Source: Actinomycetota bacterium
GTDB lineage: Bacteria > Actinomycetota > Acidimicrobiia > Acidimicrobiales > JAJPHE01
Length of the DNA stretch: 32,642 nucleotides
Assembly (NCBI GenBank): GCA_021325435.1
Contig: JAJPHE010000108.1
Location: 1 to 32,642 of the forward strand
Direction: 5' to 3'
Shown: positions 1 to 32,642 of the stretch, in pieces
How positions within the stretch are numbered: the stretch's first letter is position 1
Layout: each line of letters opens with the position of its first letter
Position numbers and translations under genes: made by a program
Notes under the pieces: generated by a model
Databases searched by the model: none
Seen by the model: only the letters and a program-made list of their open reading frames with translations
What the model was told of the DNA's origin: nothing

Positions 1-525
1 CCCAACTGCACCCAGGTGGTGGTGGGCGACGCGATCGGGTCCGACGAGGAGCTTTCCGGTCAGCCGGTGGTGCTCCTCGACACCAACGTGGACGACGCCA
101 CCGGAGAGACGCTCGCCCACGCCATCTCCGCCCTGGTGGAGGCGGGAGCCCACGACGCCTGGGTCACCCCGGTGGTGATGAAGAAGGGTCGACCGGCCCA
201 CGTGCTCAGCGCCCTGGTGGACGTGGCCCTGGCCGAGCAGCTGATCGAGGTGATGCGCGCCGAGACCGGGTCGCTCGGGGTCCGGGGCCAGACGGTTCAG
301 CGCTGGCCGGTGCCCCGGCGGGTCGAGGAGGTCGAAGTCGACGGGCTCAGTGTCCGGGTCAAGGTGTCACCCGGCCGGGTGAAGGCGGAGCACGACGACG
401 CCGCCCGGGTGGCGTCGCTGCGCGGCCTACCCCTGCGCGAAGTCACCCGCCGGGTCGAAGAGGCGTGGTGGAGGCGGGCCGGCGCACCGCCCCCGGAGGA
501 GACCGGCCCCGACGAGCCGGCCTAG
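1..525 (+). CDS. larC: LarC-type nickel-pincer cofactor protein (5' truncated)
   Basis: The frame is open from base 1 (Pro-Asn-Cys-Thr-Gln-Val-Val-Val-Gly-Asp), so the gene begins outside the window and only its last ~174 residues are seen. The stretch LLDTNVDDATGETLAHA and the later MKKGRPAHVLSAL match the C-terminal half of LarC (DUF111). That family inserts nickel into the pyridinium-bis-thiocarboxylate mononucleotide to make the nickel-pincer cofactor of lactate racemase and related enzymes; this role is family knowledge. The final ~25 residues are a Pro/Glu-rich tail. The stop codon lies inside a 12-bp palindrome at 518-529, only 7 nt from the stop of the convergent gene. No larB, larE or larA is visible, so a working pathway cannot be confirmed here. 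Confidence 0.85.
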   Translation, partial: PNCTQVVVGDAIGSDEELSGQPVVLLDTNVDDATGETLAHAISALVEAGAHDAWVTPVVMKKGRPAHVLSALVDVALAEQLIEVMRAETGSLGVRGQTVQRWPVPRRVEEVEVDGLSVRVKVSPGRVKAEHDDAARVASLRGLPLREVTRRVEEAWWRRAGAPPPEETGPDEPA

Positions 526-532
526 GCCGCCG

Positions 533-1156
533 TCAGGAGGTCTGGGGTCGTTCGCGCACCGAGCGCTTGAGCTCGAAGAACCCGGGGAAGCGGGCCAGCC
601 GCTCGACGCTGTCCCACAGTCCCACCGCCTCCTCCCCTCGGGGTATGCGGCTGATGACCGGGCCGAAGAACGAGGGTCCGTCGGGAGGCGTGAAGGTGAT
701 GATCGGCGTGCCCACGTCCTTGCCCGTGCGGGCCAGGGCCTCGTCGGTGTCGGACCGGATGGTGGCGTCGAGCGACTCGTCGTCGGCCGCCTTGGCCAGG
801 GAGGCGGGCAGGCCGGACGCCTCGAGGAGCTTCTCGAGGGCGGCCGGGTCGGACAGGTCGTCGCGGCGGCCCTCGACGTGGATGGCCCCGCCCACGGCGG
901 TGTAGACCCGGCCGGCCGCCTCGGCGCCGCCCTCCGTCTTGGCGCCGGCGGCCACCCGCAGCAAGCGCAGGCCGAGCTGGTGACTCTCGGCGTAGCGGGG
1001 GGCCATTTGGGCGTAGCGCTCCTCGTTCACGAAGCGCAGGGCGATGAACCGCCAGTCGACCTCGAGGGCACGCTGGGACGCCACCTCCTCCACCCAGCGC
1101 GACGTGATCCAAGCCCAGGGACAGATCGGGTCGAAGAAGAAGTCGACATCAACCAT
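533..1156 (-). CDS. DsbA-fold mycothiol-dependent nitroreductase-like protein (CPWA active site)
   Basis: A 207-residue single-domain DsbA/FrnE-fold protein. Its N-terminus FFFDPICPWAWITSRWVEEV and C-terminus (FFGPVISRIPRGEEA, then PGFFELKR) closely resemble the actinobacterial family of Mycobacterium Rv2466c. That family uses mycothiol and NADPH-linked mycoredoxin chemistry to reduce nitro compounds and disulfides. The cis-Pro loop is visible as VGTPIITF. As I recall, Rv2466c has a CPWC pair. Here the second position is Ala (C12-P13-W14-A15), so only the nucleophilic cysteine remains. That would suit a monothiol mechanism or a detoxification role different from dithiol exchange; this is inference. 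It starts with ATG and I see no clear ribosome site. Confidence 0.85.
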   Translation of the reverse strand: MVDVDFFFDPICPWAWITSRWVEEVASQRALEVDWRFIALRFVNEERYAQMAPRYAESHQLGLRLLRVAAGAKTEGGAEAAGRVYTAVGGAIHVEGRRDDLSDPAALEKLLEASGLPASLAKAADDESLDATIRSDTDEALARTGKDVGTPIITFTPPDGPSFFGPVISRIPRGEEAVGLWDSVERLARFPGFFELKRSVRERPQTS

Positions 1157-1192
1157 GGGTAGAAGTCTCGCGCCGGGCCGCCGGGTCCGGAT

Positions 1193-1441
1193 CTACGGGC
1201 GCTCGAGGGTGTTGAGGGCCCGGATCACGTCCGCCGGCAGCCCCCGGATCAGGTCCTGGAGGATCCCCCGCACGTGGGCGGCCTGGTCGGTCACGACGTC
1301 GAGGATCTCACCCCGCTGGTCGTCGTTCAGCTGGTCCCACGACTCGCGCAGAGCATGGGCGCCCATCTGGATGGCGCTGATGGAGTTCAGCAGACCGTGG
1401 GCGACGACCGCGATGGCGGCCTCGTCCGGGGCACCGCCCAC
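1193..1441 (-). CDS. Small protein resembling a histidine-kinase dimerisation helix
   Basis: An 82-residue product from a GTG start. The segment VVAHGLLNSISAIQMGAHAL resembles the first (H-box) helix of histidine-kinase DHp domains, and a second predicted helix (QRGEILDVVTDQAAHVRGILQDLI) would complete a helical hairpin. There is no ATPase domain and no receiver domain, so it could be a phosphotransfer or dimerisation module, or a degenerate remnant. It lies 124 bases downstream of the GGDEF-EAL gene on the same strand, which hints at a shared signalling role. The start is uncertain: an AAGGA sits almost against the GTG. I do not recognise a named family. Confidence 0.55.
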   Translation of the reverse strand: MGGAPDEAAIAVVAHGLLNSISAIQMGAHALRESWDQLNDDQRGEILDVVTDQAAHVRGILQDLIRGLPADVIRALNTLERP

Positions 1442-1565
1442 GTCCTTGAGCTGGTGGTCCTCAGAGATAGCCCCGACCTCGGTGTTCGGCCCGCGTGCCG
1501 GTGAGGATAGGTCACGCCGCCCGGACAGGAGGTGACCGGACCGGATCCGCCCGGCCGGCGGCCCC

Positions 1566-3401
1566 CTACGGGGTGGGTCCGGCGCCCACCAGCATGAGCG
1601 TGTCGAACGGGAAGTCGTCGGCCTCGACCGGCCGGCCCAGCAGGTAGCCCTGGGCCCGGTCGGCCCCCATCTCGCCGAGGAGGCTGAACTGCTCCGGGGT
1701 CTCCACCCCTTCGGCCACCACGTCGAGTCCGAGGGCGTGGGCGAGACCGACCACGCTCCTGACGATCGCCTGGTCGCGACTGTCGTCGCGCAGTCCCGAC
1801 ACGAAGGACTGGTCCACCTTCAAGGTGTCGAACGGCAGGCGGCGGAGATAGGACAGCGAGGAGTACCGGGTGCCGAAGTCGTCGAGGTTGAGCCGCACCC
1901 CCAGCCACTTGAGGGCGAGCATCGCCTCGAGGATGGAGTCGTTTCCTTCCATGAGGACGCTCTCGGTGATCTCGAGGCTCACGTGGGCCGGGTCGGCGCC
2001 GGTCCTCGACAGGATGTCGTAGAAGGTGTCGAACGTCGACGGCACGGTCAGCTGGCGGGCCGACACGTTGATGGCCAGGTTGATCGGCTCCCGCCGGCCC
2101 GCCTTGCGCCGCCAGCTGACCCACTGCCGGCAGGCCTCCTCGAAGACCCACGCTCCGAGCGGGGCGATCATGCCCGTCTCCTCGGCTACCGGGATGAACT
2201 CCGCCGGCCCGATGACCCCGTGCTTGGGGTGGAACCAGCGCACCAGGGCCTCGGCCCCCACCACCCGGCCGTCGGGCACGGAGACGATCGGCTGGTACAG
2301 GACCCGCATCTCGTCGCCGCCGAGCGCCCGCCGCAGGCTGCGCTCCATCTCGAGGCGGGCCAGCAGCCGGCTGCGCAACCCCCGGTCGAACAGCTCCACC
2401 CGGTTGCCGCCCTCCTCCTTGGCCCGGTACATGGCCCAGTCGGCATCGCGTAACAACGTCTCGGGCGTGGCCGAGGCCACCGCGGCCACCGACACACCGA
2501 CGCTGCCGGTCAGCAGCATCTCGTGGCCGTCGTGGCGGAAGGGCGGGGTCAGCGACTCCAGAGCCCGCCCGGCAATACCCACCGCCTCGTCAGCGTCGAT
2601 GACCTCGGCGCAGATGACGAACTCGTCGCCGCCGAAGCGGGCGACGGTGTCCTCCTGGCGAATGGCGGCCCGCAGGCGCGAAGCGGTCTCGGTCAGGACC
2701 CGGTCCCCGACGTCGTGGCCCAGGCTGTCGTTGATCAGCTTGAAGCGGTCGAGGTCGACGAAGATCGCCGCCACCGCGCCGGCGTGGCGGTCGAGCCGGT
2801 TCAACGACCGCTGGATGCGGTCGACCAGCAGGGCCCGGTTGGACAGGCCGGTGAGGGGGTCGTGCAGGGCCTGGTGGCGCAGCTCGCGTTCGAGGGCGCG
2901 CTGCATGGTGACGTCCTTCACCGCCGTCACCACCGCCGGCTGACCCCCGAACTCGAGCCGGTGCGACGACAGCTCGACCTCCATGATCCGCCCCCCCGCC
3001 ACCTGGTGCCGGTGGGTGCCGGAGGGCTGGTAGCTGCTGCCGGCCCGCGTCACCTGGCGCATGAAGGCGTCGACTTCGGCAGTGGGCACGATGTCGGCCA
3101 GCGTCATCTCGAGGAAGCGCTCGCGGGGATGGCCGTAGTGGGCGACGGCGGCGTCGTTGACTTCGAGGAAGCGCAGCGTGTCCGGGTCGAACACCCACAT
3201 GGGCTGCGGGTTCTGGGCGAACAGGACCCGGAAGCTCTCCTCGCTCTGGCGGAGAGCGGCCTCGGCGACCGTGTGGTCATCGGCGAGCGTCTGGTGGCTC
3301 CGCTCTTCGCGCTCGAGCGCCGCCCGCGCCTCGGCGAGCTCCTTCTCGGTGCGCGACAGGCGCTCCTTCAGTCCCTCGTCTGCTGGGCGTCGATCCGCCA
3401 C
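1566..3401 (-). CDS. PAS-GGDEF-EAL cyclic-di-GMP signalling protein
   Basis: A soluble 611-residue protein with no membrane segment. Order: an N-terminal charged coiled coil (about residues 10-50), a PAS domain (about 50-170), a GGDEF domain with intact GGDEF at 257-261, and an EAL domain beginning with EALVRW at 384. The inhibitory I-site RQED sits exactly five residues before GGDEF, so product feedback is likely. The EAL catalytic signatures (EITESVLM, LDDFGTRYSSL, KVDQSFV, AEGVET) are all present, so both diguanylate cyclase and phosphodiesterase activities may be functional. I place the start at GTG 3401 because AGGAGG lies 5 nt upstream. The alternative GTG at 3407 would overlap that site. 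The neighbouring TetR and HisKA-like genes share its strand. Confidence 0.93.
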   Translation of the reverse strand: MADRRPADEGLKERLSRTEKELAEARAALEREERSHQTLADDHTVAEAALRQSEESFRVLFAQNPQPMWVFDPDTLRFLEVNDAAVAHYGHPRERFLEMTLADIVPTAEVDAFMRQVTRAGSSYQPSGTHRHQVAGGRIMEVELSSHRLEFGGQPAVVTAVKDVTMQRALERELRHQALHDPLTGLSNRALLVDRIQRSLNRLDRHAGAVAAIFVDLDRFKLINDSLGHDVGDRVLTETASRLRAAIRQEDTVARFGGDEFVICAEVIDADEAVGIAGRALESLTPPFRHDGHEMLLTGSVGVSVAAVASATPETLLRDADWAMYRAKEEGGNRVELFDRGLRSRLLARLEMERSLRRALGGDEMRVLYQPIVSVPDGRVVGAEALVRWFHPKHGVIGPAEFIPVAEETGMIAPLGAWVFEEACRQWVSWRRKAGRREPINLAINVSARQLTVPSTFDTFYDILSRTGADPAHVSLEITESVLMEGNDSILEAMLALKWLGVRLNLDDFGTRYSSLSYLRRLPFDTLKVDQSFVSGLRDDSRDQAIVRSVVGLAHALGLDVVAEGVETPEQFSLLGEMGADRAQGYLLGRPVEADDFPFDTLMLVGAGPTP

Positions 3402-3486
3402 GCCCACCTCCTGACCGGGCGCCGCTGCGCCCCGTAGTCAGGAATTCGACGTGACCGCTTCCGAATCCTCCGGAATGTCCAGAGCC

Positions 3487-4179
3487 TCAGCCGCCGATCG
3501 GGCGGGAGCCGTCGCCCGTGGGCGCGGCGCCGTCGCCGGTGGGCGGGGGGCCTTCTCCCCGCTTGGTCATCCCCCGCAGGGCCAGGTCGACGATCTGGGG
3601 AGCCAGGGACAGCTCCGGTGCGTTCAGGCTGAACACCCGCCCCCACATCGCCCCGTAGAGCAGGTCGACCGCCACGTCGAGGTCGGTGGCGGCGTCGAGC
3701 TCCCCCCGGGCGACTCCCCGCTCGAGGGCGGAGCGGAACATCGCCCGGCGGTCCTGGGTGACCCGGCGGACCGGGTCGTCGTCCCCCGGCGCCACCCCCA
3801 GCGCGCCCAGGTACGAGGCCACCACCTGCATGGCCAGCTGGCATCCGGGCCCCGAGCCCATCCGGCGGATCTGCTCCTCGACCAGGCCGATCAGGTCGTC
3901 GCGGGTGCGGCCGGTGTCGAGAGGACCGTCGGTCGACTGCACGTAGTACTCGAGGACCTTGGCTTCGAGGTGCCGACGAGAGGGCCAGCGCCGGTAGATC
4001 GACGACTTGGGAACACCAGATCGATCGGCCAGGGCCTCAACCGTCAGCGCGTCGAGGCCGCCTTCTTCGACCAGCTGGCGGCCGGTCTCCAGGATGCGGC
4101 GATCGAGGGCCGGATCGCGCCGCCTCCCCCGTCGGCTGGGCGACGGGGCCAGCGGTTCTTGCCCACCAACGACTGTCAC
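3487..4179 (-). CDS. TetR-family transcriptional regulator
   Basis: About 230 residues. The helix-turn-helix is at about residues 25-75 (ILETGRQLVEEGGLDALTVE, then ALADRSGVPKSSIYRRWPSR), typical of TetR/AcrR proteins. The C-terminal ligand domain resembles the TetR_C_11-like group (GCQLAMQVVASYLG, then LLYGAMWGRVF). A short tail repeats PTGDG twice and looks disordered. Starts at GTG 4179 or the adjacent TTG 4182 are both possible; AGGAG lies 6-9 nt upstream. The ligand is unknown. Its target could be its own upstream region, which contains a small palindrome (4387-4400), or the downstream cyclic-di-GMP gene. Confidence 0.88.
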   Translation of the reverse strand: MTVVGGQEPLAPSPSRRGRRRDPALDRRILETGRQLVEEGGLDALTVEALADRSGVPKSSIYRRWPSRRHLEAKVLEYYVQSTDGPLDTGRTRDDLIGLVEEQIRRMGSGPGCQLAMQVVASYLGALGVAPGDDDPVRRVTQDRRAMFRSALERGVARGELDAATDLDVAVDLLYGAMWGRVFSLNAPELSLAPQIVDLALRGMTKRGEGPPPTGDGAAPTGDGSRPIGG

Positions 4180-4386
4180 CAATCTGCGCTCCTATTCGCC
4201 CGCGACCATTGTCCGGTCATACGGCGCGCAGGCGTAGAGGGCTTTCGGCCCTTCGACGAGAGCGACGTCAGGCGCGTAGGGCCAGGAAATCGTGGCTACA
4301 CCCGACTTCTGACCCGCTGCGGACCGCAACAGGGGGACACGTCCCACTTCTTAGCAACTGGCGCACCGCTACTTACCGCACCGCAT

Positions 4387-4400
4387 TGACACATGCGTCA
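4387..4400. promoter_or_regulatory. Candidate operator palindrome
   Basis: TGACACATGCGTCA is a near-perfect palindrome: all but one symmetric pair match. It lies in the region upstream of the TetR gene, so TetR autoregulation is possible. It could be chance, since the distance to the start is about 200 bases. Confidence 0.3.
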
Positions 4401-4477
4401 TATCGGACCGGCGGTTCGCGACATTCCGGACAGACGGTAAGTTGCCTCGCCGATCATGCGTTTCTCGTGGTCTGTTT

Positions 4478-4495
4478 GCCGTCGCTTACGACGGC
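4478..4495 (-). terminator. Hairpin after the zinc-ribbon/long-helix gene
   Basis: A perfect 7-bp stem GCCGTCG/CGACGGC with the tetraloop CTTA lies 14 nt past the stop of the minus-strand gene. There is no U-tract, which is common for actinobacterial terminators. Confidence 0.5.
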
Positions 4496-4509
4496 GACAA
4501 CCAGGTAGG

Positions 4510-6447
4510 TCAGCGGCGGCGGCGGCCGGGCCGCCACTTCTCCTTGGGGACGTTGGCCCGGACCACGAGGACCTCGATCTCCTCTTGGCGGGCCTCGGGG
4601 GTGTCGGCCCCTTCGACATCCACGCTGGTGTCGTCGGGGCGAGCCACGGCGCCGGCCATGTAGGCGTGAGCACCCATCTCCGGGAGCGGTTCAGCTGCGA
4701 GCTCGGATAGATCGCGGGTCGCAACCGGGTCAGCGTCGGCCTCGTCCTTCGGCGCTGACGACAGCCGGGCGATGACCTTGAGCGCTTCGCGCTCCAGCGC
4801 CTCGACCTGGGCCCGGTCGATCTTCTTCGGTGCCGAGGCTGCCTCACCCGACGTTGGTGCGGCATCCGACGCAGAGCCTCCGAGGGTCTTCTCCCGCGGC
4901 GGCATGGCCGGGAGCGACTGCACCGCCCCGAGCTTCTTCAGCTCTTCGGCGAGCGGCCCCGTCACGGACTCGACGGTCAACTCGGCCTCGGGATGCTGTT
5001 CAACCGGTCGATCCGCCGGCGGCTGCGGGCCGTCGGCCTTGACCGCATCCGGCTTGCTCCCCTCCACCTTCCCGGTGGTGGTCGAGCCCGGCCGCGCCCC
5101 GGCTGGAGGCTTCTGGATGGCCGGGCCGAAGTCCAAGGCTTGGGCCAGCATCCGCTGGGCCCGCTCGTTCAGACGGACCCGGTTCGGCAGCGGTGCCGAA
5201 TGCTTTTCGGGCTCGCTGGCCGCGGGCTCCGACGCCGGGGGCTCCACCGCGGGAGGCTCTTCCGGCTGAGCTGCTGCCGCCGCGGCGTTTGCCTTCTCGG
5301 CCGCGGCCAGCTCGGCGTCGACCCGGGCCTTGTCCGCCGCGGCCTTCTCGGCGGCAGCCTTCTCCGCCGCAGCCCTCTCAGCGGCAGCCTTCTCGGCGGC
5401 GGCCTTCTCAGCCGCAGCCTTCTCCGCCGCAGCTTTCTCCGCCTTGGCCTTGGCCGCAGCCGCCTTCTTCTCCGCGGCCGCCTTCTCAGCAGCAGCCTTC
5501 TCCGCCTCGACCCGCGCCTTGTCAGCAGCGGCCTTCTCAGCTTCGGCCCGCGCCTTCTCGGCGGCGGCCTTCTCAGCTTCGGCCCGCGCCCTTTCGGCCG
5601 CGACTCTCTCGGCGGCGGCTTTCGCCTCGGCGGCCTTCTCCGCCGCGGCCCTCTCGGCAGCGGCTCTCTCTGCTTCGGCCCGCGCCTTTTCTGCCGCGGC
5701 CTTCTCGGCGGCGGCCTTCTCCGCCTCCGCCTGAGCAGCCGCCCGGATCCGCTCCGCCTCGGCCCTGGCCTCCATGGCGGCCGCCTCCGCCTCGGCTCGG
5801 GCCTTCTCTGCCGCTTCCTTCTCGGCGGCGGCCTTCTCCGCCTCCGCCTGAGCAGCCGCCCGGATCCGCTCCGCCTCGGCCCTGGCCTCCATGGCGGCCG
5901 CCTCCGCCGCCGCCTTCTCCGCCTCCGCCTGCTCGGCCTCGGCCCGGGCCCGCTCGGCCGCCGCCCGGTCAGCTTCGGCCCGGGCCCGCTCGGCCGCCAG
6001 CCGCTCTTGCGCAGCTCGAGCCTCGGCCGCGGCCCGCTCTGCCTCCTGGCGTTCCGCCTCCTGCCGTTCCGCCTCGGCCTGCTCAGCCGCCGCCCGGTCC
6101 GCCGCCAGCTGGCGCTCGATTACGGAGATCTCCGACTCGCGCGGCTCCACCACCAGGGCGCTGTCCAGCAGGTCGTCGAGCGATCCCACCGGGGGGGCGG
6201 CCGAGGCCGCAGCCGCCGGCACTGCTCCCACCGGAGCTGCGGCGGGCACGGCCCGGGCGGGCGGGGTGCGAGGCGTCAGGCTGTGGGTACGCCGGTTGCT
6301 GGCCCGGCCCATGCCCCGGCGCGAGACGATGGACGGGGCGGCGGGCTCATCGCGGATCACCCCTGCCTGGACCAGGGGCTTCATGCACTGGTCGCACCAG
6401 GTGATCTTGGGGTTGATGCGCGCTCCGCAAGCGCCGCAACGAGCCAC
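4510..6447 (-). CDS. Zinc-ribbon protein with a very long Ala/Glu/Lys helix, unknown function
   Basis: A 645-residue protein. Residues 1-25 form a two-knuckle zinc ribbon (C4xxC7 and C18xxC21). Residues 30-100 are Pro/Ala/Arg-rich linker. Residues ~105-393 are almost only Ala, Glu, Lys and Arg in five-residue units such as AAAEK, AEKAR and AERAA. This resembles the TolA stalk or a charged single alpha-helix more than a heptad coiled coil; at 0.15 nm per residue it would span about 43 nm. Residues 394-645 are Pro/Ser/Glu-rich with short helices and a basic end (KEKWRPGRRRR). There is no signal peptide or membrane segment, so it is probably cytoplasmic. The helix region contains a 92-bp exact duplication. 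I recognise no family; a scaffold or spacer role is inference. GTG start. Confidence 0.8.
   Translation of the reverse strand: MARCGACGARINPKITWCDQCMKPLVQAGVIRDEPAAPSIVSRRGMGRASNRRTHSLTPRTPPARAVPAAAPVGAVPAAAASAAPPVGSLDDLLDSALVVEPRESEISVIERQLAADRAAAEQAEAERQEAERQEAERAAAEARAAQERLAAERARAEADRAAAERARAEAEQAEAEKAAAEAAAMEARAEAERIRAAAQAEAEKAAAEKEAAEKARAEAEAAAMEARAEAERIRAAAQAEAEKAAAEKAAAEKARAEAERAAAERAAAEKAAEAKAAAERVAAERARAEAEKAAAEKARAEAEKAAADKARVEAEKAAAEKAAAEKKAAAAKAKAEKAAAEKAAAEKAAAEKAAAERAAAEKAAAEKAAADKARVDAELAAAEKANAAAAAAQPEEPPAVEPPASEPAASEPEKHSAPLPNRVRLNERAQRMLAQALDFGPAIQKPPAGARPGSTTTGKVEGSKPDAVKADGPQPPADRPVEQHPEAELTVESVTGPLAEELKKLGAVQSLPAMPPREKTLGGSASDAAPTSGEAASAPKKIDRAQVEALEREALKVIARLSSAPKDEADADPVATRDLSELAAEPLPEMGAHAYMAGAVARPDDTSVDVEGADTPEARQEEIEVLVVRANVPKEKWRPGRRRR
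5700..5908. repeat. Internal direct duplication (92 bp, 117-bp offset)
   Basis: Bases 5700-5791 recur exactly at 5817-5908. Each copy encodes the same block containing AAAMEARAEAERIRAAAQ in the long-helix protein. The 117-bp offset is 39 codons, so the frame is kept. The exact nucleotide identity indicates a recent duplication or gene conversion. Confidence 0.9.
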
Positions 6448-6552
6448 ACAGTTGTCTCGGCCGGATTAGGCCCGGCTTGAGTTCACCGTGGCCGGCTGGG
6501 ACGGAAAAGTCCTGGTAGGGGAACCTTCGTTCGGCTGACCGGGCCCTTCCGG

Positions 6553-6636
<84 letters not shown>

Positions 6637-6688
6637 GGAGGGACGAAGGGTACCGGCTGGTGAAAGGGTCCCTCCACAGGGGCATGGG

Positions 6689-6694
6689 TAAGGT
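6689..6694 (+). promoter_or_regulatory. Possible -10 box of fhaA
   Basis: TAAGGT lies 10 nt before ATG 6705. This fits the TAnnnT-short-spacer-start pattern seen at many genes here and favours the 6705 start over ATG 6684. Confidence 0.35.
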
Positions 6695-6704
6695 TTGGCT
6701 GGTC

Positions 6705-7358
6705 ATGGGACTCCAGCAGTTCGAGCAGCGGCTCGAGCAACTCGTCGAAGGGGTGTTCGCCCGGGCGTTCCGCGGGGGCCTTCAGCCCGTGGAGCTGGGG
6801 CGCCGCCTGGTCCGCGAGATGGACCTCGAGCGGACGATGGGCGTCCGCGGCCTGATCGCGCCCAACCGCTTCGTCTTCACCCTGGCGGCGCGGGATCTCG
6901 AGAAGTTCAGCGGCTTCGCCGACGCCCTGGTGGAGGAGTTGCGCGAGGCCGCCAGAGAGCACGCCCGGACCGAGAAGTACCACTTTGTCGGACCCTTGGA
7001 GATCTTCCTCGAGGGCGACCGGTCGGTCGCCCCCGGCACCTTCCGGGTCTCAGCCGAGGTGGCCGCCGGCCCGGGGGCGCCCCAGCCCTGCCTGGTCCTG
7101 CCAGACGGCTCCCGCGTCGAGATCGGCGACGACCCCCTGGTCATCGGGCGCCTGCCCGAATGCTCGGTCGTGCTCACCGACCCCAACGTGAGCCGGCGCC
7201 ACGCCGAGGTTCGCCGCGAGGCGGCCGGCATCGTCATCGCCGACCTCGGCTCCACCAACGGCACCTTGGTCAACGGGACCGTCACCCGCCGCCAGGCCCT
7301 CGCCGACGGCGACGAGGTGACAGTCGGCTCGACCGTCCTGCGTTTCGAGAACGCCTGA
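6705..7358 (+). CDS. fhaA: FHA-domain protein FhaA (DUF3662 + FHA)
   Basis: A 217-residue cytoplasmic protein. Residues 1 to ~115 are the DUF3662 (FhaA N-terminal) domain, beginning MGLQQFEQRLEQLVEGVFAR and containing IAPNRFVFTLAARDLEKF. Residues ~138-217 are an FHA domain with the phosphothreonine-binding signature residues GR (IGRLPE), SRRH and STNGT. In mycobacteria FhaA is a substrate and reader of PknB and binds the phosphorylated pseudokinase domain of MviN/MurJ at the septum. It is much shorter than mycobacterial FhaA because the long Gln/Pro-rich linker between the two domains is missing. ATG 6684 is an in-frame alternative start. It is the first gene of the plus-strand signalling cluster, 6 nt before fhaB. 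Confidence 0.93.
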   Translation: MGLQQFEQRLEQLVEGVFARAFRGGLQPVELGRRLVREMDLERTMGVRGLIAPNRFVFTLAARDLEKFSGFADALVEELREAAREHARTEKYHFVGPLEIFLEGDRSVAPGTFRVSAEVAAGPGAPQPCLVLPDGSRVEIGDDPLVIGRLPECSVVLTDPNVSRRHAEVRREAAGIVIADLGSTNGTLVNGTVTRRQALADGDEVTVGSTVLRFENA

Positions 7359-7364
7359 GAGAGC

Positions 7365-7859
7365 GTGTCCGACCAGCTCCTGACGATCCTCAAGTTCTTC
7401 CTGATCGCCCTGGTGTGGCTGTTCTTCCTGCGCGTCCTGAGGGCGGTCTGGGTGGACCTCAGGGCTTCCGACGCCGAGGCTGCCCCCGGGCCCCCGCTGC
7501 GGGCCGCCACCCCGGCGCCCGCCCCCGCCCCGCCCCCGAGGCGGGCTGGTCCGCTGGGGCGGAAGCCCCCGAGCCGGGTCCGCGTCGTCGAGCCCGACGA
7601 GATGGCCGGGCGCAGCTTCGAGGTCTCCGACGGGATGACGGTGGGCCGGTCGTCCCGCTGTGACATCACCCTGGACGGGGACAGCTACGCGTCCAGCAGC
7701 CACGCCCGCTTCCTTTTCAACGACGGCAAGCTGTGGGTCGAGGACCTCAAATCGACCAACGGCACGTTCGTCAACTCGTCACGGGTGGACGGGCGGGCCG
7801 CTCTCAAGCGGGGCGACCGGGTCCAGATCGGCCGCACCGTGTTCGAGGTGTCGGCGTGA
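7365..7859 (+). CDS. fhaB: Membrane-anchored FHA-domain protein FhaB
   Basis: A 164-residue protein from a GTG start. One N-terminal membrane segment (residues ~5-27, LLTILKFFLIALVWLFFLRV) is followed by a Pro/Ala-rich linker and an FHA domain (residues ~75-164) with GRSS, SSSH and STNGT. This is the actinobacterial FhaB/FipA layout. FipA links phosphothreonine signalling by PknA/PknB to division and FtsZ/FtsQ during stress (family knowledge). The stop codon overlaps the start of pstP by 3 nt (GTGA), so the two are translationally coupled. Confidence 0.93.
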   Translation: MSDQLLTILKFFLIALVWLFFLRVLRAVWVDLRASDAEAAPGPPLRAATPAPAPAPPPRRAGPLGRKPPSRVRVVEPDEMAGRSFEVSDGMTVGRSSRCDITLDGDSYASSSHARFLFNDGKLWVEDLKSTNGTFVNSSRVDGRAALKRGDRVQIGRTVFEVSA

Positions 7860-9202
7860 CCGTGCTGCGGGCCGGCTCCGCCACCGACGTGGGCCGGGTG
7901 CGCACGGTCAACCAGGACTGCCTCCTGGTGACCGATGGCCTGTTCGCCGTGGCCGACGGCATGGGCGGCCACGTCGGCGGCGAGGTGGCGGCCCGGGTGG
8001 CGGTCGAGGCGCTGGAGGAGCACTTCCAGCCCGGTGACAGCGAGGATCCCCTGCTCCACGCCATCCAGGAGGCGAACCGGGCGGTGTGGGATCGGGCCCG
8101 CCAGGACACCTCGCTGAGAGGCATGGGGACGACGATCACCGCCGTCGCCCTCGTGTCCGTCGACGGCGAGGAACGCCTGGTGGTCGCCAACGTGGGCGAC
8201 TCGCGTGCCTACCTGTTGCAGGCGGGCGAGTTCTCCCAGCTGACCGCCGACCACAGCCTCGTCGAGGAGATGGTCCGGGCCGGCGAGCTGTCGGAGGCCG
8301 AGGCGGTCGGCCATCCCCACCGCCACATCCTCACCCGGGCGCTCGGCGTGGAGCCCGAGATCGACATCGACTCCTGGCTGATTCCGCCCCACACCGGCGA
8401 CCGGCTCCTGCTGTGCAGTGACGGCCTGGTCAACGAGGTCGCCGACGACCAGATCGCCGAGGTGCTGCGACAGGAGAGCGAGCCCGAAGCAGCAGCCAAC
8501 CGGCTGGTCGAGCTGGCCCGGGCCCACGGCGGCGCCGACAACATCACGGTCGTCATCGTCGACGTCGACGAGGGCGAGCCCGCCCCGGGCGATCCGGATG
8601 GGCCCACGGTCCTCGGGGCCCGGGCCGACACGCCCACCGCCGCCGCCAGTGACGAGGACCCCCAGACCGTGGTGGTGCCGGCGGTCTCGGCGGACGACCC
8701 GGTGGCGGAGCCCACCGAGGCGCCGACGGCCGACGGCCGCCCGGCGGCGCCCACCCCCCCGCGGGGGCCCTCCCCGGCCGCCCGCCGGCGCCGCATCACC
8801 TTTCGGGTGCTGCTCTTCGTGTTGGCCCTGCTCATCGTGGTGGGTGGAGCCATCGCCGCCGTGGTCTGGTACGCCCGCTCGAGCTACTTCGTGGGACTGA
8901 AGAACCAGCAGATCACCATCTTCCAAGGCCGACCGGGGGGCGTGCTGTGGTTCAAGCCGACCGTCGCCCGCCGCACCGGCTACCTCTCGAGCGAGGTCCT
9001 CCCCTCGCGGCTGCCCGACCTGCGCGCCGGTCAGCTCGAGCCGTCCCTGAAGGAGGCCAACCGCTACGTGGCCAACCTGGTGGCCGAGGCCACCCAGGTG
9101 CTCGGCACGACCCCGACGACCGTGCCCCAGCGGTCCTCGGCCGGGGCGACATCCCCCGTGCCGCAGACGACCGCTCACTCGACGACGGCGACCACCCCGT
9201 GA
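7856..9202 (+). CDS. pstP: PP2C-type Ser/Thr protein phosphatase PstP
   Basis: A 448-residue protein from a GTG start overlapping the end of fhaB. The N-terminal PP2C domain (residues ~5-240) has all metal and catalytic signatures: RTVNQD (17-21), ADGMGG (33-38), GTTITAV, NVGDSRAY, LTADHS, CSDGLVNEV and ADNITVV. An acidic/Pro-rich linker leads to one membrane helix (~318-339) and an extracytoplasmic domain of about 108 residues (YFVGLKNQQITIFQGRPGG), ending in a Thr/Ser/Pro tail. This is the PstP architecture: the phosphatase reverses PknB phosphorylation of cell-wall and division proteins. Its stop overlaps the GTG of pbpA (GTGA). In mycobacteria rodA lies between pstP and pbpA; here it is absent. 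Confidence 0.95.
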   Translation: MTVLRAGSATDVGRVRTVNQDCLLVTDGLFAVADGMGGHVGGEVAARVAVEALEEHFQPGDSEDPLLHAIQEANRAVWDRARQDTSLRGMGTTITAVALVSVDGEERLVVANVGDSRAYLLQAGEFSQLTADHSLVEEMVRAGELSEAEAVGHPHRHILTRALGVEPEIDIDSWLIPPHTGDRLLLCSDGLVNEVADDQIAEVLRQESEPEAAANRLVELARAHGGADNITVVIVDVDEGEPAPGDPDGPTVLGARADTPTAAASDEDPQTVVVPAVSADDPVAEPTEAPTADGRPAAPTPPRGPSPAARRRRITFRVLLFVLALLIVVGGAIAAVVWYARSSYFVGLKNQQITIFQGRPGGVLWFKPTVARRTGYLSSEVLPSRLPDLRAGQLEPSLKEANRYVANLVAEATQVLGTTPTTVPQRSSAGATSPVPQTTAHSTTATTP

Positions 9203-10653
9203 ACCGACAGATCCGCCGCCTGGGCATCGCCTTGCTGGTGGCGTTCGGCGCCCTGTTCCTGCAGCTCAACTACGTCCAGGTCGTCGAGGCCCACAAGCTG
9301 GCCAACGCACCCGGAAACACCCGCACCGCCACCGAGTCGTTCAGCCGTCCCCGCGGTGTGATCCAGACGTCCGACGGCGTGGTCGTCGCCCGCTCGGTCC
9401 CCTCGAACGACAGCTACAAGTACCAGCGCCAGTATCCGACGGGGCCGCTGTTCGCCCACGTGACCGGCTATGTGTCGTTCATCTACGGCGAGGAGGGGGT
9501 CGAGCAGGTCTACGACCCCTACCTGGCCGGCAAGAAGCTGCCCATCCGCCACCTGAGCGACCTGCTCACCAACCGGGTGGCGACCGACGACGTGACGCTG
9601 ACCCTCAACGACAAGCTGCAGCAGGCGGCTCAGGGGGCGCTGGGCAACAAGCTCGGGTCGGTCATCGCCCTCAACCCGACCGACGGGGCGATCCTCGCCA
9701 TGTGGTCCAACCCTTCCTACGACCCCAACCCGCTGGCCAGCCACGACCTCACCGTGGTCCACTCGGCCTGGACGGCGGCGACGTCGAACCCGCTCAACCC
9801 GATGCTGCCCCGCGCCTACCGGCGCAGCTACCCGCCCGGCTCCACCTTCAAGGTGGTGACGTCCGCCGCCGTGTTCGACCACAACCCGTCGCTGGCCAAC
9901 AAGAGCTACCCGGTGCTCGGCAGCCTGACGTTGCCGTTCACCCACAACACGCTGAACAACTTCCAGCACGAGACGTGCGGCGGCCCGCTCCCCGAGCTGC
10001 TGAAGGTGTCGTGCGACACCGGGTTCGGCCAGGTGGGCCTCGACCTCGGGGGCGACAGCCTGTCGTCGGAGGCGAGCTCGTTCGGCTTCAACTCCACTCC
10101 CCCCCTTGACCTGCCCAGCCCGGCCAAGTCCAAGTTTCCCCCGGGGTCGTTCTTCAAGCAGAACCTGCCCCTGCTCGCCTACTCGGCCATCGGCCAGGAC
10201 GACGTGTCGGCCACCACCCTGCAGATGGCGCTGGTGGGCGCGGCGATTGCCAACGGCGGCACGATCATGAAGCCCCACGTCATGTCGGAGATCCGCGACA
10301 GCCAAGGCAACGTGGTGAGCCGGTACAAGCCGGCGGTCTGGATGCAGGCCACGTCGTCACAGACGGCCGACCAGGTGCGCTCGATGATGATGCTCGTCGT
10401 CCAACCGGGAGGCACCGCCCCCGACCTCAACCTCCCCGGGGTGCAGGTGGCGGCCAAGACCGGAACGGCCCAGACCGGGCTCGGCACCACCGACGACTGG
10501 ATGATCGCCTTCGCCCCCGCCCAGTCGCCCAAGGTGGTGGTGGCCGTCTCCGTTCCCAACCAACCCCAGTCCGCCACGGGTGACGCAGTCTCCGGGCCGA
10601 TTGTCCGGTCCATGCTCCTCGCCTCCCTCTTGATGCCCGGGCCGCTGCCTTGA
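9199..10653 (+). CDS. pbpA: Class B penicillin-binding protein PbpA
   Basis: A 484-residue protein from GTG 9199, which overlaps the pstP stop. It has one N-terminal membrane anchor (RRLGIALLVAFGALFLQL), a short PBP dimer-type domain, then the transpeptidase domain. That domain has SxxK (PPGSTFKVV), a second motif SCD in place of SxN, and KTG (AAKTGTAQTG). It cross-links peptidoglycan outside the membrane. In mycobacteria PbpA acts at the septum and is regulated by PknB. The SxD variant also occurs in MrdA-type PBP2 enzymes, so the protein need not be inactive. There is no SEDS partner (RodA/FtsW) in the window, so its glycosyltransferase partner must be encoded elsewhere. Confidence 0.95.
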   Translation: MNRQIRRLGIALLVAFGALFLQLNYVQVVEAHKLANAPGNTRTATESFSRPRGVIQTSDGVVVARSVPSNDSYKYQRQYPTGPLFAHVTGYVSFIYGEEGVEQVYDPYLAGKKLPIRHLSDLLTNRVATDDVTLTLNDKLQQAAQGALGNKLGSVIALNPTDGAILAMWSNPSYDPNPLASHDLTVVHSAWTAATSNPLNPMLPRAYRRSYPPGSTFKVVTSAAVFDHNPSLANKSYPVLGSLTLPFTHNTLNNFQHETCGGPLPELLKVSCDTGFGQVGLDLGGDSLSSEASSFGFNSTPPLDLPSPAKSKFPPGSFFKQNLPLLAYSAIGQDDVSATTLQMALVGAAIANGGTIMKPHVMSEIRDSQGNVVSRYKPAVWMQATSSQTADQVRSMMMLVVQPGGTAPDLNLPGVQVAAKTGTAQTGLGTTDDWMIAFAPAQSPKVVVAVSVPNQPQSATGDAVSGPIVRSMLLASLLMPGPLP

Positions 10654-10670
10654 CCCCGGCGCCCAACCCT

Positions 10671-10676
10671 TAGGCT
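10671..10676 (+). promoter_or_regulatory. Possible -10 box of pknB
   Basis: TAGGCT lies 12 nt before ATG 10689. It matches the TAGGCT-like -10 of the principal actinobacterial sigma factor and would give a leader of only a few bases. Confidence 0.4.
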
Positions 10677-10688
10677 CCGGCGACCACC

Positions 10689-12473
10689 ATGTCCGACACC
10701 CAACCCTCCGTATTCAACGGCCGCTACGAGCTGGTCCGCCGGCTGGCGCGCGGGGGGATGGCCGAGGTGTACCTGGGCAAAGACCTGTTGCTCGACCGCC
10801 CGGTCGCCCTGAAGGTGCTGTCAACTGAGCTGTCCCGCGACGAGGCCTTCGTGGAGCGGTTCCGACGCGAGGCCCAGGCCGCCGCCAACCTGAACCATCC
10901 CAATGTCGTCAACGTCTACGACTGGGGGGAGGCCGACAACTCCTACTTCATAGTGATGGAGTACGTGTCGGGCCAGACCGTCTCGCAGATGATCAAATCG
11001 GAGGGCCCGCTGCCGGCCGAGCGGGCCGCCGCCATCGGGGCCGACATCGCCGCCGCCCTGGCCTTCGCCCACCGCAACGGGGTCGTGCACCGCGACGTGA
11101 AGCCGGGCAACGTCCTCATCTCCGACGACGGCCACGTGAAGGTGACGGACTTCGGTATCGCCCGGGCCACCCGGGCCACCTCCAAGGAGAACCTGACCCA
11201 GACCGGCGCGGTGCTGGGCACGGCCACCTACTTCTCCCCCGAGCAGGCCGAGGGCTCCGCCGTCGACGCCCGCAGCGACGTCTACTCCCTCGGAGTCGTC
11301 CTCTACGAGATGGCCACGGGCGAGGCTCCCTTCACCGGTGACAACCCGGTCTCCGTCGCCTACAAGCACGTGCGCGAGCACCCGGTCCCCCCGAGCCAGC
11401 GGAATTCGGCGGTGCCCGCCGCCTTCGAGGCCATCGTCATGCAGGCCATGGCCAAGGCGCCCGGCGACCGCTACCAGACCGCCGACGAGCTGCGCATGGA
11501 CCTGCTGCGGTTCAGCCAGGGCCGTCCGGTCCTCGCCGCCGAGCCGGCCACGGCCATGGTGGCGGCCAACACGACCGTGGCCCAGGGCACTCGGGTGGCG
11601 CCGGCCCTGGCCGTGGAGGAGGAACGCCGCCCGCCGCCGCCCGGAGGCCGTTCCGGCGCCTACCTCGCCCTGCTCGCCGTGCTGCTCCTCGCCCTGGCCG
11701 GCCTGCTCTACCTGCTGGCCCGCAGCCTCGGGCTCATCGGCGGGGGCGCGACCGTGGCCGTGCCCAACGTGATCGGCATGACCGCCTCCCAGGCCCACAC
11801 CACCCTGGCCCAGGACGGCCTCAACGTGAAGGAGAACGACCAGCCCAACCCGGGCTCGACGGTCGGCACCGTGTTCAACCAGGACCCCCAGGGCAACGCC
11901 TCGTTGTCGCGGGGCGACACCGTGACCATCTTCGTCGCTACCGGGTCGGCGTCGGTCACCGTGCCCAACGTGGTCGGTCAGGACGTGAACCAGGCCACCG
12001 GCACCCTGCAGCGGGCCGGCTTCCAGGTGACGGTGAACTCCCAGGCCGACTCCCACCAGCCGGGGACGGTCATCGGCCAGAACCCCAGCGGGGGCAACCC
12101 GGCGCCGCAGGGGTCGACGGTGACCCTGACGGTGTCCGCCGGCCAGCAGACCGTGTCGGTGCCCGACGTGTCCGGCATGGACGCCGCCCAGGCGGCCAAC
12201 GAGCTGGGCCAGTCCGGTCTGGCCGTCAGCAACACCGTCCAGCAGGCTTCCGACACGGTGCCGAGCGGCCAGGTCATCGGCACCAACCCGCCGGCGGGTC
12301 AGCAGGTGCCCAAGGGAACCGGGGTGGAACTGATCGTCTCCAGCGGCCAGTCGACCACCACGACCAGCTCGTCCACCACGACCAGCTCGACACCGACCAG
12401 CACCACGACCACCACGCTGTTCCGGCGGACGACCACCACGACCACCCCGTCGACCACCACCTCGACGGGCTGA
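10689..12473 (+). CDS. pknB: PASTA-domain receptor Ser/Thr kinase PknB
   Basis: A 594-residue protein. The kinase domain (residues ~13-275) has a glycine loop, catalytic K42, HRDVKPGN at 134-141, DFG at 154-156 and an activation segment with candidate autophosphorylation threonines (LTQTGAVLGT, 169-178). One membrane helix spans ~324-345. The exterior carries three PASTA repeats (~355-416, 423-484, 488-553), then a Thr/Ser-rich tail of about 40 residues. PknB senses muropeptides or lipid II through PASTA domains and phosphorylates division and cell-wall proteins. Mycobacterial PknB has four PASTA repeats, so this receptor is shorter. The low-complexity Thr tail is unusual and could be glycosylated or phase-variable (inference). 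Confidence 0.96.
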   Translation: MSDTQPSVFNGRYELVRRLARGGMAEVYLGKDLLLDRPVALKVLSTELSRDEAFVERFRREAQAAANLNHPNVVNVYDWGEADNSYFIVMEYVSGQTVSQMIKSEGPLPAERAAAIGADIAAALAFAHRNGVVHRDVKPGNVLISDDGHVKVTDFGIARATRATSKENLTQTGAVLGTATYFSPEQAEGSAVDARSDVYSLGVVLYEMATGEAPFTGDNPVSVAYKHVREHPVPPSQRNSAVPAAFEAIVMQAMAKAPGDRYQTADELRMDLLRFSQGRPVLAAEPATAMVAANTTVAQGTRVAPALAVEEERRPPPPGGRSGAYLALLAVLLLALAGLLYLLARSLGLIGGGATVAVPNVIGMTASQAHTTLAQDGLNVKENDQPNPGSTVGTVFNQDPQGNASLSRGDTVTIFVATGSASVTVPNVVGQDVNQATGTLQRAGFQVTVNSQADSHQPGTVIGQNPSGGNPAPQGSTVTLTVSAGQQTVSVPDVSGMDAAQAANELGQSGLAVSNTVQQASDTVPSGQVIGTNPPAGQQVPKGTGVELIVSSGQSTTTTSSSTTTSSTPTSTTTTTLFRRTTTTTTPSTTTSTG

Positions 12474-12477
12474 CGCC

Positions 12478-12497
12478 GGCCGCCGGGTCAGGCGGCC
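12478..12497. terminator. Bidirectional hairpin between pknB and trpG/pabA
   Basis: A perfect 7-bp inverted repeat GGCCGCC/GGCGGCC with a 6-nt loop lies between the convergent genes. The stop codon of the minus-strand gene (12488-12490) sits in the loop, and the right arm is within its last codons. Confidence 0.5.
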
Positions 12498-13060
12498 AGC
12501 GAGGCGAGGAAGTTGCCGAGGAGGCGGGGCCCTTCGGTGGTGAGGATCGACTCGGGATGGAACTGGACGCCTTCGACCGGCAGGCTGCGGTGGCGGACGG
12601 CCATCACCACGCCGTCGGCGGTCTCCGCCGTCACCTCCAGCTCCCCGGGCACGCCCTCCACGACCAGCGAGTGGTAGCGGGTGGCGGTGAACGGCGACGG
12701 CAGGCCGGCGAGCACGCCGCCACCCCGGTGGTGAACGTCGGACGGCTTGCCGTGCATGATGTCGGGGGCGTGCACGATGCGGGCGCCGTAGACGGCGCCG
12801 ATGCACTGGTGGCCGAGGCACACCCCGAGGATCGGGAGCCGCCCGGCCCACTGCCGCACCACCTCCATGCTGACCCCGGCCCCCTCCGGCCGGCCGGGCC
12901 CGGGCGAGATGACGATCCCGTCGGCGTCGAGATCGCCCACCTCCTCGACGCTTATGGCGTCGTTGCGGCGCACGACCGGCTCGGCCCCGAGCTCGCCCAT
13001 CTCCTGCACGAGGTTGTAGACGAACGAGTCGTAGTTGTCGATGACGAGGACCCGGGGCAC
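12488..13060 (-). CDS. trpG: Anthranilate/aminodeoxychorismate synthase amidotransferase subunit
   Basis: A 190-residue class I glutamine amidotransferase. The nucleophile is C81 (GVCLGHQ), with H168 and E170 of the triad (QFHPES). The oxyanion-loop segment SPGPGRP is present. It releases ammonia from glutamine for the chorismate-using subunit TrpE or PabB; sequence alone does not decide between anthranilate (trpG) and p-aminobenzoate (pabA). The partner subunit is not in the window. The same gene sits beside pknB in mycobacteria, in the same convergent orientation. Start GTG 13060: a TAGGGT box (13075-13070) lies 9 nt upstream, so it may be transcribed without a leader from inside the end of the DUF881 gene. 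Confidence 0.93.
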   Translation of the reverse strand: MPRVLVIDNYDSFVYNLVQEMGELGAEPVVRRNDAISVEEVGDLDADGIVISPGPGRPEGAGVSMEVVRQWAGRLPILGVCLGHQCIGAVYGARIVHAPDIMHGKPSDVHHRGGGVLAGLPSPFTATRYHSLVVEGVPGELEVTAETADGVVMAVRHRSLPVEGVQFHPESILTTEGPRLLGNFLASLAA

Positions 13061-13069
13061 CGGCGATCG

Positions 13070-13075
13070 ACCCTA
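13070..13075 (-). promoter_or_regulatory. Possible -10 box of trpG/pabA
   Basis: TAGGGT on the minus strand, 9 nt before GTG 13060. It would give a leaderless or nearly leaderless transcript. Confidence 0.4.
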
Positions 13076-13077
13076 GG

Positions 13078-13794
13078 TCAGCCCGCCGTCGCCGGCTGGG
13101 CGAATTTGGGCTGCACCGCGCCCTTGTAGGCGGCGACCGTCGCATCGTCCAGGCCCGACACGTCGAAGCGCAGCCCGTAGGTGGCGGCCAGGGCGTGCAG
13201 CTCGATCACCAGCGGGTCCGACTCGAACCGGTCCTGGGCCGCCCCCACCCCGACGGCCACGTAGGGCGGGGAGCTGATGGTCCCGTCGAGGAGCAGGGTG
13301 TTGCCCACGCATTCGACGGCGCTGGTCGACACCACCCGCTGGCCGTTGACGGCGACGGCCTCGGCGCCGGCCCGCCACAGGGCGTTCACCACCGCCTGGA
13401 CGTCCTGGGAGTGGATGACCAGGTCGTTCACGTCGCCCGAAGGAGAGGTGGTGAGGGTGGAGTCGTCGAGGCTCACCCGCACGGCCGGGCCCCGGACGGC
13501 CAGCAGCCCGCCGGCGAGGGACGCCGAGCGGATCTCCGAGTCGAGGGCCGACACCCCCCGCTGCCCCCGGGTCCGCTGGCGGGTCAGGCCGTCCACCTGG
13601 GAGCGGAGGGAGTCGAGCTGGTCGCGCAGGGAGGAGACGGCCTGCTGCTGGCGGTCCACCAGGGCGGCCAGCTGGTACTGGCGGGGTGCCCGCAGCGCCG
13701 GGCTCGGCGGGCGGACCCGCACTGCCAGCACGGCGAGGAAGGCCAGCAGGCCGGCCGCGACCGTTCTGCGCCACGGTAGGGAACGGCGGGCCAC
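13078..13794 (-). CDS. DUF881 membrane protein of the division cluster
   Basis: A 238-residue protein from a GTG start. Structure: a short basic N-terminus, one membrane helix (TVAAGLLAFLAVLAV), a coiled coil (~45-85, AALVDRQQQAVSSLRDQLDS), then an extracytoplasmic DUF881 domain. DUF881 features visible: GPAVRVSLDDS, NDLVIHSQDVQAVVNALW, AVAVNGQRVVSTSAVECVG and ISSPPYVAVGVG. DUF881 is widespread in Gram-positive division loci and shares its overall layout with DivIC-like bitopic proteins. Its biochemical role is unsettled. It starts 15 nt from divergent crgA, the same arrangement as mycobacterial Rv0012/crgA. Confidence 0.92.
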   Translation of the reverse strand: MARRSLPWRRTVAAGLLAFLAVLAVRVRPPSPALRAPRQYQLAALVDRQQQAVSSLRDQLDSLRSQVDGLTRQRTRGQRGVSALDSEIRSASLAGGLLAVRGPAVRVSLDDSTLTTSPSGDVNDLVIHSQDVQAVVNALWRAGAEAVAVNGQRVVSTSAVECVGNTLLLDGTISSPPYVAVGVGAAQDRFESDPLVIELHALAATYGLRFDVSGLDDATVAAYKGAVQPKFAQPATAG

Positions 13795-13797
13795 GGC

Positions 13798-13803
13798 TAT
13801 CCT
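13798..13803 (+). promoter_or_regulatory. Possible -10 box of leaderless crgA
   Basis: TATCCT lies 6 nt before GTG 13810, inside the 15-nt gap between divergent starts. This leaves no room for a ribosome site, so crgA is probably leaderless. Confidence 0.5.
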
Positions 13804-13809
13804 CGGCCC

Positions 13810-14100
13810 GTGCCCGCCCGACAGCAGAAGTCCCGCGCCACGCGCCGCTCCGGCAAGTCCGGGCGGGTGACGCCGAAGGGCACGACCACCTCCGGCCGGT
13901 ACACCCCGCCGATCCCCCGCTCGGAACGGGTGAGCCCCAAGTGGATGCCGTTCCTCATCGTGGGCCTGCTCATCGCCGGGGTGCTGGTCATCGTCATCAA
14001 CTACCTCGGGATACTGCCAGGCGGAGCCTCCAACTGGTACCTACTGCTCGGTCTCGGGCTCATCGTCGGCGGCTTCGTCACCGCCACCAACCTGCACTAG
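13810..14100 (+). CDS. crgA: Cell division protein CrgA
   Basis: A 96-residue protein from a GTG start. A basic cytoplasmic N-terminus (~1-43) is followed by two membrane helices (WMPFLIVGLLIAGVLVIVIN and WYLLLGLGLIVGGFVTA) joined by a short loop, the CrgA fold. In mycobacteria CrgA binds FtsZ, FtsQ, FtsI and PbpA and stabilises the divisome; in Streptomyces it blocks Z-ring formation in aerial hyphae. The position beside DUF881, trpG and pknB is the conserved actinobacterial order. Confidence 0.95.
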   Translation: MPARQQKSRATRRSGKSGRVTPKGTTTSGRYTPPIPRSERVSPKWMPFLIVGLLIAGVLVIVINYLGILPGGASNWYLLLGLGLIVGGFVTATNLH

Positions 14101-14167
14101 CCCCCCGCTTTCCGGCCTGTCGGGGCTGGCAGGAGTTGTCTTACAGCGATGTGATCTCTCCCCAACT

Positions 14168-14188
14168 TTCTCCACAGTCTGTGGACAA
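14168..14188. promoter_or_regulatory. Inverted pair of DnaA-box-like sites
   Basis: Minus strand 14188-14180 reads TTGTCCACA, the consensus DnaA box of high-GC actinobacteria. Plus strand 14168-14176 reads TTCTCCACA, with one mismatch. They face each other across 3 nt. An oriC normally has many more boxes, so this is at most a DnaA-binding site, not an origin. Confidence 0.45.
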
Positions 14189-14348
14189 GATCGGGTCGAA
14201 GGAGCGAATCCGGCGATGGCCGCCATCCGCGGCAACGATGCCCACCTGGCCTGACTGGGGCATATCCGCCTACAAGCGGCCACTGCCGCGGTCGCCGAAA
14301 AAAGCTGTCAACAGTCAGCGACAAACGTCCGGGTCACGCTCCGGCCGA

Positions 14349-14368
14349 TGAGGGCCTAAGCGCCCTCA
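14349..14368. terminator. Hairpin downstream of crgA
   Basis: A 7-bp stem TGAGGGC/GCCCTCA with a 6-nt loop, in the convergent gap. It is 248 nt after the crgA stop, so its role for crgA is uncertain. Confidence 0.35.
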
Positions 14369-14392
14369 GGATTTAGCGGGGCCCGACGAGTC

Positions 14393-14418
14393 CCCCTGAG
14401 CGCATCCGCGCTCAGGGG
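14393..14418 (-). terminator. Strong hairpin after the thiolase gene
   Basis: A perfect 10-bp stem CCCCTGAGCG/CGCTCAGGGG with a 6-nt loop lies 19 nt past the thiolase stop on the minus strand. A U-tract is lacking. Confidence 0.55.
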
Positions 14419-14437
14419 CACGTCCCCAACCGCACTC

Positions 14438-15616
14438 TTAGCCCAGGCGCTCGATGATGGTGGCGTTGGCCATGCCGCCGCCCTCGCACATCGTCTGCAG
14501 TCCGTAGCGGCCGCCGGTGCGCTCCAGCTCGTTGAGCAGGGTGGCCATGAGCTTGGCCCCCGAGCAGCCCAGCGGGTGGCCGAGGGCGATGGCGCCCCCG
14601 TTCACGTTCACCCGGGACATGTCGGGGCGCAGCTCCTTCTCCCACGCCAGCACCACCGAGGCGAAGGCCTCGTTGACCTCGAACAGCGAGATGTCGTCCA
14701 TGGTCAGCTTGGCCCGCTCGAGGACCTTCTCGGTGGCCGGGATGGGGCCGGTCAGCATGGTCACCGGGTCCACGCCGGCCAGGGCGAAGGTGTGGAAACG
14801 GGCCCGGGGCCGCAGCCCCAGCTCGCTGGCCTTCTCCTCGCTCATGATGAGCACGGCGGCGGCTCCGTCGGTGATCTGCGAGGAGTTGCCGGCGGTGACC
14901 TTGCCGTCCGGCTTGAACGCCGGCTTCAGGTTGGCGAGGGTCTCGGCGGTGGTGCCAGGGCGGATGCCCTCGTCGCGGGTCAGGACCTCGTCGGTCTCCT
15001 TGCCCTCGTCGTCTTTGACCTTGACCGGGATGATCTCCTTCTCGAAGCGCCCCTCCTCCGTGGCCCGCAGGGCGAACTCCTGGCTGCGGGCGCCGAAGCG
15101 GCCGAGGTCCTCGCGCGAGAGGCCCCACTTGTCGGCGATCATCTCGGCCGAGATGCCCTGGGGCACCAGCCCGCCGACCGGGGCGTAGCGCTCCATCACC
15201 TTGGGGCCGAAGGGGGCGCCCAGCCCGGGCACCATCGACGCCCCCATCGGGGTGCGGGTCATGCACTCGACCCCGGCGGCCACGACCACGTCGTAGGCGC
15301 CGGCGATGACCCCCTGGGCGGCGAAGTGGGCGGACTGCTGGGAGGAGCCGCACTGGCGGTCGATGGTGGTGGCGGGCACCGACTCGGGCCAGCCGGCGGC
15401 CAGCACGGCGTTGCGGCCGATGTTCACGCCCTGCTCGCCGACCTGCATCACGCAGCCCATCACCACGTCGTCGACGACGGCGGGGTCGAGGTCGTTCCGC
15501 TCCACCAACGCCTTGAGCGTCTCGGCGGCCAGGTCGACGGGGTGCCAGCCCCGCAGCTTGCCGTTCCGCTTCCCTCCGGCGGTGCGCACTGCGTCGACGA
15601 TGACGGCGTTCGGCAT
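14438..15616 (-). CDS. Acetyl-CoA acetyltransferase (thiolase)
   Basis: A full-length 392-residue thiolase. Visible catalytic residues are the acyl-accepting C89 (DRQCGSS), H347 (ALGHPLG) and C377 (MCEGGG). Near-terminal signatures NVNGGAIALGHPLG and MANATIIERL fit the FadA/acetyl-CoA acetyltransferase group. It cleaves 3-ketoacyl-CoA in beta-oxidation or condenses two acyl-CoA. Which direction or chain length cannot be told from sequence. It starts at ATG 15616 with GAGGAG 6-9 nt upstream. It is divergent from a PaaI-type thioesterase gene across a 22-bp palindrome, so both are probably controlled by the same repressor. Confidence 0.95.
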   Translation of the reverse strand: MPNAVIVDAVRTAGGKRNGKLRGWHPVDLAAETLKALVERNDLDPAVVDDVVMGCVMQVGEQGVNIGRNAVLAAGWPESVPATTIDRQCGSSQQSAHFAAQGVIAGAYDVVVAAGVECMTRTPMGASMVPGLGAPFGPKVMERYAPVGGLVPQGISAEMIADKWGLSREDLGRFGARSQEFALRATEEGRFEKEIIPVKVKDDEGKETDEVLTRDEGIRPGTTAETLANLKPAFKPDGKVTAGNSSQITDGAAAVLIMSEEKASELGLRPRARFHTFALAGVDPVTMLTGPIPATEKVLERAKLTMDDISLFEVNEAFASVVLAWEKELRPDMSRVNVNGGAIALGHPLGCSGAKLMATLLNELERTGGRYGLQTMCEGGGMANATIIERLG

Positions 15617-15650
15617 GGGTACATCTCCTCGATCGGGGGTCGGATGTCTC

Positions 15651-15672
15651 GACTTGACTGTGCGGTCAAGTC
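15651..15672. promoter_or_regulatory. 22-bp palindromic operator between thiolase and thioesterase genes
   Basis: GACTTGAC-N6-GTCAAGTC, perfect 8-bp arms. Each arm presents TTGAC (a -35-like element) reading outward, one toward each divergent gene. A dimeric repressor, for example a TetR-type fatty-acid or acyl-CoA regulator, would block both promoters. The regulator's identity is inference. Confidence 0.65.
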
Positions 15673-15712
15673 TTGTCGGGTCGGCTCACGCCGGTCAATC
15701 CGGCCCCGCCGC

Positions 15713-15718
15713 TACCGT
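15713..15718 (+). promoter_or_regulatory. Possible -10 box of the thioesterase gene
   Basis: TACCGT lies 9 nt before ATG 15728. There is no ribosome site between them, consistent with a leaderless transcript. Confidence 0.45.
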
Positions 15719-15727
15719 TCCGGGCCC

Positions 15728-16159
15728 ATGAAGGACATGGACCGCTGGCTGGGCGACGGCGGCATGGCGATCATCGGGGCCATCGGGGGATCGTTCGAGG
15801 CCTACGGGCACGAGCCCCGGGGGTGGGTGACCGGCACGTGGAGGCCGACCGACCTGGCCTGCAACCCCCACGGCTTCGTGCAGGCCGGGGTCCACTCGAT
15901 CCTGCTCGACGGGGCCATGAACTTCGCCATCAACGCCGGCCTGTCCGGGCGCGACCGCACCCGGGCCACCCTCGACATGCGCTGCGAGTACATGCGGATG
16001 GCCCGGGTCGGCGACGACCTCTCCCTGCGGGGCGAGGTGGTCCGCCTCACCCGCCAGGTCGCCTACGCCGACGCGACCGTCGCCACCGCGGATGGCGAGC
16101 TGGTCAGCCGGGCCAGCGCCGTGTTCCTGCTGCACCGCGAGGAACCCCCGAAGGCCTAG
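15728..16159 (+). CDS. PaaI-type hotdog-fold acyl-CoA thioesterase
   Basis: A 143-residue single hotdog domain. It matches the PaaI/4HBT group: HGFVQAGVHSILLDGAMNFA (catalytic-loop region with an Asp on the long helix), then TLDMRCEYMRMARVGDDLSL and the final strand ASAVFLL. It would hydrolyse an acyl-CoA to free acid and CoA; the substrate is unknown. ATG 15728 gives the usual family length, although the reading frame is open far upstream. It shares the divergent operator with the thiolase, so a linked role in acyl-CoA degradation is likely. Confidence 0.88.
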   Translation: MKDMDRWLGDGGMAIIGAIGGSFEAYGHEPRGWVTGTWRPTDLACNPHGFVQAGVHSILLDGAMNFAINAGLSGRDRTRATLDMRCEYMRMARVGDDLSLRGEVVRLTRQVAYADATVATADGELVSRASAVFLLHREEPPKA

Positions 16160-16177
16160 ACGGTCACACCCGGTCGT

Positions 16178-16183
16178 TACCGT
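16178..16183 (+). promoter_or_regulatory. Possible -10 box of the phosphoribosyltransferase gene
   Basis: TACCGT lies 8 nt before ATG 16192, identical in sequence and spacing to the box before the ECF fusion gene (22442-22447). Confidence 0.5.
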
Positions 16184-16982
16184 CGCCCTCCATGGGGACG
16201 CCGACGGGAGGGCGGGGCGGGGTGGCGGCCGCCACCGTGCGCCGGGCGGTGGAGACGACCGGGGGCCTGGCCGGGGTGTGCACCCGGGTTCCGCCGGCCG
16301 GTCCGGACGTGTGCCGTTGCTGTCACGGCCGCACCCGTCCCGGCTTCCTGCTGTGCTTCCCGTGCGGATCGGTCCGCCGTCAGGTGTGGCGGCCGTGCGA
16401 CCGGGTGGCGCCCATATCGCTGTACCGCCGGGGCGACCGGCTGCACGTGATCTTGCGCCGCTACAAGGACGACCCCGACGCCGGCCGCAGGGAATGGCTG
16501 TCCGGGCAGGTGGGGGCGCTGGTCTCGCGCTTTTTGTGGGAGCACGGCTCCTGCGTGGCGCCGGGGGGTTGGGACGCGGTGGCGGTGGTCCCCTCGACGA
16601 CCGGGCGGTCCGGCGCCCATCCCCTGGCCGGGGCGGCGGGGAGGGTGCCGTGGCTGGCCCCGCAGCTGGTCGAGGCCCTCCGCCCGGCGGGGGCACGGCT
16701 CGACCACAACGCCGCCGACGACCGGGCGTTCGCCGCGGTCGGCGAGGTGGCCGGCCTGCGCGTCCTCCTGCTCGACGACACCTACACGACCGGGGCCCGG
16801 GCCCAGAGCGCGGCGTCGGCGCTGGCCCGGGCGGGGGCCGAGGTTCCCGCCATCGTCACCGTCGGCCGGGTGGTCACCCCGGCGGCGGCGCCGGCGGTCG
16901 CCCGGTGGTGGCGGAGCCGGCGAGCGGTGTGGGACCCGACCAGCTGCTGCTTCGAAGACGCCCCCTCCCCCAGCAGGGCCGG

Positions 16983-18686
<1,704 letters not shown>

Positions 18687-18692
18687 CGGCTA

Positions 18693-18698
18693 ACGCTA
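18693..18698 (-). promoter_or_regulatory. Possible -10 box of the kinase gene
   Basis: TAGCGT on the minus strand lies 6 nt before GTG 18686. Its first three bases are the TAG stop codon of the cation diffusion facilitator gene. Confidence 0.45.
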
Positions 18699-19601
18699 CC
18701 CGGGCACGTCGGCGGTCACGCCTGCGTCCTCGATGGCGCAGGCGGCCTGGTCGTCGGCACAGGTCTCGCACTCCAGCTCGAGGGTGGCGTGGGCGATGCC
18801 GAACGAGCTGGCGATGGTCGACTTCACCAGGGCACCGACGGTCTGGGCCTCCTCCAGGGTGGGGTGGCCGGACAGCACCAGGTGGGCCGACAGGGCCCGC
18901 ACCTCCGACGACAGACTCCACACGTGGAGGTCGTGGATCTCCTCCACTCCGGGGACGCCGGTCACCACCCGGGCCAGGGCGTCGACGTCGAGGTCGCCGG
19001 GGGTCGACTCGAGCAGCACCTCGCTCGTCTCCCGCACCAGGCCGGCGGCCTCCCATGCGATCAGGAGCCCGATGGCCAAGGACGCGGCCGGGTCCGCCCA
19101 CGACGCGCCGGTGGCGACGATGACCAGGCCGGCCACCACCACGGCGGCGGAGGCGGCGGCGTCGCCGACCATGTGCAGCATGGCGGCGCGCATGTTCAGG
19201 TCGGGGTGGGGTTCGGCCAGGATCCGGGCCGCCAGCAGGTTGACGAGCAGGGTCGCCGCCGCCACCACCACCATCACGCCGCCGTGGGGGGCGGAAGGGT
19301 GCAGCAGCCGGCGGATCGACTCGTAGGCGATGACGGCGGTGACGGCGAAGATCGTCACCGCGTTCACCTGGGCGGCGAGGATCGTCGAGCGGTGCCAGCC
19401 GAACGAGCGCGACGCGGTCGGAGCCCGCAGGGCCAGCCGCACGGCCAGGAGCGACAGGGCGAGGGCGGCGACGTCGGTCAGGTTGTGGCCGGCGTCGGCC
19501 AGCAGACCCACCGAGTGCGACACCAGCCCGAAGACCACCTGGGCCGCCACCACCACCAGGTTGAGCAGCAGGGCGGCGATCAGTCTGCGCTGGCGACTCA
19601 C
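18696..19601 (-). CDS. Cation diffusion facilitator (CDF/CzcD-like) metal exporter
   Basis: A 301-residue protein with six predicted membrane helices. The transport-site motifs are H39xxxD43 (GHNLTD) and H143xxxD147 (LHMVGD), as in zinc-type CDF antiporters. A cytoplasmic C-terminal domain ends in a Cys-rich tail (CETCADDQAAC) that could bind metal. It exports divalent cations such as Zn in exchange for protons; the metal is not proven. I prefer GTG 19601 because a TAGCCT box lies 7 nt upstream; GTG 19607 is possible. It follows ecfT by 20 nt on the same strand. Confidence 0.93.
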   Translation of the reverse strand: MSRQRRLIAALLLNLVVVAAQVVFGLVSHSVGLLADAGHNLTDVAALALSLLAVRLALRAPTASRSFGWHRSTILAAQVNAVTIFAVTAVIAYESIRRLLHPSAPHGGVMVVVAAATLLVNLLAARILAEPHPDLNMRAAMLHMVGDAAASAAVVVAGLVIVATGASWADPAASLAIGLLIAWEAAGLVRETSEVLLESTPGDLDVDALARVVTGVPGVEEIHDLHVWSLSSEVRALSAHLVLSGHPTLEEAQTVGALVKSTIASSFGIAHATLELECETCADDQAACAIEDAGVTADVPG

Positions 19602-19608
19602 CCTCACC

Positions 19609-19614
19609 AGGCTA
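19609..19614 (-). promoter_or_regulatory. Possible -10 box of the CDF gene
   Basis: TAGCCT on the minus strand lies 7 nt before GTG 19601. It supports that start and suggests an internal promoter within the ECF–CDF run. Confidence 0.4.
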
Positions 19615-19621
19615 CGACGGC

Positions 19622-20425
19622 CTAGAGGAGCACCACGGCGGCGGTCACAACGGCGGTGACCAGCCAGGTGAGCACCTCCGCCGGACGCAGGCGGGGGCGG
19701 CTGGCGATGACGGATCCCACCCCGCCTCGGGCCTCGATGGCGTCGGCCATCTCCTGGGCCCGGCGCACCGCGCTCACCAGGGCGGTGACGAGGATGTCGT
19801 GGAGGGTGGAGGCGATCTCCCGCAGCTTCTCGGGCGTCTCGGGCTGGCGGGCCCGACGGGCGGCGTGCAGGATCCGCATCTCGTCGACCAGCAGGGGCAG
19901 GCAGCGGACCGCCAGGGCCGAGGTCACGATGATCTCGTCCACCGGCAGCCGCACCAGCCGCAGCGGCGCCATCAGCGTCGACAGCGCCGGGGCCAGGTCG
20001 GCCATCCGGGTCGTCCACCCGAGCACGGAGCTCAGCCCGAGCAGCAGGAGGACCAGGAAGGTGAGCCGGCCCCACTCGTCGAGCCCGCCGACGCCGACGG
20101 TGAGCCCACCCAGGTGGAGGTTGGGCTTGCCTCCCGAGAAGCCGGCGATGACGGCGGTGAGGCCCACGCCGATCCAGAACCAGCGGGGGAACCGGGGCAC
20201 CGCCCCGATCGGCACCCGGGCCAGCACCGCGGCGACGACCACCACCCCGGCGACGACCAGCTCCCCGTACCAGTGAGGCTTCTCCGACACCGCCACCCCG
20301 ATGGCGACCAGGGCCACGATCTTGGTCCCGGCCCACAGCCGGTGGACGGGGCTGTCCACCGGCACGTAGCGCAGGAGGTTGATCTCGGTGACGGCCTGGC
20401 CGGGGGCGGAGGCGGGCCGGCTCAT
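19622..20425 (-). CDS. ecfT: ECF transporter transmembrane subunit EcfT
   Basis: A 267-residue membrane protein with about five to six helices. It contains the coupling-helix signatures of EcfT (CbiQ family), an ARRARQ segment and IEARGG near the C-terminus, which dock into the two ATPases. Its ATG overlaps the stop of the second ATPase gene by 4 nt (ATGA), indicating one operon with stoichiometric translation. It moves the substrate-bound S component to release vitamin or metal into the cytoplasm; substrate unknown. Confidence 0.92.
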   Translation of the reverse strand: MSRPASAPGQAVTEINLLRYVPVDSPVHRLWAGTKIVALVAIGVAVSEKPHWYGELVVAGVVVVAAVLARVPIGAVPRFPRWFWIGVGLTAVIAGFSGGKPNLHLGGLTVGVGGLDEWGRLTFLVLLLLGLSSVLGWTTRMADLAPALSTLMAPLRLVRLPVDEIIVTSALAVRCLPLLVDEMRILHAARRARQPETPEKLREIASTLHDILVTALVSAVRRAQEMADAIEARGGVGSVIASRPRLRPAEVLTWLVTAVVTAAVVLL

Positions 20426-21114
20426 CCCGCCTCCTCCAGGGCGGCGAACAGGCGGCCGTCGTGAAGGGCCTCGGCCGTGGGCTCGTCGAAGACCATCCGC
20501 CCCGACTCGAGGACCACCACCCGGTCGGCGAAGCGGTCGGCGTCCTCGTAGTCGTGGGAGACCACCACCACGGACAGCCCCGAGGTGCGGAGGCGGCCGA
20601 GGACCTCGACGAGGGTGGCCCGGCCCTCGGCGTCGAGGCCGGAGAACGGCTCGTCGAGGACGAGCAGCTCGGGCCGGCGGGCGATCAGCCCGGCCAGGGC
20701 CACCCGCCGCTGCTGCCCGCCGGACAGGGCGTCGATGCGCCGGTCGCGCACCTCGACCGGGTCGAGCCCAACGGTGCGCAGGGCGTCGTCGACCTCCGGG
20801 TCGCCCATCGGCGTGCCGAAGGCGACGTCCTGGCCCACAGTGGGCCGGAACAGCTGCAGGCGGGCGTGTTGGAAGGCCAGCGCGGCCCGGGGCCCGGCCT
20901 GGTGGAGCGGTTCGCCGTCGAGCTCGGCGACGCCCTCGGTCGGCACCAGCATGCCGGCGAGGATCCAGGCGAGGGTCGTCTTGCCCGACCCGTTGGCCCC
21001 GGCGACGAGCAGCCCGTCGCCCCGGCCGATGCTGAGGTCGACGGCCTCGAGCCCGCGCCGGGCCCAGGGCGTGCCCTGCGAGTACACGTGGCCGACTCCG
21101 GCGAGGCGGATCAC
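20422..21114 (-). CDS. ECF transporter ATPase subunit
   Basis: A 230-residue ABC ATPase from GTG 21114. Motifs: Walker A (GANGSGKTT), Q-loop (AFQHARLQLF), signature (LSGGQQRRVALAG), Walker B (LLVLDEPFSGLD) and switch His (VVSHD). It is a CbiO/EcfA-type single-domain protein that would pair with the ATPase domain of the fused upstream gene. The start overlaps the upstream stop by 4 nt (GTGA) and its own stop overlaps ecfT (ATGA). Confidence 0.94.
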   Translation of the reverse strand: MIRLAGVGHVYSQGTPWARRGLEAVDLSIGRGDGLLVAGANGSGKTTLAWILAGMLVPTEGVAELDGEPLHQAGPRAALAFQHARLQLFRPTVGQDVAFGTPMGDPEVDDALRTVGLDPVEVRDRRIDALSGGQQRRVALAGLIARRPELLVLDEPFSGLDAEGRATLVEVLGRLRTSGLSVVVVSHDYEDADRFADRVVVLESGRMVFDEPTAEALHDGRLFAALEEAG

Positions 21115-22433
21115 CGGGGCTGCCCGACTCTGACCCGGCCGGCCTCGACGGTCACGACGACGTCGGCGGTCCGCACCTCTTCCAGGCGGTGGGTGACGTG
21201 GACCACGGTGACGCCCTGCTCGTGGGCGAGCCGGTCGAGCAGGGCGGCCAACCGCCGCCGTCCGGAGCGGTCGAGCATGCTCGTGGACTCGTCCGAGATG
21301 AGCAGCGCCGGCCGGTGGGCCAGGGCCGAGGCGATGGCCAGGCGCTGCAGCTGCCCGCCGGACAGGGTGGCGGTCTCCTCGTCGCCCATCCCCTCCAGTC
21401 CCACCAGGGCGAGCAGCCCGTCGACGTCGACCCCGTGGCCGGCCCGGAAGCCCCACACGACGTCGTCGCGGGCGCGCACGCCGAGCACCTGGCTCTCGGG
21501 TCGCTGGAACACGACGGCGGTGCCCCCCGGCCGGCCCAGCCCCACCGGGCCGCCCCGGATCACCTCGCCCTCCGCCTCGATCATGCCGGCGAGGACCCGG
21601 GCGAGGGTCGACTTACCCGACCCGTTGGAGCCGACCACGGCCACGAAGCTGCCCGGCTCGACCCGCAGGTTCACCCCGGCGAGGGCGTAGTGGTCGGCGC
21701 CGGGGTAGCGCACGGCGGCCTCCCGCAGCTCGACCGGCACCGGCAGCGGGCTCGACGCCGGCGCCGGGGCCGGGGCCGGGGCCGGCACGACGTCCACCGG
21801 CTCGCCGAGGGACTCGGCCAGGCGGGCGATCACCGGGCGGGCCAGCGCTTGGCACACCACGGTCACCAGCTGGACGAGGAGCAGCTCGCCGGCCGGTATC
21901 ACCGCCCACCAGTAGCGGACGATGTCGTTGACGACGACGTCCCCGACGTGGAGCAGCGGGCCCAGGGCGGCGATGTGGTTCATCAGGTTGCGCACCCCCC
22001 GCCACCCGATGCGGACCTGGTCGAGGGTCAGCTTGCGAAAGCTGGCGAAGGCGAGCAGCTGGGCGACGCTCACCCCGGCCAGCAGGGCCCACACCGCCCC
22101 CGCCGCCGCCGTCAGCTGCACGGAGCTCCACTGGCGGCGGATGGTCACCCCGACCACCAGGCCGACCAGCGAGAGAAGAATGGCGATGCTCCACAGCGCC
22201 ACCCCGCCGAGGAGGAAGGCCACGGTGCCGGCGGCCACCGCCGCCTGCACGACGGTGCGGGCCCGGTGGCGGGCGGCCAGCACGGCCATGGGAATGGTGG
22301 ACAGGACCTCGAGCACGCCCCCGAGGGGCAGCATCCAACCGAGGAACAGAAGAGCCACGGTGAGGTCGGCCAGGATGGCCGCCTCGGCCAGCTCGGCCGG
22401 TCGCAGCGGACCCGCCGACCTGGGGCGCCTCAT
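21111..22433 (-). CDS. ECF fusion: membrane (S-like) domain plus ATPase
   Basis: A 440-residue fusion. Residues 1 to ~210 are a hydrophobic domain with five to six helices (opening RPAELAEAAILADLTVALLF, then LPLGGVLEVLSTIPMAVLAA). It resembles membrane S components and DUF2232-like proteins. A Pro/Ala linker (~215-230) leads to an ATPase domain with Walker A (GSNGSGKST), Q-loop (VFQRPESQ), signature (LSGGQLQRLAIA), Walker B (LLISDESTSMLD) and VTHR. S and A parts are usually separate, so the fusion would fix one substrate-binding unit to one ATPase. The ligand is unknown and there is no riboswitch upstream. Start ATG 22433; a TACCGT box lies 8 nt upstream, in the 22-nt gap after the MFS gene. 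Confidence 0.9.
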   Translation of the reverse strand: MRRPRSAGPLRPAELAEAAILADLTVALLFLGWMLPLGGVLEVLSTIPMAVLAARHRARTVVQAAVAAGTVAFLLGGVALWSIAILLSLVGLVVGVTIRRQWSSVQLTAAAGAVWALLAGVSVAQLLAFASFRKLTLDQVRIGWRGVRNLMNHIAALGPLLHVGDVVVNDIVRYWWAVIPAGELLLVQLVTVVCQALARPVIARLAESLGEPVDVVPAPAPAPAPASSPLPVPVELREAAVRYPGADHYALAGVNLRVEPGSFVAVVGSNGSGKSTLARVLAGMIEAEGEVIRGGPVGLGRPGGTAVVFQRPESQVLGVRARDDVVWGFRAGHGVDVDGLLALVGLEGMGDEETATLSGGQLQRLAIASALAHRPALLISDESTSMLDRSGRRRLAALLDRLAHEQGVTVVHVTHRLEEVRTADVVVTVEAGRVRVGQPR

Positions 22434-22441
22434 GCGCCCCT

Positions 22442-22447
22442 ACGGTA
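22442..22447 (-). promoter_or_regulatory. Possible -10 box of the ECF operon
   Basis: TACCGT on the minus strand lies 8 nt before ATG 22433. It would let the importer be transcribed separately from the MarR–MFS pair. Confidence 0.5.
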
Positions 22448-22455
22448 GAGGTAGC

Positions 22456-23796
22456 TCAGTCCGACCGGCGCTCGCCGCCCAGGGCGGCGGCGGCGACGGC
22501 GTCGGCTCCGGATGCCGGGGTCGGGGTCAGCTCGATCACCGCCATCTCGGGGACCTCGGGGCTGACCTCCACCGAAGCATGTCGACGGCGGAGGCGCACG
22601 CCGGCGAGGGTGACGAACCCGTACCCGGCGGCGGCCAGGGTGGCGATGCCGCCCACGGCGATGGCGGCGCGGGGACCGACGGTCTGGCCGATGGTGCCCA
22701 CGATGGGTCCGCCGACCGGAGTCGATCCGAGGAACGCCACGGCGTAGATGGCCATCACCCGGCCCCGCATCTCGGGAGCCGAGCGCAGCTGCAGGGTCGT
22801 GTTGGCGGTGGCGATGAACGAGATGCTGAAGGCGCCCATGACGGCCAGCGCTGCCAGCTCGGTGATAAGGGTGGGCATGACCGCGCAGACCAGCATGAGG
22901 GCGCCGAAACCGGCGGCCATGGCCGGCAGCCGCCGGTTGCTGGGGTTGCCCCGCGAGGCGGTGATGAGTCCACCCACCACCGCGCCGGCACCCATCAGCG
23001 CGTTCATGGCCCCGAAGGCTCCGGCGCCGGAGTGGAAGGCGAACTTGGCCATCAACGGCAGGGTGACGGTGAAGTTGTAGGCCAGGGTGCCGATGACGGC
23101 CATCATGATCAGCGGGGCGAGCAGCCCCGGATCTCCCCTGACGTAGCGGAAGCCCTCGCGCAGCTGCCCGCGCTTGCGCGCCGCCGGCGGCGCCGGCAGC
23201 AGCTGCGAGCGGCGCATCAGCATCAGGCCGATGATCACGGCGGCGAAGGACCCGGCGTTGGCGAGGAAGCAGACCGACAACCCGACGGTCTCGATGAGCA
23301 CGCCGGCCACGGCGGGGCCGACGACGCGGGCGCCGTTCATGACCACGCTGTTGAGGGTCACCGCGTTGGTGACCCGGTCGGTGCCCACCATCTCCATCAC
23401 GAAGCTCTGGCGGCTCGGATTGTCGATGGCGTTGACGCAGCCCAGCCCGAAGGCGAGCAGGAAGACCATCCACAGCCGCACCGCGCCGATGAGGGTGAGC
23501 AGGCCGAGGGCGAGGGCCAGCAGGCCGGCGGCGGTCTGCGTCCCCACCAGCAGGCGGCGCTTGTCGACCCGGTCGGCGATGACGCCGCCCATCGGACCGG
23601 CCACCAGGATCGGGAAGAACTGGACGGCGGTGACGGCCCCGAGGGCGATGCCGCTGCGGGTCAGGTGCAGCACCAGCCAGGCCTGGGCCACGGACTGCAT
23701 CCAGGTGCCCGACACCGACACGATCTGGCCGAAGAAGTAGAGGCGGTAGTTGTAGTTGTGGAGGGCGTCGAAGGTGCGCGAGGTCACCGCGCTCAC
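22456..23796 (-). CDS. MFS exporter (enterobactin-exporter-like, MFS_3)
   Basis: A 446-residue protein with about 12 membrane helices. The opening (NYRLYFFGQIVSVSGTWMQS) and the loop DNPSRQSFVMEMVG are hallmarks of the EntS/MFS_3 drug or siderophore exporters. GPMGGVIADRVDKRR is the loop 2-3 motif. A hydrophilic tail of about 50 residues follows the last helix. GTG 23796 overlaps the MarR stop by 4 nt, so regulator and pump are translationally coupled, a common arrangement for substrate-induced efflux. Confidence 0.93.
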   Translation of the reverse strand: MSAVTSRTFDALHNYNYRLYFFGQIVSVSGTWMQSVAQAWLVLHLTRSGIALGAVTAVQFFPILVAGPMGGVIADRVDKRRLLVGTQTAAGLLALALGLLTLIGAVRLWMVFLLAFGLGCVNAIDNPSRQSFVMEMVGTDRVTNAVTLNSVVMNGARVVGPAVAGVLIETVGLSVCFLANAGSFAAVIIGLMLMRRSQLLPAPPAARKRGQLREGFRYVRGDPGLLAPLIMMAVIGTLAYNFTVTLPLMAKFAFHSGAGAFGAMNALMGAGAVVGGLITASRGNPSNRRLPAMAAGFGALMLVCAVMPTLITELAALAVMGAFSISFIATANTTLQLRSAPEMRGRVMAIYAVAFLGSTPVGGPIVGTIGQTVGPRAAIAVGGIATLAAAGYGFVTLAGVRLRRRHASVEVSPEVPEMAVIELTPTPASGADAVAAAALGGERRSD

Positions 23797-24293
23797 GGCC
23801 GCTCCTCCAGCAGCCGCTCGAGCAGCGGCACCGACGCCGCCAGCCGGTCGCGCTCCTCGTCGCTCAGCTCGCCCAGCCGTTCGGCCAGCCAGGCGTCCCG
23901 GCGCCGGCGGATCTCCTCCACCGCCTTGCGGCCCTTCGGTGTCAGCTGGGCCACCACCGTGCGGCGGTCGTCGGCCGATCCGGTCCGGGTCACCAGGCCG
24001 GCCTCCTCGAGCGAGCCCACCATGCGGGTGACGCTCGGCGGCTGCACCGCCTCGTGAGAGGCAAGGTCGCCGAGGGTCAGGGGCCCGTGGTGGTGCAGGG
24101 TCGAAAGGACCGACAGCTGCGACGGGGTCACCCCCGGGGCCGCGTGCTGGCGCAGCCGGCGCGACAGGCGCAGGACCGACAGGCGCAACCGGGCGACCAG
24201 CTCGGGGTCGCCGTCGGTGCTAGTGGCCGGGTCGGCGGTGCTAGTGGCCGGGTCGGCGGTGCCGTTTCGGTTGGTGGTGCGGCGCTCGGTCAT
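23793..24293 (-). CDS. MarR-family transcriptional regulator
   Basis: A 166-residue winged-helix repressor. The DNA-binding part is TLGDLASHEAVQPPSVTRMV with the wing DRRTVVAQLTPKG. The N-terminal extension (~30 residues) contains a duplicated TADPATS encoded by a 21-bp tandem repeat. It probably represses itself and the coupled MFS gene through the palindrome at 24322-24339, which surrounds a TAGCGT box. The ATG start has no well-placed ribosome site (AGGAG is 21 nt away). Confidence 0.92.
   Translation of the reverse strand: MTERRTTNRNGTADPATSTADPATSTDGDPELVARLRLSVLRLSRRLRQHAAPGVTPSQLSVLSTLHHHGPLTLGDLASHEAVQPPSVTRMVGSLEEAGLVTRTGSADDRRTVVAQLTPKGRKAVEEIRRRRDAWLAERLGELSDEERDRLAASVPLLERLLEERP
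24215..24262. repeat. 21-bp tandem repeat inside the MarR gene
   Basis: 48 bases with exact 21-bp periodicity (about 2.3 copies), encoding TADPATS twice. Copy-number change would alter the N-terminal tail by seven residues without breaking the frame. Confidence 0.85.
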
Positions 24294-24321
24294 GGCGTAG
24301 CTGGGGAGTCGGGCAACTCCT

Positions 24322-24339
24322 TAACAACGCTAAATGTTA
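24322..24339 (-). promoter_or_regulatory. MarR operator and promoter candidate
   Basis: The inverted repeat TAACA-N8-TGTTA lies upstream of the MarR gene in an AT-rich patch. A minus-strand TAGCGT (24332-24327) sits in its spacer as a -10 box, so bound repressor would occlude RNA polymerase. Confidence 0.6.
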
Positions 24340-24384
24340 GCACCGCTTTGCGACCCGGTCACCTCACGGGCCCGGGCCGGGCCG

Positions 24385-24957
24385 TCACCCGCCGGGCCAC
24401 CCCGGCACCCCGGGGTCGAGGGCGACCCCGGCGGAGTTCAGGAAGCCCGAGACCAGCCGGTAGAAGCCGGCCAGGACCAGCAGCTCGACCAGCTCGGAGT
24501 CGTTCCACCGCTGGGCCAGCCGCTCCCAGGTCGGGCGGGAGACGCAGTCGTCGGCGCACAGCTCGTCGGCCATGGCGATGAGGGCCCGGTCGTCTGCGGA
24601 CCAGTCGGGGCCGTCGGCCGCCTCGCGGGTGAGGGCGGCGATCTCCTCGTCGGTCAGACCGACCCTGCGGCCGATGAGGGTGTGCTGGCCGAACTCGTAC
24701 ACCGACCGGCACCGCCAACCGACCCGGAGGATGACGATCTCGCGCTGGCGGCCGGGGAGGCCCCGCGGGCCGAGCAGGGACCCGCCCAGCTGGTTGAACC
24801 GCTTGAGCATCCGGGGGTTGTGGGCGAGGGTGGCGAAGATGTTCAGGGGACGGTCACTGAGCCCGGGGGCCCGGGTCAGCTCCGCCACCTCCTCGGGCGG
24901 GTCGGTGGCGGGCGTGATGCGGGGGTGGTCGGGGCGGGCCCCGTCGCTCGCCGTCAT
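24385..24957 (-). CDS. Carboxymuconolactone decarboxylase-fold protein
   Basis: A 190-residue all-helical protein of the CMD/AhpD fold (REIVILRVGWRCRSVYEFGQ, then H92 and GLTDEEIAAL). The peroxidase CxxC of AhpD is replaced: S85 and E88 occupy those positions, as in the YE-x-x-x-H subgroup. It is therefore unlikely to be an alkylhydroperoxidase. These proteins are often annotated as CMD family without known substrate. Its ATG overlaps the ABC-F stop by 4 nt (ATGA), so it is cotranslated with that gene. Confidence 0.88.
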   Translation of the reverse strand: MTASDGARPDHPRITPATDPPEEVAELTRAPGLSDRPLNIFATLAHNPRMLKRFNQLGGSLLGPRGLPGRQREIVILRVGWRCRSVYEFGQHTLIGRRVGLTDEEIAALTREAADGPDWSADDRALIAMADELCADDCVSRPTWERLAQRWNDSELVELLVLAGFYRLVSGFLNSAGVALDPGVPGWPGG

Positions 24958-26543
24958 GCCAGGGCCACCAGGTCGAGCAGGTCGTCGCTCCAGTAGTCGA
25001 GGTCCCCGTCGGGCATGAGCAGCACCCGGTCGGGGGCGAGCTCGGAGACGAACCCCGAGTCGTGGCTGACGACGACCATGGTGCCGGGCCACGACGCCAA
25101 GGCCCGGCCCACCGCCTCGCGCGACGGAGGGTCGAGGTTGTTGGTGGGCTCGTCGAGCAGGAGGAGGTTGTGGCGCCCGGCCACCAGCTGGGTGAGGGCC
25201 AGCTTCGTCTTCTCCCCGCCCGACAGGGTGCCGGCGTCCTGGAACGCCTTCTCTCCGGTGAGGGCGAACATGCCGAGGAGGCTACGCAGGTCGACGTCGG
25301 GCGTCGCCCCCTGCTGGCGCAGGTGGGTGATGACGTCGAGCCCGGCGTGGATCCCCTCGTGCTCCTGGGCGTAGTAGCCCACCGACACGCCGGGGCCGAA
25401 GCGGACCTCGCCGGCGTCGGGCTGGGACTCGCCCGCCAGTATGCGCAGCAGGCTGGTCTTGCCGGCCCCGTTCAGCCCCATCACCAGCAGCCGCTCGGAC
25501 CGCTCCACCGCGAAGTCCAGCTCGGCGAACACCGGTGGGCCGCCGTAGGACTTGGTCAGGCCCTCGACGTCGATCACCGTGCGGGGGGCCCGGGGCGGCA
25601 CCGGGAAGCGCACGTTGTACCGGCGCTGCCGGCTCGGGGCGGCCACCAGGTTGGCCCGCATCTTCTCCACCTTGCGGTCGAGGGTCTTGGCCTTGCGGGC
25701 CCGCTTCTCGGTCTGGTGGCGCATGACGTCGGCCAGCGCCTTGAGGCGGCGCATCTCCCCCTGCTGGCGATCGGCCAGCCGGGCGTGGCGCTCCTCGTCG
25801 GCCCGGCGGGCCTCGAGGTACTGCGAGTAGGTGCCCCGGTAGTCGACGAGGGTCCCCTCGTCGAGGTGGACCACCCGGGTGATGGCCTCGTCGAGGAGGT
25901 GGAGGTCGTGACTGACGACGATGAGGGCGCCCCGGTAGCTGCGGAGGAAGCCCATCAGCCACGCCTTGGCGTCGGTGTCGAGATGGTTGGTGGGCTCGTC
26001 GAGCAGCAGCAGGTCGCTGCCGGCGAACAGGATGCGGGCCAGCTCCACCCGCCGGCGCTCGCCGCCGGAGAGCACGCCGACGGGCAGGTCGAGGCGGTCG
26101 GCCCGCAGGCCGAGGCCGGCGGCGATGCGGCGCACCTCGCCTTCGGCCGCGTAGCCGCCCTCCAGCCCGAAGCGCTCCTCGGCCCGGGCGAAGCGGCCCA
26201 CGTTGGCCGCCGACGGGTCCTCCTCCACGGCCAGGCGGAGCTTCTCCAGCTGGCGGGCGGCGGCGTCGACTCCCCGGCCGGACAGGACGTGGGACAGGGC
26301 GGTGGCGTCCACGTCCTCGCCCCGGATCCGGGGGTCCTGGGGCAGGTACCCGAGGGCGCCGCGGCGCAGCACCCGGCCGGAGGACGGAAGGGCCTCGCCG
26401 GCGAGAACCCGCAGCAGGCTGGTCTTGCCGGCCCCGTTCCGGCCGACCAGGCCGACCTTCTCCCCGCCGTGGACCGAGAAGGAGGCGTCGTCCAGGGTGA
26501 CGGCGCCGCCAACCTCCACGGTGAGCGACCGGGCCTCGAGCAT
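24954..26543 (-). CDS. ABC-F ATP-binding protein
   Basis: A 529-residue soluble protein with two ABC domains and no membrane segment. First domain: GRNGAGKTS, LSGGERRRVELARI and LLLDEPTNHLD. Second domain: GLNGAGKTS, LSGGEKTKLALTQL and LLLDEPTNNLD. The basic interdomain linker (RRLKALADVMRHQTEKRARK) is the P-site tRNA interaction motif region of ABC-F ribosome factors. Members act in translation or confer antibiotic resistance by ribosome protection. I choose ATG 26543 (MLEARSLTVEVGG), the family's typical opening; GTG 26573 would add ten residues. Confidence 0.92.
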   Translation of the reverse strand: MLEARSLTVEVGGAVTLDDASFSVHGGEKVGLVGRNGAGKTSLLRVLAGEALPSSGRVLRRGALGYLPQDPRIRGEDVDATALSHVLSGRGVDAAARQLEKLRLAVEEDPSAANVGRFARAEERFGLEGGYAAEGEVRRIAAGLGLRADRLDLPVGVLSGGERRRVELARILFAGSDLLLLDEPTNHLDTDAKAWLMGFLRSYRGALIVVSHDLHLLDEAITRVVHLDEGTLVDYRGTYSQYLEARRADEERHARLADRQQGEMRRLKALADVMRHQTEKRARKAKTLDRKVEKMRANLVAAPSRQRRYNVRFPVPPRAPRTVIDVEGLTKSYGGPPVFAELDFAVERSERLLVMGLNGAGKTSLLRILAGESQPDAGEVRFGPGVSVGYYAQEHEGIHAGLDVITHLRQQGATPDVDLRSLLGMFALTGEKAFQDAGTLSGGEKTKLALTQLVAGRHNLLLLDEPTNNLDPPSREAVGRALASWPGTMVVVSHDSGFVSELAPDRVLLMPDGDLDYWSDDLLDLVALA

Positions 26544-26597
26544 CCCCAGATGATCGCCGGGGACGACGCCCACGGCGAGCCGATTGCCGGGGGTGTC

Positions 26598-26603
26598 TAG
26601 CGT
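26598..26603 (+). promoter_or_regulatory. Possible -10 box of the plus-strand MFS gene
   Basis: TAGCGT lies 8 nt before GTG 26612, with no ribosome site between. Confidence 0.45.
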
Positions 26604-26611
26604 CGGGCCCC

Positions 26612-27823
26612 GTGGCGCGGCGCTGGCTGACCCGCAACCTGGTGGTGCTGTGCGCGGTGAGCCTCCTGCAGGACGCGGCCAGCGAGCTGCTCTACCCGGT
26701 GCTGCCGATTTTCCTGACCGTCACCCTGGGGGCGCCGGTGGCGGTGGTCGGCGCCGTCGAGGGGCTGGCCGAGGGGGTGGCCTCGGTCACCAAGGTCGTC
26801 GCCGGCCGGATGGCCGACTCCTTCCGCCGCCGCGCGCTGGTCGCCGCCGGCTACGGGCTGGCCGCGGTGGGCAAGGCGGTGGTGGCCTCGGCCACGGTGT
26901 GGCCGACCGTGCTGGCCGGGCGGTCGATGGACCGGGTCGGCAAGGGGATCCGGGGCGCCCCCCGCGACGCCCTACTGGTCGAGGGCATCCCGCCGTCGGC
27001 GAGGGGCCGGGCCTTCGGCCTGCACCGGGCGGCCGACACCGGCGGGGCGGTCATCGGGCCGCTCATCGGGCTGGCCGCCTACGAGGCGCTGCACCATCAC
27101 ATCCGGCCCCTGCTCTACGTGGCCCTGGTGCCGGCGGCGGCCAGCACCGCCCTGGTGGCGGCGGTGCGCGAGCCGCGCCGGTCGCCCGAACCCCGCCGGT
27201 CCCCCGAGCCGCACGGCCCGGGCGTCCGGTCGGCGCTGTCACCGCTGGGTCCCCGCTACCGGCGGGTCGTCGCCGTGCTGGGGTTGATCAGCCTGGTGAA
27301 CTTCCCCGACGCCCTCCTCCTGCTGCGGGTGAAGGCGCTGGGCTACACGCTGGTCGGGGTGATCCTCGTCTACGTGGCCTACAACCTGTCCTACGCGGCG
27401 TTGAGCTACCCCGCCGGCAGCTTGTCCGACCGGGTGTCGCCGCCGCTGGTGTTCGCCGCCGGGCTGGTGTGCTTCGCCGCCGGTTACCTGGGGCTCGGAC
27501 TGGCCAACTCGCGCCGGTGGGTGTGGCCGGTCATGGTCCTCTACGGCGGGTTCAACGCCTGCACCGACGGGGTCGGCAAGGCGTGGGTCAGCGGCCTGGT
27601 CGACCGGGCCCACCAGGGACGGGCCCAGGGGCTGTACCAAGGGGTGATCGGCGGCGGGGTCCTCGCCGCCGGGCTGTGGGCCGGCCTGGCGTGGGGTCGC
27701 TCGGGACGGGTTCCGCTGCTGGTGTCGGGGGCGGTCGCCCTGGCCGGCGCGGTGGGCCTGGTGGCCGGGGCGGGCCGGCTGGCGCCCAGCGGGCCGGACG
27801 CGCCTATCCCCGTATCGCGGTGA
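26612..27823 (+). CDS. MFS transporter
   Basis: A 403-residue protein with about 11-12 membrane helices, from a GTG start. The motif MDRVGKGIRGAPRDALL after helix 4 marks a distinct MFS group that I know only as predicted transporters of unknown substrate. The central cytoplasmic loop has a short repeat (RRSPEP twice). A second conserved stretch FNACTDGVGKAWVSGLVD mirrors the first in the second half. It is divergent from the ABC-F gene; the starts are 68 nt apart. Confidence 0.9.
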   Translation: MARRWLTRNLVVLCAVSLLQDAASELLYPVLPIFLTVTLGAPVAVVGAVEGLAEGVASVTKVVAGRMADSFRRRALVAAGYGLAAVGKAVVASATVWPTVLAGRSMDRVGKGIRGAPRDALLVEGIPPSARGRAFGLHRAADTGGAVIGPLIGLAAYEALHHHIRPLLYVALVPAAASTALVAAVREPRRSPEPRRSPEPHGPGVRSALSPLGPRYRRVVAVLGLISLVNFPDALLLLRVKALGYTLVGVILVYVAYNLSYAALSYPAGSLSDRVSPPLVFAAGLVCFAAGYLGLGLANSRRWVWPVMVLYGGFNACTDGVGKAWVSGLVDRAHQGRAQGLYQGVIGGGVLAAGLWAGLAWGRSGRVPLLVSGAVALAGAVGLVAGAGRLAPSGPDAPIPVSR

Positions 27824-27879
27824 CGATTCGAGTAAGAAATCCGGTTGGACCGTTCCGCCCGATCGGCGCCGGAGGTTGG

Positions 27880-28035
27880 ATGCCACAGAAGCTGGTGGTC
27901 TGGGGAGGGGTGGCGCTCGTCGTCTTCTACCTGGTGGCCGCCCCCCAGATGGCGGCCTCGACCGTCAAGCACGCCGGCGTCGGCCTCGGCCACATGCTCC
28001 ACCAGGTGTCGGTCTTCCTGAAGTCGCTGGTCTGA
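27880..28035 (+). CDS. Small single-helix membrane protein
   Basis: A 51-residue protein, ATG with a perfect GGAGG 4 nt upstream. It has one membrane segment (KLVVWGGVALVVFYLVAAPQ) followed by an amphipathic segment (GVGLGHMLHQVSVFLKSLV). It lies 4 nt before the PH-domain gene, so they form one transcriptional unit. No function is recognised. Confidence 0.7.
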   Translation: MPQKLVVWGGVALVVFYLVAAPQMAASTVKHAGVGLGHMLHQVSVFLKSLV

Positions 28036-28039
28036 CGGG

Positions 28040-28546
28040 TTGCGAGCCGACGGCTACCTGCTCCCCGCCGAGCGGAAGGTCGTCGCCGTCCGCCGCCACC
28101 CGGCCATGATGGGCCGGCGGGCCCTGGCCGCCTTCGCCGCCGTGCTGGTCGCCGCGGCCGTCCACGATCACCTGCCGCCCCGCGACCCGCTGGCCACGGT
28201 GGTGTGGATCGCCGCCCTGGCGGTGGTGGCCCGTCTCGTCTGGCGGGCCCTCGAGTGGAACAGCGAGCGGTTCGTGGTCACCGACCAGCGGGTGATGCTG
28301 ATCACCGGGCTGACCACCCGGCGGGTGGCCATGCTGCCGCTGCGCAAGGTGACCGACATGACCTACAAGCGGTCCCCCACCGGCCGGCTGTTCGGCTTCG
28401 GCGAGTTCGTCATGGAGTCGGCCGGCAACTCGCAGGGGCTGCGCCGGGTCGAATACGTCCCCGAGCCCGACCGGATCTACCTGGCCGTGTCGCGCCTGGT
28501 GTTCGGGGAGGACGCCGTCACCGACCGCCCCGGCGACGAGCTCTAG
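28040..28546 (+). CDS. Bacterial PH-domain (bPH2/YdbT-like) membrane protein
   Basis: A 168-residue protein. Two membrane helices (RALAAFAAVLVAAAV and ATVVWIAALAVVARLVW) precede a bPH2 domain with ERFVVTDQRVMLITGLTTRR and PLRKVTDMTYKRSPTGRLFG. These domains bind lipids or form oligomers, and the role is generally unknown. TTG 28040 follows the previous stop by 4 nt and is the only start that keeps both helices. The last 29 bases overlap the end of the convergent methyltransferase gene. Confidence 0.87.
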   Translation: MRADGYLLPAERKVVAVRRHPAMMGRRALAAFAAVLVAAAVHDHLPPRDPLATVVWIAALAVVARLVWRALEWNSERFVVTDQRVMLITGLTTRRVAMLPLRKVTDMTYKRSPTGRLFGFGEFVMESAGNSQGLRRVEYVPEPDRIYLAVSRLVFGEDAVTDRPGDEL

Positions 28547-29930
28547 CCACCCGCCCCTGGGCGTGGCCGCGCAGGGCGTCGGGGGCGGCGTCGGAGAGCA
28601 GCTCGACGACGTCGGCGATCGGGCGGCCCCGGCCCCACACGGCCCGGAGGGCGGCGTCGGCCGGCGTCCCCGGCGTCGGCAGGTCGGTCGTGAGCACCAC
28701 CAAAGGTGACTGCCGGCGGGCCTGGGCCAGCACCGCCGCCTTGCCCAGCGTCCGCCACAGCACCTCGGCCCGCCGCAGCCCCGGGCGGTTGGTGGTGAAA
28801 CCGCCGGCCACCTCGAACAACCACTCGCGCCCGGCCCCGTCCACCGCCGCGAACGACACGTCGACCCCCTCGGGCAGCTTCACGTCGCCGCGGATGTCGG
28901 AGAAGCCGCACTCCTTCAGCATCAGCTCGGCCAGGTCCTTGGCCGCCGTCCCCTCCGACACCGCCGCCGCCCGCAGGTCGGGCTCCGAGGCGGTCGTGCG
29001 GCGCCCGGGCCACAGGGAGACGGGGCGGTCGCGCAGGGCGGGCGGCCCGGCGGCGAGGCGGGCCCACTCGCGCTCCACCCGGGCGGCGGCCGCCTCCACG
29101 TAGGCGGGGTCGGTGTCGTAGCCGGCGAAGTGACGGCCGGTGCGCAGGGCGGCCACGGCCGTGGTACCCGAGCCCATGAACGGGTCGAGGACCAAATCGC
29201 CCCGGTAGGTGTACAGGTGGATGAGGCGCTCGGGCAGCTCCACCGGAAACGGAGCGGGGTGCCCCACCCGGGTGGCGCTCTCCGCCGGCAGCTCCCACAC
29301 GTCCGTGGTCGCCTCCATGAACTCGTCGCGGGAGATGGTCGCCTCCGCCGGCAGGCCCTGGGACTGCCGGGCCCGGGGCGCCACCGCCCGGTCGAAGCGG
29401 CCCTTGCTGGCGATGACCACCCGCTCGGTCAGGTCGCGCAGCACCGGGTTGCCCGGGCGCTGGAACGTTCCCCACGCGCACGACCCGGTAGCGCCCCGCG
29501 CCTTCTGCCACACCACCTCGCCCCGCAGGAGCAGCCGCAGGCGGTCCTGGAGGATGCCGGTCACGTCGGCCGACAGGGACCGGTACGGCTTGCGGCCCAG
29601 GTTGGCCACGTTGACGGCGAGCCGGCCTCCGGGCTCGAGCGTGCGGACGCACTCGGCGAACACGTCCTCGAGCATGGCCAGGTAGTCGAGATAGGTGGCG
29701 GGCACGTCGCCGACCCCGAGCGCCTCCTCGTACTCCTTGCCGGCGAAGTACGGCGGCGACGTGACGACCAGGGCGACCGACGCGTCGGGAACCTCGTCCA
29801 TGCGCCGGGCGTCCCCGCACACGATGCGGTCGATGTCCTTGGTCGGGCAGACCTCGGAGTCCTCCGACACCTCCGGCCCGGTGAAGCGGGCGTAGAAGCC
29901 GGACGCGTCGTGGCTCTCGCGCCGCGACAC
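28518..29930 (-). CDS. Beta-class DNA methyltransferase (N4-C or N6-A) with C-terminal domain
   Basis: About 470 residues. Motif IV TSPPY (57-61) comes before motif I DPFMGSGTT (249-257), the beta-class order. It would methylate an exocyclic amino group (N6-adenine or N4-cytosine); the recognition sequence is unknown. The C-terminal ~150 residues form a separate domain (GVDVSFAAVDGAGREWLFEV) that looks like a PD-(D/E)xK nuclease core with Asp357 and Glu373, but with Ala where Lys is expected. No restriction gene is nearby. Start choice is uncertain: GTG 29930 begins just before a conserved-looking segment (SGFYARFTGPEVSEDSE). TTG 29972 has an AAAGGA site and ATG 30062 has a TACCTT box 8 nt upstream, but codon use before 29930 is unlike the gene. 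Confidence 0.88.
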   Translation of the reverse strand: MSRRESHDASGFYARFTGPEVSEDSEVCPTKDIDRIVCGDARRMDEVPDASVALVVTSPPYFAGKEYEEALGVGDVPATYLDYLAMLEDVFAECVRTLEPGGRLAVNVANLGRKPYRSLSADVTGILQDRLRLLLRGEVVWQKARGATGSCAWGTFQRPGNPVLRDLTERVVIASKGRFDRAVAPRARQSQGLPAEATISRDEFMEATTDVWELPAESATRVGHPAPFPVELPERLIHLYTYRGDLVLDPFMGSGTTAVAALRTGRHFAGYDTDPAYVEAAAARVEREWARLAAGPPALRDRPVSLWPGRRTTASEPDLRAAAVSEGTAAKDLAELMLKECGFSDIRGDVKLPEGVDVSFAAVDGAGREWLFEVAGGFTTNRPGLRRAEVLWRTLGKAAVLAQARRQSPLVVLTTDLPTPGTPADAALRAVWGRGRPIADVVELLSDAAPDALRGHAQGRVARARRRGGR

Positions 29931-30100
29931 CCCGAAGGTCGAGGTTGCCGTCGGTCGTCGTCTGACGGCCAACCGGGATCCTTTCCGGCTCGCGGTCGCG
30001 GGCCCGCCGTTCATGCTACGGGTCGGGGCGTCGGCGTCAGCGTTTACCCAGAGAGCGCTCATCGCCCCGGAAGGTAACGACCGGTTGCGACAGCGCTACC

Positions 30101-30114
30101 CCGACAGCCGTCGG
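30101..30114 (-). terminator. Weak hairpin after the hydrolase gene
   Basis: CCGAC/GTCGG, a 5-bp stem with a tetraloop, 5 nt past the hydrolase stop on the minus strand. A short stem and no U-tract. Confidence 0.25.
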
Positions 30115-30118
30115 CCGG

Positions 30119-31147
30119 CTAGCTCCGTTGGCCGGTGACCGACCGGTCGGGCTCGGTCTCCGCTGGCTGGTCCCGCAGGTCGACGACGTCGGGCCGGCCC
30201 CGGGCCGACACCAGCAGGTCCACCAACAGGTCGGGCGCCTCCCAGGGCAGCATGTGGCCGGCGTCGGGCACCATGGTCAGCCGGGCCCCGGGGATCAGCT
30301 CGGCCAACCGGCGGCTGCGGGCCGGAGGGGTGAGCCGGTCGTGGGTTCCGCACACCACCGTCACCGGCAGGTCCAGCTCGGCCAGGCCGGCCGTGAAGTC
30401 CATGCCCTGCATGGCCCGGAGGCACCCCACCCGGGTCACCCGGTCGCTGGACGCCAGGGTCTGGCGGGCCGAGTGGAGGTGGGACAGAGCCGGCTGTCGC
30501 CCGCAGCTGCCCCGCACCATGAACGGCCCGAGGCGCGGTCGGGCGGCGGCCAGTTCCGGCACCGGGCTGCCCAGCAGCCGGGCGGCGAGGCGGTCGGCCG
30601 CCTGGCCCCGGGTGAGACCGTCGCAGGCCGTCGACACCAGCACCACGGCGGTGACCCGCTCAGCCACGGTGGCCGGGTCGGTGAGCGCCAGGGCCTGGGC
30701 TGTCATCCCGCCCATCGAGTGGCCCGCCAGCACCGCGTCGCGGGCGTCGAAATGGCGGAGCACGGTGGCCAGGTCGGAGGCCAGCAGCTCGAGGGACACT
30801 TCCGACTCGCCGGGCAGCGAGTCGCCGTGGCCCCGGTGGTCGTAGAGGATCACCCGGTCGCCCCGGCTCACCAGTCTGCGGGCCACCGGCCCCCAGACCC
30901 GACGGTCCTGGGTCCATCCGTGGGCGAGCACGTAGGTGTCGGGCCCGTCGCCCGCCACAGTGACGGCCAGCTTGGCCCCGTCGTCGGTGCCGATGCGGTG
31001 CTCGTCGCCGTCGGGCAGGCACAGCGGCTCGCCGCCGGTGGGGTCGGGGGCCGCCGCCCAGCGCCGGGTGGTGGCCGCCCCGGCGGCAACCGCCGCCGCG
31101 CCGAGGAACCCGGCTCCGGCGGCCAGCAGGGTCGTGGTGCGCGCCAT
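30119..31147 (-). CDS. Alpha/beta-hydrolase with N-terminal membrane or signal segment
   Basis: A 342-residue protein. Residues ~5-25 are hydrophobic (a signal or anchor; GAGFLGAAAVAAGAATTRRW), followed by an alpha/beta-hydrolase domain. The nucleophile is S144 (AGHSMGG), the acid is the Asp of CGTHDRLTPP, and the base is the His of DAGHMLPWEAP. The oxyanion HG is in LAHGWTQD. This looks like an esterase or lipase; the substrate is unknown. Its ribosome site GGAGGTGA overlaps the stop of the upstream SDR gene, so the two are one operon. The family is common in lipid-rich actinobacteria. Confidence 0.9.
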   Translation of the reverse strand: MARTTTLLAAGAGFLGAAAVAAGAATTRRWAAAPDPTGGEPLCLPDGDEHRIGTDDGAKLAVTVAGDGPDTYVLAHGWTQDRRVWGPVARRLVSRGDRVILYDHRGHGDSLPGESEVSLELLASDLATVLRHFDARDAVLAGHSMGGMTAQALALTDPATVAERVTAVVLVSTACDGLTRGQAADRLAARLLGSPVPELAAARPRLGPFMVRGSCGRQPALSHLHSARQTLASSDRVTRVGCLRAMQGMDFTAGLAELDLPVTVVCGTHDRLTPPARSRRLAELIPGARLTMVPDAGHMLPWEAPDLLVDLLVSARGRPDVVDLRDQPAETEPDRSVTGQRS

Positions 31148-31149
31148 CC

Positions 31150-31977
31150 TCACCTCCCGAGCAGCCGAGATCGGAACAACCGGTCGATCACCGCCGTGGG
31201 CAGTACCCGGTGGGCGACCCAGCCGAACCGGGCCTCGATGCCGACGGGGACCACCGGCCGGTTGCGCCGCACGGCGTCGAGGATGGCGGCGGCCACCGCC
31301 TCGGGCGGGTGGCCCCGGCGGAACACCTTCTTTGTCTGTTCGACGTTGTCGGGCTCGGCCCGATCGCCGCGAAAGCGCGTCCGCTCGATGATCGGCGTGT
31401 TGATCACCCCCGGGCACACGGCCGACACGCCCACTCCCGAGTGATGCCAGTCGGCCCGCAGGCTGCGTGACAGGGCGAGGACGGCGGCCTTGGTGGTGAC
31501 ATAGGCGGGCTCGGTCGGGGTCCAGGCGTAGGCGAGGCCGGAGGAGACGTTGACCACGTGGCCCCGGCCCCGCTCGACCATGCCCGGCCCGAAGGCGTGG
31601 CAGCCGTGGACAACCCCCATGAGGTTGATGCCGACGATCCAGTCCCAGTCCTCGAGCCCGGTGGCGAGGAAGCGGCCGCTCATGCCCACCCCGGCGTTGT
31701 TGACCAGCACGTCGGGGACCCCGTGCTCGGCCCGCACCTTCTCGGCCAGGGCGAAGACGGCCTGGCGGTCGGCGACGTCGACGGCGAAAGCGGCGGCTTC
31801 GGGACCCCGCTCGGCACAGGCGGCCGCCGTCTTCTCGGCCGCCTCGACGTCGATGTCGGCACCCAGCACCCGACTGCCGGCGGCGGCGAAGGCCAGGGCG
31901 GTGGCCCGTCCGATGCCGCTGCCGGCCCCGGTCACCAGGGCCAGGGCGCCGCCCAGCTCGGTCGTTCGTCGTGGCAT
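31150..31977 (-). CDS. Short-chain dehydrogenase/reductase
   Basis: A 275-residue classical SDR. Cofactor motif TGAGSGIG (16-23), D41 after the second strand (favouring NAD(H)), NNAG (93-96), catalytic S145/S146 and Y159xxxK163 (YVTTK). The C-terminal region (AVAAAILDAVRRNRPVVPVG) resembles mycobacterial-type SDRs acting on hydrophobic alcohols or ketones; the substrate is not known. ATG with GGGGGA 4 nt upstream. It is the first gene of a two-gene operon with the alpha/beta-hydrolase 2 nt downstream. Confidence 0.93.
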   Translation of the reverse strand: MPRRTTELGGALALVTGAGSGIGRATALAFAAAGSRVLGADIDVEAAEKTAAACAERGPEAAAFAVDVADRQAVFALAEKVRAEHGVPDVLVNNAGVGMSGRFLATGLEDWDWIVGINLMGVVHGCHAFGPGMVERGRGHVVNVSSGLAYAWTPTEPAYVTTKAAVLALSRSLRADWHHSGVGVSAVCPGVINTPIIERTRFRGDRAEPDNVEQTKKVFRRGHPPEAVAAAILDAVRRNRPVVPVGIEARFGWVAHRVLPTAVIDRLFRSRLLGR

Positions 31978-32041
31978 CGATCCCCCAGAAATCGGTGTGG
32001 TGCACGAACGTGAGAGACAAAGGCTACCGGCCGTCCCCGTA

Positions 32042-32060
32042 GGCCGCTAAAGCCGCGGCC
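32042..32060 (-). terminator. Hairpin after the PNPOx-fold gene
   Basis: A perfect 6-bp stem GGCCGC/GCGGCC with a 7-nt loop lies 15 nt past the stop of the minus-strand gene. No U-tract follows the stem. Confidence 0.4.
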
Positions 32061-32075
32061 CGGCGCGGTGTTCTC

Positions 32076-32483
32076 TTACCGCTGTTCGTCGACGTCGTGG
32101 CGGATCCGCCGGCCGCTGACCAGCTCGGCCCGGATCGACACCAACCGGTCGCGCTCGCCGGGCGCCCACGCCCGCACCCGGGCCTTGTCGTCGCCCTCCG
32201 GCACCACCTCGGCCCGACCGACCACCAGGACGCTCCACCCCTCGTGGGAGAAGCTGTCGAACCAGTCGGTCTCGAAGGCCACCACGGCGCCGGAGACGGC
32301 GACGGCCAGCTTGGTGCCCTCGCCCGTGCGGAACAGGACCTGGTCGCCGTCCACCGCGTAGTTCACCGGGAAGATGGCCGGCAGCGACCCCACCGACACC
32401 CCCACCCGGCCGACATGCTGGCTGGCCAGCAGGCGCAGGCATTCGGCTTGGTCCAGAAGCTCCAACCCGCCGTCAATGAGCAC
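32076..32483 (-). CDS. Pyridoxamine-5'-phosphate-oxidase-fold flavin-binding protein
   Basis: A 135-residue split-barrel protein. LLASQHVGRVGVSVGSLPAI, FPVNYAVDGDQVLFRTGEGT and AVVAFETDWFD match the pyridox_ox_2 group that binds FMN or F420. GTG 32483 is chosen because GGAGG lies 8 nt upstream and it gives the usual domain length; the frame continues open upstream to the window edge without extra homology. Actinobacterial members include F420-dependent reductases and oxidative-stress proteins. The substrate is unknown. Confidence 0.88.
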   Translation of the reverse strand: MLIDGGLELLDQAECLRLLASQHVGRVGVSVGSLPAIFPVNYAVDGDQVLFRTGEGTKLAVAVSGAVVAFETDWFDSFSHEGWSVLVVGRAEVVPEGDDKARVRAWAPGERDRLVSIRAELVSGRRIRHDVDEQR

Positions 32484-32553
32484 GGCGCCCACCTCCCCCC
32501 ACCAACCCTGGGGCACGGGGGACGGCGGCACCAGGGACCTAAAGAGGATCGCG

Positions 32554-32560
32554 TAATATA
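32554..32560. promoter_or_regulatory. Divergent promoter core
   Basis: The most AT-rich patch at this end. It reads TAATAT on the plus strand (32554-32559) and TATATT on the minus strand (32560-32555), near-consensus -10 elements for both directions. The minus one would give a leader of about 65 nt with the GGAGG site before GTG 32483. Clear -35 boxes are not seen. Confidence 0.45.
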
Positions 32561-32586
32561 CCGCTGGTGTGTGGGACAGTGGTGTG

Positions 32587-32642
32587 ATGGTTACTTCCCC
32601 AACTTCGGCGGCTGCCGGTACTAGACCGGCGAAGGTGCCCAA
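32587..32642 (+). CDS. Start of a divergent reading frame (truncated at window edge)
   Basis: ATG 32587 opens 18 codons (MVTSPTSAAAGTRPAKVP) that run off the window without a stop. A TAATAT box lies 27 nt upstream. The stretch is too short to identify and no strong ribosome site is present. Confidence 0.35.
   Translation, partial: MVTSPTSAAAGTRPAKVP

Follow-up and report, generated by a model that had tools for sequence, protein, structure and literature searches.

A zinc-ribbon protein with a predicted 43-nm single alpha-helix, probably behind a WhiG-type promoter, in an acidimicrobial genome

Next to the fhaA/PknB locus of an Acidimicrobiales genome (GCA_021325435.1) lies a gene for a protein that consists, over about 290 residues, almost solely of Ala, Glu, Lys and Arg. 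Which structure such a protein adopts, and whether its function is linked to the neighbouring genes, was asked in the window, the 32,642 nt stretch of contig JAJPHE010000108.1 analysed here. The ORF (4510..6447, minus strand) starts with GTG and codes for 645 aa, and the zinc knuckle, the charged stretch of about 290 residues and the basic end described in a sequence-only reading were all confirmed. Its GC3-GC2 score of 6.6 was the top score among all frames; the longest antisense ORF reached 4.9, and the large antisense ORF over the gene was without Pfam match. The 17 AAAE[KR] repeat units are encoded by 13 DNA versions, with mean differences per unit pair of 2.15 at codon position 3 versus 0.12 at position 1 and 0.38 at position 2, which backs the protein, but the antisense frame reads identical wobble positions. 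We concluded from the codon-position bias and the silent repeat variation that the ORF is genuine. By computation, the protein has a zinc ribbon head, a rod formed by a charged single helix, and a disordered tail.

The rod (residues 104-393; 5269..6138, minus strand) was analysed by charge statistics, AlphaFold2 and repeat analysis. Residues 106-395 comprise 143 Ala, 61 Glu, 29 Arg and 27 Lys, and the period of the rod is five residues (55% identity at lag 5). Pairs of K/R with E at i+4 were counted 46 times versus 12.8 +/- 2.9 in shuffled sequences and pairs of E with K/R at i+3 23 times versus 12.6, while only 9 like-charge pairs at i+3/i+4 were present versus about 50 after shuffling. The orientation E to K at i+4, which is the more stabilising one, was nearly missing (1). 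Since only 13 of the 290 residues are bulky hydrophobics and there was no power at a period of 3.5 or 7, a coiled coil is unlikely for the rod. AlphaFold2, run on the single sequence, predicted a long helix in two parts (104-261 and 265-393) with pLDDT mostly 77-94 and a dip to 47-64 near residues 250-280. When a coiled coil was weighed against a single alpha-helix, charge pairing and the missing heptad favoured the latter. The charge pattern is non-random and is that of a stable single alpha-helix; such a helix would be monomeric. The length of about 43 nm proposed from the sequence also holds, as 290 residues at 0.15 nm each give 43.5 nm.

Stable single alpha-helix (SAH/CSAH) domains are known, e.g., from myosins and INCENP (PMC5378345, PMC4183817, PMC4571873). 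They are likewise long and charged, lack a heptad, place opposite charges at i+3/i+4, and bridge two ends of a protein. In contrast to these domains, the rod of the window protein is bacterial and very Ala-rich, with five-residue units, and at its ends it has a zinc ribbon and a disordered tail, not a motor or a scaffold for a kinase.

The tail (residues 394-645; 4513..5268, minus strand) is acidic and mostly disordered, as judged by charge count and AlphaFold2. Its approximately 250 residues are Ala/Pro/Glu-rich with a net charge of -10 and end with RRRR, and short helices were predicted for residues 421-439, 545-563 and 617-631. No transmembrane stretch was found in the 645-aa protein (maximal KD19 value of 1.39, within the Pro/Ala linker) and no signal peptide was seen by eye. 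Together with the long stable single helix, this supported the earlier assumption of a cytosolic spacer.

We searched for homologues with the masked N-terminus in 59 relatives and with a profile in 395 genomes of the class, and also in named genomes and in viral, phage and plasmid collections. None of these, phages included, yielded a full-length homologue, so that the protein remained as unrecognised as it had been called. The sole outside matches of the N-terminal search were CxxC-motif similarities, to zinc-ribbon proteins adjacent to queG-like genes and in a MAG labelled Deltaproteobacteria. The search with the C-terminus gave matches at chance level only; the best one, in genomes of the same family, was discarded because it overlaps a methylmalonyl-CoA-mutase-like gene and contains a stop. 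The helix alone retrieved nothing comparable from the relatives at E 1e-12. As far as sequence comparison can tell, the protein appears so far unique among the collections searched. In two genomes from another family of the class (L027, L028), a gene for a small zinc-ribbon protein, of membrane type in L028, adjoins a queG-like gene.

The missing orthologues fit a lineage-specific orphan in which the zinc ribbon alone works, and the helix has grown by slippage and tandem duplication and has a length that is not mechanically critical. The DNA of the rod indeed contains repeats with periods of 15, 36, 51 and 117 bp, among others, including one 117-bp duplication with 92% matches, and since these periods are multiples of three, such length changes stay in frame. 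Against this origin stands the charge pairing, which is far off the shuffled expectation. The repeats, moreover, differ mostly at silent positions, so the amino acid pattern looks kept. We consider such an orphan somewhat unlikely.

The head (residues 1-30; 6358..6447, minus strand) carries two CxxC pairs (residues 4-7 and 18-21) in the arrangement CxxC-x10-CxxC. It folded at a pLDDT of about 91 after a paralogue had been added as second row of the alignment. In Foldseek no single match of the head was significant; the matches were mostly small zinc modules, many of the NZF/RanBP2 type (about 1.1 A over 22 residues). The predicted fold and these weak structural neighbours supported the zinc ribbon. 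The double zinc ribbon families DZR and DZR_2 (PF12773, PF18912) share the CxxC pairs, but scored only 11.2 and 11.1 bits, below the cut-offs of 27 and 27.3, and the window protein has a single ribbon. The linker that follows (residues 31-103; 6139..6357, minus strand) is first basic and then Pro/Ala-rich, with a short helix at residues 90-97, according to AlphaFold2 and the comparison to the paralogue.

This paralogue (L025:7909-9129) contains the only further copy of the N-terminal module in the own genome (45% identity over 56 residues, E 6e-12), where an IstB-type ATPase (PF01695) follows it. Weak similarity extends past the ribbon through the linker, where the observed scores were reached by 32 of 2000 shuffles for residues 27-64 and by 19 of 2000 for residues 64-112. 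Both proteins thus share the zinc ribbon, a basic RRG...RR stretch and an upstream site (see below), but the paralogue carries an ATPase where the window protein has rod and tail. Other IstB-like proteins of the relatives aligned only from about residue 150-180, and the module was not seen in them. The paralogue itself is possibly a domesticated transposition helper.

No Shine-Dalgarno sequence was seen before the GTG of the window gene, and a scan for a consensus sigma-70 promoter found none. Instead, sequence comparison revealed a promoter-like site, CTCAAG-N14-GCCGA (6457..6481, minus strand), 9 nt before the GTG in a leaderless arrangement. The stretch AACTCAAG...G[CG]CGA is common to the window gene and the paralogue and is located 9 nt before GTG in both, despite 36 differences among the first 90 coding bases. 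In the genome, CTCAAG-N14-16-GSCGA had 39 matches versus 33 for a reversed control; the pattern itself is therefore not enriched. Its distance from coding starts is the distinguishing feature: a start followed 9-11 nt past the motif at 6 of 30 sites versus 0.30 expected (binomial P about 5e-7, to be read with the 9-11 nt window having been chosen after the first cases and thus partly post hoc; the count covers the first 30 loci, with the two seed genes left out and two overlapping loci counted twice). About 40% of the genome sequence was read. Permuted -35 hexamers gave a mean of 0.1 versus 6 for the true one, with some of the stretches having been picked by motif. In stretches not picked by motif, the strict motif had one match (pilT) and two hexamer permutations gave two, while a relaxed CTCA had 5 matches versus at most 2 for permutations.

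The six non-seed genes with the site are pilT, a GGDEF-EAL gene, a degenerate GGDEF gene with a zinc ribbon and three others, whose products were named by eye as a zinc-ribbon protein that has a transmembrane-like stretch, a secreted protein resembling sedolisin and a secreted, Pro-rich one encoded beside a sigma-factor gene. A further GGDEF-EAL gene has a TAAA variant of this site upstream. Candidate WhiG-type regulon loci with leaderless spacing are L084, L134, L135, L136, L137 and L065.

With the site at hand, a role of the N-terminal module as a nucleic-acid or transposition adaptor can be weighed, in which helix and tail would tether something to DNA. In favour of it, the only paralogue carries an IstB-type ATPase behind the module, the basic stretch is kept in both module-bearing proteins, and small NZF/RanBP2-type zinc modules are binders of RNA or protein. 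Helix and tail, however, are net acidic (-10 each), and both module genes have the upstream site of the pilT type and no insertion-sequence setting. A match to a histone H1-like DNA-binding protein (NF038053) reached 24 bits, far under the cut-off of 80, with a net acidic matched stretch, and this identity was rejected. An adaptor of this kind seems quite improbable to us.

The genome encodes the regulators that would fit the site. WhiG was found with 272.8 bits (cut-off 189.6), and RsiG, the c-di-GMP-binding anti-sigma factor of WhiG, was found at L099:6059-6598 with 78.9 bits (PF22802, cut-off 27) in two matched stretches. A second FliA-like sigma factor is also encoded. Type IV pilus genes including those for PilM and PilT are present, but no flagellin was found in the genome, and a flagellar regulon was rejected on this ground. 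On a type IV pilus contig, L084:4515-6152 codes for a subtilisin-like secreted protein with a long WDGSS repeat tail. The gene content of our genome suggests a place in the Acidimicrobiia. RsiG has been reported in three of four Acidimicrobiales, and for Rubrobacter it is reported that a WhiG-RsiG-c-di-GMP switch drives the genes of type IV pili and of DGC/PDE enzymes (PMC8325347). The candidate genes in our genome show the same mix of pilus genes and DGC/PDE genes behind putative sites of the sigma-28 type. The -10 element is of the expected GCCGA type. The -35 element, however, is CTCAAG instead of the published TAAA, the starts lie 9-11 nt from the -10 element (leaderless), and several zinc-ribbon genes are among the candidate targets. 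No printed promoter consensus for comparison was found in Actinoplanes FliA papers. On these sequence grounds, the window gene likely belongs to a WhiG-type regulon.

Since a WhiG-type promoter would be common to the window gene, pilT and genes for c-di-GMP enzymes, a spacer role in a c-di-GMP/RsiG-gated pilus programme appeared as the most likely function. We tentatively propose, with a probability of roughly 40%, that the protein is a cytosolic tether or spacer in the WhiG/RsiG/c-di-GMP type IV pilus programme and not part of FHA/PknB signalling. The zinc ribbon would dock on one partner, the rigid single helix, about 43 nm long, would hold the ends of the protein apart, and the short helices of the tail may dock on further partners. 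A leaderless promoter of the WhiG (sigma-28 family) type would lead to co-transcription with PilT, the retraction ATPase of type IV pili, and with c-di-GMP turnover enzymes, RsiG and c-di-GMP would gate this programme, and the protein may act as a spacer or scaffold in pilus and surface life. The use of the site by WhiG, the gating by RsiG, all partners and the function are what we infer from helix pattern and shared site. A more specific version, which we regard as unlikely, would be a molecular ruler: a zinc-ribbon adaptor under c-di-GMP/WhiG control that spaces type IV pilus or polar parts in the cytosol on a 43-nm helix, and that is one of several zinc-ribbon adaptors (IstB-type ATPase fusion, GGDEF-relic fusion) co-induced from leaderless promoters.

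The best descriptions of long natural single alpha-helices come from eukaryotes. If the proposed spacer role is true, the bacterial zinc-ribbon-headed helix would offer a spacer within a c-di-GMP programme that can be tested. It would also suggest that another deep actinobacterial lineage uses the pilus switch known from Rubrobacter, WhiG-RsiG, in a leaderless promoter form that would be searchable.

The earlier idea of a scaffold for the FHA/PknB envelope and division locus was based on position. In its own genome the window gene does adjoin tRNA-Leu(CAG) (6551..6636, minus strand) and fhaA. This tRNA gene, located outside the window gene at the edge of a variable stretch, is found near fhaA across the order: it adjoins fhaA in 17 of 20 fhaA loci of relatives and lies within 3 kb in the other 3. 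The genes past the tRNA, however, vary among these loci and none of them corresponds to the window gene (0/20); that it lies next to FhaA/PknB therefore tells nothing about function, and the expectation that homologues remain beside fhaA was not borne out. The window gene is, in addition, on the opposite strand to the fhaA locus with a separate upstream site, and this promoter-like site points to pilT and c-di-GMP enzymes elsewhere rather than to the FHA/PknB neighbours or the adjacent envelope and division genes. Such a scaffold is thus very improbable. The tRNA-Leu gene was also considered as an integration site and rejected, as its exact 3' end occurs in the window only at the tRNA itself.

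That the protein is TolA- or IF-2-like, or a fragment of either, has next to no probability, since the match of residues 93-348 to the stalk of TolA (phmmer, E 5e-9) is restricted to Ala/Glu/Lys-rich sequence and the TolA anchor, the TolA C-terminal domain and the IF-2 GTPase are all missing. Domain II of TolA is likewise an Ala/Glu/Lys-rich helical stalk, but the window protein has an N-terminal zinc ribbon and lacks both a membrane anchor and the C-terminal domain III; its tail had no Pfam or NCBIfam match, and the PDB match stopped at residue 348.

A PAS-GGDEF-EAL gene is located near the gene described here (window positions 1566-3407, minus strand). A leaderless site was not found upstream of it, and it is preceded by a Shine-Dalgarno-like AGGAGG.
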